64,000 nucleotides of DNA from Psychrobacillus lasiicapitis (GTDB lineage Bacteria > Bacillota > Bacilli > Bacillales_A > Planococcaceae), in NCBI RefSeq assembly GCF_006861795.1, contig NZ_VDGH01000003.1:62001-126000 (forward strand). Direction: 5' to 3'. The position numbers and the translations under genes were made by a program. The notes under the pieces are model-generated. The model saw only the letters and a list, made by a program, of their open reading frames with translations, was not told where the DNA came from and searched no databases. Shown here one piece after another: positions 1-64,000 of the stretch (position 1 is the stretch's first letter; the number at the start of each line of letters is the position of its first letter).

Positions 1-529
1 ATAATAAATCCCGAGCTGCTTTTCCCGTGAAGCGGTATAAAATAGATGTGCGGGAACCTAATTGATACGATAACTTATGATATGCTTGTTCCACGCCTTC
101 CAAATCTCCTGCAGCGTGAGCATCTAACATTTCTTTTAAAATCGGATCCAAATATTTAACGGCATAATTATAGGCATCAATATAAGGTATGACTCCTTTT
201 GTGATTTTTTCCTCATACAATGCGTCTAATTCTTTTATCTTTTCTTTCTTTTCTTTTGTAGAAAGATTCGAAGATTGGATTTGTTGTTTTACCTCTTTAT
301 AGTGCTTTTTTACATTGTTCAGTACCGGGTATAAATCCTTGCTCGGCTCTAATATACTTTTTAATGCAGGGTCTACATAATAGAGTGGAGCTTTTTTCAT
401 CTCTAGTTTCACAGCATCTATTGATTGCTGGATAGTCATCTCCTTACCGTAGGATACGGAAGTAAATGAGAAAATAGAGGATGTAAGCAAGGCAGCTACG
501 ACAGTTTGTTTAACTATTTTTTTGTTCAT
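1..529 (-). CDS. Secreted protein with SbsC-type wall-binding N-terminus (3' part beyond window)
   Basis: This minus-strand gene starts at an ATG at 529-527 behind an AAAGGAGAAG ribosome site and stays open to the left edge, so only about 176 N-terminal residues are visible. A signal peptide (MNKKIVKQTVVAALLTSSIF...) precedes a helical domain. That domain closely matches residues 30-175 of the nucleotidase at 5029-7614, including GVIPYIDAYNY and ILYRFTGKA.RDLL. The same pattern (IDAYNY, YHK, R..ILDRVYGK.TRDLL) is known from the cell-wall-polymer-binding N-terminus of the Geobacillus S-layer protein SbsC. By homology the missing part may be another nucleotidase or an S-layer body; this cannot be decided here. 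It is probably surface-anchored. A TATAAT-like -10 lies at 586-591 on the minus strand without a good -35. Confidence 0.8.
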   Translation of the reverse strand, partial: MNKKIVKQTVVAALLTSSIFSFTSVSYGKEMTIQQSIDAVKLEMKKAPLYYVDPALKSILEPSKDLYPVLNNVKKHYKEVKQQIQSSNLSTKEKKEKIKELDALYEEKITKGVIPYIDAYNYAVKYLDPILKEMLDAHAAGDLEGVEQAYHKLSYQLGSRTSILYRFTGKAARDLL

Positions 530-639
530 TCTAAATGTACTTCTCCTTTTAGGGTGCCAGTCTTTTTGATATATTCCTTTTGTGTATTATAGAACTTTAG
601 TCTAGACATTTTCTGTACATTGCTGACAAAATACGACAA

Positions 640-676
640 AAAACCATCATATTGGATTAAAATAAGATGGTTTTAA
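640..676 (-). terminator. Terminator of the response regulator gene
   Basis: A 9-bp stem (AAAACCATC/GATGGTTTT) with a 17-nt loop is followed on the minus strand by a run of T. It sits just downstream of the stop codon at 680. Confidence 0.7.
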
Positions 677-679
677 GGT

Positions 680-1777
680 CTATTTTATTATTTTCATGAG
701 ATGTTCCAATTTTTCTTGTGGCTTTGTTCCTAAATGTTGCCATAGAATCGTTTTATAGTTCTCATAGACTTGTATAGCTGCTCGATTGTCTCCATTTTCT
801 ATATAATATTGAACCAAATAGTTAGTATATCGCTCTTCCCAAGGATCTATTTCTATGAGCTTGTCGATCGCTTCTTTTAATACATTTTCTAATTTTATTT
901 CCATGTTGTATGTATTGATAAACTTCTCTAAATACTGTACAACACCTTTCAGCAACTGTTCTCGTTCTTCTCTCGCCCAGTCATAATATTCTTCGGCCAG
1001 GTAATGATTTTTATATAAATCTATAAGCTTTTTAACGTCTTCAGCGGTGTCTTGCGACAGATTTAAGATATTTTTTATATCTTGCACATCACTCTTTAAC
1101 TCTACCTCTAAAGAATAGCGTTCATCCACATATTTGATCGAATCATGATATCCATGATTTTTTAGCTCTTTTCGTAAATGGTATACACTTGTGTGCAATG
1201 CTACTGAAGCTTTATCTAATGTACGGTCTGGCCATAGTTCTTCCATAATCTTTTCTCTGTGAACCGGTTTGTCTTGATGGATTAAATATGCACAGAATTC
1301 TTTTACCTTTTTGGTTCGCCACTTGATCGGTTCACGGTCATGGTCAAGCAGTCGAAAGCTTCCTAGAAAATTTCCTTTTAAGTATGGTGTCTCATTAGGA
1401 GGTAGTTCACGCTGAATTCTACGCTGACCAATTCGTCGAACCGTTTTTTCTAAACGACTTTTTTCGATTGGCTTTAGGATATAATCCACTGCCTGGACAT
1501 TAAATGCTTCCAGTGCATATTCATCATAAGCTGTAACAAAAACAATATCCGTTTGAAAAGCAACTGGATTCAATTTATCTGCGAATTTTATTCCGTTCAT
1601 TTCCTTCATCTCAATATCAAGAAACAGAATATCTGGCTTATGTGCTTCCAAACTTTCCAATCCTTCTAATGGATTAATAAACTTGCCTATTATTTCGATT
1701 CCTCCAATTTCTGCTAGCATGGCTTCTAATAACTGGATTGCCAAGATTTCATCATCCACTAATATGGCTTTTAACAT
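680..1777 (-). CDS. Two-component response regulator, REC plus SARP/BTAD-type output
   Basis: A 365-residue cytoplasmic regulator. Residues 1-120 are a receiver domain with acidic pair D8/D9, phospho-acceptor D54 (in ILFLDIEM), T82 and K102. Residues about 140-225 look like an OmpR-type winged helix (WRTKKVKEFCAYLI, LHTSVYHLRKELK). The rest is an all-helical bacterial transcriptional activation (BTAD) domain ending in VYENYKTILWQHLGTKP. This REC-wHTH-BTAD layout is a known minor class in Bacillota and Clostridia. The ATG follows directly after the TAA of the kinase gene (no gap), so the two genes are cotranscribed and surely form a pair. The targets are unknown; the flanking surface nucleotidase genes are candidates by position only. 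Confidence 0.88.
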   Translation of the reverse strand: MLKAILVDDEILAIQLLEAMLAEIGGIEIIGKFINPLEGLESLEAHKPDILFLDIEMKEMNGIKFADKLNPVAFQTDIVFVTAYDEYALEAFNVQAVDYILKPIEKSRLEKTVRRIGQRRIQRELPPNETPYLKGNFLGSFRLLDHDREPIKWRTKKVKEFCAYLIHQDKPVHREKIMEELWPDRTLDKASVALHTSVYHLRKELKNHGYHDSIKYVDERYSLEVELKSDVQDIKNILNLSQDTAEDVKKLIDLYKNHYLAEEYYDWAREEREQLLKGVVQYLEKFINTYNMEIKLENVLKEAIDKLIEIDPWEERYTNYLVQYYIENGDNRAAIQVYENYKTILWQHLGTKPQEKLEHLMKIIK

Positions 1778-4700
1778 TTAATTTCCCTCCTTTTCAATTT
1801 GTATGAATGGAAATCTTAATTCCACGATCGTTCCTTTATATTCCTCACTAGTTATTTGAATGGATGCATTTTCATAATACTTTAAACGTTTTTTTATATT
1901 TTGTAGTCCTACACTTTGACCTGTATCTTGTTCTACATTCCAAATCTGTTGTAGTTTATATGCAGAAATCCCTGTTCCATTATCGGATATTTGGAAAACG
2001 ATGAAGTCATCTTCCCTTACAACAGTGAGTTTTACGATTCCTTGACCTTCCTTCATTTTTAAACCATGAACTATAGCATTCTCCACGATAGGCTGCAAGA
2101 TTAAAGGAGGAATAAAACAATGCAATGGATCTTGCATTTGCACTTCCCAAACTAGTCGCTCTGGAAATCTAGTCCGTTGAATATTTACATAGGATTGAAT
2201 GAGGGAAAGTTCCTTTTCTAATGGAACTAAACTATGTGTATTTTCAAAGGAAAAGCTTCCTCTCATAAAATTAGCAAAATCTGTAATCATAGTACGTGCC
2301 TTTTCCAAATCTATATAACTTAGTGAAAGAATCGAATTTAATACATTGAAAATAAAATGCGGTTTAATTTGTGCTTGTAAAAAAGCAACTTCCATCTTCA
2401 CCGCATTTTCAGATGATTCCTTCATTAATAATAGATTTCTTATTCTAGTTTTTAACTCTGATGTATCCAATGGTTTGTGTAAGAAATCATTTGCACCAGA
2501 ATGGAACGCTGCAATCATATCTTCTGGTCGAACAGCAGCTGTCAACATTAAAATAGGAAGTTCGGAGGGTAGATAAGATTTTCTCAATTGTTGACATACT
2601 TCATATCCAGAAACCTCTGGCATCATAATATCCAAAATAACTAGATCTATATCAGGATATTTTTTCACCTGCTCCAAAACTGCCTTTCCGCTATCAACTG
2701 CGACAATAAAATAATCCTCTGATATAAGCGTATCCATGAGAACTTTCAGATTCACATGATCATCATCTGCAATGATTATTTTTTTTCGATCCTTATTTCC
2801 GTTAACAGAAGGAATAGGAAGTGAAAAAGATTGCTTTGTTGGTTTGTTTAATTGAGTTGCTTTAGGAAGCGTAACCGAAAAGGTAGTTCCTTTATTTACT
2901 ACAGAATTTACAGTAATTGTGCCACCTTGAATCTGCACAAGCTCTTTCGTCACACTTAAACCTAGACCAGTTCCTCCAGTTGCATTGCTATATTGTCGAA
3001 AAGGCTCAAACACAAATTTTAAATTCTCTGAAGCAATTCCAATACCAGTATCACTAACTGTTATGACTAAATTTTCTTCCTGTTCATAGCATTTAATCTC
3101 TACCTTCCCTCGCATCGTATATTTAACCGCATTATCTATTAAATTATATAAAATCTGACGAAACCTTTCCTCGTCCGCCAATACTAATTGCCCTCTTTGG
3201 ATGTGATTTATAATTTTCACATCTTTGTCTATCATATACGTAAAAGTTTCCACAACGACATGTGTAATAGCAAATAGATCCACAGAGGTTATCCGAACCC
3301 GCATTTCTCCTTCTTTCAGTTTCGAAAAATCTAGTATATCGTTTACAAGGTTAGACAAACGATGAGCAGTCCCTACTATTAATCCCATTTTTTCTTCTTC
3401 CTCTACCGACAAGGAAGATTTTCTATCTTCAAGCATTGATTGAGAGATCGCTATAATTCCATGTAAAGGCGTTCGAAATTCATGAGAGGCTTTCGCAAGA
3501 ACTCCATCTTTCAACTTATCCACACGTAATAGAGCATTGGACAACTCTTCTTTCTTTAAGAAGGAATCCATGAAACGGTGGGATATATAAAGTGAAAGCA
3601 TCGCTAAACAAATAAAAGGAAATAAAGGGGGTAATGAATTCATCGCATAGTTTGCCGAAACATTCAAAGTTCCAACAGTAAAATAAATAAAAATAGTAAA
3701 GCTACTAAAGATTAAATAAGAAGCACCCACAGCCTTTTTGGATACCGCAATAATTTGTAAATAGATGATATACACTAAGCTGATAAAAATATAAAGAGAA
3801 TAATAGATTTGTAGGCTAGAGTTCAACTTTACTGGTAGAAGTGCAGTACCTGTTAACAAAATACCAATTATCCATAGAAACCGTACAATCCTTTGATTCG
3901 AAAATTGCTTTAAAGACGATTGAAAAAAACATAACATAAACAAACCTATCCAAATACTCGAAACTGATTGGATTCTTTCGAAAAAAGCATATGGTGTAGC
4001 AGGGAACAACTCCAAAAATACCTTCTCTCCGTGAGAAACAGCATATAAAACATTGGCAAAACAAAAGAGCGAAAAGAATAGCTGCTCCACGCCGATCCTT
4101 GCATACAAAAATGAACCTAAAAAGTATATAAACATGGTTGAAAAAGCGGCAATGGTTACCCAATCATATGCAAGCGATCTTTCTCGAAGATTGCCTATAC
4201 TATCTTGATCTCCAATAAAAATAGAACCTAATATTCCACCACCAGATGCATAATCAAAATTGGCAACATGTACAATTATGTCCAGCTCTTTCTCATCTGG
4301 AGAAAAATAAGAAACATACGGGATATTATGAGCTGAATAAGTATCATCTTCTGCTGGTATCCCACTGCTACCTATTAGTTTTCCATCCATATAGATAGCA
4401 TTAGACATGCGAATATTAGTTGTTTTTATCCCTAAAACCTCTGGTGAATTATTTAATAAGATTTTAAGTCGATATGTGCCGCTAGTATACCTCGACAGTT
4501 TCTGACCATTTAAGTCATAATCGGTCCATATGGAGGGTACTTCAACATGATATGATTGTTGTCTATCAAATGCCGTAGAATCTAATAGCTTGTTTGGAAC
4601 AAACTCCCATTCTCCGTTCATTTCTATTGGTTCTGCTCCGTCTAACTCATAATTTCGTAAATCCAAAACTCCATCCACTGCTTTTGGTGATATTGGTTTT

Positions 4701-4786
4701 TCTTTTACTAGTATCGAATTTAGGGAAAATGCACTTATAAGTAAAATTCCGATTATAGTGATGATTTTTATGTAGGTTTTTTTCAT
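1778..4786 (-). CDS. Hybrid sensor kinase with two transmitter modules (7TMR-DISM / HisKA / REC / LytS-type)
   Basis: A 1002-residue membrane kinase. An N-terminal membrane segment (about 7-27) is followed by an extracytoplasmic beta-rich domain (about 36-205, with GEWEFVP and VPSIWTDY) of the 7TMR-DISM extracellular kind, then seven membrane spans (about 208-403). A HisKA domain carries H435 in ASHEFRTP, followed by an ATPase with N552, DTGIG and GGTGLGLS. A receiver (667-785) has phospho-acceptor D719 in LVILDIMMPE and K771. The C-terminus is a second, LytS/YehU-type kinase with H810 in QIKPHFIFN and its own ATPase (VENAIVHGLK, SDNGTGI). It forms an operon with the downstream regulator and has its own promoter at 4823-4851. 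The ligand is unknown. Confidence 0.92.
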   Translation of the reverse strand: MKKTYIKIITIIGILLISAFSLNSILVKEKPISPKAVDGVLDLRNYELDGAEPIEMNGEWEFVPNKLLDSTAFDRQQSYHVEVPSIWTDYDLNGQKLSRYTSGTYRLKILLNNSPEVLGIKTTNIRMSNAIYMDGKLIGSSGIPAEDDTYSAHNIPYVSYFSPDEKELDIIVHVANFDYASGGGILGSIFIGDQDSIGNLRERSLAYDWVTIAAFSTMFIYFLGSFLYARIGVEQLFFSLFCFANVLYAVSHGEKVFLELFPATPYAFFERIQSVSSIWIGLFMLCFFQSSLKQFSNQRIVRFLWIIGILLTGTALLPVKLNSSLQIYYSLYIFISLVYIIYLQIIAVSKKAVGASYLIFSSFTIFIYFTVGTLNVSANYAMNSLPPLFPFICLAMLSLYISHRFMDSFLKKEELSNALLRVDKLKDGVLAKASHEFRTPLHGIIAISQSMLEDRKSSLSVEEEEKMGLIVGTAHRLSNLVNDILDFSKLKEGEMRVRITSVDLFAITHVVVETFTYMIDKDVKIINHIQRGQLVLADEERFRQILYNLIDNAVKYTMRGKVEIKCYEQEENLVITVSDTGIGIASENLKFVFEPFRQYSNATGGTGLGLSVTKELVQIQGGTITVNSVVNKGTTFSVTLPKATQLNKPTKQSFSLPIPSVNGNKDRKKIIIADDDHVNLKVLMDTLISEDYFIVAVDSGKAVLEQVKKYPDIDLVILDIMMPEVSGYEVCQQLRKSYLPSELPILMLTAAVRPEDMIAAFHSGANDFLHKPLDTSELKTRIRNLLLMKESSENAVKMEVAFLQAQIKPHFIFNVLNSILSLSYIDLEKARTMITDFANFMRGSFSFENTHSLVPLEKELSLIQSYVNIQRTRFPERLVWEVQMQDPLHCFIPPLILQPIVENAIVHGLKMKEGQGIVKLTVVREDDFIVFQISDNGTGISAYKLQQIWNVEQDTGQSVGLQNIKKRLKYYENASIQITSEEYKGTIVELRFPFIQIEKEGN

Positions 4787-4822
4787 GCTTGTATGTTTCC
4801 TTGTATTTTTTTTATAAAGTTA

Positions 4823-4851
4823 ATTGTATGTGGAAATATTGCTTTGTACAA
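4823..4851 (-). promoter_or_regulatory. SigA-type promoter of the hybrid kinase operon
   Basis: On the minus strand TTGTAC and TACAAT are separated by exactly 17 nt, about 30 nt upstream of the kinase ATG. Confidence 0.6.
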
Positions 4852-4873
4852 TAATTTTAATAATAGTGTTATA

Positions 4874-4917
4874 TCCCTGTGTAAAACACAATTCTGAATT
4901 GTGTCTGACACAGGGAC
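4874..4917. repeat. Dispersed 45-bp palindrome, copy 1
   Basis: An imperfect inverted repeat with arms starting TCCCTGTGT and ending ACACAGGGA around an AATTCTGAATT core. Two mismatches lie in the 20-bp stem. It is in the gap between the kinase operon promoter and the nucleotidase gene that ends at 5029. See copies at 7740, 14643 and 17031. Confidence 0.85.
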
Positions 4918-5010
4918 AGTAATTCTGAATCGTTACTAACAAAGAGATGCAAAAACAAAAAACAACAGCTAAAGTTTTCACTCCAGTTGCTGCTTTTCGT
5001 ATGAATGGTA

Positions 5011-5028
5011 GTCACTTACACAGGGACT
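5011..5028. repeat. Half copy of the dispersed palindrome
   Basis: Only one arm (CTTACACAGGGAC) of the 45-bp palindrome is present, directly abutting the TAA of the nucleotidase gene. Confidence 0.55.
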
Positions 5029-7614
5029 TTATTTAATTGAATACTTACCAAATCCATCTGTACCCTCACCGATATATTTGATGTTTCCATCTGCTGGGAG
5101 TACTTTCTCCGCTTGTTTAGAAGATTCGAATACGACTTGTGCTTTTGCTGGTAACGCAGCAAATTTCCAGTTGCTATCAGCAGATGGGTCGATTGTTTGC
5201 TCTTCTAGAATATAGTCGATGATGATTTGTCGGTTTTCATCTGGATGAATTTCAATTTCAGTTGCATTACGGACACCTGGGAATGTTCCGCTTGCACGGT
5301 AGTTATTTGTTGCCACGATAAACGTTTGTTTTAAGTCTATTGGTTTTCCATTGTATTGCAAGTTTACGATACGTGATGCATCTTTGTTTAATAGCTTGCC
5401 GTCTGCATCGTATTTTGCTGGTTGTGTAACGTCAATTTCGTATGTTACGCCATCAATTACGTCATAGTTGTATGAGCGGAAATCTGTGTTGATCAGTTGT
5501 TGCTCACCTGTTTTAGCAGGATCGATTTGATTGAACTGACCTGCAGACATTTCCAACCATTCTTTTACATCTGCACCCGTAAGTTTCACTGTTGATACTG
5601 TGTTGTCGTATAGATATAAATCTGCTACGTTTTTAATCGCAAGCTCGCCTTTTGGAACGTATGTGTAGTACTCAGGGTCGCTTCTTGTTCCTGCTTTAAA
5701 TGGTGCTCCTGCAGATAGCACTGGGACGTTTTCATTCGCTGTACCTTTTAGTTTTGCTTTTACATATGCTGTTTGAGCGTCCGTTACAATTTGGATAGAT
5801 GGATCATCCTGCACTTGAGAGAAGTAACTATGAATATCCGCTGTAGTTTTTCCAACTGCTTTTCGAACATAAGTGATTGTTCCTTCATGTGCCTCTTTAA
5901 CCGCATTCACTACTGATTGATCGACATCCGTCGCATCTTTTGCGATAGTGCGCACTTCTGCTTTAGAAGAAGCCACTTTCCATTTGTCTCCATCTTTCTT
6001 CAATTTCAAATCAATGACACCTAAATGGCTACCGAATTTACCAGGCATAACAACAGGAACACCATTCATCGTCCCATTTTCGATGTTTACATTTGTAAGT
6101 GAAGCATCTACTTTTCCTGGGAATACTTGGTGTGCATGTCCAGTAATAATCGCATCTACACCTTTAACTTTAGTTAATAAATACGTTACATCCTCTTCGC
6201 CAACTTCATGTGTTGCATCACCCATTCCAGAGTGGGAAAGCACCACAATTACATCTGCCCCTGCTTTTTGCAGTTCCGGAACAACTGTTGACACAGCTTG
6301 CACAGAGTCGTCGACTTTCACTTTTCCTTCTAAATTCGTTTTATCCCATTTCAAAATTTGAGGAGGAACAATTCCAGTAACCCCTACTTTAATCGTTGAT
6401 TTTTTACCTTCCGAATCAACCACTTCTTTGTCGATTAACACATAAGATTTGTACAATAATTTTCCACTTGCCGCATCCCGAACATTCGCATTCACATAAG
6501 GGAAATTCGCGTCATCCATTACTTCATTTAAATAATCGAGACCATAATTGAATTCATGGTTACCCATTGTAGCTCCGTCATAACCTAAAAGTTCCATCGC
6601 AGTTACGGAAGGATGTTCTTCCCCATCAACCAGTTTGTCTACCGATTGTTTATATGAACCTAGCGGAGTACCTTGAATCGCATCTCCATTGTCAAATAAT
6701 AATGTGTTGCTATTTTCTTTTCGTGCATTTTTGATCAATGTAGCTGTTTTCGCAAGTCCTAAACTATTAGACTCTGTATCTTTATAATAATCATAGTTCA
6801 CAATGTTCGTGTGAATATCAGAAGTACCTAAAATACGTAAAGAAACCGTATCTTTTTCATCTGCAGGTGCTACATTTAATGCTGCTACTTTTTCTAGTAA
6901 CTCTTTCATCATTGGCATACTACTTGTAGAAGGAACTTTATCGAGTAGTGGTTTAATAGATTCGACAACTTTTGCCGCTTCTTCAGTTTTACCAGCAGCA
7001 ATTAACTTTTCCGCTTCTACTACTTTCATATAAATAGTTACCGGCACCATTAACTGGTCACGTTTTGCATTCGCTGGCTCTTTATATTGATCTAACAACA
7101 AATCTCTTGGTGCTTTTCCAGTGAAACGGTAAAGAATAACCGTTCGACTTTTCAATTGGACTGATAATTGGTGGTATAATTTCTCCACTTTCGCCCAGTC
7201 TTTTTCTGCTTCCGCAACTTTGATATCCGCCAAGATTGGATTTAAATACTTGTCCACATAATTATAAGCATCAATATATGGAACGATTCCTTTTGTAATA
7301 CGTTCGTTATGTAAATCCTCTAACTCTTTTAATAGTACGTTTTTGTTTTTAGCATTCGATTTGACGATTGCATTTTTTGCTTTTGTGTAATTTGCTTTTG
7401 CTTTATTTAGCGTAGGATATAAGTCCTTACTTGTTGCAATTTTCCCCTTTTGCGCTGGTACGACGTAGGCATAAGCCGCCTCTTTCATGTCTTTCCTTGC
7501 CTGATCCACCACATCTTGCAACGAGCTACTTGCAAAACCTACATTTGTAGAAGCCAATAATGACGTTGCAAGAGCAACGGCTACTACCGACTTTTTCACT
7601 GTATTCTTCTTCAT
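5029..7614 (-). CDS. Surface 5'-nucleotidase / cyclic phosphodiesterase fused to an SbsC-type wall anchor
   Basis: An 861-residue exported protein. A signal peptide (1 to about 29) precedes an SbsC-like helical domain (about 31-250; IDAYNYVDKYLNP, LYRFTGKAPRDLL). In Geobacillus SbsC this region binds secondary cell-wall polymer. The rest is a metallophosphatase of the 5'-nucleotidase / 2',3'-cyclic nucleotide phosphodiesterase family, with the dimetal ligands D266-x-H268, GD311, GNHE (351-354), a VVLSHSG motif and ITGHAH, followed by the substrate-binding C-terminal domain. It probably scavenges extracellular nucleotides for phosphate and nucleosides at the wall. Unlike most surface nucleotidases of this class there is no SLH or LPXTG anchor; the N-terminal domain replaces it. 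A promoter lies at 7651-7679. Confidence 0.9.
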   Translation of the reverse strand: MKKNTVKKSVVAVALATSLLASTNVGFASSSLQDVVDQARKDMKEAAYAYVVPAQKGKIATSKDLYPTLNKAKANYTKAKNAIVKSNAKNKNVLLKELEDLHNERITKGIVPYIDAYNYVDKYLNPILADIKVAEAEKDWAKVEKLYHQLSVQLKSRTVILYRFTGKAPRDLLLDQYKEPANAKRDQLMVPVTIYMKVVEAEKLIAAGKTEEAAKVVESIKPLLDKVPSTSSMPMMKELLEKVAALNVAPADEKDTVSLRILGTSDIHTNIVNYDYYKDTESNSLGLAKTATLIKNARKENSNTLLFDNGDAIQGTPLGSYKQSVDKLVDGEEHPSVTAMELLGYDGATMGNHEFNYGLDYLNEVMDDANFPYVNANVRDAASGKLLYKSYVLIDKEVVDSEGKKSTIKVGVTGIVPPQILKWDKTNLEGKVKVDDSVQAVSTVVPELQKAGADVIVVLSHSGMGDATHEVGEEDVTYLLTKVKGVDAIITGHAHQVFPGKVDASLTNVNIENGTMNGVPVVMPGKFGSHLGVIDLKLKKDGDKWKVASSKAEVRTIAKDATDVDQSVVNAVKEAHEGTITYVRKAVGKTTADIHSYFSQVQDDPSIQIVTDAQTAYVKAKLKGTANENVPVLSAGAPFKAGTRSDPEYYTYVPKGELAIKNVADLYLYDNTVSTVKLTGADVKEWLEMSAGQFNQIDPAKTGEQQLINTDFRSYNYDVIDGVTYEIDVTQPAKYDADGKLLNKDASRIVNLQYNGKPIDLKQTFIVATNNYRASGTFPGVRNATEIEIHPDENRQIIIDYILEEQTIDPSADSNWKFAALPAKAQVVFESSKQAEKVLPADGNIKYIGEGTDGFGKYSIK

Positions 7615-7650
7615 GATTTCCCTCCCATTTTGTAATAACGTTCCTATTTA

Positions 7651-7679
7651 AAGATAATCAAAAGAAATATTTGGTACAA
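7651..7679 (-). promoter_or_regulatory. Candidate SigA promoter of the wall nucleotidase
   Basis: Minus-strand TTGTAC and TATCTT are spaced by 17 nt, about 35 nt upstream of the ATG and its GGGAGGG ribosome site. Confidence 0.5.
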
Positions 7680-7739
7680 TGTGAATATTGTAATGTTTTT
7701 GTAAAATTTCATATAGACCTTTTTACACCGCTAATAAAA

Positions 7740-7784
7740 GTCCCTGTGTAAGAAACAATTTTGAATTGTTTCTTACACAGGGAC
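7740..7784. repeat. Dispersed 45-bp palindrome, copy 2 (perfect); probable terminator
   Basis: Two perfect 21-bp arms (GTCCCTGTGTAAGAAACAATT and its complement) flank a 3-nt loop. It lies 15 nt beyond the last gene of the peptide transporter operon and could end transcription from that side, although no long T-run follows. Confidence 0.9.
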
Positions 7785-7798
7785 AGTTAAAAGGACTT

Positions 7799-8794
7799 TC
7801 AATTAAAATCCGCCCGGTAATCCTCATCATACATATGACAGTTTACAAACCGACCTGGTGCGACCACCACTTCACTAGGGATCACCTGTTCACAAACAGC
7901 CCTTCTAAACTTACATCTGGTATGAAATGCACAGCCAGTTGGTGGATTGGATGGACTTGGAACGTCACCGGTTAAAATAATTCGTTCTTTTTTTACATCT
8001 GGGTCGAGAGAAGGCACTGCTGACATAAGTGCCTGTGTGTATGGGTGGAGCGGTTGTCGAAATAATTGTTTTTTATCAGAGAGCTCCACAATTTTTCCAA
8101 GATACATTACACCGATTCGATCACTTACATGTTTTACTACGCTCAAGTCATGTGCTATAAAAATATAAGTTAGTCCCAATGTTTCTTTAAGATCTTGAAA
8201 TAGATTTAAAATTTGTGCTTGAACGGAGACATCTAAAGCGGAAACTGGCTCGTCCGCAATTATGATTGCAGGATTTACGGCAATCGCTCTCGCTATCCCG
8301 ATGCGCTGTCTTTGGCCACCACTGAATTCATGTGGATAACGTCCTATATGGTTAGGGCTTAAACCCACTTTCGCTAATAACTCTTTAACTTTTTCTTTTC
8401 TTTCTTTAGCACTTTGTTCCAGTTGATGTGTTGCAAGGGCTTCCCCAAGAATAGCTCCAACAGTCATTTTCGGATTGAGTGAAGCAAAAGGGTCTTGGAA
8501 GACGATTTGCATATCCTTTCGCAGCTTTCGTAAATCTGTTTGGTTTAAGGCTGTTATTTCGTTTCCTTCGAATTGGATTGAGCCTTCTGTCGGTTCGATT
8601 AGTCGTAGAATGCTTCTGCCCATTGTTGACTTACCGCAGCCACTTTCTCCTACTATTCCGAGTGTTTCTCCTTTATTTACTTGAAAGCTTATACCGTCAA
8701 CTGCTTTTACAAAGTGTTTTTTCTTGTTAAAAAGGCTTTTCTTTATTGGAAAATAGGTCTTCAAATTCTTTACTTCTAGTAGCGGTTGATTCAA
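7799..8794 (-). CDS. Peptide ABC transporter ATP-binding protein (DppF/OppF type)
   Basis: A 331-residue cytoplasmic ATPase that energises di/oligopeptide uptake. Walker [10 protein letters not shown] (about 49-57), Q-loop [11 protein letters not shown], signature [15 protein letters not shown], Walker [14 protein letters not shown] and switch HDLSVVKH are all intact. The C-terminal oligopeptide-transporter extension has the Cys cluster [13 protein letters not shown] that often binds an iron-sulfur cluster in this family. It overlaps the upstream partner ATPase by 4 nt (ATGA) and is the last gene of the six-gene operon 14415-7799. Confidence 0.95.
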
Positions 8795-9777
8795 ACCGAC
8801 ACCCCCTGCTCCTCATACAACCAGCACCTGACAAATTGTGAGTCACACTTAAATAATGGCGGATTTTTCTTATGACATTTTTCATGGACATGCTGACAAC
8901 GAGAACGAAAAGGACATCCCGATTTTATAACGCCTAGACTGGGTACGTTTCCATCGATAGGTGTTAGTCTTTCCTCGCTTTCACTATCAATGTTCGGAAC
9001 GGAATTTAACAGACCAATCGTGTACGGATGTTTTGGTTGTTTGAAAAGAGTTCGCACATCTGCTTGCTCCACAATTTGTCCATAGTACATAACAATCACT
9101 CGATCAGCCATCTCAGAGATTACTCCTAAGTCATGGGTTATTAATAGTATGGAGGTGTTATATTCTTGTTGTAAGGCATTCATCAAATCTAGTATTTGGG
9201 CTTGAATGGTTACATCTAGTGCAGTCGTCGGTTCATCCGCAATGAGCAGTTTCGGATTACAGGCCATCGCTATTGCAATCATAATTCGTTGTCTCATTCC
9301 TCCAGATAGCTGATGAGGATATTCATCTATAATGCTCTCTGCTCTGGGAATACCTACTTTTTTTAATATGTCGATTGTTTTTTCTTTGCTATTTGTTTTA
9401 TTGGCAAATCCGTGTAAATGAAGTACTTCACTAATTTGCTTGCCGATTTTATGCACTGGATTGAGAGAGGTCATCGGCTCTTGAAAGATCATAGATATTT
9501 TATTTCCCCGTATGGAACGCATTTTCTTTTCGGCATATAAATTAATATCTTCCCCTTCAAACACTATTTCTCCTTCTGTTGTGCTAGTGCCTTTCTCTAT
9601 TAATCCCATTAGGGAAAGAGCCGTCACGCTTTTACCACAACCCGACTCTCCCACAAGACCTACTGTTTCTCCTTCATTTATATGAAAAGATAGATCCCTA
9701 ACAGCTGAGATTGTGCCTGCTTCATCATCTTGAAAGGAAATATTGATATTCTCGACTTTTATTAATTCGATTGTCAA
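8791..9777 (-). CDS. Peptide ABC transporter ATP-binding protein (DppD/OppD type)
   Basis: The second ATPase of the peptide importer, partner of the gene ending at 7799. Walker [10 protein letters not shown], signature [15 protein letters not shown], Walker [16 protein letters not shown]-loop THDLGV and a C-terminal Cys cluster ([15 protein letters not shown]) are visible. I place the start at a TTG (9777-9775), because AGGAGGT stands 5 nt upstream. The reading frame opens at a GTG 18 nt earlier, but that codon precedes the ribosome site. This gives 328 residues beginning [11 protein letters not shown]. The gene is cotranscribed with its neighbours. Confidence 0.93.
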
Positions 9778-9820
9778 TGGTCTACCTCCTATCACTTAAT
9801 GGACGAAACGGGTAATGTCG

Positions 9821-10714
9821 TTACTCACCGTTCATAAAATACTGATAAGCAATTTCTGAGATACGTGCGATTGGCTCATCACCTTTATACTCTAGAGAAC
9901 TGCCTGTCGAATAGACCGTAATAACGAATTCTCCTTTGTTATCTGGTAAGTAAACGATACCAGTATCGTTGAACATCGTTCCTAAGCTGCCTGTTTTATT
10001 CGCCACTTTTTTATTTCTCGGCAGCAAACCACCAATACGCTGCTGAAAATGCTGTTTGAATAGGACTTCACGAATCTCTCTTGAACAATCTGGTGAAACA
10101 AATTCATCTAATGCAATCTTTTCTAATAAGAGACTCATATCTTTAGCAGAGCTTACATTGTTTTCTGTACTATCTTGAAAAACGATACTATTCCAATCAT
10201 AGTCACCTTCTATTAAACGATTTATAATCTCATCAAAAAGCTCTTTACTATAGGGCTGAGATGGTATACCGGCGCTTAAGCTCAAAAGCTCCCAACATGT
10301 GTGATGAATATAAATATCCTTAAATCCCATTTGATGCATTCTTTCCTGTACGTTATTTGCTCCACCAACTATACTCAGCACCTTATCAGTTGCTAAATTA
10401 TCACTAACAATGATCATCATCGTTGCCAAGTCTTTTATAGTCGGCTCTATCCCATATTGCATTTCTTGAAAAACACCGGAGCCCGGCACATAATCTTCTT
10501 CGTTTAATGGAACCCGTTCCTGTAAATTAATTTCTCCGTTAAACACTTTCTCATATAAAGTTGCTAAAATAGGAACCTTAAACACACTAGCCATCTGAAA
10601 TAATAGATTACCTTGAATATTTACTTCCTCTTGTGTCCCCAAATGTTTAATATAAATACCAAAATTAGCATCAATGCCTTCAATATAAGATTCGATTTGC
10701 TGCTTCAGTGTCAT
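9821..10714 (-). CDS. Class A beta-lactamase-like serine hydrolase in peptide transporter operon
   Basis: A 297-residue protein with the penicillin-recognising fold: S43-V-F-K46 (SxxK), S104-D-N106 (SDN) and K240-T-G242 (KTG). A W141-E142 pair sits where class A enzymes have W165-E166, but the usual Asn170 position is not obvious. There is no signal peptide, so it is probably cytoplasmic and not a resistance enzyme. An ATG at 10714 follows AAGGAGAG; an in-frame ATG 39 nt upstream lies inside the permease gene and lacks a site. It lies between the permease and ATPase genes of a peptide importer, which suggests a role on imported peptides or muropeptides (inference). B. subtilis dpp also carries a D-aminopeptidase gene, dppA. 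Confidence 0.8.
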   Translation of the reverse strand: MTLKQQIESYIEGIDANFGIYIKHLGTQEEVNIQGNLLFQMASVFKVPILATLYEKVFNGEINLQERVPLNEEDYVPGSGVFQEMQYGIEPTIKDLATMMIIVSDNLATDKVLSIVGGANNVQERMHQMGFKDIYIHHTCWELLSLSAGIPSQPYSKELFDEIINRLIEGDYDWNSIVFQDSTENNVSSAKDMSLLLEKIALDEFVSPDCSREIREVLFKQHFQQRIGGLLPRNKKVANKTGSLGTMFNDTGIVYLPDNKGEFVITVYSTGSSLEYKGDEPIARISEIAYQYFMNGE

Positions 10715-10727
10715 ACAATCTCTCCTT

Positions 10728-11624
10728 TTATTTTGATCGAGGATCCAAGGCATCCCTTAGCCCATCCCCTAATAAGTTAAACCCTAATACTACTAACATA
10801 ATGGCTAGTCCTGGAAATAACGTCATCCACCAAGCTTGGCTCAAAAATGACTTTCCGACGAAGACAAGTGCTCCCCACTCTGGGTTGGGTGGCTGTGCAC
10901 CAAGCCCAAGAAAACTAAGTGCCGCTGCAGATAATATGGAACTACCAAATTCTAAAGTTGCTAAAATAATGATAGGCGAAGCGACATTAGGCAAAATATG
11001 CTTGCAGATTATTTTCCAGTCCTTTACTCCAATTGCTTTGGATGCTTCTACATACTCTGTTTCTCGAATAGAAAGGACAGAACCTCTTACAACTCGTACA
11101 AATGATGGTACTACTGATATTGCTACCGCTATCATGGCATTTGTTAATCCGACACCAAGAACTGCTACAATAGCAATCGCCATAAGCAATGAAGGAAACG
11201 TCATCAATATATCGATAAACTGCATGATATAAATATCCAATTTGCGGTAGTACCCAGCAAGTACACCTAAAATAACTCCGATTGTGCCAGAAAGCGTCAC
11301 AGCAAAAAGCCCCATTAGTAAGGAAACTCGTCCCCCGTAAAGCATGCGGGTCCAAATATCCCTTCCAAATTCATCTGTACCTAACCAATGTGCCATGCTC
11401 GGTCCTTGCAAACTATCTTCAAATTTCATTTCGTTGACTGGATATGGTGCTATAAATGGCGCAAAAGCAGAAGTGATGATAAAAAAGAGTAAAATCATGG
11501 CTCCAACTACAGCGCCCTTATTTTTTTTCATTTTTTTTATAAAATGTGCTACGGAAGATTGGGTCTTTGTTTCGATATCAATTGGATCTGGATAAACAAG
11601 TGAAGTAGGATTGTTTCCCAGCAT
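10728..11624 (-). CDS. Peptide ABC transporter permease (DppC/OppC type)
   Basis: A 298-residue inner-membrane permease with the N-terminal OppC-type tail (FIKKMKKNKGAVVGAMIL), the LGTDEFGRDIW motif typical of the C subunit, about six membrane spans, and the EAA loop EASKAIGVKDWKIICKHILP that docks on the ATPases. Its ATG follows GAGGGGAGAG. It lies 22 nt downstream of the partner permease gene, within one operon. Confidence 0.94.
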   Translation of the reverse strand: MLGNNPTSLVYPDPIDIETKTQSSVAHFIKKMKKNKGAVVGAMILLFFIITSAFAPFIAPYPVNEMKFEDSLQGPSMAHWLGTDEFGRDIWTRMLYGGRVSLLMGLFAVTLSGTIGVILGVLAGYYRKLDIYIMQFIDILMTFPSLLMAIAIVAVLGVGLTNAMIAVAISVVPSFVRVVRGSVLSIRETEYVEASKAIGVKDWKIICKHILPNVASPIIILATLEFGSSILSAAALSFLGLGAQPPNPEWGALVFVGKSFLSQAWWMTLFPGLAIMLVVLGFNLLGDGLRDALDPRSK

Positions 11625-11646
11625 AATCTCTCCCCTCTAACTCCTA

Positions 11647-12567
11647 TTATTCGTATTGAATGCGAGGATCTAGCTTTGTATATAAAAGATCTACAACAAA
11701 GTTTACGATGATAATCATTGCAGCCATAAATAAGAGTAATCCTTGTACAGTTGGAATATCTCGAGTAGAAATCGCGGATACGATTAAACTTCCTAGACCC
11801 GGAAGTGCAAATACGGTCTCTGTCACAACTGCTCCCGCCATTAAATAGCCAAATTGCATGCCAATCAGCGTAACTACAGGGATGATGGCATTTTGTAAAC
11901 TATGTCTAAATATAAGTCGATAAGAACCCGCTCCTTTTGCTTTTGCCGTGCGAATATAATCCTGTTTAATAACATCTAGCATACTCGACCTAGTCATCCG
12001 GGCAATACTGCCCGCAGTACCGAGCCCTAAAGTAATCGAGGGTAGTATGAGTGAGTAAAATCCGCTATACCCAGAAATCGGGAAGATGCTTAGTTGGTAC
12101 GAAAATAGAAGTATTAAAAACAAAGCAATCCAAAAGCCAGGAGCGGATATTCCTATTAAAGCCAGAACCATTGCAAGTTGATCGTAAATAGTATTTTTTT
12201 TCACTGCAGCTACTACCCCAATGATAATTCCAGTAATAGAGCCAAAAATAATACTATATAACGCTAATTGCGCAGTAATAGGAATACGATTTAAAATCTC
12301 TTCTACCACGGTATAGCCTGTTATATAAGAGGTTCCAAGATCGCCTTGGATAGCCTGGAACATATAAGAAAAATATTGGACAAGAATAGGGCGATCCAGC
12401 CCTAATCTCATCTCCAATTCCTTAATGGATTCCTCCGTAGCATAATCTCCCAAAATATGATTAACAGGATTGCCAGGTATCAAATGAATAATCATAAAAA
12501 CTAGGACAGATACTCCAAATATAGTGATGATCATCGTGAACATTCTTTTGAACAAATAGGATGACAA
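11647..12567 (-). CDS. Peptide ABC transporter permease (DppB/OppB type)
   Basis: A 306-residue permease with the B-subunit N-terminus (SYLFKRMFTMIITIFGVSVLVF), the LGLDRPILVQY segment, about six spans and the EAA loop RTAKAKGAGSYRLIFRHSLQN. The start codon is TTG at 12567, preceded by GAGGGGGCG. The solute-binding gene lies about 280 nt upstream, separated by a dispersed repeat, so the permease may depend on read-through or on its own promoter. Confidence 0.94.
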   Translation of the reverse strand: MSSYLFKRMFTMIITIFGVSVLVFMIIHLIPGNPVNHILGDYATEESIKELEMRLGLDRPILVQYFSYMFQAIQGDLGTSYITGYTVVEEILNRIPITAQLALYSIIFGSITGIIIGVVAAVKKNTIYDQLAMVLALIGISAPGFWIALFLILLFSYQLSIFPISGYSGFYSLILPSITLGLGTAGSIARMTRSSMLDVIKQDYIRTAKAKGAGSYRLIFRHSLQNAIIPVVTLIGMQFGYLMAGAVVTETVFALPGLGSLIVSAISTRDIPTVQGLLLFMAAMIIIVNFVVDLLYTKLDPRIQYE

Positions 12568-12846
12568 GTAAACGCCCCCTCTGCTTCGGATTAGATTGTA
12601 AATTAAATCAATTTCATCATAGGGAAAAACATTTAAAATCTACAACGATGTGATTCCGCTCCAGGCGGACGCTTTCCGCGGGCTTGGCTTCAGCCTCCTC
12701 GTCGGTCCGCTTCTGCGGGGTCTTCAGCTCAAGCTAATCCCGCTGGAGTCGCCGCCTTCCGCTTCAATCAATGTAATTAGAACTCCAAACGAATATCCTG
12801 ATTTTTAGTTACAATTTACGATTGTAAAATTAACTCAAATACTTAT
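12568..12846. other. Gap inside the peptide transporter operon
   Basis: No gene is visible. The gap is largely filled by a GC-rich dispersed repeat at 12651-12770; the flanks are AT-rich. Confidence 0.6.
12651..12770. repeat. GC-rich dispersed intergenic repeat with inverted ends
   Basis: About 120 bp, far more GC-rich than its surroundings. It begins TGATTCCGCTCCAGGCGGAC and ends GCCGCCTTCCGCTTCAATCA; the ends are imperfect inverted copies of each other. I recognise the pattern 'CCAGGCGGACGCTTTCCGCG' as one scattered through Bacillaceae and Planococcaceae genomes. There is no coding potential. Confidence 0.75.
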
Positions 12847-14415
12847 TTATTCTTTTACCTTCACACTAGTCCACTCGATCGTATTGTTTATAGGATGAAC
12901 GTCAAAGCTTTCAAAGTTGCGGATAGCAGTGACGTTTTCCTTTACGTACAATGGGATAAAAGGAGACTCTTCCACAAGCATTTCTTGCGCCTCTTCATAC
13001 AACTTTGAGCGATCCTCTTGGTCCATTTCAATAGCTGCTTTGTCTAAAATGCTGTATATTTTCTCATTTTCATAATGTAATCTTTTCGATTTGTCTTTTC
13101 CGAAAAGTAAAAAGTTCAGTACATCTGCATCTGGCCAACCGTAACTCCATAACAGCATTTCATGTACGCCTTTTGGTGTTTGTTCAATAATCGTTGCGGA
13201 TTCCTTCACTGCAATATTTATTTTCACCCCTATCTCCATTAACTGATTTTGTATGACTTGTGCCGCTCTTTGATTGGCTGGATCATCATCCACCCACAAC
13301 TCCACCGAAAACTCCTTACCATCTTTCATCACGACGCCATCTTTATTCGTTTCATTCCATCCAGCTTCCGCTAAAAGCTTTTTCGCTGCATCAATATCTC
13401 TTGTATATTTGTCCCGAGCCATTGTCTCAATTTTTTCGCTATAGCCAAACACTGTTTTTGGTAGTGGGCCGAATACTGCTTGCGCCTCACCATTTAATGT
13501 GTTGTCGATAATTGACTCCCGATCAATCGCAAGTGCAAGTGCTTGTCTCACTTTTACATCTTGGAAAATAGGTTGTTTATTGTTCCATCCCAAATAACTT
13601 AATGTATCACTTTGTACTCTCTTAATCGTTACTTCCGAATCTTTTTCAAGGTCTTCTATATATTGATAAGGAACATTTAGCAAGACATCTACATTTCCTT
13701 TTTTAAATTCTAAAATTCTTGTTTCCTCATCTGGAATAAATCTAAATTTCACACTATCAAAACCAGGTTTTTGGCTTTCCCAATTAAAATCCTTATAAGG
13801 CTCATAAACAAGTGAATCTCCTCTATTAATCTTCACTAGCTTAAGCGGACCAGATCCACTAGGATTTTTCTCAAATCCTTCCCCTTCTCCATTCAATACG
13901 GAAACATCCAAAGGTGCTAAAAATGGAGTCGTTGCATTAATAAAGAACGGTGCAAATTGATCCTTCCATGTGATTTTGAAAGAGTAGTCACTTAAAACTT
14001 CGATGCTATCAATATCCCCTGCATTCGTGCTAAATGGTGAAGAAGAAATTAACCGTTCAAAAGATAACTTTACTGCTTCCGCATTCACCGGTTTTCCCGA
14101 ATGAAATACTGCGTCCTCTTTCAAATTGAAAATCACTTCCTTCCCATCCCCAATCACTTCATAATCTGTAATTAAATTTGGTACAATGTTCCCGTCATTA
14201 TCAAGTTTTAATAATGTATCATATAGCGGTATATTTGCTTCACCAGTAGAAGATGTACGATGGATATCCACAGAGTCGGGTTCTGAAACTAACCCAACCA
14301 CAACTTCCCGATCCTTGCCCTTATTAGCATCCGTTTCCTTTGAACGATTACAGCCCGATACGATTAGCAAAAAGTCAATAAACATCATAAAAACTACAAA
14401 TCGTTTCCTGTTCAT
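12847..14415 (-). CDS. Peptide-binding lipoprotein (DppE/OppA family)
   Basis: A 522-residue solute-binding protein of the SBP_bac_5 family and first gene of the peptide importer operon. The N-terminus MNRKRFVVFMMFIDFLLIVSGCN has a lipobox LIVSGC, so the mature protein is a lipoprotein held at the outer face of the membrane. Family hallmarks include YDTLLKLDNDGNIVPNLITD, NLKEDAVFHSGKPVNAEAVK, VRQALALAIDRE and the C-terminal EESPFIPLYVKENV. It delivers peptides to the permease pair encoded at 12567-10728. The ligand (dipeptide, oligopeptide or muropeptide) cannot be read from the sequence. Confidence 0.93.
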   Translation of the reverse strand: MNRKRFVVFMMFIDFLLIVSGCNRSKETDANKGKDREVVVGLVSEPDSVDIHRTSSTGEANIPLYDTLLKLDNDGNIVPNLITDYEVIGDGKEVIFNLKEDAVFHSGKPVNAEAVKLSFERLISSSPFSTNAGDIDSIEVLSDYSFKITWKDQFAPFFINATTPFLAPLDVSVLNGEGEGFEKNPSGSGPLKLVKINRGDSLVYEPYKDFNWESQKPGFDSVKFRFIPDEETRILEFKKGNVDVLLNVPYQYIEDLEKDSEVTIKRVQSDTLSYLGWNNKQPIFQDVKVRQALALAIDRESIIDNTLNGEAQAVFGPLPKTVFGYSEKIETMARDKYTRDIDAAKKLLAEAGWNETNKDGVVMKDGKEFSVELWVDDDPANQRAAQVIQNQLMEIGVKINIAVKESATIIEQTPKGVHEMLLWSYGWPDADVLNFLLFGKDKSKRLHYENEKIYSILDKAAIEMDQEDRSKLYEEAQEMLVEESPFIPLYVKENVTAIRNFESFDVHPINNTIEWTSVKVKE

Positions 14416-14596
14416 GAATAAATGACCCCCTGTTTTTTTATTTAACTTCTAGAAATAGTGTGATGATTAGCTTGTCCTACCGAAATGTTGGGAATTTAAA
14501 CTACTATATTCCGATCGTTGGAGAGTTATGTCAGGATTTTGGGAAATATTACAATATTGTTACTGGTGCGGACAACAGTAACAATAACTGTATATA

Positions 14597-14636
14597 AAAA
14601 AGAAGTAGCCAACAGTTTGCATTGGCCACTTCTTTC
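14597..14636 (-). terminator. Terminator of the SH3-tailed nucleotidase gene
   Basis: A stem GAAGTAGCCAA/TTGGCCACTTC with a 9-nt loop is followed on the minus strand by TTCTTTTTTAT. The 45-bp palindrome copy 3 lies between it and the stop codon. Confidence 0.75.
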
Positions 14637-14642
14637 GATATT

Positions 14643-14687
14643 GTCCCTGTGTAAAACACTATTCAGAATTGAGTCGTACACAGGGAC
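14643..14687. repeat. Dispersed 45-bp palindrome, copy 3
   Basis: An imperfect copy: GTCCCTGTGTAAAACACTATT against a right arm with several mismatches. It sits 10 nt beyond the stop of the nucleotidase at 14697. Confidence 0.85.
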
Positions 14688-14696
14688 AGAACTAAC

Positions 14697-16946
14697 TTAT
14701 TTTTCTATTTTAATATATCGACTATAAACATAGCCTTTTTTGCCTTTATAAGAAATCTTATACCAACCGTTTTCTTTTCCTAGAATTGTTATTTCTGTAT
14801 TCTTAGAGATTGCTCCTATTGGTTTACTATTGTTGGATGGCTTAGGACGAACATTTAGGAAGTAGGAAGTAACAATTCCTTTCTCTTTAGATAATACTGG
14901 TTTCGTATTTGTTGGTTTTGGTTTATCTGTTGTTGTGTTACTTGGAATCGTTGGCTTTTCTGCCGGTTTTTCAGTTTCTTTCTCTTTTACCGGAGTATTC
15001 AAGACTTTCACAAGCTCTTGATAAAATTCTCCTGTCGTTTTTAATTGAGAAAATTTAGTTGTATCTACTTTTGCTTTCTTAGTTAACTCTTCAATTTCTT
15101 TTTTGGTTATTGTATCTTTTACATTGATCGAAGCGACATTCGTAAACTTTCCATCTTCTGTCGTAGGTATGTCTAAAATACCTTTATTGATGAGTTCGAC
15201 AGCAGCCATACGAGCATCTGATGTTGTATCAACCCCAACAATTTTCCAGTTATTTTGGATTATTGGTTCATACTTACCGTTCATCTCTTCTGTTAAATAT
15301 CTAATTGCTAGATTACGGATAGTCCCTCCTGTTTCCCCATATGCACTTTCCTCTTTAGAGGACCAAATCATATTAAATTTACGCCCTTCAAGTGCTTGAT
15401 CTTTTGACAGAAGAAAATCCATTCTATATGAGTTCATTCCAAGTTTCAGATTATCTTCCATTTCAATAGGTGTTCCATCTAGTTTACGGAGATTTTTTAT
15501 TCTGTTTCCCGGTTGCTCGGTTAGGTCAATTTCATATTTAACATTGCCAAAAAAGTCGTTCGTACTATATTTAGAGGAACGTCGTTTTTTATCAAAGCTA
15601 ATCGTTACGTCCCCGTCTCGTGTACTGTTAAAGTAACCAACCGCCCATTCCATATAGTCTTTTAAGTCTTTTCCGGTTACTTCATATACAGATACTTCTC
15701 CACCAGCAAATTGATAATTGTATGCAATATCTTTTTTCTTGATAGGACCTTTATCCAATAATGCTTTGTCGTTATCAATCTGATGTGCTACTACATCTGC
15801 TTTACTATAATGTAGCATGACCTCATGAAAGAAGTCTGACAAAGGGGTTTCTTGAACTTGTACGGCAGGAACTCCATTTATCTCATTTTTCGGGACAAGA
15901 TTTGTTCCTTTTAGTTGTGCTACCTCAATATTCGCATCCTTACGAGCAAACTCATGATATGGTTTTAATAGCTTTTCCAGTTCTTTATCTGATTCTACAA
16001 ATGTCCCATCTTCGTTCTTTACTGGGATAGTCGATGCCTCTTTTTCTGTTAATGTCAGCTTGTCTCCCTGACGAGTAAATGACAAATCTATTCTTGAAAT
16101 ATGTGTTCCGTATTTGTTAGGTTCTGTTATAAGGATCCCGTTAACATCTTCTTTATTAATAAGTACATGATTATGACCTGCAAAGATTGCGGCTAGTTCT
16201 GGAATCGCGTTAGCCATTTCCTTCACTCCCGTTCCCGGATTGCCGTTCTCATTTTCTAAGCCCATATGCATCAGGCCGATCATTACATCTACTTTACCAG
16301 TTAATTCTTCAACTGCTTTTTTCGTCTCTTCTATTGGATTTTTCACAACTAATCCATCCAGATGATTTGTCCCCTTCTCGTACTCCGTGATCATAGGAGT
16401 CACCATACCAATAATCCCAATTTTAATCCCTTCACGCTCAATGATTGTATATGCTGGTAAATAGCGTTCTCCATTTTCTTTATATATATTTCCAGCTAGT
16501 TTAGGTCCCTTGAATTGACTAGAAACTTTGTCTAATACATCTAAACCGAAATTAAATTCATGGTTTCCATAAGTCCAAGCTTCATAGCCCATTTCATTGA
16601 TAGCAACTGTCATCGGAGATTCTGGTTGGTCATTGAATAGTTCAGCAGAATTATCTTGTATCAAATCTCCATTATCCAGCAAAATAGTATTCGGATTATC
16701 TTTACGAATACCTTGTATTATTGTATGTAATTGAGTTAAACTCCCTGTTAAATTAGGACCATCAATCGCATAATCCCAAGGCATAAAACGGCCATGGATA
16801 TCCGACGTGGCAAGGAGCGTAATATTAATCTCCTCTTCCTTCTCCTGTGCATTTACAGGTGTTTGCTTAAATAAAACCCCTGATGCAAGAATCAATACCA
16901 TAGCAATAAGTAGTGATATACTTTTACTAAATTTCCTCATTTTCAA
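14697..16946 (-). CDS. Secreted bifunctional 2',3'-cyclic-nucleotide phosphodiesterase / nucleotidase with SH3 tail
   Basis: 749 residues. A signal peptide (1 to about 33, ending VNA) precedes a metallophosphatase with D49-x-H51, GD92, GNHE (125-128), GLMHMG and FAGHNH, and the 5'-nucleotidase C-terminal domain. After a helical stretch (about 590-640) and a Lys/Pro/Thr-rich linker there is an SH3b domain (about 685-749; VRPKPSNNSKPIGAI, GWYKISYKGKKGYV), which usually binds peptidoglycan. It therefore performs the same type of job as the gene at 5029 but is held to the wall by a different module. A perfect 17-nt-spaced SigA promoter lies at 16989-17017. Confidence 0.9.
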   Translation of the reverse strand: MKMRKFSKSISLLIAMVLILASGVLFKQTPVNAQEKEEEINITLLATSDIHGRFMPWDYAIDGPNLTGSLTQLHTIIQGIRKDNPNTILLDNGDLIQDNSAELFNDQPESPMTVAINEMGYEAWTYGNHEFNFGLDVLDKVSSQFKGPKLAGNIYKENGERYLPAYTIIEREGIKIGIIGMVTPMITEYEKGTNHLDGLVVKNPIEETKKAVEELTGKVDVMIGLMHMGLENENGNPGTGVKEMANAIPELAAIFAGHNHVLINKEDVNGILITEPNKYGTHISRIDLSFTRQGDKLTLTEKEASTIPVKNEDGTFVESDKELEKLLKPYHEFARKDANIEVAQLKGTNLVPKNEINGVPAVQVQETPLSDFFHEVMLHYSKADVVAHQIDNDKALLDKGPIKKKDIAYNYQFAGGEVSVYEVTGKDLKDYMEWAVGYFNSTRDGDVTISFDKKRRSSKYSTNDFFGNVKYEIDLTEQPGNRIKNLRKLDGTPIEMEDNLKLGMNSYRMDFLLSKDQALEGRKFNMIWSSKEESAYGETGGTIRNLAIRYLTEEMNGKYEPIIQNNWKIVGVDTTSDARMAAVELINKGILDIPTTEDGKFTNVASINVKDTITKKEIEELTKKAKVDTTKFSQLKTTGEFYQELVKVLNTPVKEKETEKPAEKPTIPSNTTTDKPKPTNTKPVLSKEKGIVTSYFLNVRPKPSNNSKPIGAISKNTEITILGKENGWYKISYKGKKGYVYSRYIKIEK

Positions 16947-16988
16947 ATCTTCCCCTCTTATGGTCTGAATTTTAAAACTAACCAGATT

Positions 16989-17017
16989 AGTATAGCATTC
17001 TCTTATTTTTCGCTCAA
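16989..17017 (-). promoter_or_regulatory. SigA promoter of the SH3-tailed nucleotidase
   Basis: Minus-strand TTGAGC and TATACT are separated by 17 nt, about 40 nt upstream of the GGGGAAG ribosome site and ATG. Confidence 0.65.
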
Positions 17018-17030
17018 TGTCTTGTTTTTT

Positions 17031-17075
17031 ATCCCTGTGTAAGAAATAATTCTGAATTGTTTCTTACACAGGGAT
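17031..17075. repeat. Dispersed 45-bp palindrome, copy 4
   Basis: 21-bp arms with one T.G wobble around a CTG loop. It lies in the divergent gap between the nucleotidase and the SLAP gene, so here it cannot be a 3' terminator for either flanking gene. Confidence 0.88.
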
Positions 17076-17108
17076 CTTTAGGTTACAGAAGGACTATGTG
17101 TCTTATTA

Positions 17109-17117
17109 TGTTATACT
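17109..17117 (+). promoter_or_regulatory. Extended -10 promoter of the SLAP gene
   Basis: TGTTATACT (extended -10) lies about 37 nt upstream of the ATG. No convincing -35 is seen, which fits extended -10 promoters. Confidence 0.4.
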
Positions 17118-17153
17118 TATCAAATAGAACGTTTAGAAGAAAGGAACTAACTT

Positions 17154-17975
17154 ATGACAAATTCACCTAAAACATATAAAACAGAAATCGACTTTTCAAC
17201 AGACTGGGAAATCCCAGCACAGGAGAAGTATATTTTTCAATACTTTCATCAACAATTAGCAGACTTGGAAGCCAACCAACTTCATGTACATGGGGTTAAA
17301 TTATATACAGTGAATGATGGTATTGTTGTAACGGCAATTATTAGACATTCTTTACCGAAAAAACTACGTCTCGAGCAGGTAGTCTTAGTAGTAAAAGATA
17401 AAGAAGGAAAAGAACTAGCGAAGAAACAATTTGATATGGAATTGTTTGGGGAGTTAGAAGCATGTACTGCGAGACCATGGAACTTCCTATTTGAAAGGGA
17501 CGATTTGCTAGTTCCTTATGAAGAAATACAAAATGAAATGGATTTTGAAATGGCATTTGAGTATTACGAAAAAGTAGTAAAAGATTTCGAACTATACTTA
17601 GATGAAAATTGGTCGAACGGCCTGACGGAAGATCAAAAAGGGTATGTGCATAATTTGGTTGCTTCATTAGAACCAATTAAGGAGAACGAAATCTCGGTTG
17701 TTGGATTCCATTTCCACGAGACAGAAGAAGCAGTTAATGTATATATCATCATTCGAAATGCATTTGCTCAATCATTAACAATTGAAAACCTACCAATTCA
17801 ATTGTTTGATGCTACTGGAGATTTAGTATGTAAACTCGGTTTCCCGATTGGAGAATTCGAAATTGCTTCTAAACAAGCACGTCCACTCAGCTTATCTTTC
17901 TCGAAAGAAGTGTTCATGAAAGTAAGTCCTGATTTCAGTGCTTGGAAAATCGAAATGATTCCACAAACATTATAG
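17154..17975 (+). CDS. SLAP-domain protein (accessory Sec / S-layer assembly protein, SlaP-like)
   Basis: A 273-residue acidic protein without signal peptide or membrane span. It contains two copies of the SLAP fold: about 38-115 (LHVHGVKLYTVNDGIVVTAI... ARPWNFLFERDDL) and about 180-260 (ISVVGFHFHETEEAVNVYII... ARPLSLSFSKE). Each has the pattern 'hydrophobic strand, I.R......L...PI.L.D..G, RP.S..F'. Such proteins accompany SecA2 in S-layer-forming Bacillota; B. anthracis SlaP is needed for S-layer protein secretion. The position next to a block of S-layer genes supports the role. No secA2 is in this window. Possible, but less likely: an unrelated cytoplasmic chaperone. Confidence 0.78.
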   Translation: MTNSPKTYKTEIDFSTDWEIPAQEKYIFQYFHQQLADLEANQLHVHGVKLYTVNDGIVVTAIIRHSLPKKLRLEQVVLVVKDKEGKELAKKQFDMELFGELEACTARPWNFLFERDDLLVPYEEIQNEMDFEMAFEYYEKVVKDFELYLDENWSNGLTEDQKGYVHNLVASLEPIKENEISVVGFHFHETEEAVNVYIIIRNAFAQSLTIENLPIQLFDATGDLVCKLGFPIGEFEIASKQARPLSLSFSKEVFMKVSPDFSAWKIEMIPQTL

Positions 17976-17983
17976 ATCATTAT

Positions 17984-18017
17984 GTCGTTATAGGGTTTTC
18001 CCTTTAACGACTTTTTT
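17984..18017 (+). terminator. Terminator of the SLAP gene
   Basis: A stem GTCGTTA.AGGG/CCCT.TAACGAC is followed by six T. Confidence 0.85.
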
Positions 18018-18114
18018 CATCCCTTTTTGTCCCTCCTTCTCTCAATCTGAGGACTTTCGACTACAGTCTTATAGTATAATAGTGGAAAGTGAGGTTTAAA
18101 GGAGGAAAAAACAG

Positions 18115-19815
18115 TTGTATGCAAAACTACATAAGATAAGAAATGTAATGCTATCTTTTTTCGCACTTATTCTACTTATTGTTTTACCAACTATGGCAAG
18201 TGCGGAGGAATTAGAAAGCCATTTGGATGATGCATTGAATGTGAGATCTGATAAGGTCTGGACAATTACATTCAATAAACCAATTGATCCTGCTAGTGCC
18301 AATTCTGACTCCATTTATGTATTGAATTCATCTGGGGAAAAAAAGAACGGTGCTATAACGGTTTCATCAAATCGGAAAAGTGTCTTAGTGGCACCTCCAC
18401 TCCAAGGTTATACTAATGCGGAGACATATACGCTCCATATGACGAGAGACATTAAAGATGAAAAAGGTGAATCTCTTTCCTCTTATACTTATAAGAAATT
18501 TACAATTGGCTCTTCAGCATCAGGTACATACGATATTGTCTCGATTTTGTCTAATGGAACCACTAATCTAGTGAAATCTTACGCTAAGTTTGAAGAGGCT
18601 GTTACTAATTTGAAAGCGGATCAAGCAATCCAATATAATGGGGCATTTATTAAAATACCTAGTGGTTTGGTTGTCACAAAAGGGACTGCGTCTAGTGTTC
18701 TAACGAATATTTATTCGGACAAGCAGCTAACGAAAGCCGTGACATACGTACCCGCTAACACAGAATTACTTTACATAGACTCTACCGATACATATGTGGA
18801 AGTAAATGTTGCCGACAAAAACTTATATATCAAGCATGAGAATAGTAATCTTCTTCCTTGGAATGCGGTAAAAGGAAGATCCTATTACTCTGTTTCAAAT
18901 GGTCAACTTGTTCATTCGATTTACTCTCCTAACACTGGCTCATATGCATCCTATCAAGTTGGCAACGCACCTAACTTCATGAGTTCGGGTCAAACATATT
19001 TCAGTGTGGACGGTGCACATTTTACAAATGCAACTGGACAAGAAGTCGGGACAAGCTACCCTTACTTTCAATACTTATCTGCTAGAAGCAAAACAAATTA
19101 TTCAGCTGCAGAGATCGATGCCTATATAATGTCTATGCTTCAAAAGCTAGAAAGCGATTATCCAAGCATCCCTATGTACCAACAAGCAGCTCAAAAAAGT
19201 AAACTAATCGGGCTTGGCTCTTATTTAAAACAAGTGGAAGCAACATATCATATCAATGCCCTACATATCCTTGCCTTAGCACAACATGAAAGTGCTTATG
19301 GATTAAGTGATAGAGCTCAACAATACAATAACTTGTTTGGACTATATGTAACCGACAACAATCCACTTGCTAAAAATTTCATCACAGTTGAGCAAAATAT
19401 TAATGAGCTGATAAATGCGTTCTTGAATAAAAACTATTTACCTCCTAATGCAGGCTATGCAAATGGAAGTGTTTTTGGAAATAAAGCGATTGGACTAAAC
19501 GTAAGATATGCATCCGATCCATATTGGGGTGCCAAAGCAGCTGGTCATATGTATCGAATCGACCAAACGATGGGCGGCAAAGATTCTGCAACACCATACA
19601 AGATCGGAATCACAACTACTTCGGGGCTCAATGTTCGTACAGGTCCTGGAACCAATTATGCTGTAGCCTATAAATATTCAAATGCTGGAATGCCAGTTAC
19701 TATTTTAGATGATAACTTACCAGCATCTGATTGGATTAAAGTGATTTCTGACTCCACTTCATATGATGAAGTTTATATTCATCGTTCTTATGTTCAAATG
19801 CTTCCGGTGAAATAG
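18115..19815 (+). CDS. Secreted beta-N-acetylglucosaminidase with Ig-like and SH3 domains
   Basis: A 566-residue autolysin. The start is TTG at 18115, 9 nt after GGAGG; an ATG 4 nt later is out of frame. A signal peptide (to about residue 31, TMASA) precedes an SbsA/Big_5-type Ig-like domain (about 40-135; WTITFNKPIDPAS). A central region of unclear fold follows, then a glucosaminidase (GH73/LytD-like) domain (about 345-490) with the probable catalytic E392 in LAQHESAYG and NNLFGLYVTD. The C-terminus is an SH3b domain (about 505-566; GLNVRTGPGTNY). It should cleave glycan strands during wall turnover. A wall-modifying enzyme beside S-layer genes is consistent with surface remodelling. Confidence 0.88.
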   Translation: MYAKLHKIRNVMLSFFALILLIVLPTMASAEELESHLDDALNVRSDKVWTITFNKPIDPASANSDSIYVLNSSGEKKNGAITVSSNRKSVLVAPPLQGYTNAETYTLHMTRDIKDEKGESLSSYTYKKFTIGSSASGTYDIVSILSNGTTNLVKSYAKFEEAVTNLKADQAIQYNGAFIKIPSGLVVTKGTASSVLTNIYSDKQLTKAVTYVPANTELLYIDSTDTYVEVNVADKNLYIKHENSNLLPWNAVKGRSYYSVSNGQLVHSIYSPNTGSYASYQVGNAPNFMSSGQTYFSVDGAHFTNATGQEVGTSYPYFQYLSARSKTNYSAAEIDAYIMSMLQKLESDYPSIPMYQQAAQKSKLIGLGSYLKQVEATYHINALHILALAQHESAYGLSDRAQQYNNLFGLYVTDNNPLAKNFITVEQNINELINAFLNKNYLPPNAGYANGSVFGNKAIGLNVRYASDPYWGAKAAGHMYRIDQTMGGKDSATPYKIGITTTSGLNVRTGPGTNYAVAYKYSNAGMPVTILDDNLPASDWIKVISDSTSYDEVYIHRSYVQMLPVK

Positions 19816-19824
19816 CAAAGGATA

Positions 19825-19857
19825 CCACTCAAGTGTTGAATACTTGAGTGGTTTTTT
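19825..19857 (+). terminator. Terminator of the glucosaminidase gene
   Basis: A 10-bp stem CCACTCAAGT/ACTTGAGTGG is followed by TTTTTT. Confidence 0.9.
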
Positions 19858-19944
19858 GAATTAATTTGTAAGCACATCATATTAATAAATGGAAGTTCAT
19901 ATACTGCATAGGTCTTACTAATTACTTCAGGGAGGAATCATTCT

Positions 19945-21033
19945 ATGTACTTCAAAGATCAAAAGGAAAGAAAAAAGAGGTTAAATAAAATAATAGCTTG
20001 TACCATTGTTTCAGGAGTTCTTTCCACTAATTTGTTAGCTGGTGGAGTTTCGGCAGCTAGCAATACTAGCGAGGAGGCTCCTTCCGATAATAACGTGGTA
20101 ATAGAAGTTACACAAAATGATAGCCAACCAGCTAACGCAGATCAAAACGTACAAATTGCAGAAAATGAAGGTGAAATACCTGGATTCCCTGATGAGTTCT
20201 TGGATGAAATACCTGGATACGATCCATCCAAACCATATGTTTTAGTGGAAGAAGAAGGGGTACCTGTTGGTATTCTCTTTGTTAGTGAAGAACTTAAGTA
20301 TGGTGAATTAACGAAGAAGCTTTCTAATGATTGGCAATGGAACCAAATTGCCTTATATACGAATCAATCGAATGATTACTTTGGAACATGGACACTTGTC
20401 ACTGATCCTAATCATGTATTGAGTTTAGCAGACATACTAGTGAGAGACGAAATGGTAGATTACTTTAAGGAGCACATCGATGAAATCAACAATGGTGAAA
20501 TAATAGATCCCCCTGCAAACTTTGAACAAAACTTCCTCATTATAGTTCCAGCTTTACCACCTTACGGAGAAAAAGAACAAATTCAATCTAGTGAAGTAAT
20601 CGAAAAAACTATATTAGATACTTCTATTACACGTGCAGAAGTAAATGCCCTAAAAAATGACGTACAACAAAGCCTCAAAACAAAAGAGGACAATGAAAAA
20701 CTTATTGCTTCTGTGGAATTAAATCTAAAAGAGATGAATACAACTTCACTAAAATTTGATGCAAAAGGAATAGCAAATTTCGAAGTGGCGATTTCTATTT
20801 TAGTAATAGAAAATAATATTAATAAAGTTGTTGAATTGACTGCATTGTTCTTAAAAGCAGCCGAAAAGCAACAAGTATCACCAGCATCCTTAAAAGAATA
20901 TGCAAAAGAACTTTTCCTCGGTTTAGATAGCCCAACTGTTATTAAACAATTTGTCCCCCTTTTAATCGATAAGTTGAAGAAGGCCAAAGTAGATATATCT
21001 TCATTTGAAGATATACTAGATGAATTGAATTAA
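19945..21033 (+). CDS. Exported protein of unknown function
   Basis: 362 residues; ATG after GGGAGGA. A signal peptide (RLNKIIACTIVSGVLSTNLLAGGVSA, to about residue 36) precedes an Asn/Glu-rich linker. Next comes a small domain (about 85-150) with VLVEEEGVPVGILFVSEE and the aromatic segment NDWQWNQIALYT...YFGTWTLV, and then a mostly helical Lys/Glu-rich C-terminus (about 205-362). I recognise no family. It has its own ribosome site and a strong terminator, so it is a real single-gene unit. Its position between wall enzymes and S-layer genes suggests a surface role (inference only). Confidence 0.75.
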   Translation: MYFKDQKERKKRLNKIIACTIVSGVLSTNLLAGGVSAASNTSEEAPSDNNVVIEVTQNDSQPANADQNVQIAENEGEIPGFPDEFLDEIPGYDPSKPYVLVEEEGVPVGILFVSEELKYGELTKKLSNDWQWNQIALYTNQSNDYFGTWTLVTDPNHVLSLADILVRDEMVDYFKEHIDEINNGEIIDPPANFEQNFLIIVPALPPYGEKEQIQSSEVIEKTILDTSITRAEVNALKNDVQQSLKTKEDNEKLIASVELNLKEMNTTSLKFDAKGIANFEVAISILVIENNINKVVELTALFLKAAEKQQVSPASLKEYAKELFLGLDSPTVIKQFVPLLIDKLKKAKVDISSFEDILDELN

Positions 21034-21040
21034 TAACTTT

Positions 21041-21078
21041 GGAAGTTGAGAGGAATCCTTCCCTCTAACTTCCTTTTT
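21041..21078 (+). terminator. Terminator of the 19945-21033 gene
   Basis: A stem GGAAGTT.AGAGG/CCTCT.AACTTCC is followed by TTTTTATTTTA. Confidence 0.85.
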
Positions 21079-21095
21079 ATTTTACTTAAGCAATG

Positions 21096-21136
21096 AAAAA
21101 AGCTCTCCAGAGATTTCTCTCCGAAGAACTTTTCTA
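21096..21136 (-). terminator. Terminator of the third S-layer-like gene
   Basis: On the minus strand an AGTTCTTC..AGAGA / TCTCTGGAGAGCT hairpin with wobble pairs is followed by TTTTTT. It lies just past the stop at 21142. Confidence 0.6.
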
Positions 21137-21141
21137 AATTT

Positions 21142-23364
21142 CTATTTTACTAGTAGCGAATTCGATTCAGCTACATTATATGCAAGCTGATCTTGATTTA
21201 CTATTCCTGAAGCAGCTACGATAACAAATGTAGATGAATGATGAGTAAAATCAGGATCCATCGAAACAAAATCAATAACTTTGAGTGTATGACCATCTAA
21301 ATACTCCACTTTAACAACCGCATTTCTACCAAATCCATCATTGATAGTTAGCGTACCTGTTAAATCTTTTTTAAATTCATTTTCATATGAAGGATTAATG
21401 AATGTAAAATCTAACGTATCGAAAATAGATAATCCATTATCATTGTTATCATTTAGAGTAACTTTAGATGAAGCAAAGGCACCTTCTTTGATTGTCGCAG
21501 TGGCTGGTTTAGTCGGATTTTCAGATCCTTCCCCATTATTGCCGTCTTTACCAGGAGCGTATTGATATGCTTCAAATGTATTCGCTTCGTTTTGCAATAA
21601 ACTAATCGAACCTAGCGTCCAATCTCCCTGTTCATCTACCTTCGCTGTACCAATGAACACACTATTCCGGTAAACCTTTACTGAATATCCTGCTTGAGCA
21701 GTTCCACTTATGATATAGCTAGAACCATCATATGTCACCGGTGTATGCGCCGGGTTTGTAATTTCCAATTTAGCCGCTTCTGTTACATCACTGGTTATAT
21801 TCCAAGTAGAAATGTTCTCTACATCTGTTTCATAAACAGATGTCACTGAATCCCCATTAGATAGTGCTGTTTCAAATACTTCCTGTGATACTTGTTGGCC
21901 GTGAATGAAAAACAAATCATTAGAATCCCATTTAAATTTGAATCCATCAGAAAATAAATAGTTTTCCTCCATAAATATATATGGAGATACGATATTTAAC
22001 TCATAAACATCACTAGTATTTTGTAACTGGAAAAAATGAGTAAGTGGAGCTCTTTTACTTTTTTGGTTTCCATCAAGCTTTTGAATTATCGGCTGCACAT
22101 AGGTAGCTGAAGCATCGTCAGCAGTTGCAATTATAAAAGTTAAGTTCCCGTTTTGATCGGTGTACACAGTCAATTCTTGTTCCGCATTTCCTATATGACC
22201 ATTTGCAGAAGTAATCACCGCAGTAGTAGAAGTAGTTTCAGTAGCAGGGTTTGCTTCAGTTAAAGTGATCCGGACACGACCTACATATGGAGAACCATCA
22301 GAGTTGGTTATATTAGCTCGATATATATGATTATTAGAAGTTTCCAAGTAAGAAACATCTGTATCATATAATAAAATACCTGTAGTATCAGCAACCGCTT
22401 CTGTTTTAAAATTCTTTTTATAGTCTTTCCAAGTGACTGTGTAATCTGTAGAAGGATTTAGATCGGAAGTTGTCAGTATTACTACCTTTTTGTCTTCTGA
22501 TAATTTAGCACTTTGCACAGTTTCACCTGAAATTTTAAATTGTCCAGCTTCTAATCCTGCTAGTGGTATAGAATATTCTTTTGAAAAATGCACAATTACT
22601 GTATTCTGTCCGTCAGATGTAACGGCAAGAGGTTGTAATGGTAAAGATTCTTCTATTTTCGTATAGCTTTTCTGTAATTGATTTTTGAAAGAAATTTTCG
22701 CAGCATTAAAAGTTAAGTAGTAATGAGCCTTTTCTAATTCAGTAGCTGCTTCTGCTAGCTTATTCTCTTTAATAAATTGAGAAGCCTTTTCTAGATACAT
22801 TTCGACCGTTAAATCATATTTCACTTTCTCTATTAACTTCTCCATAGCAGGTTTTACTGCATTACGAATTCCATTTCTAGTAGATTGCCCATAGACACGA
22901 TCTAAAAGTATTACTTGCTTACGATATTCAGCAGTTGCTTTGTGGTATGCAACGTTTATTTTATCAAGGTCCTTAGAATCTATTGCTTGTTGTAGGTTTT
23001 TTGTGAGATTGATGATTTTATCACTGGATGTAAGGGCATCGATATATGCCTGAGCACGTCTTACATGAGTCTTAGGTTCTACGAGTTTAGCTTGAATACT
23101 TAATTTTTCAGAAGTTGAAAGCTTTGTTGCAGCTGTCTCTGCTGCTTGGATATTCATTTTTGCAGTATTATACTGATCGTATGGACGAGTTACAAAATCA
23201 GCAGAACCTTCAACTGAGATTGCCCATTTTAAAATGGTGCCTGCATTCTGTGCATCCGTTACTAATTGGCTTGTATTCGTAGTTGCTCTGGCTTGTAGAG
23301 CTGGCGATGTTATAAATGTCGCAATGGCAATTGAACATGCTATTTTCAAGACTTTATTTCTCAT
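21142..23364 (-). CDS. S-layer-like protein with SbsC-type anchor (paralog 3)
   Basis: 740 residues. A signal peptide (to about 28) is followed by an SbsC-type helical wall-binding domain (about 30-245; WAISVEGSADFVTRPYDQYNTAK, YHKATAEYRKQ, LLDRVYGQSTR). Next come an SbsA-like Ig domain (about 250-325; FKISGETVQSAKLSEDKKVV) and a series of beta domains, including a Big-type Ig module (ISGTAQAGYSVKVYRNSVFIG...). The N-terminus matches the paralogs at 23599 and 26352 closely, but the C-terminal third differs. It lacks the YG.K/ILKVN...GY ending of the other two. The codon use is ordinary, so it is probably a minor or alternative surface protein. Confidence 0.85.
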   Translation of the reverse strand: MRNKVLKIACSIAIATFITSPALQARATTNTSQLVTDAQNAGTILKWAISVEGSADFVTRPYDQYNTAKMNIQAAETAATKLSTSEKLSIQAKLVEPKTHVRRAQAYIDALTSSDKIINLTKNLQQAIDSKDLDKINVAYHKATAEYRKQVILLDRVYGQSTRNGIRNAVKPAMEKLIEKVKYDLTVEMYLEKASQFIKENKLAEAATELEKAHYYLTFNAAKISFKNQLQKSYTKIEESLPLQPLAVTSDGQNTVIVHFSKEYSIPLAGLEAGQFKISGETVQSAKLSEDKKVVILTTSDLNPSTDYTVTWKDYKKNFKTEAVADTTGILLYDTDVSYLETSNNHIYRANITNSDGSPYVGRVRITLTEANPATETTSTTAVITSANGHIGNAEQELTVYTDQNGNLTFIIATADDASATYVQPIIQKLDGNQKSKRAPLTHFFQLQNTSDVYELNIVSPYIFMEENYLFSDGFKFKWDSNDLFFIHGQQVSQEVFETALSNGDSVTSVYETDVENISTWNITSDVTEAAKLEITNPAHTPVTYDGSSYIISGTAQAGYSVKVYRNSVFIGTAKVDEQGDWTLGSISLLQNEANTFEAYQYAPGKDGNNGEGSENPTKPATATIKEGAFASSKVTLNDNNDNGLSIFDTLDFTFINPSYENEFKKDLTGTLTINDGFGRNAVVKVEYLDGHTLKVIDFVSMDPDFTHHSSTFVIVAASGIVNQDQLAYNVAESNSLLVK

Positions 23365-23551
23365 AATTTTTGTTCTTCCTTTACTAATATATCTCTAAGT
23401 TTTAATAAGTGGAGTCCTACTATAAATAAGTCTATCATGAATAGGTTCTTTCCATTTATCCAAATAAGGAGTGAGTTGCTAAAATCATCCTGTTGTAGAT
23501 TTTCTACATTAGCATCTTTAATAGTTTTTAGAAAAGATTTTCCCATTAGTT

Positions 23552-23582
23552 AAGCCGTTAAAGGAGTATCCCTTAACGGCTT
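23552..23582 (-). terminator. Hairpin between S-layer-like paralogs 2 and 3
   Basis: A 12-bp stem AAGCCGTTAAGG/CCTTTAACGGCTT lies just beyond the stop at 23599. The T-tract is weak, so some read-through into the next paralog is possible. Confidence 0.6.
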
Positions 23583-23598
23583 TGTTAATTCTATTTAG

Positions 23599-25848
23599 TT
23601 AGTACCCTTTGATTTGGAATCCTGTATTTACCTTTAAGATAAAACCATACGCATTGGAAACACCGTCAACTGAAATGACATCTAGCGGGCCAGATAATGT
23701 TCCATCCTCTCCATCTTTAAGAATCTTACCAGCAAGTTTATCTTCGACTGTTGGACCGAACTTAATATTAAAGCCCTTAGTAGTGTTGGTGAAGAGTGTA
23801 CCACTTTCATTGTTTGTAAATTGAACTTGTGTTCCATCTGAATCCTGCACTGTGATGGAGGATGTTTTAGAAATTACAGCCTGATCTTGAGCCACTGTTG
23901 TTCCATTTGCACGCGTTATTGGAGCGATGTTAAATGCTACTACTTTATTCGATATGTCTTCCTCATTATCATTGCCGGCAGTTATCGAAGATAAATTAAA
24001 TGGACCTTCTACTACTCTTAATGTTGTTCCATTCCAATCACTAATCGATGGAGTAGCTTTTCCAGCTGGTTGTTGTATCATGGTAAAATCCGTTATGTCG
24101 TTTTGCGTAACGGTAGTTTTATATTTCCATGTACCAGTAGAATTCATTTTAACTTTTGAAAGATAAGCACCATTTTTGAAAAAGAACACTTCATAGTTCG
24201 GTTGACCCGTTCCTATCAATTCTATATCTTTTCCAATCATGCGATATCCAGTAGTTCCTGATTTACGTGCAAACTTCGAATCAACAGATAAACCAACAGA
24301 ATAATGATTTTCTGTAATATTGAATGACGAAGCAGATGTTAATTGATATGTTCCACTGATGGTATCTTCAATATCTAAAGCAGATTTGAAGCTATCAGAA
24401 GAAATTGCTATTCCTTCGTTTCGGTATGAGTCACTAGAACCTTTTAGTTTATATTTAAGTCCATCAGAAGTAACAAAGTAGTTATTATTGATGTCTACAT
24501 AATGTATTTTTTTATTTGTCATAGTTCCTGCTTTAGCAAGAGCATAAAAGTTTATTTTTGCTGAAGTTAGCGTATCTACTACAGTACTATTTACCATTTG
24601 ATTAAAAGAAATCGTCTTATCTAATGCCGCAGTATTCACATCTTTTGCAGTAAAGGTAATTGTCACCTTCCCATTTTTGTCCGGTAACACATTTACATTT
24701 TTCGCTCCAGAGATCACATTCTCAATACCATTAATAGTTAATAGCTTAACACCGGCCGGAATATCCACTCTTACTGTATTATTTCCATACGAACCTGCAA
24801 AGGTAGCCGATAATGCAAGAACTTCCGATGTTTCTCTATGTTGAGTCGTAGTGTCCCCTATTTGAATAGGCACAATACTTCCTGGCACAGTATAGCTAGA
24901 AGAACTACCCTTATATTTAACTGTGTATTTAATACTTGGCGTTTGAGCTGACGTAGTTAACGTTGCGGATAACCCATCTTTACTTAATACTGCATTTATT
25001 ACAGATAAAGCGTTATCAATTGTAAAGTCAGTTGCTTTAATAGTAGAAACTGCACGGTTAAATTTTACAATTACTGTCGTATTATCTGCACGTGAAATAG
25101 AAGAAATTTGAACTGGCACTGCATTAGTAACAGTATCTAAACTCTTCTGTAACGTAGTTTCCCACATCAATATATTTGCATCAAGAATTGCTTGTGCTTC
25201 ATTAATTTTTCTAGTCGCTTCTGCTTGTTTAGATACTCGCATATCTTCAACTGCTGCTTTTGTTAACATATGAACTGTAACATCATTTTTCAATTCTTTA
25301 ATTAACTTTTCTGCCGGTCCTTTAACAGCATTGCGAATTTTATCTCGAGTTGATTGACCATATACACGGTCCAATAAAATTGTCTGTTTCCGAAATTCTG
25401 CAGTCATCTCATGATATGCTTTTTCAACTTTTTCTAAATTATTTTCATCCACTGCTGTTGAAAGGGCACTCGTTTTTTCATTAATCTTTGTACTTGCTGT
25501 AATTGCATCAAGATATCCTTGCGTTCGTTTCAATTGTATTTTAGGATCTGACAATCGTGCTTCATATGTCAATTGATCCGAAAAACTCAATTTCTTTATT
25601 TCCGCTTCTGCTTGAGCAATCGCATTTTTTGCTTCGTTGTATTGAGTCCATGGTTGAGTTACCCCATCTGCTGAACCTTCAACTGAAATTGCCCACTTTA
25701 AAACAGTACTTGCATTTTGGACATTGGTCATTAATTTGTCTATATTTGTCGCTGCCGCTGCATTTGTCTGGTTACTTGGTGTAGCTGCGATAAATACAGA
25801 AGATGCAATTGCAGTGGAAATTGCTAATTTCATTGTCTTGTTATTCAT
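23599..25848 (-). CDS. S-layer-like protein with SbsC-type anchor (paralog 2)
   Basis: 749 residues from the ATG at 25848, which has AGAAGGGGA 7 nt upstream; an in-frame ATG nine codons earlier lacks a site. A signal peptide (to about 31) precedes the helical SbsC-type domain (WAISVEGSADGVTQPWTQYNEAK; LLDRVYGQSTRDKIRNAVKG), an SbsA-like Ig domain and further beta domains. The C-terminal segment (SSITAGNDNEEDISNKVVAFN ... GFQIKGY) is collinear with the paralog at 26352, so these two are full-length homologs. It is less codon-biased than paralog 1 and is probably expressed less or under other conditions. Confidence 0.86.
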   Translation of the reverse strand: MNNKTMKLAISTAIASSVFIAATPSNQTNAAAATNIDKLMTNVQNASTVLKWAISVEGSADGVTQPWTQYNEAKNAIAQAEAEIKKLSFSDQLTYEARLSDPKIQLKRTQGYLDAITASTKINEKTSALSTAVDENNLEKVEKAYHEMTAEFRKQTILLDRVYGQSTRDKIRNAVKGPAEKLIKELKNDVTVHMLTKAAVEDMRVSKQAEATRKINEAQAILDANILMWETTLQKSLDTVTNAVPVQISSISRADNTTVIVKFNRAVSTIKATDFTIDNALSVINAVLSKDGLSATLTTSAQTPSIKYTVKYKGSSSSYTVPGSIVPIQIGDTTTQHRETSEVLALSATFAGSYGNNTVRVDIPAGVKLLTINGIENVISGAKNVNVLPDKNGKVTITFTAKDVNTAALDKTISFNQMVNSTVVDTLTSAKINFYALAKAGTMTNKKIHYVDINNNYFVTSDGLKYKLKGSSDSYRNEGIAISSDSFKSALDIEDTISGTYQLTSASSFNITENHYSVGLSVDSKFARKSGTTGYRMIGKDIELIGTGQPNYEVFFFKNGAYLSKVKMNSTGTWKYKTTVTQNDITDFTMIQQPAGKATPSISDWNGTTLRVVEGPFNLSSITAGNDNEEDISNKVVAFNIAPITRANGTTVAQDQAVISKTSSITVQDSDGTQVQFTNNESGTLFTNTTKGFNIKFGPTVEDKLAGKILKDGEDGTLSGPLDVISVDGVSNAYGFILKVNTGFQIKGY

Positions 25849-26270
25849 TTTATAATCCCCTTCTACAAAACTCATATTGTTTATTATATGATTATACTAA
25901 ATTACTATGTTCAACATACACTTATTTTGTTGTATTTATGTATTCTATGTACACTACTTACTTTCCTTTTTACAGAATTATTACTCTACCATATATATGT
26001 ACGTCTTCTCATAGTAAAGGTTTCAATTTTTTACAAACAAACTTACTATAAAATAAAAATTATTACATTTTTTTTTACTCATGTTAATTCTACAATTATT
26101 TAACCAATTCAAATTTTGAACGATTATAATAAATTAAAAGAAATGATATCATAGAAAAACAGCAAAAGTTTTAATTTAGCTATCTCTTACTTCATTGAAC
26201 TCTATGCTTAATCTTCATTTTGAATCGAGGCGATTGACAGATTTTTTACAAATAGCGGTCAAGAAACAAA
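25849..26270. other. AT-rich gap upstream of S-layer paralog 2
   Basis: No gene. It should hold the promoter and leader of the gene at 25848; two TATAAT-like boxes lie at about 25879-25895 on the minus strand without a well-spaced -35. Confidence 0.4.
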
Positions 26271-26306
26271 AAAGCACTATTCCATCATAAATGGAATAGT
26301 GCTTTT
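26271..26306 (-). terminator. Terminator of the main S-layer gene
   Basis: A 12-bp stem GCACTATTCCAT/ATGGAATAGTGC flanked by A-run and T-run; on the minus strand it is followed by TTTTTTG. Confidence 0.92.
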
Positions 26307-26351
26307 ATAAATACTAGATAATATTGTTAGAAAGATTATTTCTAATTAATA

Positions 26352-28577
26352 TTAATAACCAGTAATAGAGTTTGTTACATTAACTTTTAAGCCGTATTCG
26401 TTAGTTACACCTGTTACTCCATTAACAGTTACAGTACCGTTAATTTTACCATCTCCACCAGAGATAGAAGATGGAGCACCAAAAGTGATATTGAAACCAG
26501 TAGCAGTTTCAACGATTGAAGTATTATTAACTCCATCAACATAAGTAGCTTTAGTTAAGTCACCGTCTAATAATGTAATTTGTGCTTTTGAAGCAATTTT
26601 AACATTATCTTTATCTTCATCTTTTGCAGCATTAAATGCTACAGTTTTTCCTGTGATTGTTTCATTAGTACCATTTCCAGCAGTTACAGCTGCTACATTA
26701 TACTTACCAGCTACTACTTTTAATTCATCGCTTAATCCAGCTAAATTGTTAGCATAGTCAGGAGCTACTTCATTAACGTTAGCTGCTTGGCGTGCTTGGA
26801 AAGTTACCGCTACAGTTGGGTCTACGTTTAGAGCTACAGACCAAGTACCGTTAGATTTTACAGTAGTTGATGCTACTGGACGAGTTAAAGAAGTGTTATA
26901 GATTGACACTACTTTACCTGCTTCACCAGTTCCAGTTAAAGTAATAGTATTACCTTCTACACGGAAAGCTGTAGTATCCCCTAAGTATTCTTGATCTAAT
27001 GAGAAGTCTACTCCTGCAACTTTATCAAGTGCTAATTGAAGTGTAGAACCACCAGTTTTAACGTATGAACCTGTAACTACGTCACCTTTAGATAATTTAG
27101 CTTTTAAAGCATCTAAAGAAATAACTGCATTGTTTGTATCTTGATATACATTACCAGTTGCTTTCAATAGAATCTTTTGGTTAGCATCATTAACAAAATA
27201 GTTATTAGCTGCATCTACATATTTAACAGTTCCAGTTGCATTGTTTTCTAATGTTAATGTTTCAGGTACAGTATAGAAGTTTAATGAACCAGAAGTTTTT
27301 GTTTCAATAACAGATCCTTCTACTCCTGTTAAAGATTGGAATTTAACTTTACCAGCTGTTGCAGCAGTATTTCCAGCTGCTTTAACAGTTACTACTAATT
27401 GTCCATTAACTGGGTAGTAGATATCATCAGCAGCATCTGCAGCTGCACCGTTAACAGTTGCTAATACATAGTTAGTATCATCAGTTAATGTAACTTTTAC
27501 AGGACCATTATGAGTAGTACCTTGTGTAGTCTTGAATGAAGAAGATACAGCAAGTGATTGACCTACTTCAGCATGTAATGCTGTTGCATCTACATTAACG
27601 TTTCCAACTGGAGCCGCAGGTGTTTCAAATGAAACTGTAGAGTTTTTGTAAGTTACAGAGTATTTAGTTGCAGCATCTAAAGCTGTAGTTGTTAAAGTTA
27701 CAGTTTTATTGTCTGAACCAAATGCAGTTTTTGTTACAACAGCGCCATTATCTAAAACAAATTCAGATTCTGATACTGCAACTACTGGTTTAGTTAAAGT
27801 TAAGATAACAGTTTTGTTATCAACATAAGTAACAGATTGAACTGCTAATGGAAGAGAAGCAACTACATCATCAACTGATTTTTGTAAAGAAGTTTCCCAT
27901 GTAAGAACGTTTGCATCAAGGATTGCTTGTGCTTCAGCGATCTTTTTAGAAGCGTCTGCAGTTTTACCTGCTTTAACGTCTGCTGCTGCTGCTTTAGATA
28001 ACATGTTTACAGTTACTTCGTTTTTAACTGAAGCAACTAATTTTTCGATTGCTGGTTTAACTGCGCCACGGATACCGTCACGAGTTGATTGACCATATAC
28101 GCGGTCTAAAAGAGCCGCTTGTTTACGGTACTCAGCAGTTGCTTTGTGGTAAGCAGTTTCTACTTTTTCGATATCGTCAGTTTTAATTGCTGCATCTAAT
28201 CCAGCAGTTAATTCTTTAATTTTTTCACTTGAAGTAATTGCATCAATGTAAGCTTGAGCGCGTTTAACTTGTAATTTTGGTTCTACAAGTTTAGCGTTGA
28301 TGCTTAATTGTTCAGATGCAGTAGCTTTTTTAGCTGCTGCTTCTGCATTTGCGATTGCTTTTTTAGCAGCGTTGTATTGGTCATATGGACGTGTTACATA
28401 GTCAGCAGAACCTTCTACTGAGATAGCCCATTTTAATACTGTACCTGCGTTTTGTGCGTCTGTTACTAATTGGTTTACATTTGTTGCTGCATCAGCTTGG
28501 TTTACTGGTGCTGCTGCAACGAATGCTGAAGCTGCTACTGCAGTTGAAGCTGCAATTTTGATAGCTTTTTTCTTCAT
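26352..28577 (-). CDS. Main S-layer protein with SbsC-type wall-binding domain (paralog 1)
   Basis: 741 residues. A signal peptide (cleavage after ADA30) precedes the SbsC-like wall-polymer-binding domain (about 31-250; YHKATAEYRKQAALLDRVYGQ, KPAIEKLVASVKNEVTVNML). An SbsA-like Ig domain (about 255-320; VDNKTVILTLTKPVV) and several beta domains follow, including a Big-type module (TLTGTGEAGKVVSIYN). It ends YGLKVNVTNSITGY. It is very Ala/Val/Thr-rich, almost without Cys or Met. Codon choice is strongly biased (GCT, GTT, ACT, AAC), as in abundant proteins. It has a near-ideal promoter, a 90-nt leader and a strong terminator. No SLH domains are present. I infer it is the dominant S-layer subunit. 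Confidence 0.9.
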   Translation of the reverse strand: MKKKAIKIAASTAVAASAFVAAAPVNQADAATNVNQLVTDAQNAGTVLKWAISVEGSADYVTRPYDQYNAAKKAIANAEAAAKKATASEQLSINAKLVEPKLQVKRAQAYIDAITSSEKIKELTAGLDAAIKTDDIEKVETAYHKATAEYRKQAALLDRVYGQSTRDGIRGAVKPAIEKLVASVKNEVTVNMLSKAAAADVKAGKTADASKKIAEAQAILDANVLTWETSLQKSVDDVVASLPLAVQSVTYVDNKTVILTLTKPVVAVSESEFVLDNGAVVTKTAFGSDNKTVTLTTTALDAATKYSVTYKNSTVSFETPAAPVGNVNVDATALHAEVGQSLAVSSSFKTTQGTTHNGPVKVTLTDDTNYVLATVNGAAADAADDIYYPVNGQLVVTVKAAGNTAATAGKVKFQSLTGVEGSVIETKTSGSLNFYTVPETLTLENNATGTVKYVDAANNYFVNDANQKILLKATGNVYQDTNNAVISLDALKAKLSKGDVVTGSYVKTGGSTLQLALDKVAGVDFSLDQEYLGDTTAFRVEGNTITLTGTGEAGKVVSIYNTSLTRPVASTTVKSNGTWSVALNVDPTVAVTFQARQAANVNEVAPDYANNLAGLSDELKVVAGKYNVAAVTAGNGTNETITGKTVAFNAAKDEDKDNVKIASKAQITLLDGDLTKATYVDGVNNTSIVETATGFNITFGAPSSISGGDGKINGTVTVNGVTGVTNEYGLKVNVTNSITGY

Positions 28578-28587
28578 AAACTTGTGA

Positions 28588-28668
28588 TCTCCCTTCGCTT
28601 GTGTGTTGCAATTTTGTAGTGTGTAACGCCGGTCGCTTGATAGCGTCCAATATCATCACCCTAACTAA
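28588..28668 (-). promoter_or_regulatory. 5' leader of the main S-layer mRNA
   Basis: About 90 nt between the predicted transcription start (near 28668) and the ATG. It contains a small hairpin at 28631-28648 (GG.CGCT-ATCA-AGCG.CC). Next to it is the 12-mer CGGCGTTACACA (28631-28620), which is complementary to a segment of the candidate small RNA at 29000. The ribosome site is AAGGGAGAT. Confidence 0.55.
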
Positions 28669-28674
28669 TATATG

Positions 28675-28703
28675 AGTATACAAAACTCTTATGCTAAAAT
28701 CAA
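28675..28703 (-). promoter_or_regulatory. Strong SigA promoter of the main S-layer gene
   Basis: Minus-strand TTGATT, a 17-nt spacer, then TATACT; an AT-rich stretch lies upstream. Confidence 0.75.
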
Positions 28704-28984
28704 CTAGAAACCTCAAAGATTACCAGTTTATTTTTGAGGATGATGTTTTGAAAGCACCAAGGACTCTATTACATGTTCCATATTACAGGATTATTAAAAT
28801 TTATGCCACCTTTTTTTCTGAATAATTATTACCATTTTTATAATGATAGATTACCTAACATTGTTTTTATTAGTTTAATTGATTTTTCTTTCTATTTTCT
28901 ACGGCCAATTTATAGTAGCTTCTTTTTAGTGAATTATTTTATTTAAAATTTCTTTGTTTAAATGCGTGCATTTTTCAAAATTTA

Positions 28985-28993
28985 TGTTATGAT
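28985..28993 (+). promoter_or_regulatory. Extended -10 promoter of the candidate small RNA
   Basis: TGTTATGAT matches an extended -10. The -35 region is weak. Transcription would start near 29000. Confidence 0.4.
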
Positions 28994-29089
28994 GTACAGT
29001 ATAGAAGGTTACTTATAGATGTGTAACGCCGTAAACTTGTTTGTACATTCATTAGTGTGCAGCCTTCTACTTCCTTCGTTTTATCGCTC

Positions 29090-29135
29090 AAGAAAAGAAG
29101 CATCTGAACATCGGATGCTTCTTTTCTTATTTTTA
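29090..29135 (+). terminator. Strong terminator, first of a tandem pair
   Basis: A 15-bp stem AAGAAAAGAAGCATC/GATGCTTCTTTTCTT is followed by ATTTTT on the plus strand. Confidence 0.85.
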
Positions 29136-29136
29136 C

Positions 29137-29167
29137 GCCTTTTGCTCATGCAAAGGGCCTTTTTTAT
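29137..29167 (+). terminator. Second terminator of the tandem pair
   Basis: A stem GCCTTTTGC/GCAAAGGGC is followed by CTTTTTTAT. Confidence 0.8.
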
Positions 29168-29637
29168 ATTCGTGCCGCAAATACAGCCCCTCTGAACAGA
29201 TCTGCAAGTACTTCTACTTATGGTCGGAAAGTCGTTTTTTTATCGGTATAGGTTGGGCGGCAAGCGTAGCCGTCTTGTGTTTGAACTCGATAGTATTTAA
29301 GAACGTTTTATGCCACTCGAATCCAATAGAGCTGATTGATTGGAGTTATTTAGAAATAAATCTAGAGTATAAAAGTTGTATATGATAGTTAAATCGACTT
29401 ACTGTTTACCTATTCGAACTTTTCAGTAATATTAAACTTTTATTACTATCGTAAACGAATAGTAATGTCATATAGTCCTAAAACTCCTTTTAGTTTGCCT
29501 GCTAGGTGGCTACTGTTATCTATAAAGTTCACCTAGAGAAATTGATTACTATTTATATTTAGTGGGAGTTTCTTCTATATAAACGTGTTCGTTTATATAG
29601 AAGATAAAATAAGTTATTGTTATTTATCTATTACAAA
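29168..29637. other. AT-rich gap without a recognised gene
   Basis: No gene is supported. The only structure seen is a 14-bp inverted repeat with a TGTT loop at 29572-29603. Confidence 0.5.
29572..29603. repeat. Perfect 14-bp inverted repeat
   Basis: CTTCTATATAAACG and its exact complement surround a TGTT loop. There is no T-run after it in either direction, so it may be an operator, a cruciform or a decayed element rather than a terminator. Confidence 0.6.
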
Positions 29638-29667
29638 AGAAAAACCACTAGATCCCTCTAGTGGTTT
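29638..29667 (-). terminator. Terminator overlapping the stop of the amino-acid ABC operon
   Basis: An 11-bp stem AAACCACTAGA/TCTAGTGGTTT with a run of T on the minus strand; the TAG stop of the ATPase gene lies inside the stem. Confidence 0.85.
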
Positions 29668-30386
29668 AATACTTTGGATAAAAAGTCTTGCGCGCGTTGT
29701 GTATCTGGGTTGGTGAAGAATTTGTTTGGTGCTGCGCGTTCGACTATTTTGCCATCTGCCATGAAGACGATTTCGTCGCAGATTTCTTTGGCGAAGCCCA
29801 TTTCATGTGTTACGACGACCATGGTCATACCGTCTTTTGCTAGTTTACGGATGGCATCGAGCACTTCGGTTACCATTTCTGGGTCGAGTGCGGATGTTGG
29901 TTCGTCAAATAGCATTACGTGTGGATCCATTGCAAGTGCTCGCGCGATAGCTACACGTTGTTGTTGACCGCCGGATAGTCTACTTGGGTAAGCATCGCAT
30001 TTATCCGCTAGCCCAAGCGATGCTAGTAGTTCTTTTCCTCTTTTTTCAGCCGCTTCTTTTGATAGACCTTTTACTTTCATTGGTGAAATCGTAACGTTTT
30101 CTAGTGCCGTTAGAAACGGAAATAGGTTAAAGCTTTGGAAAACAAAGCCGATGTTTAGACGGGCTTTGTTGATATCCGTTTTTTTGTCATGGATAGAGAT
30201 TCCGTCAACGATAATTTCTCCATTATCGATAGGTTCTAGTGCATTGATCGTTCGGATGAGGGTTGATTTGCCTGCTCCACTCGGACCGATTAGTGCGACT
30301 ACATTCGATTTTGGTACTTCGAGCGAAACGTCGGTTAGGACGTGGTGGGCACCGAAGCTTTTATTGACATTTTTAATAGAGATCAT
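29658..30386 (-). CDS. Polar amino-acid ABC transporter ATP-binding protein (GlnQ family)
   Basis: A 242-residue cytoplasmic ATPase of the PAAT importer family. Walker [10 protein letters not shown] (about 34-42), Q-loop [10 protein letters not shown], signature [16 protein letters not shown], Walker [15 protein letters not shown] and H-loop [11 protein letters not shown] are intact. It is the last gene of a three-gene operon (binding protein, permease, ATPase) read from 31920. The family imports Gln, Glu, Arg, His or cystine; the substrate is not decided by the sequence. Confidence 0.95.
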
Positions 30387-30407
30387 TTGGGTACACCCTC
30401 CTTGCCG

Positions 30408-31067
30408 TTATGCTTCGCTTTTCGATAATCTTGTTTCGAAGTATCGAATGATTAGTGATAAGCTGAATGTCATGATGAAATAGACAACTGCAACAAATGT
30501 CCACACTTCAATAGAACGGAATGATGTTGCTACTAGATTTTTTGCGTCCAAGGTTAACTCAGTCGCTCCGATGATAGATATCAGGGACGAGTCTTTTATT
30601 AGCATGATAAATTGCGATGCAAGCGGTGGTAATACTCTTCTAAATGCTTGCGGTAAAATAATGTGTGTCATTGCCTTTGCGTGAGACATCCCAAGTGATC
30701 GCGCAGCTTCCATTTGTCCTTTTGGCACACCTTGGATACCTGCACGAACGATTTCGGCAATAAATGCCCCAGCAAAAATGGCTAGTCCCCAGATCGAGCC
30801 CCAATAGGAGCCCAGCTTCAAGAATTGTCCGAGGACGAAGAAAATCCAAATAAGTAATACAAGCAGTGGAACACCGCGGATTATCTCTACATATATAGAA
30901 GATATTAATCTAAAAAATTTATTTTTCGAGATACGCCCCATTCCAAAAATAATCCCTATTGGAATAGCAAGTAAGATAGAAATCGCTGAAATTTCCAGCG
31001 TTTTCAACGCTCCATAGATGAATACATCCATATTGCGGGTAATAACACTCCAGTCATACATATACAT
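30408..31067 (-). CDS. Polar amino-acid ABC transporter permease
   Basis: 219 residues with about five membrane spans. The PAAT permease signature is present (N-terminal GALKTLEISAISILLAIPIGIIFG; VEIIRGVPLLVLLIWIFF; EIVRAGIQGVPKGQMEAARSLGMS as the ATPase-docking EAA loop). The ATG at 31067 follows AGGAGG by 7 nt. It is probably a homodimer with the ATPase encoded 21 nt downstream. Confidence 0.95.
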   Translation of the reverse strand: MYMYDWSVITRNMDVFIYGALKTLEISAISILLAIPIGIIFGMGRISKNKFFRLISSIYVEIIRGVPLLVLLIWIFFVLGQFLKLGSYWGSIWGLAIFAGAFIAEIVRAGIQGVPKGQMEAARSLGMSHAKAMTHIILPQAFRRVLPPLASQFIMLIKDSSLISIIGATELTLDAKNLVATSFRSIEVWTFVAVVYFIMTFSLSLIIRYFETRLSKSEA

Positions 31068-31098
31068 AGTTGTTCCTCCTCTAGATTGCCAGAGTGTC

Positions 31099-31920
31099 CT
31101 ACTCTTCTACTACTTCATCTAACCAGTCAGAAGATTCGAACCATTTTTCGCGAGATGCAAGCTCTGCTGGGCTTCCAAGGTAGCTGTTTAAGAATGAATT
31201 AACCCATTGAATTGTTTCGAAGTCGTTTTTCTTAAGTGCGATTCCAAGATTTTCTGTAGAAATTAAGCCTTCTAACTGTCTTACATTATCACCATTTTGT
31301 AGTTTCCAAACTGCAATTGCCGGCTCGTCATATACGATACCATCTGCTTGCCCTTGTGCTAATGCTGCTGCTGCATCTGGGAAATTTTCATAGTCCACTA
31401 CTTGTGCATTTTTAAATACGTCTTTTGCAAGTAACGCACCAGTCGTTCCGATACCTACTGCAATTTTCTTACCTGCTACATCAAGGTCTTGCCATGTTTT
31501 AGTCGCTGTATCTGAACCAGGTAGCATTACTGCTTGACCAGTTTGGAAGTATGGATCAGCAAAGCTTACTGCTAATGCGCGGTCCCCGCGAATAGTCATA
31601 CCAGCAAAAACCATGTCTACTTCACCTGTTTGTAGAGCAGGAATTAATCCGTCAAAAGTAAATTGTTTGTACTCAACTTCTACGCCAAGTGCCTTTGCAA
31701 GCGCTTCTGCAGTGTCTGCGTCATAGCCTACGAAAGTACCATTTGGATCTTTCATATCAAATGGGAAATATCCTGTAGACATCCCGATTACTAACTTTTT
31801 GTTTTTTAATGCTTTTTGAATGGTTGAGTTTTCTGTTGATACTCCCCCACCTGAATCATTGCTACACCCTGCAATGATTAACATGGTAATCATTAATACT
31901 GCTGCTAACCATTTTTTCAT
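31099..31920 (-). CDS. Polar amino-acid-binding lipoprotein
   Basis: 273 residues from the ATG at 31920, with GGGGGA 7 nt upstream; an in-frame ATG five codons earlier overlaps that ribosome site. The lipobox LIIAGC gives a membrane-anchored lipoprotein. The SBP_bac_3 fold is clear: KLVIGMSTGYFPFDMKDPNG, GYDADTAEALAKALGVEVE, FDGLIPALQTGEVDMVFAGMTI.....R. The conserved Arg (IRGDRALAVSF) and Asp (IVYDEPA) that hold amino-acid ligands are present. It is the first gene of the operon, with a promoter at 31985-32013. Confidence 0.94.
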   Translation of the reverse strand: MKKWLAAVLMITMLIIAGCSNDSGGGVSTENSTIQKALKNKKLVIGMSTGYFPFDMKDPNGTFVGYDADTAEALAKALGVEVEYKQFTFDGLIPALQTGEVDMVFAGMTIRGDRALAVSFADPYFQTGQAVMLPGSDTATKTWQDLDVAGKKIAVGIGTTGALLAKDVFKNAQVVDYENFPDAAAALAQGQADGIVYDEPAIAVWKLQNGDNVRQLEGLISTENLGIALKKNDFETIQWVNSFLNSYLGSPAELASREKWFESSDWLDEVVEE

Positions 31921-31984
31921 GTTTGTGTCCCCCATTTTTCTCTAATTAATTCAGTTCCCCTGTTGAAACTAGTGAATTATTAGT

Positions 31985-32013
31985 AGTATAGATTATTATT
32001 ATTCACATGTCTA
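31985..32013 (-). promoter_or_regulatory. SigA promoter of the amino-acid ABC operon
   Basis: Minus-strand TAGACA and TATACT are spaced by 17 nt, about 65 nt before the ATG. Confidence 0.6.
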
Positions 32014-32050
32014 CATAAAAAATAAATAGTTATAATATTATTATTATTGA

Positions 32051-32079
32051 TTCTATTTGCAAAAAGGTGCAAAATAGAA
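32051..32079. promoter_or_regulatory. Candidate operator in the divergent gap
   Basis: An inverted repeat TTCTATTTGCA / TGCAAAATAGAA with a 6-nt centre lies between the transporter promoter and the regulator gene. It fits a dimeric XRE-type repressor site. Confidence 0.45.
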
Positions 32080-32169
32080 TTACCAATAGATTATATGTGA
32101 TCTATCTTCATCATATTATATGTTTTATTATTCTGGTAATTGTATATTTATTCGAAAAGGGGTTTTGTT

Positions 32170-32724
32170 ATGGAGTTTCCAAAAGGAGAGATTGGTAAGC
32201 GAATACGCTATTTACGTAGGTTTCAAGGATTGACGTCAGAAGAGCTTGCTAGACTAGCAGGAGTGAGTCAAAGTATGATTTCCCAAATAGAGAGAGGACT
32301 TGTATCCCCTTCTTTGGAGACACTATGGAAGTTGAGCCATAGTTTGAAGGTGCCAATCTTTTCGTTTTTCGAAACGGAGGAGACGAATGCTGTTTCGATT
32401 ACACGTGCCGGAGAGGCTAAAGTGGTGAAGCGAGTACGTCCTACTGTGAGTTATGAGTTGTTGTCGCCAAGCAACGGCAAGCAGATGAGTTTTTTTAAGA
32501 TGACTGTGGAACCTGGACAGGATTTGGATACTCCTTTTGTATTTCATGGGGGCGAGGAGTGTGGGATGATTCTTTCCGGTTGCTTGCGTGTGGAGCTAGA
32601 GGGTGAGTGCCACACGCTTTGTCAGGGGGATAGTATTTACTTCGATAGTTCGCAGCCGCATCGTTTTTTTAATGAAGGGGACGAGGATGCGGTGGCGATT
32701 TGGACGATGACTTCTAGTTTTTAG
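32170..32724 (+). CDS. XRE-family regulator with cupin sensor domain
   Basis: 184 residues from the ATG at 32170, behind AAAAGGGG; an in-frame ATG ten codons upstream has no site. Residues about 8-65 form an HTH_3 domain (IRYLRRFQGLTSEELARLAGVSQSMISQIERGLVSPSLETLW). Residues about 110-180 form a cupin (HGGEECGMILSGCLRVELEG, GDSIYFDSSQPHRFFN). This class (PuuR-like) often represses an adjacent transporter or catabolic operon and senses its substrate. It is divergent from the amino-acid ABC operon, which is therefore the likely target. Confidence 0.9.
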   Translation: MEFPKGEIGKRIRYLRRFQGLTSEELARLAGVSQSMISQIERGLVSPSLETLWKLSHSLKVPIFSFFETEETNAVSITRAGEAKVVKRVRPTVSYELLSPSNGKQMSFFKMTVEPGQDLDTPFVFHGGEECGMILSGCLRVELEGECHTLCQGDSIYFDSSQPHRFFNEGDEDAVAIWTMTSSF

Positions 32725-32745
32725 AGGATTAATTTACGTCCGTTT

Positions 32746-32782
32746 AAAAAATGCCCTTTGCTTTGGCAAAAGGCATTTTTTT
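32746..32782 (+). terminator. Terminator of the XRE-cupin gene
   Basis: A stem AAATGCC.TTTGC / GCAAAAGGCATTT is followed by a run of T. Confidence 0.88.
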
Positions 32783-32905
32783 GCGTCTTATTTCAAAGAG
32801 TAGATCATGATTAGCGTTAACCTTTTTGAACGGAGAGCAACTAATATATCCCTTCCTATATTATTTATAATAGTTCCTCTGCCAACAGCAGCTAATGAAT
32901 GGACT

Positions 32906-33373
32906 TTATACCACTTTACTTGTATCTTTTAATGCTTCGGTACGAACAAGCTCCACAAAGTCATTTACTACTTTTTCATTTTGTTTTTGACTGCCCATTT
33001 TTGATAAAATACGTCCAATGAAATTGATCCCTTCATTTTGACCGGTGTATATAAATCTAGTTGTTTGTTCGTCTATTTTTATTAAGGTAAAGCCTGCTTG
33101 GATTTTAAAGAGTTTTGCTAATGTGAACTCGATTTTATTGTGTTTTTTGTGGGCTGTGTTTTCATATTCGATGTCTGTTACGATGTACGTTTCCGTTCTT
33201 TTTCCTTCTCTGTAGGTTTGCTGATAGGTGGAACCCACGACGCCTTCTTTTATTTCTAAAGGTTTGTGTTCTACTATGTTTGGCATGATTCTTTGGATGT
33301 TGTCGAGGTCAAATAGGTTCCAAATTGTTTCGATTGGTGCTTGAATCGTGGTTTCTTTGTGCCAAGTTAGCAT
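32906..33373 (-). CDS. SRPBCC (START/Bet v1-like) domain protein
   Basis: 155 residues from the ATG at 33373, which has AAGGAG 7 nt upstream; an in-frame upstream ATG lacks a site. The pattern KETTIQAPIETIWNLFDLDNIQRIMPN, then GVVGSTYQQTYREGKRTETYIVTD and TLIKIDEQTTRFIYTGQNEG, is typical of the polyketide cyclase/dehydrase or AHSA1-like SRPBCC fold. That fold makes a hydrophobic ligand pocket. There is no signal peptide. The ligand and role are unknown; it is a single-gene unit. Confidence 0.82.
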   Translation of the reverse strand: MLTWHKETTIQAPIETIWNLFDLDNIQRIMPNIVEHKPLEIKEGVVGSTYQQTYREGKRTETYIVTDIEYENTAHKKHNKIEFTLAKLFKIQAGFTLIKIDEQTTRFIYTGQNEGINFIGRILSKMGSQKQNEKVVNDFVELVRTEALKDTSKVV

Positions 33374-33558
33374 GTGTGCGCTCCTTTTTAGTATTCCGAA
33401 TAGTTTGCGAATTTCACTATAGTGTACCATATTATTGGTTGATTACAATGCTTGTTTTTTTAGTGGATCGAGGTGCTGAATGTAGAGTATCGAGGATTGT
33501 TTCGTTAGTAAGCACAAACATGAGTAAATCTTGGCTAAAAGTTTTTTACTTAGAAAAA

Positions 33559-33671
33559 TGGTTGCTTTCGACTTTGAAATGGTTGCTTATAGAATCGATT
33601 TGGTTGCTCTCCCGATAGTTTTAGTTGCTCTCCATGGTCGGTTGGTTGCCCTTAACCATTTTATGGATTGT
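33559..33671. repeat. 21-bp-period motif array, GCAACCA family (array B)
   Basis: On the plus strand TGGTTGCT (or a close variant) starts at 33559, 33580, 33601, 33622, 33643 and 33664, exactly 21 bp apart each time. The 13-14 bp between are not conserved. On the minus strand the array is preceded by AAAATGGTTAAGG, a leader shared with the arrays at 60018 and 62768. Confidence 0.9.
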
Positions 33672-33734
33672 TTTATCGGCAAACTACTTTATATTAGGAT
33701 ATAAATTGAGGGTTGCCACTCATTTTGGTAATTG

Positions 33735-33770
33735 AAAAAAGACCGGCCTATGGAATAGGACGATCCGGTT
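33735..33770 (-). terminator. Terminator of the argCJBD operon
   Basis: On the minus strand ACCGG...CCTAT/ATAGG..CCGGT is followed by CTTTTTTC. Confidence 0.75.
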
Positions 33771-33814
33771 GTGAATAGCGGTTCTCTGAGCGCTTTAATT
33801 CAAGTTTTTTTGTT

Positions 33815-34939
33815 CTACATTAATATAGAAGAAAGTATGTTTACAGCTTGGTCGATTTCTTCTTTCTTTACAGTTAGCGGTGGCAGAAGTCGGATGACGT
33901 TTGGACCTGCTGATACTAGTAATAGGCCATTCTGTTCTGCTTTTTCGATGGTTGGCGCTACTTCTTCTTCGCATTTGATTCCTAGTAGTAAGCCGGAGCC
34001 GACGATTTGATGGTTCGGTAGTGCTGTTTTTAGTTTATCCAAAAAGTAGGCAGATTTTTCATTGACTGCATTTAAAAATTTAGTCGTGAACACATTGTCT
34101 AGTACGGTTTGCGCGACAGCTACTGCTAGTGGGTTTCCACCGAATGTTGTGCCGTGTGTGCCGGGACTGAATGTGTCATAGAGTGCACTTGTGCCAAGCA
34201 TAGCTCCGATTGGAAAGCCGCCGCCGAGACCTTTCGCGAGTGTCATGATGTCCGGTTTTAGGACGGTTTGCTCGTATGCGTAGCGAGTTCCGGTGCGTGC
34301 GATACCTGTTTGCACTTCATCGATGATCAGTAGAATATCTTTTGATTCGCAAATGTCCGCAACTGCTTGTGCGAATTCAGGTGAAATTTTGTTTATACCA
34401 CCTTCACCTTGGATGACTTCTAGCATGATTGCCGCTACATCACTGTCTATTGCAGCGTCTAGTGCCTGAATATCATTGAAAGGGATTGTGCGAAACGTTT
34501 CTAGTAACGGTCCGAAGCCTTGGCGTATTTTGTCTTGACCGGTTGCGGACATAGCGCCAAATGTTCGGCCATGGAATGATTTTTCGAATGTGATGATAAT
34601 GTTTTTGCCTGTATGTTTACGCGCCATTTTGATGGCAGCTTCGTTTGCTTCTGCTCCACTGTTGCAGAAAAATGCATGTGAAAGATGCGTTTCTTTTACA
34701 AGCGTTGCCGCTAGTTTTTCTTGTTCTGGACTTTCGAATAGATTTGAAGTGTGCCACAGTTTTTCACTTTGTTGTTGAATGGCTTGCACGACCGCAGGAT
34801 TGGCATGGCCAAGGCTTAGTACTGCGATGCCGCTTGTGAAATCGAGATATTCTTTTCCTGTGTCATCTGTAACGATTGTGCCTTTGCCTTGCACGAGATG
34901 AACGGGTCGACGGGCGTAGTTTTGGAATAATGCACTCAT
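33815..34939 (-). CDS. argD: Acetylornithine aminotransferase
   Basis: A 374-residue PLP enzyme (class III aminotransferase) that makes N-acetylornithine in arginine synthesis. Visible motifs are FTSGIAVLSLGHANP, NSGAEANEAAIKMARKHTG, IIDEVQTGIARTGT and the PLP lysine in MTLAKGLGGGFPIGAML. It overlaps argB by 4 nt (ATGA) and ends the argCJBD operon. It is slightly shorter than many ArgD proteins (about 385-405) but complete. Confidence 0.95.
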   Translation of the reverse strand: MSALFQNYARRPVHLVQGKGTIVTDDTGKEYLDFTSGIAVLSLGHANPAVVQAIQQQSEKLWHTSNLFESPEQEKLAATLVKETHLSHAFFCNSGAEANEAAIKMARKHTGKNIIITFEKSFHGRTFGAMSATGQDKIRQGFGPLLETFRTIPFNDIQALDAAIDSDVAAIMLEVIQGEGGINKISPEFAQAVADICESKDILLIIDEVQTGIARTGTRYAYEQTVLKPDIMTLAKGLGGGFPIGAMLGTSALYDTFSPGTHGTTFGGNPLAVAVAQTVLDNVFTTKFLNAVNEKSAYFLDKLKTALPNHQIVGSGLLLGIKCEEEVAPTIEKAEQNGLLLVSAGPNVIRLLPPLTVKKEEIDQAVNILSSILM

Positions 34940-35712
34940 GCGTAAACCTCCTGCTGTAAAATGGTCGTTCCTTCTAATGTTTCGCCGACGATTTTGACGG
35001 ATGGGATACCTTCTGCAAGACAGTCTAGTGCTGCAGTTACTTTTGGAATCATTCCACCGTATATGTCTTCGGATGTGATCCAGTTGTTTATTGCTTTTAC
35101 GGTGACGACTTGCTGCACTTCTCCAGCGATTTTGATGCCTGGTGTGTCAGTTACTAGTAGTAGGCTTTCTGCTTTGATTGCCAATGCGATTTTGTTCGCT
35201 ACGATGTCTCCGTTTATGTTCAGCGGTATGCCGTCATTTGCGCAGCCGAAGCAGGAAATGACCGGCATGATGCCGTTTGCGAGCAGGGTATCGAGTAATT
35301 GGCTGTTTACTTCTTTTATTTCCCCGACGAAGCCATATGTTTCTTTGTCTAGAAAAGTGCAGGTTAGTAGATTGTCATAGCCGCTTAACCCAATCGCTGT
35401 TATCCCGCCTTTATTAAGCTGGTGAACTAGTGTAGGGTTCACTTGACCGATCAAGGTTGACTGTACGATGCTTACTGATTCTTCTGACGTTACTCGGATT
35501 CCACCTACTGTAGTAGAAGTGACGTTGTTTTTTTCTAGCTGTTTGTTGATGGCAGGACCTCCGCCGTGCACGATAATGACATCAATCCCTTGCTCTTGCA
35601 GACTTTTGAAGTTTGCAATATGTCCTTCATTTAACCGTTCAAGCATACTTCCACCGAGCTTGATAACGATGCGTTTAGGAGCGATAGGTTGCGTTGATTT
35701 GGACATAGTCAT
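34936..35712 (-). CDS. argB: Acetylglutamate kinase
   Basis: A 258-residue amino-acid kinase that phosphorylates N-acetylglutamate. KLGGSML, IIVHGGGPAINKQL, NINGDIVANKIALAI and LLLVTDTPGI are the family motifs. The N-terminus overlaps the end of argJ by 38 nt and the ribosome site is weak, so coupling to argJ translation is likely. Two ATG codons (35712 and 35706) are possible starts. Confidence 0.95.
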   Translation of the reverse strand: MTMSKSTQPIAPKRIVIKLGGSMLERLNEGHIANFKSLQEQGIDVIIVHGGGPAINKQLEKNNVTSTTVGGIRVTSEESVSIVQSTLIGQVNPTLVHQLNKGGITAIGLSGYDNLLTCTFLDKETYGFVGEIKEVNSQLLDTLLANGIMPVISCFGCANDGIPLNINGDIVANKIALAIKAESLLLVTDTPGIKIAGEVQQVVTVKAINNWITSEDIYGGMIPKVTAALDCLAEGIPSVKIVGETLEGTTILQQEVYA

Positions 35713-36898
35713 ATGTTAAATCGCACCCCCATGCTATTCCTTGACCATCGCCATTGTTTAGTTCGACGGTAATTTTCACTTCATGCTGCTTTAAATAATT
35801 AAATAAATCTTCTTCTGAGAATGGTACTGGTTCACCTTTTTCTACAACATCGGCATCTCCAATTTTGATCTTGATCGCCGTTGGATCGATATGTGCACCA
35901 CTACGCCCTACTGCAGCAATGATTCTTCCCCAGTTTGCATCGCTTCCAAAAATAGCGGTTTTAACAAGTGGTGAGCCTACTACCGTTTTGGCAATTTTGC
36001 GTGCCTCCTCATCGGATGCTGCACCATTCACTTCCACTTCGATCAGTTTTGTAGCGCCTTCTCCGTCTTTTGCAATCATTTTCGCTAAATCTTGAGAGAC
36101 TGCATGGAGCGCTTGGATAAAGTTTTCCCAGTCTGGATGTTCAGGTGTAAGGGTGTTATTTTCCGCTAGCCCGTTTGCCATAACAAGAACCATGTCGTTT
36201 GTCGATGTGTCGCCGTCCACTGTGATGGAGTTGAACGTTACATCGGTAATCGATTTAAGTGCCGCTTGTAGATGATTCGATTCGATGTTTGCATCGGTTG
36301 TGATAAATCCAAGCATCGTCGCCATGTTTGGTTCGATCATTCCAGAGCCTTTTGCGGTTCCAGCAAAGATAACTTCTTTTCCGTCGATCGTTGTTTTGTA
36401 CGAAGTATTTTTAGTTACTGTATCTGTCGTCATGATTGCTTGTGCAAACCCAATTGCCCCTTCTAGTTCGTCAATCGGATGTAGTTTTTGAATGCCTTCT
36501 AATAGAGGCTCCATTTTCATCATTTCACCGATTACTCCTGTGGATGCTACACCTACGAGGTTCGCTTCGATGCCTAGTTTTTCAGCAGTTTTTTGTTGCA
36601 TCGTGTAGGCATCAGCCATCCCTTGTTTGCCGGTACATGAATTGGCATTTCCTGAATTGACGATGATTGCTTGCATCTTGCGAGTTTTTTGCACAACTTC
36701 TTTTGAGACAAGTAGTGGTGCCGCTTGGAACACGTTTGTTGTAAAGACGCCCGCAACGCTTGCTGGAACATCGCTTACTAGTAAAGCTAAATCTTTTTTC
36801 TTGTGTTTAAGTCCACAGTGGATGCCGGTTGCTTTGAAGCCTTTAGGTGAAGCAATATTTTTATATGAAATTGATTTCATAGTAGTTACTGTAGTCAA
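35675..36898 (-). CDS. argJ: Bifunctional glutamate N-acetyltransferase / ornithine acetyltransferase
   Basis: A 407-residue ArgJ that recycles the acetyl group in arginine synthesis. The self-cleavage site is clear ([16 protein letters not shown], nucleophile Thr in AT-ML), as are [10 protein letters not shown] and [14 protein letters not shown]. The start is TTG at 36898, 8 nt after AGGAGG; the later in-frame ATG is too far from the site. It lies 18 nt downstream of argC. A cyclic pathway is implied. Confidence 0.95.
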
Positions 36899-36916
36899 AT
36901 GAAATTCCTCCTAGTT

Positions 36917-37951
36917 TTAAATGAATAGTGGGACTTGCTGGAGGCCTGACGTTTGATCCAAACCGAACTGGACGTTCATGTTTTGAATCGCTTGCCCGGC
37001 TGCTCCTTTTACTAAGTTATCGATAACCGAAACGATAGTCGCTCGGTTCGTTCTGGGGTCTAGTCTCACATGTACATCACAGAAGTTGGAGCCGTACACT
37101 TGGTTTGTGCCAAATTTGTTTGACTTTTTGATGATACGGACAAACGGGTGGTTGGCGTATGTTTCTTCTAGTGCGTTTATGAGCTGCTCTTCTGTCACCC
37201 CGGAAGTTACTGGTGCATAACTAGTTGTAATAATCCCTCTTGTCATCGGTACTAGATGGGTAGTAAATGTGACTGGCGCTGTTTGACCTGCAAAGTTGCA
37301 GATTGCTTGCTCGATTTCTGGAATATGCTGGTGTTCATGAATTTTGTAAATAGCTGTGTTTTCATTTGTCTCACTGAAATGCGTCATTTGGTTCGGCTTG
37401 TTGCCCGCACCAGAAATTCCACTTTTCGCGTCGATCACGAGTCCTGATGCATCGATTAGGTTTTCTTTAATAAGTGGCAATACAGAAAGAAGGACAGCCG
37501 TTGGATAACAGCCTGGGTTTGCGATCAGTTGCGCTTGTTGGATTGCTTCTTCGTTCCATTCAGTTAGCCCGTATACGCTTTGTGCGACTGCTTCAGCTGG
37601 AGGTGGTGTTTTTTTATACCATTGCTCGTATTCCGTTGCATCTTTTAGGCGGAAGTCCCCTGACAGATCGATGAGTTTTGGTCCTGCTCCGATTAATGGA
37701 GGCAAAAGTTCAGTGGAAACTCCTGATGGTGTGCTCGTGAAAATAACATCGTAGTTTGCTAGTTTATCATTTTCAATTTTTTGTAATGGCTGATCGTGAA
37801 TATTCAATAAATGTGTATATTTATTCGAAAACTGCATTCCCTCTTCCGAAGAAGTGAACAAATCAATGCGTTCAACTTCTTGGTGGTTATGAAGAAGCCG
37901 AATCAGCTCTATTCCTCCATACCCAGTTGCACCAATAATACCTACCTTCAT
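36917..37951 (-). CDS. argC: N-acetyl-gamma-glutamyl-phosphate reductase
   Basis: 344 residues. An N-terminal Rossmann segment IGATGYGGIELIRLL is followed by the catalytic cysteine in IANPGCYPTAVLLSVLPL and the GISGAGNK and H-rich NQMTHFSETN loops. It is the first gene of argCJBD. AAGAGGTG precedes the ATG. A near-ideal SigA promoter lies at 37984-38012. ARG-box-like sequences lie both upstream of the promoter and within codons about 40-52, as in B. subtilis argC, where AhrC binds two operators. Confidence 0.96.
   Translation of the reverse strand: MKVGIIGATGYGGIELIRLLHNHQEVERIDLFTSSEEGMQFSNKYTHLLNIHDQPLQKIENDKLANYDVIFTSTPSGVSTELLPPLIGAGPKLIDLSGDFRLKDATEYEQWYKKTPPPAEAVAQSVYGLTEWNEEAIQQAQLIANPGCYPTAVLLSVLPLIKENLIDASGLVIDAKSGISGAGNKPNQMTHFSETNENTAIYKIHEHQHIPEIEQAICNFAGQTAPVTFTTHLVPMTRGIITTSYAPVTSGVTEEQLINALEETYANHPFVRIIKKSNKFGTNQVYGSNFCDVHVRLDPRTNRATIVSVIDNLVKGAAGQAIQNMNVQFGLDQTSGLQQVPLFI
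37797..37830. promoter_or_regulatory. Candidate internal ARG box in argC
   Basis: Minus-strand CGAATAAATATACA matches the TGAATWWWWATTCA arginine-repressor consensus at 12 of 14 positions, and an adjacent TGAATATTCA palindrome follows. B. subtilis argC has a second AhrC operator inside the gene. Confidence 0.4.
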
Positions 37952-37983
37952 TTTCGTTCACCTCTTCGTTAATGTTAGAGATA

Positions 37984-38012
37984 AGTATAATACTGCATAT
38001 TTATAAAGTCAA
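37984..38012 (-). promoter_or_regulatory. SigA promoter of argCJBD
   Basis: Minus-strand TTGACT and TATACT are separated by 17 nt. A weaker ARG-box-like stretch (TATATAAAAATACA) overlaps the upstream side at about 38012-38027. Confidence 0.72.
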
Positions 38013-38114
38013 TTGTATTTTTATATATTTCGAAATTCGTAGTTTTTGAGGGTTTATCGTGTTAGAGGCGGGTCATGACACGCTTTGTTTTGTCTTATTT
38101 AGAAAAATTATTCA

Positions 38115-38152
38115 AAAAAGAGGACGACCCGTTTGGGAGTCGCCCTCTTTTT
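38115..38152 (-). terminator. Terminator of sigI-rsgI
   Basis: A stem AAAAGAGG.CGAC / GTCG.CCTCTTTT with runs of A and T on both sides; it lies a few bases past the rsgI stop. Confidence 0.85.
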
Positions 38153-38157
38153 GTGTT

Positions 38158-39153
38158 CTATTGCTTGTTGTTATTGTTTCCTTCTTTATTCTTGTTACCT
38201 TGATTATTGGAGTTTTTGTTCTCCTGATTGTTGGTATTATTATTTCCTTGATTGTTATGAGGCTTATTTTCTTTATTGCTGTTTTCATTTCCTTGATTAT
38301 TATTGTGCTCATTTCCCTGATTGCCGTCATTTTTCTTCTCTGCCTTTTGTTCTTCTTTTTCGTTTTTCTTTTGTGATTTTTCTTCTTGTTTCCCTTGCTT
38401 TATTTGTTGTTTCTCTACTTTCGGTTGCGGAATTTCTTTAGGCGGAGCCTGTTGTTTCTCTTTCTTGGTTTCTGGAGTAGACGGTTGAACTGGCGCTTGT
38501 TTTTGTTCATTCTTTATTGCTGGTGCTTGTTCTGTTTTTCTTAGCTGTTTGATCGTTTGGTTAGTTTTGTTTGCTTTCGCTCGTTCTTCTTCTGTGCTTT
38601 CTGATACTTTCCAGACCCGATTAGTGTGTTCGTTTTGGACGGTGCGGACTGCTTCTTCGACGATTTTCTTTGTTTCTGCTTGTTCTTCGTTTTCGTATAT
38701 CATAATTATTTCTAGTTTTTCTACTTTCGGATTCATCTGGCTTACAGCTTTATCGAGGACAATCGCTAAAGGAAGTTGTTCCCATTCATCGATTGTTATC
38801 GGATCATTGACTAGAGATCTTAGGGAGACGACGTTACCTTCGTGATTTACACCTAGTTCAAGTGCCGTTTCTCCTTCCAGCTGCACGTAAGCTGCTAGCG
38901 CACTACTCGTATTAGGAATGAATGATGCCACCAAAAATACAAGTAGCACCGCTGCGACAAGCGCTGGTCCGATGAAAAAAGGTTTTATTCGCTTCTGTTG
39001 AAGAGTCGCGGTCACTAACCGAAACTCCACTTCCTCTCCAATTTCGGGATTTGAAATGACTGGAATACCACGTAGAAACTTGCCTTCATTCGTTAGGAAA
39101 ACCGAGTATTTACTTTTCTTCTCGCAAACAATGCCCGTGTATGTGCGCATCAT
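38158..39153 (-). CDS. rsgI: Membrane-spanning anti-sigma factor for SigI (RsgI)
   Basis: 331 residues. The N-terminal RsgI domain (MRTYTGIVCEKKSKYSVFLTNEGKFLRG; about 1-55) binds SigI in the cytoplasm. One membrane span follows (about 72-92, PALVAAVLLVFLVASFI). The outside part has a conserved juxtamembrane region (SALAAYVQLEGETALELGVN...), a Pro/Lys/Gln-rich stretch, and a low-complexity tail of Asn, Gln and Lys (about 265-331) made of imperfect NNQGN repeats. The gene overlaps sigI by 4 nt. Regulated proteolysis of such factors releases SigI; here no carbohydrate-binding domain is attached, unlike in clostridial versions. Confidence 0.93.
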   Translation of the reverse strand: MMRTYTGIVCEKKSKYSVFLTNEGKFLRGIPVISNPEIGEEVEFRLVTATLQQKRIKPFFIGPALVAAVLLVFLVASFIPNTSSALAAYVQLEGETALELGVNHEGNVVSLRSLVNDPITIDEWEQLPLAIVLDKAVSQMNPKVEKLEIIMIYENEEQAETKKIVEEAVRTVQNEHTNRVWKVSESTEEERAKANKTNQTIKQLRKTEQAPAIKNEQKQAPVQPSTPETKKEKQQAPPKEIPQPKVEKQQIKQGKQEEKSQKKNEKEEQKAEKKNDGNQGNEHNNNQGNENSNKENKPHNNQGNNNTNNQENKNSNNQGNKNKEGNNNNKQ

Positions 39154-39902
39154 ATGATTTCTCCTTTTACGTACTCTTTTATATAAACGAAGTCACTGTT
39201 TAACAGTAAGACAACGGCAATCATATATTTGCGATGCCGTTCCAATGTTTTTCGAGATACCTCGACAATTGCTTCGATTTCTTTCAATGGTAGTTGTTTG
39301 GTTTTCATTAAATGATCATAGAATTCTTCAGTTTCCGCGACTATTTGCGCTATTTGAAATGCCGTTTTTCTTGCATCCGCATGCTTTGGTGCTACTTTTG
39401 TTAGTTCATCAAATGATAAATTAAATGTCGCTAATAATTCACTGTAACGGATCAGCTCTTCTCTTCTTGTAGCTGACCGTTGTTCTTCTATGTGTGTATC
39501 AATAGATTGCTTATCTAATAGAAAGTGTTGTTCCGTTGTAGCCGCTTCTTCATTCGTTTGCATGAAGAGCTCTTTCTCGTTTCTTATTGCTTCTTTTCGT
39601 ATGAAATCGACCATTCGTCTTTTGATGATAAGATGTGCAAATGTTTGGAGAGAGGCATCTTTAGTTGAATCAAAAGCCTTCAACGCTTCATGAAACCCAT
39701 TCATCGCTATACTGAACTCCTCATCATGCTCATCAATCGGTCTTTTGCAAATAAAGGTCGCCGTTTTTTTTATAAAAGGGGTAAAGGCGAAAAGGAGGTC
39801 ACTAAGAACCTCCTCATCGCCTGCTTTCGCCTTATAAGCAAGCTCGTTCATTGTTTGTTTTGTTTTTGTTTTGAATAATCCCTGAATAATGGACAAAAGC
39901 AT
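39150..39902 (-). CDS. sigI: RNA polymerase sigma factor SigI
   Basis: A 250-residue sigma-70 family factor of the SigI type. It has a region-2 part (DEEFSIAMNGFHEALKAFDSTKDASLQTFAHLIIKRRMVDFIRKE) and a C-terminal SigI-specific DNA-binding part (LKEIEAIVEVSRKTLERHRKYMIAVVLLL). In Bacillus it answers heat and envelope stress. GGAGGG lies 6 nt before the ATG. The gap to the upstream exported-protein gene is only 86 nt and has no clear terminator, so a SigI-like promoter at 40738 may drive all three genes and give autoregulation. Confidence 0.94.
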   Translation of the reverse strand: MLLSIIQGLFKTKTKQTMNELAYKAKAGDEEVLSDLLFAFTPFIKKTATFICKRPIDEHDEEFSIAMNGFHEALKAFDSTKDASLQTFAHLIIKRRMVDFIRKEAIRNEKELFMQTNEEAATTEQHFLLDKQSIDTHIEEQRSATRREELIRYSELLATFNLSFDELTKVAPKHADARKTAFQIAQIVAETEEFYDHLMKTKQLPLKEIEAIVEVSRKTLERHRKYMIAVVLLLNSDFVYIKEYVKGEII

Positions 39903-39988
39903 ACATACCCTCCGTTCTCACCTTGACCGGTCGACCCTTATTGTAATGGCCAGATCGGTAAATGAAAAGCGGTTATTTTGCGAAATGA

Positions 39989-40681
39989 TTAATCTTCGTC
40001 TTTTTTGTTCTTTTTGTTTTCTTGTTTTTCAGCTTTATGTTCTGCTTGTAATGCTTTGCGTTCTTCTTTATGCTCTTCTTGAAGGGCTTTACGCTCTGCT
40101 TTTTGTGCTTCTTGAATTGCTTTACGTTCTTCTTTTTCTACTTTTTTAGCTGGAACTTCCTCAGCAGGTTTTTCCTCAGTTGGCTCTTCTGCTTTTGGTG
40201 CTTCCACTACTGGTTGTTCAACTTTTGGTTCTTCTGTTTTTGGTGCTTCTGTTTTTGGTTCTTCCACTACTGGTTTTTCAACTTCTGGTTGTTCTGTTTT
40301 TGGCTCTTCACTTTCAGTAGCTTCTGTTTCCTCTTTTTGTGATGCTTCAAATTTTGCGATTGCACGTTCTGCATTTCGTTTGATTGCAGCTTTAGCAGTT
40401 TCACTTCCAGCATTTTCATATGCTTTTGAGAGTGCTTCTAAGTTTCCTGCTGGGTAATCTTCTGGGATTTGAATATCAAATCCTACAGTATCTCCAGTTG
40501 TCACTTCCTTGGAATCTTCTGTTGTTTTAGTAGTTTCAGTTGTTTGTTCACTTGTTTTTGGTACATTGTTTAAATCAACCGTATCGAACAAGTTTTCATT
40601 TGCCCATGCATATCCACTACCTGTTACTGTTATCGTTGCAACTAATAGAGCTGCACTAGTTTTCTTAAATTTCATCTTCAT
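39989..40681 (-). CDS. Exported Glu/Lys-rich repetitive protein, likely SigI regulon
   Basis: 230 residues. A signal peptide (1 to about 28, GYAWA) leads to a short helical region resembling the DUF5667 type (YENAGSETAKAAIKRNAERAIAKFEAS). After that come an EEPKTE/PVVEAPK-type Pro-Glu repeat stretch (about 118-182) and a highly charged coiled-coil-like C-terminus (ERKALQEEHKEERKALQAEHK). It precedes sigI-rsgI in the same direction. A SigI-like promoter lies upstream. The function is unknown; an extended wall-spanning or stress-related surface protein is a reasonable guess. Confidence 0.85.
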   Translation of the reverse strand: MKMKFKKTSAALLVATITVTGSGYAWANENLFDTVDLNNVPKTSEQTTETTKTTEDSKEVTTGDTVGFDIQIPEDYPAGNLEALSKAYENAGSETAKAAIKRNAERAIAKFEASQKEETEATESEEPKTEQPEVEKPVVEEPKTEAPKTEEPKVEQPVVEAPKAEEPTEEKPAEEVPAKKVEKEERKAIQEAQKAERKALQEEHKEERKALQAEHKAEKQENKKNKKDED

Positions 40682-40737
40682 AATCCAATCACCTCGAATA
40701 GAATTTGTCCATGCTGCTTTGTTCGGACACTCTATTA

Positions 40738-40766
40738 TTCGTACGCACTTTTTGGTTTCTGGGGGT
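40738..40766 (-). promoter_or_regulatory. Candidate SigI-dependent promoter
   Basis: On the minus strand ACCCCC (40766-40761) and CGAA (40741-40738) are separated by 19 nt with an AAAAA tract between. SigI promoters are known for a C-rich -35 and a CGAA/CGWA -10. It lies about 57 nt before the ATG of the exported protein in front of sigI. Confidence 0.55.
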
Positions 40767-40841
40767 CATGCTAGAAAAATTAATATTACAGATATATTAC
40801 AGGTTTTTTTTTGGTTATTGCTTTGACAAAAGCAAGCACAA

Positions 40842-40873
40842 AAAAAGAACGACTTTTAGGAAGCCGCTCTTTT
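40842..40873 (-). terminator. Terminator of the yhdT-panF-EamA operon
   Basis: A wobble-containing 11-bp stem AAAGAGCGGCTT / AAGTCGTTCTTT is followed by T on the minus strand; it overlaps the stop codon of the EamA gene. Confidence 0.75.
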
Positions 40874-41773
40874 TCCTCTATATTTTTTCCACATATCTTC
40901 TGCCGCTCCGGATCCAAGCATTACTCCTATTATAATGAGAAATAGGCCAATGAAATGGCGTCCTGTTAATATTTCGCCTAGGAAAATGGCCGATAGAATT
41001 AATGAGAATAGCGGATTTAAGTTCATAAATATCGCTGATTTCGTTGCGCCAGCTTTGCCTACTGCGTAGTTGTACATCATGTGACCGACGGCAGTGCAGA
41101 TAATGGCCGAAGTTAGGAATAGTACCCAAAACGTCGGAGTCGTTTCTGCGAATACGGCGATGCCTCCAGGTTCTTGTATTAAGCTTATGATGACTAATAC
41201 GACTGCACCGATCATCATCATATATGCAGTGAGCAGACGTGGGTCAAGCGTTGCTGCAGCTTTACTTACGACCATATAGCTGAGTACTTGTGCTAATATA
41301 GCTAGGAATACGTAGAAGTCTCCAATATTTGCTCCGTTCGACTCGCCTCCGCCAACTAAAATAGATACACTTACTCCCGCAAGTCCGAATACTAGACCGA
41401 GCCACTGAAATTTCGTTGGAAAGTATTTTAATATAATAGCTGCAGAAATGGCAGTGAGCATTGGTCCCGTACCTAAAATGAGTCCTCCGTGGGTTCCACT
41501 TGTGATGGATAAACCGATATTTAGGAAATAGTGGTGCAAGACGACATTTGTTAAAGAGCCTAGTAATATATATTTCCACTCTTGCTTTGTCGGTTTACGG
41601 AGGAGTTTCATTTTCCATAGGATGATAAATACTGCTAAACTAGCGCTTAATATTCGAATAGCTGTTAAAGAAACGGGTGGTACTACCGTTACTAAGTATT
41701 TCAGTATAGGAAGGTTGGCTCCCCAAACGAACATGACGAACACGAGCATGGCGTAAATTTTCCATTCTTTCAC
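40856..41773 (-). CDS. EamA/DMT-family transporter
   Basis: A 305-residue integral membrane protein with ten predicted spans in two EamA repeats. The first repeat includes MFVWGANLPILKYLV, LTAIRILSASLAVFIILW and GLILGTGPMLTAISAAIIL. The second includes LDPRLLTAYMMMIGAVVLV and FMNLNPLFSLILSAIFLGE. This family exports or imports small metabolites; the substrate is not known. It lies 15 nt after panF and is probably cotranscribed. Confidence 0.92.
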   Translation of the reverse strand: MKEWKIYAMLVFVMFVWGANLPILKYLVTVVPPVSLTAIRILSASLAVFIILWKMKLLRKPTKQEWKYILLGSLTNVVLHHYFLNIGLSITSGTHGGLILGTGPMLTAISAAIILKYFPTKFQWLGLVFGLAGVSVSILVGGGESNGANIGDFYVFLAILAQVLSYMVVSKAAATLDPRLLTAYMMMIGAVVLVIISLIQEPGGIAVFAETTPTFWVLFLTSAIICTAVGHMMYNYAVGKAGATKSAIFMNLNPLFSLILSAIFLGEILTGRHFIGLFLIIIGVMLGSGAAEDMWKKYRGKRAAS

Positions 41774-41788
41774 TTGAGGGCCTCCTTG

Positions 41789-43234
41789 TTAAAATTGATA
41801 TTTTGTTTTCCTGATAGTTAAACTAAATGCCACATAAGCAAGTAGTGATAAAATGATCGGCAGCACGACTGTGTGCACGCCGAATAGATTGCCGTACGCT
41901 TCATTATAAAAGTGTAACGCAATATAGGAAATAATTCCAGTAATCATGGATGCGATGGCTCCGTATTTATTGCCATACGACCAGTATAGACCTAGCACGA
42001 CTGGCCAGATAAATGCCGCTTCTAGTCCACCGAAGGCAAATAAATTCAAGAATATCAGCAAGTCAGGAGGATTTAATGCCAATAAAAAGACAATGGATCC
42101 TAATAGAGTCGTTACCCCGAAGCTCAGCCGTTTAATGGATTTCTCGCTTGCATCCGGCTTTATATAGTTAATATATACATCTTTTACAATAGAAGAACTC
42201 ACCAAAATAAGTAGCGAATCGACTGTCGACATTATAGCTGCAAGCGGGGCAGCTAGCACTATTCCTGCAAGCCAAGCAGGTAGCACCTTCAATGTAACAA
42301 GCGGGATGACCGTATCCGCGATTTCTACTCCTGGTAAAATAGGACGAGCAAATATCCCGATTAAATGCATATTCAGCATGATAAATCCAGTAACAATCGT
42401 TCCGATCACCAGTGCTCGGTGCATCGAGCGTGTGTTTTTATAGGACATTGCACGGACTGCCATTTGCGGTAGCCCGACGACACCTACACCAACAAGTATC
42501 CAAAAGGATGATACATATGCAGCGGATAGATTTCCTTCATTGCCGTAAGGCGTCAACAGTCTTGGGTTTTCTGCAAGTAAATCTTGCATAATATTCGGCA
42601 CTCCACCGCCAGCGATAATAACGGCGATCAATAAAATAAGCGTTCCGATGACCATCACGCCACCTTGCACAGCATCCGTCACCGCAACTGCGCGGAATCC
42701 GCCAATTACGACATATACAAGTACCGAGACAGCAAAAATAAATAAAGCCGTTGTATACTTCATACCAGTTAACGATTCGATTAAGCGACTACCGCCGACC
42801 CATTGTGCGGTCATCGCGGAGAATAGAAAGATAATCATGCTGATCGCCGCGAGTAATACAACTGCCGTACTGTTATAGCGCACTTTTAAGAAATCAATTA
42901 ACGTAATCGCATTGTACTTCCGAGCTAAAATGGCAAATTTCTTCCCTAAAACAAGAAGCACGAAATAGCCAGTTACGACCTGTGTCATAGAAAGTAGCAC
43001 CCATCCGAAGCCCATCGTATAGGCAGTTCCCGGTCCCCCAAGGAAACTCGATGCACTTCCATAAGTTGCTACCATTGTCATTGCAAGCACAAAGCCACCT
43101 AGTTCGCGCCCACCTAGAAAGTATTCCTGTAGAAATCCACCAGTGGATGATTCTATTTTCTTGCTCGACCAAAATCCTATGAAAAAAATGACTCCAAGAA
43201 AAATAATAAGTGGAATGATCACTTCAGTATTCAT
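41789..43234 (-). CDS. panF: Sodium/pantothenate symporter
   Basis: A 481-residue sodium:solute symporter with about 13 spans. Features that point to PanF are FLGGRELGGFVLAMTMVATYGSASSFLGGPG near the N-terminus, the SSS signature around YVVIGGFRAVAVTDAVQGGVM, and a small DUF997 partner (YhdT) encoded just upstream with a 4-nt overlap, the same pair as in enterobacteria. It supplies pantothenate for coenzyme A. Confidence 0.93.
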   Translation of the reverse strand: MNTEVIIPLIIFLGVIFFIGFWSSKKIESSTGGFLQEYFLGGRELGGFVLAMTMVATYGSASSFLGGPGTAYTMGFGWVLLSMTQVVTGYFVLLVLGKKFAILARKYNAITLIDFLKVRYNSTAVVLLAAISMIIFLFSAMTAQWVGGSRLIESLTGMKYTTALFIFAVSVLVYVVIGGFRAVAVTDAVQGGVMVIGTLILLIAVIIAGGGVPNIMQDLLAENPRLLTPYGNEGNLSAAYVSSFWILVGVGVVGLPQMAVRAMSYKNTRSMHRALVIGTIVTGFIMLNMHLIGIFARPILPGVEIADTVIPLVTLKVLPAWLAGIVLAAPLAAIMSTVDSLLILVSSSIVKDVYINYIKPDASEKSIKRLSFGVTTLLGSIVFLLALNPPDLLIFLNLFAFGGLEAAFIWPVVLGLYWSYGNKYGAIASMITGIISYIALHFYNEAYGNLFGVHTVVLPIILSLLAYVAFSLTIRKTKYQF

Positions 43235-43491
43235 GACTCATCCCCCTCTTCCTCAAAAGACACATCTTTCAAAATATACTTTGCGAGAATAATCACCGTA
43301 ATTGATATGAGGATGAACCCGACGATACAGCTATAAAAAAACCAATCTGGGAAACCAAGGATATACGTGTACTCCTCTACTGGCCGTGAACCAAGCCCAT
43401 ATGCAAAACCGAACCACCATATAAAATGAACAACCGCCAGTCCCACGCCAATCCATGCTTCACGATGGGCAATTTTAAATCTTGGATCCAT
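43231..43491 (-). CDS. yhdT: YhdT-family membrane protein, partner of PanF
   Basis: An 86-residue DUF997 protein with two membrane spans (about 13-33 and 49-70). The family motif REAWIGVGLAVVHFIWWFGFAYGLG and the GFPDWFFYSC segment are seen. It overlaps panF by 4 nt, implying translational coupling and probably a joint complex. It is the first gene of a three-gene operon. Confidence 0.93.
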   Translation of the reverse strand: MDPRFKIAHREAWIGVGLAVVHFIWWFGFAYGLGSRPVEEYTYILGFPDWFFYSCIVGFILISITVIILAKYILKDVSFEEEGDES

Positions 43492-43946
43492 TATATATCC
43501 ACCTCTTGCGTTTATATTATTACTTTAGTATAGCGAAGTTGTTTTGAGTTGTTAAGGGGAGATTTTGTTGTGAGATTGAGAGGTATCGCTTAAGGGAGAT
43601 TGATTGTTTGTCTAGGAAGACTTGGAGATTTTCCAAGAATATTGGTTTATTGTCCAGAAATAGACGGAGATTGTCCAACTATTTGGGCTGATTGTCCAGG
43701 TTTTGCATAGGATTGTCCAACTTCGGGGAGAGTTTGTCCAAGTTCTAAATGATTGTCCAACTATTTGAGAAGATTGTCCAAGTCTTGCATAGGATTGTCC
43801 ACCTTTGGGAAGAGATTGTCCAAGTTCTAAATGATTGTCCACCTTTCGGGCTTTATTGTCCAAGATTATTGAGTTATTGTCCAGAAAAAGCAAATGATTG
43901 TCCAAAGTGATGTCACTGACACCAAGTACAAGTATCAATCCAAAAG
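43492..43946. other. Gap holding the long 21-bp-period array
   Basis: No gene is supported. Most of the gap is the array at 43608-43904. Confidence 0.8.
43608..43904. repeat. 21-bp-period TTGTCCA array, 15 units (array A)
   Basis: TTGTCCA starts at 43650, 43671, 43692, 43713, 43734, 43753, 43774, 43795, 43816, 43835, 43856, 43877 and 43898. Degenerate copies stand at 43608 (TTGTCTA) and 43629 (TTTTCCA). The spacing is 21 bp except for two steps of 19. The 12-14 bp between motifs are poorly conserved. The 19-bp steps break any reading frame, so this is a DNA- or RNA-level array, not a peptide repeat. Confidence 0.95.
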
Positions 43947-43991
43947 CAAAGAAACCAGCTATTGCGTTAAGTGCAACAGCTGGTTTCTTTT
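43947..43991 (-). terminator. Terminator of the ctp-yknW-yknX-like operon
   Basis: A 13-bp stem AAAGAAACCAGCT/AGCTGGTTTCTTT plus inner pairing; it overlaps the stop of the membrane-fusion gene. Confidence 0.85.
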
Positions 43992-45237
43992 ATTTGTAAG
44001 TTAAATATCTAGCGTAGTCTTTCCATCCGATTGCTTTGATGCTATTCCAAGACGGGAGGTCACGTGGGAATGGCAGGAAAGCTGGTGCTTCTTCGGTTTT
44101 TGGATCTGCGTTCAGTACGATGCTATCGTTTTGTAAGCCTTCCGATAGAATAGCGTGCTTTTTCAAGTCAAATGGGACGGTTACTTGTGCTCGCATGATT
44201 TTTCCATCTGCTGAAAGGGTGTATACTTCGGCAGTATTATCTGCTCTGTTTAGGAGCCAGTTTGCTTTCACGCGAACGGCGTTTTCGGCTTCATTTGTGA
44301 TGAAGACGGAATTGATGTTTGCTGAAAACGGTAATGATTCTAGTTGTTCTGCTAGTTGAATTTGTACTTCGTATACGGGTTCATTCGGATGCTCGCCAAA
44401 TTGCTCGTATGCTTTTAGCCACTTGGATTTGTTTGCTGGTACTTGTGTTTTGGCAAAAACGGTTCCCTCTACTACGCCCTCTCGGTGGGCGGAGTAGTTA
44501 TTTACTCGTTGGCCTTCATTGATTTGGTGCCATTCCTCTTCTTTTGCATAGGTGATGACCGATTTTTCATTTGCATAAATGGTGATGAAATAGCTGCCAT
44601 TTCGTTCTTCGATTGTAGCAATATTCCCTTCTATTGGGCTTAGCAGGGCTGTTTCGCCGGAGTTTTGGCTAAGTTGGGTGCTGACAATTTGTAGCTTGCG
44701 GTCTATTTCGGCAATTTTTTGTTCTGTTTCAGCAATTGCTTGGGAGAAATTCCCTTCAGGTGAAACGTTTACGTCGACTTGCACATTTACGGTCGTTTCT
44801 TCGTTCCCTGCTGATTGATTGCTAGTCGAATTAGAGCCTGCTCCGTAGCGCTCCGATTCGAGGTTGTCCATAATTTCACGGAGTCGCGATTGTTCTTCCG
44901 TGTATGCCTGTTGCTCAGATTCCCATTGTGCTCGTTGTGCATCGGCAGACTGTGTATTTAAAGTAGCAAGCTCCGTTCCTTCTTGTACTATATCTCCTTC
45001 TGCTACTACGATGTCAGAAATAGCATGTACAGCAACAGTTACGGTCATTTCATTTGTTGGTACGACGACAGATTCTTTTTCCAGTTCTTTTGTGTATGTA
45101 CTTTCATGTACGCGGTCGTATTCATGGACGTAATACGTTCTCTTTATCTCGCTTTTATCCGAAAATAAAAGAATAGCGTTGGAAGCAATAAATGTAGAAA
45201 CGACAATGGCAATACCGATTGTTATCACTTTGTTCAT
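43990..45237 (-). CDS. Membrane-fusion (HlyD/YknX-like) protein
   Basis: 415 residues from the ATG at 45237, which has GGGGGGC 7 nt upstream and overlaps the stop of the preceding gene by 4 nt. An N-terminal membrane anchor (about 5-22) is followed by a first lipoyl half (VVAEGDIVQEGTELATLNT) and a coiled-coil hairpin (about 100-195) interrupted by an Asn/Ser/Thr-rich insert. The second lipoyl half (ALLSPIEGNIATIEERNG) and beta-barrel domains come next. In B. subtilis YknX works with YknW and the ABC subunits YknYZ. No ABC subunits are next to it here, so its export partner must be elsewhere or different. Confidence 0.85.
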   Translation of the reverse strand: MNKVITIGIAIVVSTFIASNAILLFSDKSEIKRTYYVHEYDRVHESTYTKELEKESVVVPTNEMTVTVAVHAISDIVVAEGDIVQEGTELATLNTQSADAQRAQWESEQQAYTEEQSRLREIMDNLESERYGAGSNSTSNQSAGNEETTVNVQVDVNVSPEGNFSQAIAETEQKIAEIDRKLQIVSTQLSQNSGETALLSPIEGNIATIEERNGSYFITIYANEKSVITYAKEEEWHQINEGQRVNNYSAHREGVVEGTVFAKTQVPANKSKWLKAYEQFGEHPNEPVYEVQIQLAEQLESLPFSANINSVFITNEAENAVRVKANWLLNRADNTAEVYTLSADGKIMRAQVTVPFDLKKHAILSEGLQNDSIVLNADPKTEEAPAFLPFPRDLPSWNSIKAIGWKDYARYLTYK

Positions 45238-45911
45238 ACGGATTGCCCCCCTTCGAACCATGCTTCAAGTGGAAGCACTTGGATCCCTGCTACGAATAAA
45301 GCAAGAACCAGCTGGATCACTAGCAATATAATAAATAGATTGCGAGCCGACATTTCGGTAAATGCTCGTAAGAAGTGAAACTGAATAGCAATGATTAATC
45401 CGGTAATTAACGTTAATTCATTGAAAAAGTAAGTGAAAAACTCATTGTTTAAAAATGTTGCAGCAAGCGGTCCGAATGACAAAATGGAAAAGTCCGTTGT
45501 ATACCCTACGATTGCATATAAGAAAAAAGTAAATGCTTTTTCCATTAACAGTAGCGCTACAACAAATAGCTGAATGATCGCCACTTTCGACAATTCAATA
45601 TTTGTTATCTTATGTAATAGAAAGGCAATTCCAAAGAAATGGAACGCCATGTAAAGAAAGGACCAAATAATTGCTCCTATTAAAGACGTCGCTCGTGCAA
45701 TGACGAATGTATCTTCAAATCCACCTACAAATAGGGAGGTGAGTGCTTCTGTGTGCATCCCCCAAATATCACGAAGTGCAAAAAGGAGGACTCCCAGTAT
45801 TGCGATTAGCCAGACACGCTTTTCAAAGCCGCGCATCTTTGTATCTTCTAGTGACCCAATTAACTCATTTCGGTTAAAAAGGTATTTCCAAAATCGAAAT
45901 TCAAAAAACAT
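45234..45911 (-). CDS. Yip1-family (YknW-like) membrane protein
   Basis: A 225-residue protein with about five or six membrane spans after a cytoplasmic N-terminus (MFFEFRFWKYLFNRNELIGSL). The topology and hydrophobic pattern fit the Yip1 family. B. subtilis has such a protein, YknW, directly before the membrane-fusion protein YknX, the same order as here. It lies 16 nt downstream of the S41 protease gene. Confidence 0.72.
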   Translation of the reverse strand: MFFEFRFWKYLFNRNELIGSLEDTKMRGFEKRVWLIAILGVLLFALRDIWGMHTEALTSLFVGGFEDTFVIARATSLIGAIIWSFLYMAFHFFGIAFLLHKITNIELSKVAIIQLFVVALLLMEKAFTFFLYAIVGYTTDFSILSFGPLAATFLNNEFFTYFFNELTLITGLIIAIQFHFLRAFTEMSARNLFIILLVIQLVLALFVAGIQVLPLEAWFEGGQSV

Positions 45912-45927
45912 TCCATTGTTCCCCCTC

Positions 45928-47307
45928 TTATGGCTGGACAGTTACTTCCACATAAGCACCGTTTTTCATCATTTCTCCTGTTTCTGTTTGGAATGTTGGA
46001 TGAATGAGCAGTATGTATGCTACTCCTTTTTCAAGCGGTGCTGTTGGTGATAACACGAACTGATTATGCGATTTTTGCTTGATATTTACTTGTACATTGC
46101 TCGCAGTTCCCAGTTTGACTAACTCTATTTTTTGTTGTTTGTTTGATGCTACAGTCTTGGAGAATGTAACCGTAAATTCTTTGGTTGTTGGTACATTTTG
46201 TAGTGCTGGCATTTTTTTGTAGGTTTTATTTGCTTCGAGAATGGCGTCTAGATGTGCTTTTGCTAGTTCTTGCCCGACCGTTGTCGTAATTTGTGGCTTG
46301 ACGCCGGTTTTATGGATAACCGTTCCTTTTGGTCCTGTGAAGTTTGCGACCGTCAGTTTTAAATAGGAACCATCCGTCAACTCGTAAAACGTTTGCATCG
46401 AGCCTTTACCATACGTCGTTTGGCCGTATAATGTTGCCGATTTTTGATCGAGTAATGCTCCAGCAACCATTTCTGAGGCACTGGCACTATATCCATTTAT
46501 TAGTACTTTGGTGTTTGCAGGGAAAAGGGATGGTTGCTGCACAGATTTCACAAGTCCATTTTGCTTTTTCATATGGAGTGCATAGGCATAAGGGCTTTTC
46601 GGAAATAAACCAACGAGTTCCTCTGCGGTATGTACAAAGCCGCCCCCATTATTCGTGAGATCCACGATAAATGAAGTTGCTCCTTGCTTTTGAAGCTCCT
46701 CTTTTGCTTTTAATACACGTGTTGCCCCATCATCTGAAAATGTATTGAGTCCAATATATCCGATATTTCCATACAAAAGTTGCTTCGTCACGGCGGGAAC
46801 GGTGAATTTGTTGCGTGTTATTTTGTATGTTTGGGTTAGATTAGAAGATTTCAACACTACTAGTTGCACCGTCGACCCTTCCTTGCCAGTAATAAGGGAA
46901 GATGCCTGTTGAATCGACATACCTTTTGTCGTCTCACCGTCAACCGACAAAATAATATCTCCTGGCTCTATTCCAGCAAGTGCCGCAGCCGCTCCATCGA
47001 ACGTGCTCACTATTTGGATTCCTTTTTCATGTTCTTCGATAATAACACCGATACCAGTCGCTGAATTGTTGATAGAGCCTGTGTATGCCTCAAATTCTTC
47101 TTTAGTAAAATAAGAAGAATACGGATCCAGTTTTACAATAATGTCATCAATCGAAGCCATGCTCTGTAAATTCGAAGGAAGCTCTCCCATATAATGTTCA
47201 CTAACTAGTTGCTTCACCTCATCAATCGGCGCAGCCGCTGCTGCCATTGGAGCCAACAACAAACCAATCGTCATCATAAGTGCACCAAACGCAGAAAACC
47301 TCTTCAT
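45928..47307 (-). CDS. Secreted or membrane-attached C-terminal processing peptidase (S41)
   Basis: 459 residues. A signal peptide (1 to about 26, MAAAAA) precedes an N-terminal helical part, a PDZ domain (about 85-155; GIGVIIEEHEKGIQIVSTFDGAAA, LAGIEPGDIILSVDG) and the S41 catalytic core. That core has NNGGGFVHTAEELV, the nucleophile serine in SASASE (274-279) and the lysine of TYGKGSMQ (K301). A C-terminal beta domain (about 360-459; FTVTFSKTVASNKQQK) resembles a bacterial Ig-like fold. It heads an operon with a YknW-like and a YknX-like protein. It could mature an exported peptide or protein (inference). Confidence 0.9.
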   Translation of the reverse strand: MKRFSAFGALMMTIGLLLAPMAAAAAPIDEVKQLVSEHYMGELPSNLQSMASIDDIIVKLDPYSSYFTKEEFEAYTGSINNSATGIGVIIEEHEKGIQIVSTFDGAAAALAGIEPGDIILSVDGETTKGMSIQQASSLITGKEGSTVQLVVLKSSNLTQTYKITRNKFTVPAVTKQLLYGNIGYIGLNTFSDDGATRVLKAKEELQKQGATSFIVDLTNNGGGFVHTAEELVGLFPKSPYAYALHMKKQNGLVKSVQQPSLFPANTKVLINGYSASASEMVAGALLDQKSATLYGQTTYGKGSMQTFYELTDGSYLKLTVANFTGPKGTVIHKTGVKPQITTTVGQELAKAHLDAILEANKTYKKMPALQNVPTTKEFTVTFSKTVASNKQQKIELVKLGTASNVQVNIKQKSHNQFVLSPTAPLEKGVAYILLIHPTFQTETGEMMKNGAYVEVTVQP

Positions 47308-47460
47308 ACCTATTCCCCCTCTCGTACTCTATAAACCTATATTACCCCAAAACCTACCATTTTGCAGAACTTTCTACGAACAATAAGTTGGGAATAATTT
47401 GTAGCTCTCATACTAGTTATGAAAAAAGATGAAAATGACATTTTCATTGTTTTCAAACAA

Positions 47461-47492
47461 AACAATCGTGAACAGGACGCATTCACGATTGT
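47461..47492 (-). terminator. Terminator of the flagellin gene
   Basis: An 11-bp stem ACAATCGTGAA/TTCACGATTGT is followed on the minus strand by TTTTG. Confidence 0.8.
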
Positions 47493-47517
47493 CTCGGAAA
47501 AGTTAATATAGAACAGT

Positions 47518-48330
47518 TTATTTTAATAGTTGTAGTATAGATTGAGCTTGTTGCATATGCATGCTTAGGACATACTGTCCTGCTTGTGCAAGTATCTTCG
47601 CTTTTGTAAGTGCCATCATCTCTTTTGCGATATCCGCATCTCGAATTCTAGATTCCGCAGCGGTCAAATTCTCTTCCATGTTCACTGCATTATTGTAAGC
47701 ATGCTCTAACCGATTTGTATACGCGCCGATTCTAGAGCGCTCACTTGATACTTTAGTGATCGCTTTATCTAATTCACCAATTGCATTGTCAGCTGCTTCT
47801 TTTGTAGAAATAGATAGATTCTCGATCCCAATTGCCCCGGCCCCCATATCGCCAATTAGCAAGTCGATATGTTGTCCTGCATTTGCACCGGCTTGAATTT
47901 TTATCGAAGTCTGAGAACCATCGAGTAAGGTTTTTGTATTAAATTCTGTATCCGTGGAAATTCTTGAAATTTCTTTCTTTAATTCATCAAATTCGATTGC
48001 CAGTTGGTTCCGATCATTATCTGTTAAGGTGTCGTTGGCAGATTGTACGCTTAACTCCCTCATGCGCTGTAAGATGGAGTGGGTTTCGCTTAGTCCGCCT
48101 TCTGCTGTTTGGAGGAGGGAAATACCGTCTTGAATATTACGAGCTGCTTGGCCAAGACCGCGAATCTGTGCACGCATTTTCTCTGAAATAGCAAGTCCTG
48201 CGGGATCATCTGCAGCACGGTTAATGCGATAGCCAGTGGATATACGTTCCATAGACTTATTTGCCAGCGCCCAATGTGTATTCATATTTCTTAAAATAGA
48301 CATCCCAGTAGCATTCCATTTACCTAGCAT
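47518..48330 (-). CDS. Flagellin with atypical N-terminus
   Basis: 270 residues. The D0/D1 core is clear: SMERISTGYRINRAADDPAGLAISEKMRAQIRGL, LQRMRELSVQSANDT, then RIRDADIAKEMMALTKAKILAQAGQYVLSMHMQQAQSILQLL at the end. The first 20 residues (MLGKWNATGMSILRNMNTHW) depart from the usual MRINHNIAALNT and the central domain is short. It may be a minor filament protein beside a main Hag elsewhere. A SigD promoter at 48366-48391 confirms a flagellar regulon gene. GGAGGG precedes the ATG by 11 nt. Confidence 0.92.
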   Translation of the reverse strand: MLGKWNATGMSILRNMNTHWALANKSMERISTGYRINRAADDPAGLAISEKMRAQIRGLGQAARNIQDGISLLQTAEGGLSETHSILQRMRELSVQSANDTLTDNDRNQLAIEFDELKKEISRISTDTEFNTKTLLDGSQTSIKIQAGANAGQHIDLLIGDMGAGAIGIENLSISTKEAADNAIGELDKAITKVSSERSRIGAYTNRLEHAYNNAVNMEENLTAAESRIRDADIAKEMMALTKAKILAQAGQYVLSMHMQQAQSILQLLK

Positions 48331-48365
48331 CGAATTTAGCTCCCTCCACGCTTGTCTTTCTTTTT

Positions 48366-48391
48366 ATATCGGCAATTTCCGTACATTTTTA
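48366..48391 (-). promoter_or_regulatory. SigD promoter of the flagellin gene
   Basis: Minus-strand TAAA, 14 nt, GCCGATAT, an exact -10 match to the SigD consensus. Confidence 0.88.
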
Positions 48392-48687
48392 AGAGAATTT
48401 TGTTGCAGGGGTTACAGGTACTTGGTACATGTAACCCCTTTGTAATATGGTGCTAGGAGTTTCGTATAATTTGTTAGGTTATAGGAGATGTTGTTTATTG
48501 CTTTTCAAATAATTTTCGACTTAGACGTAAATCGGGATATTTCCCGGGAAATTTACGTATAAAGGAGTCGAATCGATAGGAAAATCGACAAATGACCAGG
48601 TTTCAGTTGGGGGATATTTTGTTGGGGGGGCTTGGATCAAGTGGTTTTGTTTTCTTTCTTCCCTTTTTCATTTCGTTTTAGAATCAT
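48392..48687. other. Gap upstream of the flagellin promoter
   Basis: No gene. It holds an inverted repeat around 48530-48560 (ACGTAAAT ... ATTTACGT with an inner TTTCCCGGGAAA), of unknown role. Confidence 0.5.
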
Positions 48688-48722
48688 AAAAACACCTATC
48701 AGTTTTTGTGTGTTAGGTGTTT
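48688..48722 (-). terminator. Terminator of the IDEAL-domain gene
   Basis: An 8-bp stem AACACCTA/TAGGTGTT is followed by TTTTATG on the minus strand. Confidence 0.6.
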
Positions 48723-48739
48723 CTATGTGTTCGTATTAT

Positions 48740-49198
48740 TCAATTGGGAAAACCCCCATTAAATTCTTTATATTGTTGTAATTTGTTGAATAGGCTAATG
48801 TCTCTATGCAATAATGCATAATCAATCATGCGTTCATAGTTTTTTTCTTCTAGCTCCTGTATAACTGTAGCAGCATTTTCTAGAGATGAAGAACTTAAAT
48901 TCATATGGACATTTGTTTCAATGATTGCCTGTAAATGCTTATGGACATCTGAAACGACTAATAGTTGATAGAGTGGTAGACGGATATATCGGTTTCCTTT
49001 TTGAAAAACAAAAATTTCTGCTAGGTTCTCCACTTGCAATGTTTCTGCATTAACTATGATTTCCTTCCCTTCGACTGGTATAAAATGAAATAATTCATCA
49101 TCTTTGCGGATGGAGAAGTATTGGTATGCAAAAACTAATTTTATTCGATTGCCTTCTTGCTTTGTGTAAAATGGTTTCATTAATTGTACGAGTAGCAT
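48740..49198 (-). CDS. Small protein with a C-terminal IDEAL-like motif
   Basis: 152 residues; AGGAGGGG precedes the ATG by 5 nt. The first 110 residues form a beta-rich part (RIKLVFAYQYFSIRKDDELFHFIPVEGKEIIV). The C-terminus has ERMIDYALLHRDISLFNKLQQY, similar to the IDEAL domain (ID.AL..rD...F..L) of YpiB-type Bacillus proteins. The role is unknown; IDEAL segments are thought to mediate protein contacts. It is a single-gene unit with its own terminator. Confidence 0.65.
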   Translation of the reverse strand: MLLVQLMKPFYTKQEGNRIKLVFAYQYFSIRKDDELFHFIPVEGKEIIVNAETLQVENLAEIFVFQKGNRYIRLPLYQLLVVSDVHKHLQAIIETNVHMNLSSSSLENAATVIQELEEKNYERMIDYALLHRDISLFNKLQQYKEFNGGFPN

Positions 49199-49300
49199 GT
49201 CATCCCCTCCTTATATTAGAATTTTCTGATTACTATTAGTTTATCATATTTTACATTTTTCGTGTAGTGCATCTCCCGTGTTTAGCGAAGTTTCAAGCGT

Positions 49301-49333
49301 AAAAAAGCAAATGCAGGTCGCATTTGCTTTTTG
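49301..49333 (-). terminator. Terminator of the gene at 49338
   Basis: A 12-bp stem AAAAGCAAATGC/GCATTTGCTTTT with T-run on the minus strand, directly at the stop codon. Confidence 0.9.
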
Positions 49334-49337
49334 GATT

Positions 49338-49694
49338 TTATCTTTTTACTAATAAAGCAGTTGGTTCATTTCTTCCTTTTGCATAAGAGAAAAAACCGAC
49401 CTTTGAAGGACCATATCTGATTGCAAACGTCTTAAATACTTTTTGTAGAATTTCCGATTCGTTTAGTTCACTGTCGTTTTCTAAATAGAATGTAAAGGTT
49501 TCTGTTTCAAAATCTAACTCCAAATCATAAACGGTGAAATCTTCCGCTACAATTTGTTTAATACTTGTTTCTACTCTTGAGGGATCATTATTCAAATACC
49601 TTAAATTATTGGCCTTCGCACCAACCAATTTTAATTTTCCTGGCTCCATCGTCGGTTGGTGAGTTAGAATACCCAATAAATTAGGTATATGCAA
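49338..49694 (-). CDS. Small protein of unknown function
   Basis: 118 residues if started at TTG 49694 (weak AGAGAGA site), or about 103 from the ATG at 49649, which lacks any site. Visible features are EPGKLKLVGAKANNLRYLNND, an acidic strand-rich centre (DFTVYDLELDFETETFTFYLEND) and FAIRYGPSKVGFFSYAKGRNEP. I recognise no family. The strong terminator and consistent frame support a real gene; the start is uncertain. Confidence 0.6.
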   Translation of the reverse strand: MHIPNLLGILTHQPTMEPGKLKLVGAKANNLRYLNNDPSRVETSIKQIVAEDFTVYDLELDFETETFTFYLENDSELNESEILQKVFKTFAIRYGPSKVGFFSYAKGRNEPTALLVKR

Positions 49695-49976
49695 CTGTAT
49701 TCTCTCTATTTCCTACACTTCCTTTTTATCAATTTAACCCCAATTCCCTCCTAATTATAGTAACATACTATTTCCTAAATAATACAAAGATTAGGTTAAT
49801 TATTGTAAATTTTCATTCATTAGTAGAAAATGATACCTTGTTCCTTTGAAAGAAAACTGATTTTACTAAAGGACTATTAAATAACATAGAAATCACCTTC
49901 CAAATAAACCTGCCATTCATTTTAGCTTTTCTTTATTAAATAATAGGTGCGGCTTTTATTCTCGTTCGATTATACG
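49695..49976. other. Divergent gap upstream of ywqB
   Basis: AT-rich and without a gene. Nothing is recognised except the -10 box at 49977. Confidence 0.5.
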
Positions 49977-49982
49977 TATAAT
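49977..49982 (+). promoter_or_regulatory. Probable -10 box of ywqB-ywqA
   Basis: TATAAT, with a weak -35. It overlaps an ATG (49981) that would open the reading frame, so translation should begin further on, at the TTG at 50017. Confidence 0.4.
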
Positions 49983-50016
49983 GGAAGGAAAGCCTTTTTT
50001 CTTAGGAGAGATTCCC

Positions 50017-51597
50017 TTGAACCTTACTTCTTACCAAAAACTTGCCGCGCATTATAAAAAGTATATTTACCAATCAATGGACATGATTGAAAAGAAGCTA
50101 CATCCTGCTATTTTAGAGGACGAAGAGCTTGTTCGACGTGCCACTTTTTTTGTGCGCAATGGGGCAGTTTCTATTTCTAATTACTATCCGCAGGATCACA
50201 AAATCGATTTCACGGTTCGTGATGTTAGCAATATTGACGTATCTTATGACCTATTACACAATCGTTTTAACTGTCCTTGCCCGATGCAGAAACCTTGTCG
50301 GCATATTGTGGCAGCTGTTTTTTATTTGTATCAACAAAATGATTCGTTATCGACATGGATTTCGGAGTGGCGTGCCAATGATGATATGACTCAGCTAACT
50401 TTGTTAAAGGATGAACGTAGTCCTAGAAGTTGGGAGCTAATCGTCGAAAACTTCTTCCGAAAGTTCATTTCTCAATATCCGCCTACGAGTTTTTATTTAT
50501 TAGAATTTGCCGTGCATGATTTGAAAGCGCAAATTAAAAAATCTCGTCCTTTTGAAAGAGAATGGCAGCCGATTTATGATGTGTATGTAAATCTGTCGAT
50601 CCTAGTCAAACTTTGGCCTTATTTAGAGCCATTTGCCGATTCGAATATGCGCAATCGCGTTTTTCATTTTTTACATGAGTATGTAGATGAACTGGATGAC
50701 TCTTTGGCACAACTAGCTTCCAAGCCAAGAATGTTCGCTGCAGATCCATTTTACGATGACATGATGAAACGTGTTCGCTCTTTTTACTTCGAATCCGAGT
50801 CCCTTTTTCGTTTTCGAAAGCATGTATATTTAGCATTTTGGGACGCTCTTGTAACGGATAAAAAGACTCGTCTAGAAGAGGTAGAGTATTTAGAGCAACT
50901 GGATAAAACAGATGAAGATATTCCTTTGAATATCGTATTGCCATACTTCTATCTTACGTTATCTATGACTTATGAATTGCTTGCAGCAGCTGAGAAGATG
51001 GAAACGGAGCAACTATTAGAATGGCTGGAAGTTTGCGAAAAAGCACTTCACATGACCAATAAAGATATGGTGAATAATCTTGCAAGGAAGTTATTGCCGC
51101 ATATTTCCCACTATCTAAATGAAGTGGTTACCAATCCATCACGCGTCATGCTCATTCGCCGGTTGGAGTTGTTATTTGCAACAATCCAGTTGGAATCAGA
51201 AGAACTTGAAAAGCTATATCAATCATTTGGGCTGTATGGAATACAGTCTTATTCGACTTTGTTATTAAAAGAGAAACGTTACCGTGATTGGATGGCACTG
51301 CATCAGTCGGCAAATTCATCACTCGAATATGCAGAGGCTTGCGGCTTGCCTGTCGTAAAGGAAGAAGCTCCAGAAGTATTGCTTCCGCTTTATCATCATT
51401 ATGCGATGCGTTTTATCCAAGAAAAAAATCGATATAGCTATAAACAAGCAGTCCGCATTTGGAAGAAGATGAAACAAGTAGCCAAGAAATCAAATGACAC
51501 CGATTATTGGAATGCATATGTAGAAAACGTACGTGAAAAATACAAACGACTTCGTGCATTACAACAAGAAATAGAGAAAGGAAACTTGCCATTATGA
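50017..51597 (+). CDS. ywqB: SWIM zinc-finger protein (YwqB-like)
   Basis: 526 residues. I choose the TTG at 50017, because AGGAGAG lies 6 nt upstream. The earlier in-frame ATG (49981) has no site and overlaps a TATAAT box. A SWIM domain with the CxC-x5-CxH zinc ligands C86, C88, C94 and H96 (NCPCPMQKPCRHIVAAVF) is followed by a long helical region with no recognised domain. The stop overlaps the SNF2 helicase gene by 4 nt, the same pair as ywqB-ywqA in B. subtilis. It probably guides or assists the helicase on DNA. Confidence 0.87.
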   Translation: MNLTSYQKLAAHYKKYIYQSMDMIEKKLHPAILEDEELVRRATFFVRNGAVSISNYYPQDHKIDFTVRDVSNIDVSYDLLHNRFNCPCPMQKPCRHIVAAVFYLYQQNDSLSTWISEWRANDDMTQLTLLKDERSPRSWELIVENFFRKFISQYPPTSFYLLEFAVHDLKAQIKKSRPFEREWQPIYDVYVNLSILVKLWPYLEPFADSNMRNRVFHFLHEYVDELDDSLAQLASKPRMFAADPFYDDMMKRVRSFYFESESLFRFRKHVYLAFWDALVTDKKTRLEEVEYLEQLDKTDEDIPLNIVLPYFYLTLSMTYELLAAAEKMETEQLLEWLEVCEKALHMTNKDMVNNLARKLLPHISHYLNEVVTNPSRVMLIRRLELLFATIQLESEELEKLYQSFGLYGIQSYSTLLLKEKRYRDWMALHQSANSSLEYAEACGLPVVKEEAPEVLLPLYHHYAMRFIQEKNRYSYKQAVRIWKKMKQVAKKSNDTDYWNAYVENVREKYKRLRALQQEIEKGNLPL

Positions 51598-54305
51598 CCC
51601 AGCCTTTATCTATTACAAAAGATTTTTCACTCCATATTCACGCCACTGAAAATGGGAACTTCCATTTAACAACGGCAATCAGCCCTGCAGAACAATGGGT
51701 TCCCTATTTATATATAGACCATCGGGAAAGTTATTTTGGACTTAACACACAAGTGGAAGACAATGCACTTATTGCTTCGCCAGTTGAATTAGTTGAACTT
51801 TTTTCCGGAAAAAAACATCCTTTTGTTACTTTTTCCGGTGTAAACGAGGACTCTAACAATTGGTTGCAAACATTTAAAGAAGCAGCAAACGTTTGGGCAA
51901 GTCCAAACTTATGGGACCAGCTCCAATTAAAAGACAATAGATTTGAAGTGAAAGCGCCAATTGATGAAAAAGCGAGGGCGCTAATTTCGAATGCTGTCAC
52001 ACAAAAGCTGTATCAAGCTGGTCTTACGTTGGAAGATATACCTGCACTTATCCCATTTTTCCAACAAGGCGGCTGGCCGATCAAATCGCAAACGAAGCAT
52101 CCAAATATACTCGTTGCCCTGCGATTATCCGAACCAGAAGCACTTGATGACACGTGGCTACTCGAAACAGTCGTTCGCGGGAAGAAAAGCAGCGTATACT
52201 GGACACCGGCATATCGTAAAAAAATGCTACCAATCAAAGAAGCTTTACCTGATAAATGGAGCGAATTTAGCAGCTTCATAGAAGAAATACAATCGAAAAT
52301 GTTTTCCCTTATCTCTTCGATTGATAGCTTGAATCCGGACATATTCTTCTCCTCTACATTATCGGATGAAGAAGTTCGCATATTCTTGCGAGATGACTTA
52401 GTCAAACTACAAGCGCTCGGATTTGAAATTGTACTTCCTGCATGGTTAAAAGCGGTAAAAGATACAAAAATGCGCGTCAAAACAATTGCCAAAACTGCGA
52501 ATACGTATAAAACTACTGCTGGTCTCAATGAAATTTTGCAATTTAACTGGAGTTTCTCTTTAAACGGCCAAGAAATTTCAACGGAGGATTTCCAGCGTCT
52601 TGTAAGCGAAAACCGATCTTATATTCAAGCCGGCAATGAATGGTTCCGCATAGATGCTGCATGGATGCATGAAATACGCGAGCTAATGAAAAAATCAGAG
52701 GACGAAAATTGGACAGTGAAAGAGCTACTATTCCGAGAGATACCCGAAGAAATGGCCCTGATGCTAGATGATGACGAAGAGTCAGATGAGGATCCATTAT
52801 TCCAATTTGAAATGCAAAAATCCCTTCAAACACTCATGGAACAGCTTTCCGAGAAAAAAGGATTTCCTGCAGTCGCCGTTTCTCCTAATTTATTGACTAC
52901 GCTACGTCCTTATCAACAGCTTGGTCTGGAATGGCTTGCCTTCATGCGTAACGAACAATTCGGGGCTTGTTTAGCGGATGATATGGGGCTTGGAAAAACG
53001 GTGCAATTAATCTCCTACTTATTGCATGTTCACGAAAATGAAAAGCGAGAAACACCTTCGCTTATCATTTGTCCGACTTCCGTTTTAGGAAATTGGCAAA
53101 AAGAGCTGGCAAAATTTGCACCTTCTTTGAAAGTTCAGACGCATTATGGCTCTACTCGTACAAAAGAAATAGATTTGACTGCAGATGTTGTCATCACCAC
53201 ATTCGGAACTGCCATGCAAGATGCAGAATCACTTGAAGAAATTGTTTGGTCTAGTATTACACTTGATGAGGCACAAAATATTAAAAACATGCATACGAAG
53301 CAGTCTCGTGCCATTCGAAAGCTAAAAGGCGCACATCATATCGCATTAACTGGAACGCCTGTCGAGAACAGATTATCAGAGCTTTGGTCTATTTTCGATT
53401 TTATCCATAAAGGCTATTTAGGCTCGTTCGGTAAATTTCAGGAAAACTATATTGTGCCTATTGAACGAGATAATTCAAATGCGACTAAGCATAAGCTACG
53501 GGTAAAAATTCAGCCTTTCTTATTAAGAAGAACGAAACAAGATCCAGAGCTTCTGCTCAACTTACCTGAAAAACTAGAACAACGTGAATATTGTGCGTTG
53601 ACTACCGAGCAGGCTGCCTTATATGAATCGCTTATTCAAGAAACAGTGAGTAAACTTGATACACTTTCTGGTTTTGAGAAAAAGGGACTCATTTTAAAAA
53701 TGCTAAGTAAACTAAAACAGCTCTGTAATCATCCCGCGCTTTATTTGAAAGAGCCGTTCGATGATGCCGAAGATATGCTTGAACGTTCTGAAAAACTGGC
53801 GCAAATCGTGACACTGGCAGGTGAAATTGCAGCTCGCGGTGAACAATGTCTGATTTTCACTCAATATATTGGAATGGGACATTTACTGCAGCATTGCTTG
53901 ACCGAACTATATGAAGTCGACGCCCCATTTTTAACTGGAAGCATGCCGAAAAATCAGCGTGATCATTTAGTAGCTGCTTTCCAGGCGAAGGAATTTCCTG
54001 TATTCCTTTTATCATTAAAAGCTGGTGGAACTGGCTTAAATTTAACAGCTGCAAGCCATGTATTGCATGCCGACCGCTGGTGGAATCCAGCTGTCGAAAA
54101 TCAGGCAACCGATCGGGCATATCGGATTGGTCAGACAAACTTTGTGCATGTCCATAAATTTATTACTATTGGTACTATTGAAGAAAAAATCGATAAGCTA
54201 CTAGAGGAAAAACAGGCATTATCGGAAGAATTGATTCATTCAAGTCAGTGGATCACGGAAATGTCAGATGCGGATATAAAAGATTTATTAACATTGTCGA
54301 TTTGA
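51594..54305 (+). CDS. ywqA: SNF2-family helicase (YwqA-like)
   Basis: 903 residues. The N-terminal 430 residues are the bacterial SNF2-associated region. The ATPase core has TLRPYQQLGLEWLAFM, Walker A DDMGLGKT (about 462-469), DEAQ (558-561) and LTGTPVENRLSELWSIFDF. The second lobe has LIFTQYIGMGHLL, SLKAGGTGLNLTAASHV and the arginine finger region DRWWNPAVENQATDRAYRIGQ. It is an ATP-driven DNA translocase, probably in repair or protein displacement. It is coupled to the SWIM gene by overlap and ends at a bidirectional terminator. Confidence 0.95.
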   Translation: MTQPLSITKDFSLHIHATENGNFHLTTAISPAEQWVPYLYIDHRESYFGLNTQVEDNALIASPVELVELFSGKKHPFVTFSGVNEDSNNWLQTFKEAANVWASPNLWDQLQLKDNRFEVKAPIDEKARALISNAVTQKLYQAGLTLEDIPALIPFFQQGGWPIKSQTKHPNILVALRLSEPEALDDTWLLETVVRGKKSSVYWTPAYRKKMLPIKEALPDKWSEFSSFIEEIQSKMFSLISSIDSLNPDIFFSSTLSDEEVRIFLRDDLVKLQALGFEIVLPAWLKAVKDTKMRVKTIAKTANTYKTTAGLNEILQFNWSFSLNGQEISTEDFQRLVSENRSYIQAGNEWFRIDAAWMHEIRELMKKSEDENWTVKELLFREIPEEMALMLDDDEESDEDPLFQFEMQKSLQTLMEQLSEKKGFPAVAVSPNLLTTLRPYQQLGLEWLAFMRNEQFGACLADDMGLGKTVQLISYLLHVHENEKRETPSLIICPTSVLGNWQKELAKFAPSLKVQTHYGSTRTKEIDLTADVVITTFGTAMQDAESLEEIVWSSITLDEAQNIKNMHTKQSRAIRKLKGAHHIALTGTPVENRLSELWSIFDFIHKGYLGSFGKFQENYIVPIERDNSNATKHKLRVKIQPFLLRRTKQDPELLLNLPEKLEQREYCALTTEQAALYESLIQETVSKLDTLSGFEKKGLILKMLSKLKQLCNHPALYLKEPFDDAEDMLERSEKLAQIVTLAGEIAARGEQCLIFTQYIGMGHLLQHCLTELYEVDAPFLTGSMPKNQRDHLVAAFQAKEFPVFLLSLKAGGTGLNLTAASHVLHADRWWNPAVENQATDRAYRIGQTNFVHVHKFITIGTIEEKIDKLLEEKQALSEELIHSSQWITEMSDADIKDLLTLSI

Positions 54306-54310
54306 TATTA

Positions 54311-54342
54311 AAACCTGACCGAGCTTCACCGGTCAGGTTTTC
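54311..54342. terminator. Bidirectional terminator between ywqA and ssbB
   Basis: A 10-bp stem AAACCTGACC/GGTCAGGTTT with A/T runs on both sides serves the two convergent genes. Confidence 0.88.
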
Positions 54343-54379
54343 CTCTTTTGTAACAGCAAAGTTTTGCGGTCTTCGCTTT

Positions 54380-54799
54380 CTATACTGGAAGTTGATTGGA
54401 TTGTGTTGCTGGAAACTCAAAATCTGTTTCTTCATTCTTGGAGTGTTCCTGTGTAGCAATCGATTGCATACCATTTTGTTCTTCTTCGTCTCGTTTTTTA
54501 GTCACTAGAAATCGGATATCCTCCACAACTACCTCTGTCACAAATACTCTTGTTCCATCGCCTTTATCATATGATCTCGTATTTAGCCTACCTGATATCC
54601 CAACAAGTGAGCCTTTCCCACAATACTTGACCGTCGTTTCTGCGAGCTTACCCCAAATCGTGCATAGCACAAAGTCCGCATCATCACTTTTATATCCTTT
54701 ATTTACGGCAAGGACAAAGCTTGTTTGTAACCTTCCTTCCGATAAATACTTGAGCTGTGGAGCTTTTGTCATTCGTCCGATTATCGAAACCGTGTTCAC
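54380..54799 (-). CDS. ssbB: Single-stranded DNA-binding protein, SsbB/YwpH type
   Basis: 139 residues from a GTG at 54799, 8 nt after AAGGAGG; an in-frame ATG 36 nt upstream would lie before the site. The OB fold is clear (VNTVSIIGRMTKAPQLKYLSEGR, TSFVLAVNKGY, VLCTIWGKLAETTVKYCGKGSLVGISGRLNTRSYD). The tail is acidic/Gln-rich but does not end in the DDDIPF tip of the main SSB. Synteny with ywpF and fabZ points to the competence-related paralog of B. subtilis. Confidence 0.9.
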   Translation of the reverse strand: MNTVSIIGRMTKAPQLKYLSEGRLQTSFVLAVNKGYKSDDADFVLCTIWGKLAETTVKYCGKGSLVGISGRLNTRSYDKGDGTRVFVTEVVVEDIRFLVTKKRDEEEQNGMQSIATQEHSKNEETDFEFPATQSNQLPV

Positions 54800-55057
54800 T
54801 TTTGTCACCTCCTTTTGTCTCAATGGCAACATCATAACGTCTCATTAAATTGTTAGCAAAAGTCAACAATTTCATTTACCAGGGCTTTTCTTGTTAGAAA
54901 TGGTATTTTGTATTTCTTCATTACTCCCCGATGCTAATAGACTCTATAAAAGGAAAATCCAAAATACAATTTTGGTATTTCCGTAAGTTTTTTTATAGGG
55001 AACACTGCTATGCTATAATAGGTAGTAATAAACCCTGTAAAGGTGGATGGACTGTCT

Positions 55058-55486
55058 ATGAAAACATTCAAAATGATTTCCGTTGATATTATTCGAGAAA
55101 GTAAAGAAATGCAAATTGCACTGGAAGATGGAATTGTCATCAACCAGGAGAATACAAGTCGTTCATGGATATTAGAATTGTTTATCGATCAAAAATATGA
55201 GGACTTTTTTAATGAATTGAAAACTTCCGGTGAATTATTTAAAGCAAAGGTGGTTATTTCTTACCCAGAAAACGAACCTGCACATTTTGAAGTAGTAACT
55301 TATTCAGTGAAACAAATCGGAGATCATTTATCGGTATTATTGCGTGGTACGTTGAAACGTGCGAGAAGAAAATATGCAGAGTCTCTGCTTTCTGATTTAA
55401 TCGAAGAAGGATTGACCGGCGAAGAACTTTTAGCGAAGTTTGAACATGATATGAAAACGAGACCTACTTTAAAAAGGGATGAATAA
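55058..55486 (+). CDS. ywpF: YwpF-like protein
   Basis: 142 residues. The ATG at 55058 stands 11 nt after AAGGTGG; an in-frame ATG at 55043 directly abuts that site and is less likely. The N-terminus MKTFKMISVDIIRE and a pattern of short strands (MQIALEDGIVINQE, WILELFID) match the YwpF family. The position beside ssbB and fabZ matches B. subtilis. The function is unknown. A TGCTATAAT extended -10 lies at about 55011-55019. Confidence 0.83.
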   Translation: MKTFKMISVDIIRESKEMQIALEDGIVINQENTSRSWILELFIDQKYEDFFNELKTSGELFKAKVVISYPENEPAHFEVVTYSVKQIGDHLSVLLRGTLKRARRKYAESLLSDLIEEGLTGEELLAKFEHDMKTRPTLKRDE

Positions 55487-55515
55487 TGCGTAGTCAAGAA
55501 CATTTTGTCTATACT

Positions 55516-55550
55516 AAAAAAAGCTGACTCCCAAAAGGAATCAGCTTTTT
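55516..55550. terminator. Bidirectional terminator between ywpF and the lipoprotein gene
   Basis: A stem AAAAAGCTGA.TCC/GGA.TCAGCTTTTT between convergent genes. Confidence 0.88.
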
Positions 55551-55555
55551 AATCA

Positions 55556-55945
55556 TTATTTGTTGTTTTCGTCTTTTCGGATTACGCCTTCATTGGTATT
55601 CATATCTGCATTATTCCCCGTATCCGGTTGTGCAATTGGACCGTCACTTACATTAGGAACGTTCTCATTTTGCATATTCGGCTGTGCATCATTAATACCG
55701 TTGTTAGCTCCGTTTGCTCCGCCGTTATAACCATCGTTATCAAAGTTATTGTTGAAATTATCATTTCCATTTTCATTAGTTGGCGATGGTGTATTCACGT
55801 TAGGATCTGGAACTATTTTGTCCACACCTTCCCGAACATCTTCCATCGGCGTTTCGTTATTATTTGGAACGTTATCATCGTTCATATTACACCCAACTAA
55901 CAAAACAGAACTAAGAGCCACTACCGGCAAAGCTTTTTTTAGCAT
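55556..55945 (-). CDS. Small Asn-rich lipoprotein of unknown function
   Basis: 129 residues from the ATG at 55945, behind GGAAGGAGG; the frame is open upstream but without a site. The lipobox LLVGC gives a lipid-anchored protein. The rest is low-complexity, rich in Asn, Asp, Gly and Pro (NNETPMEDVREGVDKIVPDPNVNTP, NDNFNNNFDNDGYNGG), with no folded domain. Such proteins occur in spore formers, but I assign no role. Confidence 0.78.
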   Translation of the reverse strand: MLKKALPVVALSSVLLVGCNMNDDNVPNNNETPMEDVREGVDKIVPDPNVNTPSPTNENGNDNFNNNFDNDGYNGGANGANNGINDAQPNMQNENVPNVSDGPIAQPDTGNNADMNTNEGVIRKDENNK

Positions 55946-56095
55946 TAAAAAATTCCTCCTTCCTGGATTTTGTTCATCACATTTTTGTGACTTACGATAG
56001 GTTGTCCAGGAAAAGAAGGAACTATGCCATGGCAAACTTGCCTGTTTTTACATGTTAACTAACTGTATTTTTAAGCGAATAAAGGAATACTATTA

Positions 56096-56536
56096 TTAAG
56101 CATTCTCTACTACTGGACCTAATGCAAATAGGATGTCTGCTTCACAAACAAGCTCACCGTCTACTGTTGCAATGCCGTGACCTTTGCCCATTGCTCCACG
56201 TAATCTTGTCAGTTCCACTTCTAATTTTAATTGATCGCCTGGTTTTACTTGTCGTTTGAAACGGCAATTATCAATGCCTGTAAAGAACGCGAGTCTTCCT
56301 TTGTTTTCAGGAATTTGTAAAACAGCTACTGCTCCTACTTGTGCAAGAGCCTCAACGATCAATACGCCTGGCATTACTGGGTATCCAGGAAAATGACCAT
56401 TAAAAAAATCTTCGTTAATCGTTACATTCTTCAAACCTACAGCTCGTTTTCCTTCTTCTAATTCCAGAATACGATCTATCATTAAAAATGGATAACGATG
56501 AGGTAAAAGTGCTTGTACTTGCTCTGTTGTTAACAT
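56096..56536 (-). CDS. fabZ: 3-hydroxyacyl-[ACP] dehydratase
   Basis: A 146-residue hot-dog enzyme that dehydrates 3-hydroxyacyl-ACP in fatty-acid elongation. The catalytic His48 ([15 protein letters not shown]) and Glu62 (LIVEALAQ) and the [11 protein letters not shown] start are present. AGGAGG precedes the ATG. It is the last gene of a run flhO-flhP-epuA-fabZ. Confidence 0.96.
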
Positions 56537-56548
56537 AGAAACGTCCTC

Positions 56549-56815
56549 CTATTTCCCATCTTTTATATCTAAAATATGTTGGTATGTTTCCCATTTCAGT
56601 GCATCTGTTGGCTTACCGTCACCTAAAACGCCATATCCTACCATTAATCCAGTAGCGGCTGCTCCAGCAAAAAGTATGATGCAAAGTAGTATACGCAGCC
56701 AAATAGGAAACATACGAATTTGTACCCAATATGTTTTTTTAGGTTCCGCTGTTTGCTCTTGCTCTTTTTCTAATCGTCGCTGTCGTCTGCCAGAGATTTT
56801 TACTTCTTGTGTCAT
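56549..56815 (-). CDS. EpuA-type DNA-directed RNA polymerase subunit beta accessory protein
   Basis: 88 residues. A basic N-terminus (SGRRQRRLEKEQEQ) is followed by WVQIRMFPIWLRILLCIILFAGAAATGLMVGYGVLGDGKP, one membrane span and the GY.VLG.G motif of the EpuA family (often labelled RNA polymerase subunit beta). Despite that label it is a small membrane protein. AAGGAG precedes the ATG. It lies between flhP and fabZ. Confidence 0.8.
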   Translation of the reverse strand: MTQEVKISGRRQRRLEKEQEQTAEPKKTYWVQIRMFPIWLRILLCIILFAGAAATGLMVGYGVLGDGKPTDALKWETYQHILDIKDGK

Positions 56816-56839
56816 AAGTTTAACTCCTTACGGAAATGA

Positions 56840-57679
56840 TTATCTTATTCCATTGATGAGACCCATCATTTGGTCTGCTATTGTAATGGAACGCGCATTG
56901 AATTGATACGATCGTTGCGCTGTCATTAAATCGGTCATTTCCTTTGATATATCCACATTTGACATTTCAAGTACTTGGTTTGTTAATGCAATTTCGCTTC
57001 GCTCTGCACCTTGGAGATCCGTCATTACGTCTTCTGCATTTACGCCTAGTTCATCCAGATTAGTAGGCATCCCAATATAGGTTGAAGAGATTTGTTCCAT
57101 TAACTGTGGTTTTTGCAAAACAGACACGACTAGTTCGCGCTGAACTGTTGCACCGTCTGGATAGGTCGCTGTAAGGATTCCTGTTTCATTGACCGAAAAG
57201 CTTGAAACGTTTTCTGGGATTGTAATTACTTGTCCAGCACTATCTGCTATTGGATAGCCATCGCCATTAACGAGCATTAATTGACCATTTTCAAGTGGTG
57301 AAACATAAAATGCCCCTTGACGTGTGTATGCCGTTTGTTGTCCATTTTCGCCATCTGGCATTAGCACATTAAAGTATTGTTTCGGTTCCTGAAAAGCAAA
57401 ATCTAGGTCTCTTCCAGTAGATTGCAAGCTTCCTTGTTTCCAATTCATCTGCGTTTGGGCAAGAGAAGCTCCTACTCCATAACGAATTCCTACAGGCGAT
57501 TGTCTTTCCGCTTTATCCAATTTGTCGTTATTGTATTGCTGATAAAGTAATTCTTGGAATTTCACGTCTTTTGTTTTGTAACCATGGGTGCCCGAGTTGG
57601 AAAGATTATTTCCGATAATATCTAGTTGGCTTTGGAGCTGCGACATCGTGTTAGTTGCAGTGATCATTGTACGTAACAT
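56840..57679 (-). CDS. flhP: Flagellar hook-basal body protein FlhP (FlgG family)
   Basis: 279 residues. It has the rod-protein N-terminus (MITATNTMSQLQSQLDIIGNNLSNSGTHGYKTKDVKF), a central FlgE/F/G beta domain (TAYTRQGAFYVSPLENGQLMLVNGDGYPI) and the C-terminal helix (NQVLEMSNVDISKEMTDLMTAQRSYQFNARSI). It is an exported component of the flagellar rod or hook. It follows flhO by 22 nt, as in B. subtilis. Confidence 0.94.
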   Translation of the reverse strand: MLRTMITATNTMSQLQSQLDIIGNNLSNSGTHGYKTKDVKFQELLYQQYNNDKLDKAERQSPVGIRYGVGASLAQTQMNWKQGSLQSTGRDLDFAFQEPKQYFNVLMPDGENGQQTAYTRQGAFYVSPLENGQLMLVNGDGYPIADSAGQVITIPENVSSFSVNETGILTATYPDGATVQRELVVSVLQKPQLMEQISSTYIGMPTNLDELGVNAEDVMTDLQGAERSEIALTNQVLEMSNVDISKEMTDLMTAQRSYQFNARSITIADQMMGLINGIR

Positions 57680-57701
57680 GTAAGTGGACCTCCTTTCTTC
57701 A

Positions 57702-58541
57702 TTAGTTTACTCTTCCTACTTCGTTCACTGCTTTTTGCATGCTTTGGTCGTATGCTTGCAGTACTTTTTGGTTGGCTTCAAATGCTCGGTACGCCGTTAA
57801 AAGTTCCGTCATCGTTTTTTGTGCGTCGACGTTTGAACGTTCAATATACCCTTGCTGCATAGAGAAGCTCACGTTTGCTGTATCGAAAGCAGATGGCAAG
57901 TTTGTACCGTCTGCTGTTTGGAATAGACCATTGTCTTGTTTTAATAACGTATCTGGCTGTGCTGCAAATGAAACATCTATTTGTGCAACGGAAGCATCAT
58001 TTACAAAAATTTGCCCATCTTCTGCTAATCGAAAATCATCATTTTGCAGTTGAATTCGCTCCCCGTTATTATCCAGCACATATAATCCTTGCGCATTTGT
58101 TAAAAAGCCTGCAGCATCTAGCGTAAAATTACCATTCCGAGTGTAGGCTTCTCCTTCTTCAGGATGTTGCAAACGATAAAATACTGCACCAGTTTGACCA
58201 GTTTCCTCGTCTACCGGAAGTGCTCCATCGATCAAGGCAATATCCGTATTTAACTCTGTTTGTTGCAATTGACCTTGTGTTAATAGTGCAATCGTTTCTT
58301 GCATATATACACCGGTTCCAAGTCCACCAATTTCTGCTGCATACTTTCCATGTATAGCATTTTCAGTTGGTATTTTAGTAGGCCCAAGCCTAGACATAAG
58401 CATGTCCGGAAAAGAACGAATCGTTGTTTGATCTGCTTTATATCCTGGTGTATTGGCATTTGCCATATTATTAGTCAGCAACTCTGTTCTACGTTGTTGC
58501 GCAATCATTCCCGATGCAACTGTATGAAATCCACGAAACAT
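57702..58541 (-). CDS. flhO: Flagellar hook-basal body protein FlhO (FlgF/G family)
   Basis: 279 residues. The N-terminal rod motif (VASGMIAQQRRTELLTNNMANANTPGYKADQ), the central GNFTLDAAGFLTNAQGLYVLDNNG segment and the C-terminal helix (GYIERSNVDAQKTMTELLTAYRAFEANQKVLQAYD) identify it. It pairs with flhP. The gap to mbl is occupied by a long dispersed repeat. Confidence 0.94.
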   Translation of the reverse strand: MFRGFHTVASGMIAQQRRTELLTNNMANANTPGYKADQTTIRSFPDMLMSRLGPTKIPTENAIHGKYAAEIGGLGTGVYMQETIALLTQGQLQQTELNTDIALIDGALPVDEETGQTGAVFYRLQHPEEGEAYTRNGNFTLDAAGFLTNAQGLYVLDNNGERIQLQNDDFRLAEDGQIFVNDASVAQIDVSFAAQPDTLLKQDNGLFQTADGTNLPSAFDTANVSFSMQQGYIERSNVDAQKTMTELLTAYRAFEANQKVLQAYDQSMQKAVNEVGRVN

Positions 58542-58576
58542 GAGAAAGCCTCCACTCTAAGTTGTTTAATTCAAAT

Positions 58577-58790
58577 GTCTAGTTGCAGCGCCTTGCTCCT
58601 GCGCACAGCTCGTCGCAGAAGAACGTTGCCCCTCGGGGTCAAATGTGAAAAAGCTGTGGGCTGAAGAGTTGCCTCCTTGGCCCGCACGATGCGGGTTATA
58701 TCTGCTTTGCCACAGGATGTGGCGCACTTTGCAGACCTACCCCATCCTCATTTGCCTGTCGTGGCAGAGATAGGCGCTTCCACTTTTCTA
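58577..58790. repeat. Long dispersed GC-rich intergenic repeat
   Basis: About 214 bp beginning TCTAGTTGCAGCGCCTTGC and ending GAGATAGGCGCTTCCACTTT, with several internal inverted pairs. It directly abuts the mbl stop. I recognise the 'CAGCGCC...AGGCGCTTCC' frame from repeats scattered through Bacillaceae/Planococcaceae genomes. It is non-coding. Confidence 0.78.
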
Positions 58791-58791
58791 A

Positions 58792-59784
58792 CTAGCGTCT
58801 AGTTATTTTATCAATATTATCTAACATAATCCCGGTTCCAATTGCGACACAATCCATTGGTGCTTCTGCAACAAATACTGGTACTTTCAATTCTTCCATG
58901 AGTAGGTGGTCCATTCCATGAAGCAGCGCTCCACCGCCCGTTATAATGACACCGCGGTCAATAATATCTGCCGATAATTCAGGAGGCGTTTTTTCAAGCA
59001 CATTTTTGGCAGCTTGTACAATAACAGAAACTGATTCTCGTAATGCTTTTTCAATTTCGTCTGAATGAATCGTTATCGTTCTCGGAAGTCCTGTCACCAT
59101 ATCGCGCCCGCGAATATCCATTTCTTCCTTACGGCTATCTGGGAAAACTGTGCCAATCGTCATTTTAATATCTTCTGCTGTACGTTCTCCGATTAAAAGT
59201 TTATATTCTTTTTTAATATATTGAAGAATATCGTTGTCAAAAACGTCCCCAGCAATTTTAATGGATTCGGAAGTTACAATATCGCCCATTGATAGCACCG
59301 CAACATCTGTTGTACCGCCTCCTATATCCACAACCATATTTCCGCTCGGTTGGAATATATCCATGCCGGCACCGATTGCCGCCACTTTTGGTTCTTCTTC
59401 TAAGTAAATCTTTTTACCGCCAGATTTCTCTGCTGCTTCACGGATTGCTTTTTGTTCGACACTTGTAATGTTTGTGGGACAACAAATTAGAATGCGTGGT
59501 TTGGACAAAAATCCTTTTACATTCAAACTATTAATGAAATACTTGAGCATGGCTTCGGTTATATCAAAATCGGCAATTACACCGTCTTTAAGGGGTCTAA
59601 TCGCTACGATGTTACCTGGAGTTCTCCCGACCATTTGACGAGCTTCTTCGCCTACTGCAAGCACTTTTTTGGTGTTTCTATCTATGGCAACAACGGAAGG
59701 TTCGTTTAATACAATCCCTTTTCCTTTTACATGAATTAGTACGTTCGCAGTACCTAAATCTATTCCAATATCCTTCGCAAACAT
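58792..59784 (-). CDS. mbl: MreB-like actin homolog Mbl
   Basis: A 330-residue bacterial actin that guides peptidoglycan synthesis along the cylinder. DIGIDLGTANVLIHVKGKGIVLNEPSVVAI, MVGRTPGNIVAIRPLKDGVIADF, VVDIGGGTTDVAVLSMG and GVIITGGGALLHGMDHLL form the nucleotide pocket. The length and the neighbours spoIIID and flhO identify Mbl rather than MreB. Confidence 0.96.
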   Translation of the reverse strand: MFAKDIGIDLGTANVLIHVKGKGIVLNEPSVVAIDRNTKKVLAVGEEARQMVGRTPGNIVAIRPLKDGVIADFDITEAMLKYFINSLNVKGFLSKPRILICCPTNITSVEQKAIREAAEKSGGKKIYLEEEPKVAAIGAGMDIFQPSGNMVVDIGGGTTDVAVLSMGDIVTSESIKIAGDVFDNDILQYIKKEYKLLIGERTAEDIKMTIGTVFPDSRKEEMDIRGRDMVTGLPRTITIHSDEIEKALRESVSVIVQAAKNVLEKTPPELSADIIDRGVIITGGGALLHGMDHLLMEELKVPVFVAEAPMDCVAIGTGIMLDNIDKITRR

Positions 59785-60128
59785 TAACAGTGTTTCTCCT
59801 TCCCTGTCAGAACCTTTTATATGTAAATTTCCATACGTCTCTAACTTATTATTTTATCATAGTTTTGTCAGAATTACACTTTTTTTAGAAACGTATTAGG
59901 TAGAATTTGCGAGGTATGACTGGTGGAAATAAATTTATGGAGGAGGAAGGATTGGCGGTGATTGGATTTGGGTGAGAGCAACTTTCACGCTAACGCTAGA
60001 GAACCGATTTGACTGGGGAAAGTGGCTAAGGCAACCAATTAGACTGGATGAACAACCAAATCTTCGGGCAGGGCAACCAATTCGTTCCGAAAGCAACCAA
60101 TCTAGGGTTCTCTCTAGTTGATCCATAA
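59785..60128. other. Gap between mbl and spoIIID
   Basis: No gene. It contains the mbl promoter region (CTGACA and TATGAT-like boxes at 59860-59880 on the minus strand, not well spaced) and a GCAACCA array. Confidence 0.6.
60018..60100. repeat. 21-bp-period motif array, GCAACCA family (array C)
   Basis: After the leader GAAAGTGGCTAAGG the motif GCAACCAA starts at 60031, 60052, 60073 and 60093 (steps 21, 21 and 20). Degenerate copies are seen before the leader at 59978 and 60000. Confidence 0.82.
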
Positions 60129-60163
60129 GAAAAAGCCGTGATTTTACAAATCACGACCTTTTC
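60129..60163 (-). terminator. Terminator of spoIIID
   Basis: On the minus strand AAAAGGTCGTGATTT/AAATCACGGCTTTTTC forms a stem; the TAA stop lies in the loop. Confidence 0.8.
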
Positions 60164-60419
60164 TATCTTCCTTTTTTGACTTCCATTTTCTTTTCGTAGC
60201 TTCTCCACCTCGCAAATGCCTGACCGATTTATGATACGCAAGAATTTCTTTCACTTCTTTTGCTAGCTGCGGATCTACTAAATGAAGTCTTTCCGTTAAG
60301 TCCTTATGAACAGTACTTTTGGAATGACCGGTTGTGCTCGCGATGGCACGGACAGTTTTTTTCGTTTCAATGACCATTTCACCTAAACGTATACATCTAT
60401 GACGAATCGTTTCGTGCAC
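60144..60419 (-). CDS. spoIIID: Mother-cell transcription factor SpoIIID
   Basis: 91 residues from a GTG at 60419 with AAGGA 7 nt upstream; a TTG one codon earlier is too close to it. B. subtilis spoIIID also begins with GTG, giving VH. An HTH (VRAIASTTGHSKSTVHKDLTERL) and the basic C-terminal helix (AYHKSVRHLRGGEATKRKWK) that contacts DNA are both present. It acts with SigE during sporulation. A SigE-like promoter lies at 60458-60486. Confidence 0.96.
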   Translation of the reverse strand: MHETIRHRCIRLGEMVIETKKTVRAIASTTGHSKSTVHKDLTERLHLVDPQLAKEVKEILAYHKSVRHLRGGEATKRKWKSKKEDRKGRDL

Positions 60420-60457
60420 CAACTCTTCCTTTCGTTAGTAAAGGAACACTTTTCATC

Positions 60458-60486
60458 ACTTTATGCATACGTATCAGGTATTATGA
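60458..60486 (-). promoter_or_regulatory. SigE-like promoter of spoIIID
   Basis: Minus-strand TCATAATA, 13 nt, CATAAAGT resembles the SigE consensus (GHATANNT, about 14 nt, CATACANT). It begins at the end of spoIIQ. Confidence 0.6.
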
Positions 60487-60487
60487 A

Positions 60488-61150
60488 TTAAAAAGCTAGT
60501 AATGATTCCGGATTTACGAGAACGCCGTTTTCAAGTACTTCAAATTGCAAGTGGTTACCTGCAGTTGGATTCCATTCATTCTCTGATGTAGATGCAAGAG
60601 GCTGCCCTTGTTCTACTTCGTCTCCAACTTTTACTAGAATGCCAGTGACTGAGCGATATTTTGTTTGCATACCATTTGCATGCGTTAAGACAATTTCATC
60701 TCCTACAAATGGATCCAAATTTACTTCTTCTACTTTCCCACTCATTGCAGCTACTACTTCGAAAGGTTCGCTATTCATAGATAGGGAGACACCTGTGCTT
60801 GTTCTGTAAGTTTGATTGAATACGAGCAATGATTTTTCACGTGTCGTTTCATCAGCTTCCATGTCGTAATAATGTTGTACAACTTCCACTTTATCAAACA
60901 GTGCTTCTTCAAATGGATATTTCAGCGTTTCTGTTTGAGCGTTTGTTTCAATTGCTACTTTATCAGGTTCGTTACCAGTTTTGCTCCATTCAGCATCTTC
61001 TGCTGAATCATTGCTCACATAGACATTGTACCCCCAAATCATTCCTACGAATGCTACCGAAAAACCAGTATACACTAGTGGCCAAAACCATGGCTTTTTC
61101 GGATTGTTTTTCTTCTTCTGAGAAGTCTTGTTTGATTGTTCTTCTCTCAT
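60488..61150 (-). CDS. spoIIQ: Forespore protein SpoIIQ (degenerate M23 peptidase fold)
   Basis: 220 residues from the ATG at 61150, 6 nt after GAGGTG. A basic N-terminus, one membrane span (about 22-45, PWFWPLVYTGFSVAFVGMIWGYNVY) and a LytM-like domain (about 120-218; VAAMSGKVEEVNLD, VGDEIVLTHANGMQTKYRSV, GDEVEQGQPLASTSENE, NHLQFEVLENG). The zinc ligands are largely lost: the first His/Asp pair is absent and HxH has become NHL. As in other SpoIIQ proteins it probably acts as the forespore half of the SpoIIQ-SpoIIIAH channel. Confidence 0.95.
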   Translation of the reverse strand: MREEQSNKTSQKKKNNPKKPWFWPLVYTGFSVAFVGMIWGYNVYVSNDSAEDAEWSKTGNEPDKVAIETNAQTETLKYPFEEALFDKVEVVQHYYDMEADETTREKSLLVFNQTYRTSTGVSLSMNSEPFEVVAAMSGKVEEVNLDPFVGDEIVLTHANGMQTKYRSVTGILVKVGDEVEQGQPLASTSENEWNPTAGNHLQFEVLENGVLVNPESLLAF

Positions 61151-61180
61151 TTTCATCACCTCAATTGCATTGTTGGCAAA

Positions 61181-62155
61181 TCAAGGAGATTTTAAACATG
61201 CTGAAAAACTTTTTATTTCTGTTCCTTTATAATAGTGCAATAAAATATCGTGCGCGCTTGCATTATTGTTCGCAAGCACCTCAGCCCCGTACTGACTCAT
61301 CCCTACCCCATGCCCATATCCCACAGTGTTTACTACCACTTTATCATTCTGAAAAGTTACTGTGAAATCGGTGGAGGGTAGCCCAAGTAGAGTTCGAACT
61401 TCTCTACCAGTCCATGTCTTGCCATTCATTTGAATCGACTCAACACGATTTGTATCTGTCTTTGTAACTTGAAAACTAGTTGCTATGTTAGAAGACCACT
61501 TTATACCAAAAGCTTTTGCCCACTCTCTATGGGAGAACTCAAATTGCTTTTTTACATTTGGAGCATATTGTTCTTCCGCCTCGCTTTGTACGGAGACTAA
61601 ATAAGGTATCGCATATCCACTGTAATTTTCCGCGCTTTCTGTTTGGCCGTTACTAGAAGAAAAGAACATAGCAGTGATCAGCTGATCTTTGTAAACAATA
61701 ATTTCTCCTTCTGTCGCTACGATGACTTTTTGAAGCTTGTCCTCATATGCTTCGAAGGAGGCCCCCCATTTCTTCTTGCGATCCTCGATTGTTGCGTATA
61801 CTTGTTTTTGCACTGTTTTGTCGATCGACTTTTCCCCATAGTTTGTTTCTCTTAGCACATACGTCCTTGCCGCAATGGATTGCGCCTTTAACGCTTCTTC
61901 ATGGAAGGAAACAGGCATTTCTGCAGCCACGACACCTAGTACGTATGTTTCAAGAGGAATTTTCTCCTTGACCCCTTCCACATCTATTAGTATTGGGCAG
62001 TCTACTTCTAATACTTTATCGACTACTGGTGCAGGTTTTGCGTCATGCTTTTCTTTGATCAATAAAAAAGGTAATAACAAGAGACCGATGCATAGGATTA
62101 GTAGTAGGATATTTTGTTTCATGGGACAACTATATGCGAAGGAGGGAGTTCTCAT
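61181..62155 (-). CDS. spoIID: Stage II sporulation protein SpoIID (lytic transglycosylase)
   Basis: Up to 324 residues; the Met at residue 12 (MKQNILLLILCIGLLLLPFLLI, position 62122) may be the true start, but neither has a good ribosome site. One N-terminal membrane span anchors it. The SpoIID domain has the catalytic glutamate in FHEEALKAQSIAARTYVLRE, AMFFSSSNGQTESAE, VGYGHGVGMSQYGAEVLA and ILLHYYKGTEI. It digests septal peptidoglycan in engulfment. It lies directly upstream of spoIIQ, as in B. subtilis. Confidence 0.95.
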   Translation of the reverse strand: MRTPSFAYSCPMKQNILLLILCIGLLLLPFLLIKEKHDAKPAPVVDKVLEVDCPILIDVEGVKEKIPLETYVLGVVAAEMPVSFHEEALKAQSIAARTYVLRETNYGEKSIDKTVQKQVYATIEDRKKKWGASFEAYEDKLQKVIVATEGEIIVYKDQLITAMFFSSSNGQTESAENYSGYAIPYLVSVQSEAEEQYAPNVKKQFEFSHREWAKAFGIKWSSNIATSFQVTKTDTNRVESIQMNGKTWTGREVRTLLGLPSTDFTVTFQNDKVVVNTVGYGHGVGMSQYGAEVLANNNASAHDILLHYYKGTEIKSFSACLKSP

Positions 62156-62400
62156 GAGTGGATTTTTTCTGACGCAGAGAAGGTTGAAAGGAATTATTAT
62201 AACGGTATATGGCGAAGGGCAACTATTTTACGCGTGAAAGCAACGAATATAAAAAAATTTATAGTAAAATTGATTTTTGATACTTAGTTTCCATTCAGAA
62301 TGCCATTTCTATCTCATTCCCTTGTTAATAACATGCTAAAACGCTATTTCTGCCGTTTCTAATTTTCCCATAGATTATGCTAAGCTATTTGCGAGGTGAT

Positions 62401-62690
62401 ATGATGATAGCCAAAAACTATTCGGCTTCGCTATATACAGAAGCTTTGCATGCTCTTTATAAAAGAATGCCTAAAAATCATTTAAAATTCTTTAAGATTC
62501 AAGAGGAAATTGGTATTGCCCAAGATGCGAATCCTCTCATCCTTATGCACACGAATCCGCACTAAAAGATTATTTTCTTATCTAAAAGAGCACAATATCT
62601 AATCTAGAATGCCAACAATTTTTACAGTTGAACAACAAGCATGAAGCAAAGTCGGACAGTCTCGAGGTAGAAAATATACGATGAAACTTA
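62401..62690 (+). pseudogene. Remnant of a NERD-domain protein gene
   Basis: A GAGGTGAT site precedes an ATG at 62401 and 54 codons: MIAKNYSASLYTEALHALYKRMPKNH. NERD-domain proteins characteristically begin 'MI.K.R..PLY...LEAL.RRLP.NHPK...I...L....AGY.GE'. After a stop (62563) the sequence continues with a region translating roughly as FLQLNNKHEAKSDSLEVENIR, reminiscent of the FFQIDTL...LLEVKNI core of NERD. The rest of a normal gene (over 250 codons) is missing. I read it as a decayed gene. It could also be an unrelated short gene. Confidence 0.5.
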
Positions 62691-62767
62691 ATAATTAACG
62701 TGGCCTTGGTGGAAACCAAACAGCAATGGAATAAGAAATGACTCCGTAATCGAATGCCCTTCTACCT

Positions 62768-62830
62768 GAAAATGGCTAAGGGAAACCAAACCCATAGTAA
62801 GAGCAACCAGTCTTCGCCTGAAAGCAACCA
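62768..62830. repeat. 21-bp-period motif array, GCAACCA family (array D)
   Basis: After the leader GAAAATGGCTAAGG the motif starts at 62782 (GAAACCA), 62803 and 62824 (GCAACCA), exactly 21 bp apart. A further GAAACCA stands alone at 62712. Confidence 0.78.
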
Positions 62831-62846
62831 ACTCCTCCTCCAACAC

Positions 62847-62885
62847 AAAAAAGCACTATTCACGAATACATGAATAATGCTTTAC
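62847..62885 (-). terminator. Terminator of murA
   Basis: A 13-bp stem AAAGCATTATTCA/TGAATAGTGCTTT is followed by TTTTG on the minus strand. Confidence 0.88.
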
Positions 62886-62893
62886 ATATAATA

Positions 62894-64000
62894 TTACACA
62901 AATTGTATTGCTTTTTCAGGGTTCTCTGTTCCAATACGTTCAATGTCTGCACCAAGTGCTGCAAGCTTCTTGTCGAAGTCCACATAACCGCGATCTAAAT
63001 GATATAGTTCAGTTACGCGTGTGATACCTTTGGCAACTAAGCCTGCGATGATTAATGCTGCTGCTGCACGTAAGTCTGTTGCACCAACTTCTGCGCCTTG
63101 AAGATCAGATGGAGACTCCATTATAACGGAGCGACCTTCAATTTTCATGTTGCCATTCATACGGCGGAATTCTTCTACGTGCATGAAACGATTTTCAAAA
63201 ACCGTTTCTGTAATAATGCCAGTACCGTGTGCCGTCATCATTAATGCCATCATTTGTGATTGCATATCAGTTGGGAAACCAGGATGTGGCATTGTTTTAA
63301 TATCTACTGATTTTAAATCGCCACTAGCTTTTACCCGAAGGCCTTGTTCCTCTTCTGTGATTTCTACACCCATTTCTTGCATTTTTGAAATTAGAGCAGT
63401 CATATGCTCAGGTACCGCATTTTCGATAATTACATCACCTTTTGTAATAGCTGCTGCTACCATAAAAGTGCCTGCTTCTATACGATCTGGGATGATATGG
63501 TGTTCTGTGCCGTGAAGTTCATTTACTCCTTCGATACGAATTGTATCTGTACCAGCACCTTTGACTTTACCGCCCATTTCGTTGATGAAGTTAGCTAAAT
63601 CGACAATTTCCGGTTCTTTTGCAGCATTTTCGATAACAGTCGTGCCTTTTGCAAGAGCTGCTGCTGTCATAATATTTTCAGTTGCGCCGACGCTCGGTAC
63701 ATCGAGATAAATTTTGGCACCTTGTAAACGACCATTCGTTTTTGCTTCAACAAAGCCATTACCAAAAGAAATTTCTGCACCCATTGCTTCAAACCCTTTT
63801 AAATGTTGATCAATCGGACGTGATCCAATCGCACAGCCACCCGGTAGCGCAACACGAGCAAAACCGTTGCGCGCCAAAATAGGACCCATGACAAGAATAG
63901 ATGCACGCATTTTGCGCACATACTCAAATTGAGCTTCACTTGAAAGTCTATCTTGTGAATCAATAATCACTTCATTTTTTTCAGGATTGTATACTACTTC
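62894..64000 (-). CDS. murA: UDP-N-acetylglucosamine 1-carboxyvinyltransferase (5' part beyond window)
   Basis: The frame is open to the right edge, giving 369 visible residues of about 430-435. This enolpyruvyl transferase makes the first committed peptidoglycan precursor. The catalytic Cys lies in [69 protein letters not shown] and [14 protein letters not shown] are further family motifs. The position next to spoIID indicates the main copy (murAA of B. subtilis). Confidence 0.96.

Follow-up and report, generated by a model that had tools for sequence, protein, structure and literature searches.

Behind argD of Psychrobacillus lasiicapitis, a short word is repeated in strict 21-bp register, raising the question of what kind of element the array represents and whether its sequence, its period, or its position is the property being kept. 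Explanations of bacterial intergenic repeats usually invoke a single sequence family, RNA structure, or mobility. Within Psychrobacillus, the word varies but period and location persist, some genomes containing more than 100 adjacent copies, and the arrays constitute a natural experiment on the selection of spacing rather than sequence. They may perhaps inform the co-evolution of DNA-binding proteins with their sites, as well as the ending of transcription units in Bacillota. Throughout, the window denotes the whole 64,000-nucleotide stretch analysed, genomes carry our own G numbers (G000 being the genome of the window, 4.49 Mb in 28 contigs), and loci carry L numbers.

Architecture of the array downstream of argD

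The array is located between the argD terminator and the next gene. argD, encoding acetylornithine transaminase, occupies 33815-34939 on the minus strand (NCBIfam NF002797, E 3e-167), and the next gene, on the same strand at 32906-33430 (174 aa), shows a weak Pfam Polyketide_cyc2 match below the gathering score. Along the minus strand, argD is followed by an intrinsic terminator-like hairpin with a T-run (33735-33769, minus strand, read by eye), the leader ATCCATAAAATGGTTAAGG (33650-33668, minus strand), and five GCAACCA units, one of them GCAACTA, in exact 21-bp steps (33559-33649, minus strand). Transcription from argD would reach the hairpin before the array, a similar hairpin stands before the array in other species, and orthologous arrays are present in G016 and G009. 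On the plus strand, the cores start at 33559, 33580, and 33601 (each reading TGGTTGCT), at 33622 (TAGTTGCT), and at 33643 (TGGTTGCC). At 33664, the next position in phase, the sequence (TGGATTGT) is degenerate and forms part of the leader, which can be regarded as a degenerate unit 0, so that the array comprises five good copies plus one weak copy. The phased array described in the initial annotation is confirmed, and its count of six copies 21 bp apart held in part, the phasing being exact and the sixth copy degenerate.

The window contains four arrays, adjoining argD, murA, spoIIID/spoIIQ, and a DUF997 gene. Two others share the GCAACCA core on the plus strand: four units at 60031-60099 (steps of 21, 21, and 20 bp), preceded by a weaker leader, GTGGCTAAG, at 60022-60030 on the plus strand, followed by a terminator-like hairpin, and having an ortholog in G016; and three units of 21 bp at 62782-62830, the first reading GAAACCA, preceded by the leader AAAATGGCTAAGG. 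The remaining array, with core TGGACAAT on the minus strand (TTGTCCA on the plus strand), spans 43627-43904 with approximately 13-14 units at 21 bp and intervening 19-bp steps; its family is also present in G016, G017, and G011. Outside the three GCAACCA arrays, GCAACCA occurs four times in the window, compared with 6.8 expected. An Rfam 15 scan, restricted to the window, returned no match above gathering score at the arrays, and its sole match was a Bacillaceae-1 RNA at 58681-58747 on the minus strand (54.3 bits).

Leader and anatomy of the repeat unit

A search of the window with the 13-mer leader found it exactly at 33650-33662 (minus strand) and with one mismatch at 62769-62781 (plus strand), against an average of 0.2 in shuffled sequence, where two occurrences were reached in 0 of 100 shuffles. 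The proposal that the leader also precedes two other window arrays held for those with the GCAACCA core (62782, and more weakly 60031); ahead of the TTGTCCA array, the search found no leader. Aligning the regions before the first unit, a check suggested from the sequence alone, recovered the leader before unit 1 or 2 in 38 of 44 own-genome GCAACCA arrays, compared with 5 of 44 before later units, allowing at most two mismatches in a 10-base pattern and considering arrays of at least three units in the fetched own-genome stretches. The corresponding values were 30/35 versus 2/35 in G016 and 16/18 versus 0/18 in G009, and the test failed in G013 (5/20 arrays versus 3/20 in the control). The leader belongs to the GCAACCA family.

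Across 85 own-genome units of 21 bp, information content is 1.5-1.9 bits at the seven core positions, 0.4-0.75 at positions 7-9, only 0.06-0.14 at positions 10-16, and 0.3-1.05 at positions 17-20 (often GAAA or GAGA); because the search took the core as its seed, the core values are inflated. The unit consists of a constrained core, sharp over 7 bp and loosely constrained over approximately 14 bp, together with a nearly free 7-bp centre. A subset of the GCAACCA arrays represents recognisable copies of one element, made up of the leader, a run of about five units with the third frequently measuring 20 bp, and a trailer with CAAGTTTACTTGGAGTGAGAC. Across the family, the number of units behind the leader varies from 2 to 6, with the trailer confined to the subset. 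In G011, G008, and G014, arrays of other families are built of super-units, and on the TG strand a hairpin with a T-run stands immediately ahead of them, as judged by eye.

Spacing within and between genomes

The pattern GCAACCA-N13..15-GCAACCA gave 58 matches in the own genome, 29 per strand, with none for the reversed-pattern control; spacing was 21 bp in 50, 20 bp in 8, and 22 bp in 0. The genome-wide search suggested initially thus returned 58 adjacent pairs at 20-21 bp, and the result that would have refuted the proposal, an absence of further loci from the genome and its relatives, was not obtained, many loci being found in both. For TGGACAAT-N11..14-TGGACAAT, 35 own-genome matches were recorded (control 0), 30 at 21 bp and 5 at 19 bp, with no pair at 20 or 22 bp even though the pattern allowed them.

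In arrays of at least five units, steps of 21 bp predominate (456), followed by 19 (54), 20 (25), and 22 bp (9). The 21-bp period of the initial annotation held only in part, 19-bp steps occurring in the TTGTCCA family and several others. As a separate observation, long arrays with differing words (L343 and L344 in G012, L241 in G004, and 43627-43904 in the window) show 19-bp steps at intervals of 4-5 units. Intervals of 4-5 units account for 19 of 31 between successive 19-bp steps, compared with about 6 expected on shuffled order, and the recurrence arises in part through duplication of super-units.

Distances between identical 7-mers in the noncoding DNA around argD of 19 genomes peak at 21 bp (494) and 42 bp (477), followed by 61 (231), 63 (207), and 40 bp (201), with further counts of 68 at 19, 56 at 38, 41 at 41, and 39 at 20. 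Lower values include 35 each at 52 and 62 and 23 at 22, and the remainder of the 8-64 bp range gives 0-18, apart from a small unexplained excess at distances 10 and 11 (21 and 38). Chaining units at steps of 19-22 bp, with a minimum of four, yielded 39 arrays with 269 units in 13 of the 19 genomes, covering 5,084 of 66,237 noncoding bases. No chains formed in the same noncoding DNA at steps of 8-11, 14-17, 24-27, or 29-32 bp, nor in three shuffles. DNA curvature or wrapping with a 10.5-bp rhythm was considered and rejected, the autocorrelation of CA/TG, YR, WW, AA/TT, and SS being 0.00-0.05 at lags 10-11 versus 0.36-0.51 at lag 21.

Core words across the genus

Several families with different cores and the same 19-21 bp period occur within this one genus. 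Adjacent GCAACCA pairs number 256 in G013, 194 in G009, 58 in the own genome, 52 in G016, 19 in G010, 9 in G011, and 6 in G003, with none in the other 12 genus members. Pairs of TTTGTCG are most frequent in G011 (93) and G015 (18), with 8 each in the own genome and G016, 5 in G003, 4 each in G010 and G009, a single pair in two genomes, and none in ten. CTCTCGKA pairs are found in G004 (126), G006 (73), G007 (24), G005 (22), G017 (15), and G014 (7), and are absent from thirteen genomes; TTACTTG pairs in G008 (245), G004 (102), G006 (43), and G007 (40), with 0-3 elsewhere; GGAACTC pairs in G013 (102), G002 (25), and G006 (8), with none elsewhere; and TGGACAA pairs in G017 (56), G016 (41), the own genome (40), and G011 (8), with 0-2 elsewhere. 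In the genus, reversed-pattern controls matched 0-4 times on each strand of a genome. G012 and G018, with at most one match in the six word searches, carry further words, namely TTTACGAC, CGGTGATA, and GCACCTAA, and TGCAACAC, respectively.

Beyond the genus, GCAACCA pairs were limited to one match each in 12 of 132 genomes, with the reversed control matching in 5 of 132. Arrays of at least four units occurred in only 3 of 32 non-Psychrobacillus stretches (20 genomes), indicating a much lower density outside Psychrobacillus: one array in G027, two in a single stretch of G029, and one with irregular steps in G030. The G029 stretch (L266, 53% G+C) carries TTTATCCGC at 20 bp (4656-4784) and TTATCTCGG at 21 bp (14209-14301), both noncoding, the latter directly after a terminator-like hairpin. 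A motif pattern scan of named genomes matched at least 117 stretches from many unrelated phyla, which we take, without having tested it, to be mostly repeat-coding genes.

The same diversity is seen at a single position, where different cores occupy one orthologous slot. The slot 3' of the argD terminator holds an array in 13 of 19 species (11 identified by script, with G008 and G014, which the script missed, added) with about eight core words. Read in the argD direction, these are GCAACCA in G000, G016, and G009, CGACAAA in G003 and G011, TACGAGAG in G004 and G006, GAGAGTAA in G005, CGCAAGTAA in G007 and G008, CGCCAGTAA in G014, TCCGAGAG in G017, and AGTTCCAC in G002. Some of the eight words are only one or two bases apart, as gradual drift would give, and others are unlike. 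No array was found in the slot in G001, G010, G012, G013, G015, and G018 (6/19 species); in G010, G012, and G018, the slot contains a palindrome-like repeat similar to ACAGGTGCC(T/A)GGCACCTGTAA. Arrays of equal period and different words, both across the noncoding DNA of the genus and at the argD slot, support the initial reading of one element class with variable core words, with common descent of the families remaining unproven.

Divergence between G000 and G016

Alignment of 18 locus pairs from G000 and G016 gave a divergence of 15.2% in noncoding columns (1838/12076) and 6.6% in columns under ORFs. The argD arrays differ by exactly one 21-bp unit and a few substitutions. In five collinear arrays (L009, L011, L278, L285, and argD), the core carried 1 substitution in 112 positions versus 17 in 144 for the spacer (Fisher p 4e-4); these arrays were chosen after viewing the 18 pairs, and the sites are not independent. 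Across all aligned units, the values were 37/273 versus 102/351 when G000 supplied the units and 47/287 versus 108/369 when G016 did, and removing L275 and L292, whose arrays did not align, gave 16/238 versus 80/306 for the G000 units. Most other slots are too disordered for rates to be compared cleanly; several retain an array of the same family beside the same terminator, but differ in spacers, unit number, or, at one slot, orientation. At the latter (L275/L311), flanks of 95-97% identity enclose approximately 600 bp in G000 and approximately 250 bp in G016, with the GCAACCA arrays running in opposite directions. The TTGTCCA array also differs in its super-units between the two genomes. Core conservation exceeds that of the spacer, and whole units and super-units are gained and lost; taken together, these rates and the changes in units and orientation indicate that cores are held while the rest turns over rapidly.

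The interior of the L275 slot is a patchwork in its own right. In the own genome (contig C12, 1075-1720), two GCAACCA arrays surround a block of TTGCGC words at approximately 21 bp, accompanied by a TTGTCGTGTTC word, and between the same flanks G016 has a single GCAACCA element in the opposite orientation.

Genomic location and strand

Classified by gene context, 60 array clusters comprise 1 divergent, 17 convergent, and 42 tandem cases, compared with 42 divergent, 28 convergent, and 214 tandem among 284 background intergenic spacers. Arrays are depleted between divergent genes and sit 3' of transcription units, frequently immediately beyond an intrinsic terminator. The background consists of spacers of at least 80 bp in 30 of the sequences used, genes being delimited by simple ORF calling, and the clusters include some that are orthologous to one another; it is possible that promoter avoidance by itself produces the location bias.

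Of 108 arrays, 37 have a terminator-like site no more than 130 bp away on their TG-rich side and 24 have one on their CA side (2 have both and 49 neither), compared with 20 of 152 random noncoding positions. On average, T+G makes up 66% of one strand of an array. No sense of transcription common to all arrays was found, the 42 tandem clusters splitting 19 versus 23, though the TG side has more terminators.

Proposed mechanism and rival explanations

The two-turn period, the non-palindromic head-to-tail cores, the sharp cores with free centres, and the lack of either a consistent RNA structure or a 10.5-bp dinucleotide signal favour double-stranded DNA protein sites, and the position past terminators suggests, by inference, a boundary or roadblock role. 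The interpretation we put forward, with our confidence tilting slightly against rather than for it, is that the arrays are dispersed, fast-turnover sites at transcription-unit ends to which an unidentified DNA-binding factor binds; phasing, core conservation, and location rest on observation, and the factor, its binding, and its role are all inferred. The cores would serve as double-stranded DNA sites for a sequence-specific protein, successive molecules lying head-to-tail along a single face at intervals of two helical turns, comparable to replication proteins on plasmid iterons. At gene ends, the protein may create a boundary, halting read-through or completing termination as a roadblock. 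Word and protein would change in concert, making species differ, and arrays would spread through whole-element copying and change through unit duplication. The empty argD slot in six of 19 species and the 49 of 108 arrays without a nearby terminator count against this reading. Simple helical phasing is insufficient, since 19 bp is further out of helical phase than 20 bp, yet is used in the TGGACAAT family (5/35 pairs), and the coexistence of several core words in one genome would require either several proteins or one loose protein. A bolder version, which we regard as no more than a possibility, holds that the 21-bp period and the gene-3'-end slot are conserved genus-wide, the recognition word being exchangeable, with the factor or factor family and the arrays switching words together rapidly; if so, close relatives would use different words to mark where the same transcription units end.

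The chief rival, which is possible and has not been excluded, regards the arrays as selfish dispersed repeats of MITE-, BOX-, or REP-like character without a host role, in which the cores serve the copying machinery and the location reflects tolerated insertion. MITEs are defined by terminal inverted repeats and target-site duplications. The copied GCAACCA subset, with its element of about five units, leader, trailer, and recognisable unit-specific spacers, speaks for this rival, as does the reversed array between the near-identical flanks of L275/L311. Against it, for six of 44 GCAACCA loci (L009, L024, L028, L285, L287, and L289), BLAST at E 1e-8 returned no match among the other own-genome array loci, so not all arrays are recognisable element copies, and the argD slot is filled by different words in its 13 species. 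It is unlikely that the arrays act as RNA, with read-through transcripts offering repeated sites to an RNA-binding protein, a small RNA, or Rho. The strand asymmetry in T+G and the placement of some arrays directly after terminators are consistent with such a role; however, folding six arrays on both strands (12 folds) gave z-scores from -2.2 to +2.4 without a consistent stable structure, the window arrays (n = 3) lying between -0.2 and +0.6 and one TACGAGAG array at -2.2 and -1.8, and structured RNA was rejected on these folds and the absence of Rfam matches at the window arrays. Moreover, both strands serve as sense in tandem contexts, and a 21-nt lock would be unexpected on flexible RNA.

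Slippage-generated tandem repeats decaying neutrally would account for the exact 21-bp difference at argD and the differing TTGTCCA super-units, but are very unlikely: decay would strike the whole unit, yet cores persist among near-random spacers and change more slowly than both the spacers and other noncoding DNA, and neutral decay offers no reason for one period across different words. A translated heptapeptide repeat, suggested by the divisibility of 21 by three (seven codons), is all but ruled out because steps of 19, 20, and 22 bp inside arrays break the frame; the ORF over the TTGTCCA array (43612-43938) also has no Pfam match at E 0.01.

Relation to known repeat systems

No description of such phased, variable-word arrays was found in the open-licence literature searched. 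Several known systems share individual features with them. Enterobacterial REP/BIME sequences are short palindromic hairpin repeats at gene 3' ends. The arrays resemble them in being short repeats at gene 3' ends with many copies, often several per spacer, but their cores read as non-palindromic direct repeats with no consistent stable fold. Plasmid iterons sit at a replication origin beside the rep gene. They likewise are direct, non-palindromic sites about two helical turns apart and bound head-to-tail, whereas the arrays are dispersed after ordinary genes at dozens of loci on many contigs. CRISPR arrays, located near cas genes, alternate repeats of about 21-48 bp with unique spacers of about 26-72 bp. 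The Psychrobacillus arrays, with a 7-8 bp core and a spacer of about 13 bp, differ from these, as judged on repeat and spacer size only.

The closest described kind is the STAR element of Staphylococcus, and STAR and BOX are the nearest known systems, both differing in tested features. STAR elements are intergenic interspersed direct repeats of unknown function with a conserved 14-bp core and variable spacers, species-specific locations, and copy number varying at a locus; the consensus T(G/A/T)TGTTG(G/T)GGCCC(C/A) is GC-rich, and cores lie at least 40 bp apart (PMC3532100). The Psychrobacillus arrays are also interspersed intergenic direct repeats with copy-number variation, but their cores, including GCAACCA, TGGACAAT, CGACAAA, TACGAGAG, GCAAGTAA, and others, do not read as the STAR consensus (by core reading, without a consensus search), their steps of 21, 19, 20, and 22 bp leave approximately 11-15 bp between 7- or 8-bp cores, and many alternative words replace the single STAR consensus, even within one orthologous slot. 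The BOX elements of Streptococcus pneumoniae, dispersed between genes, consist of a left module, variable internal modules, and a right module, each about 45-59 bp and structured, with stable RNA secondary structure. Their modular layout is matched by the GCAACCA family only, through its leader, 2-6 units, and a trailer in a subset; in contrast, the units here are 21 bp long, cores differ from one species to another, and folding shows no consistent RNA structure, the arrays having been folded without full leader-to-trailer elements.

Separately, a larger dispersed repeat, with blocks of up to approximately 480 bp and copies approximately 70-83% identical to one another, adjoins or contains several arrays at L002, L005, L012, L030, L276, L283, and L293.
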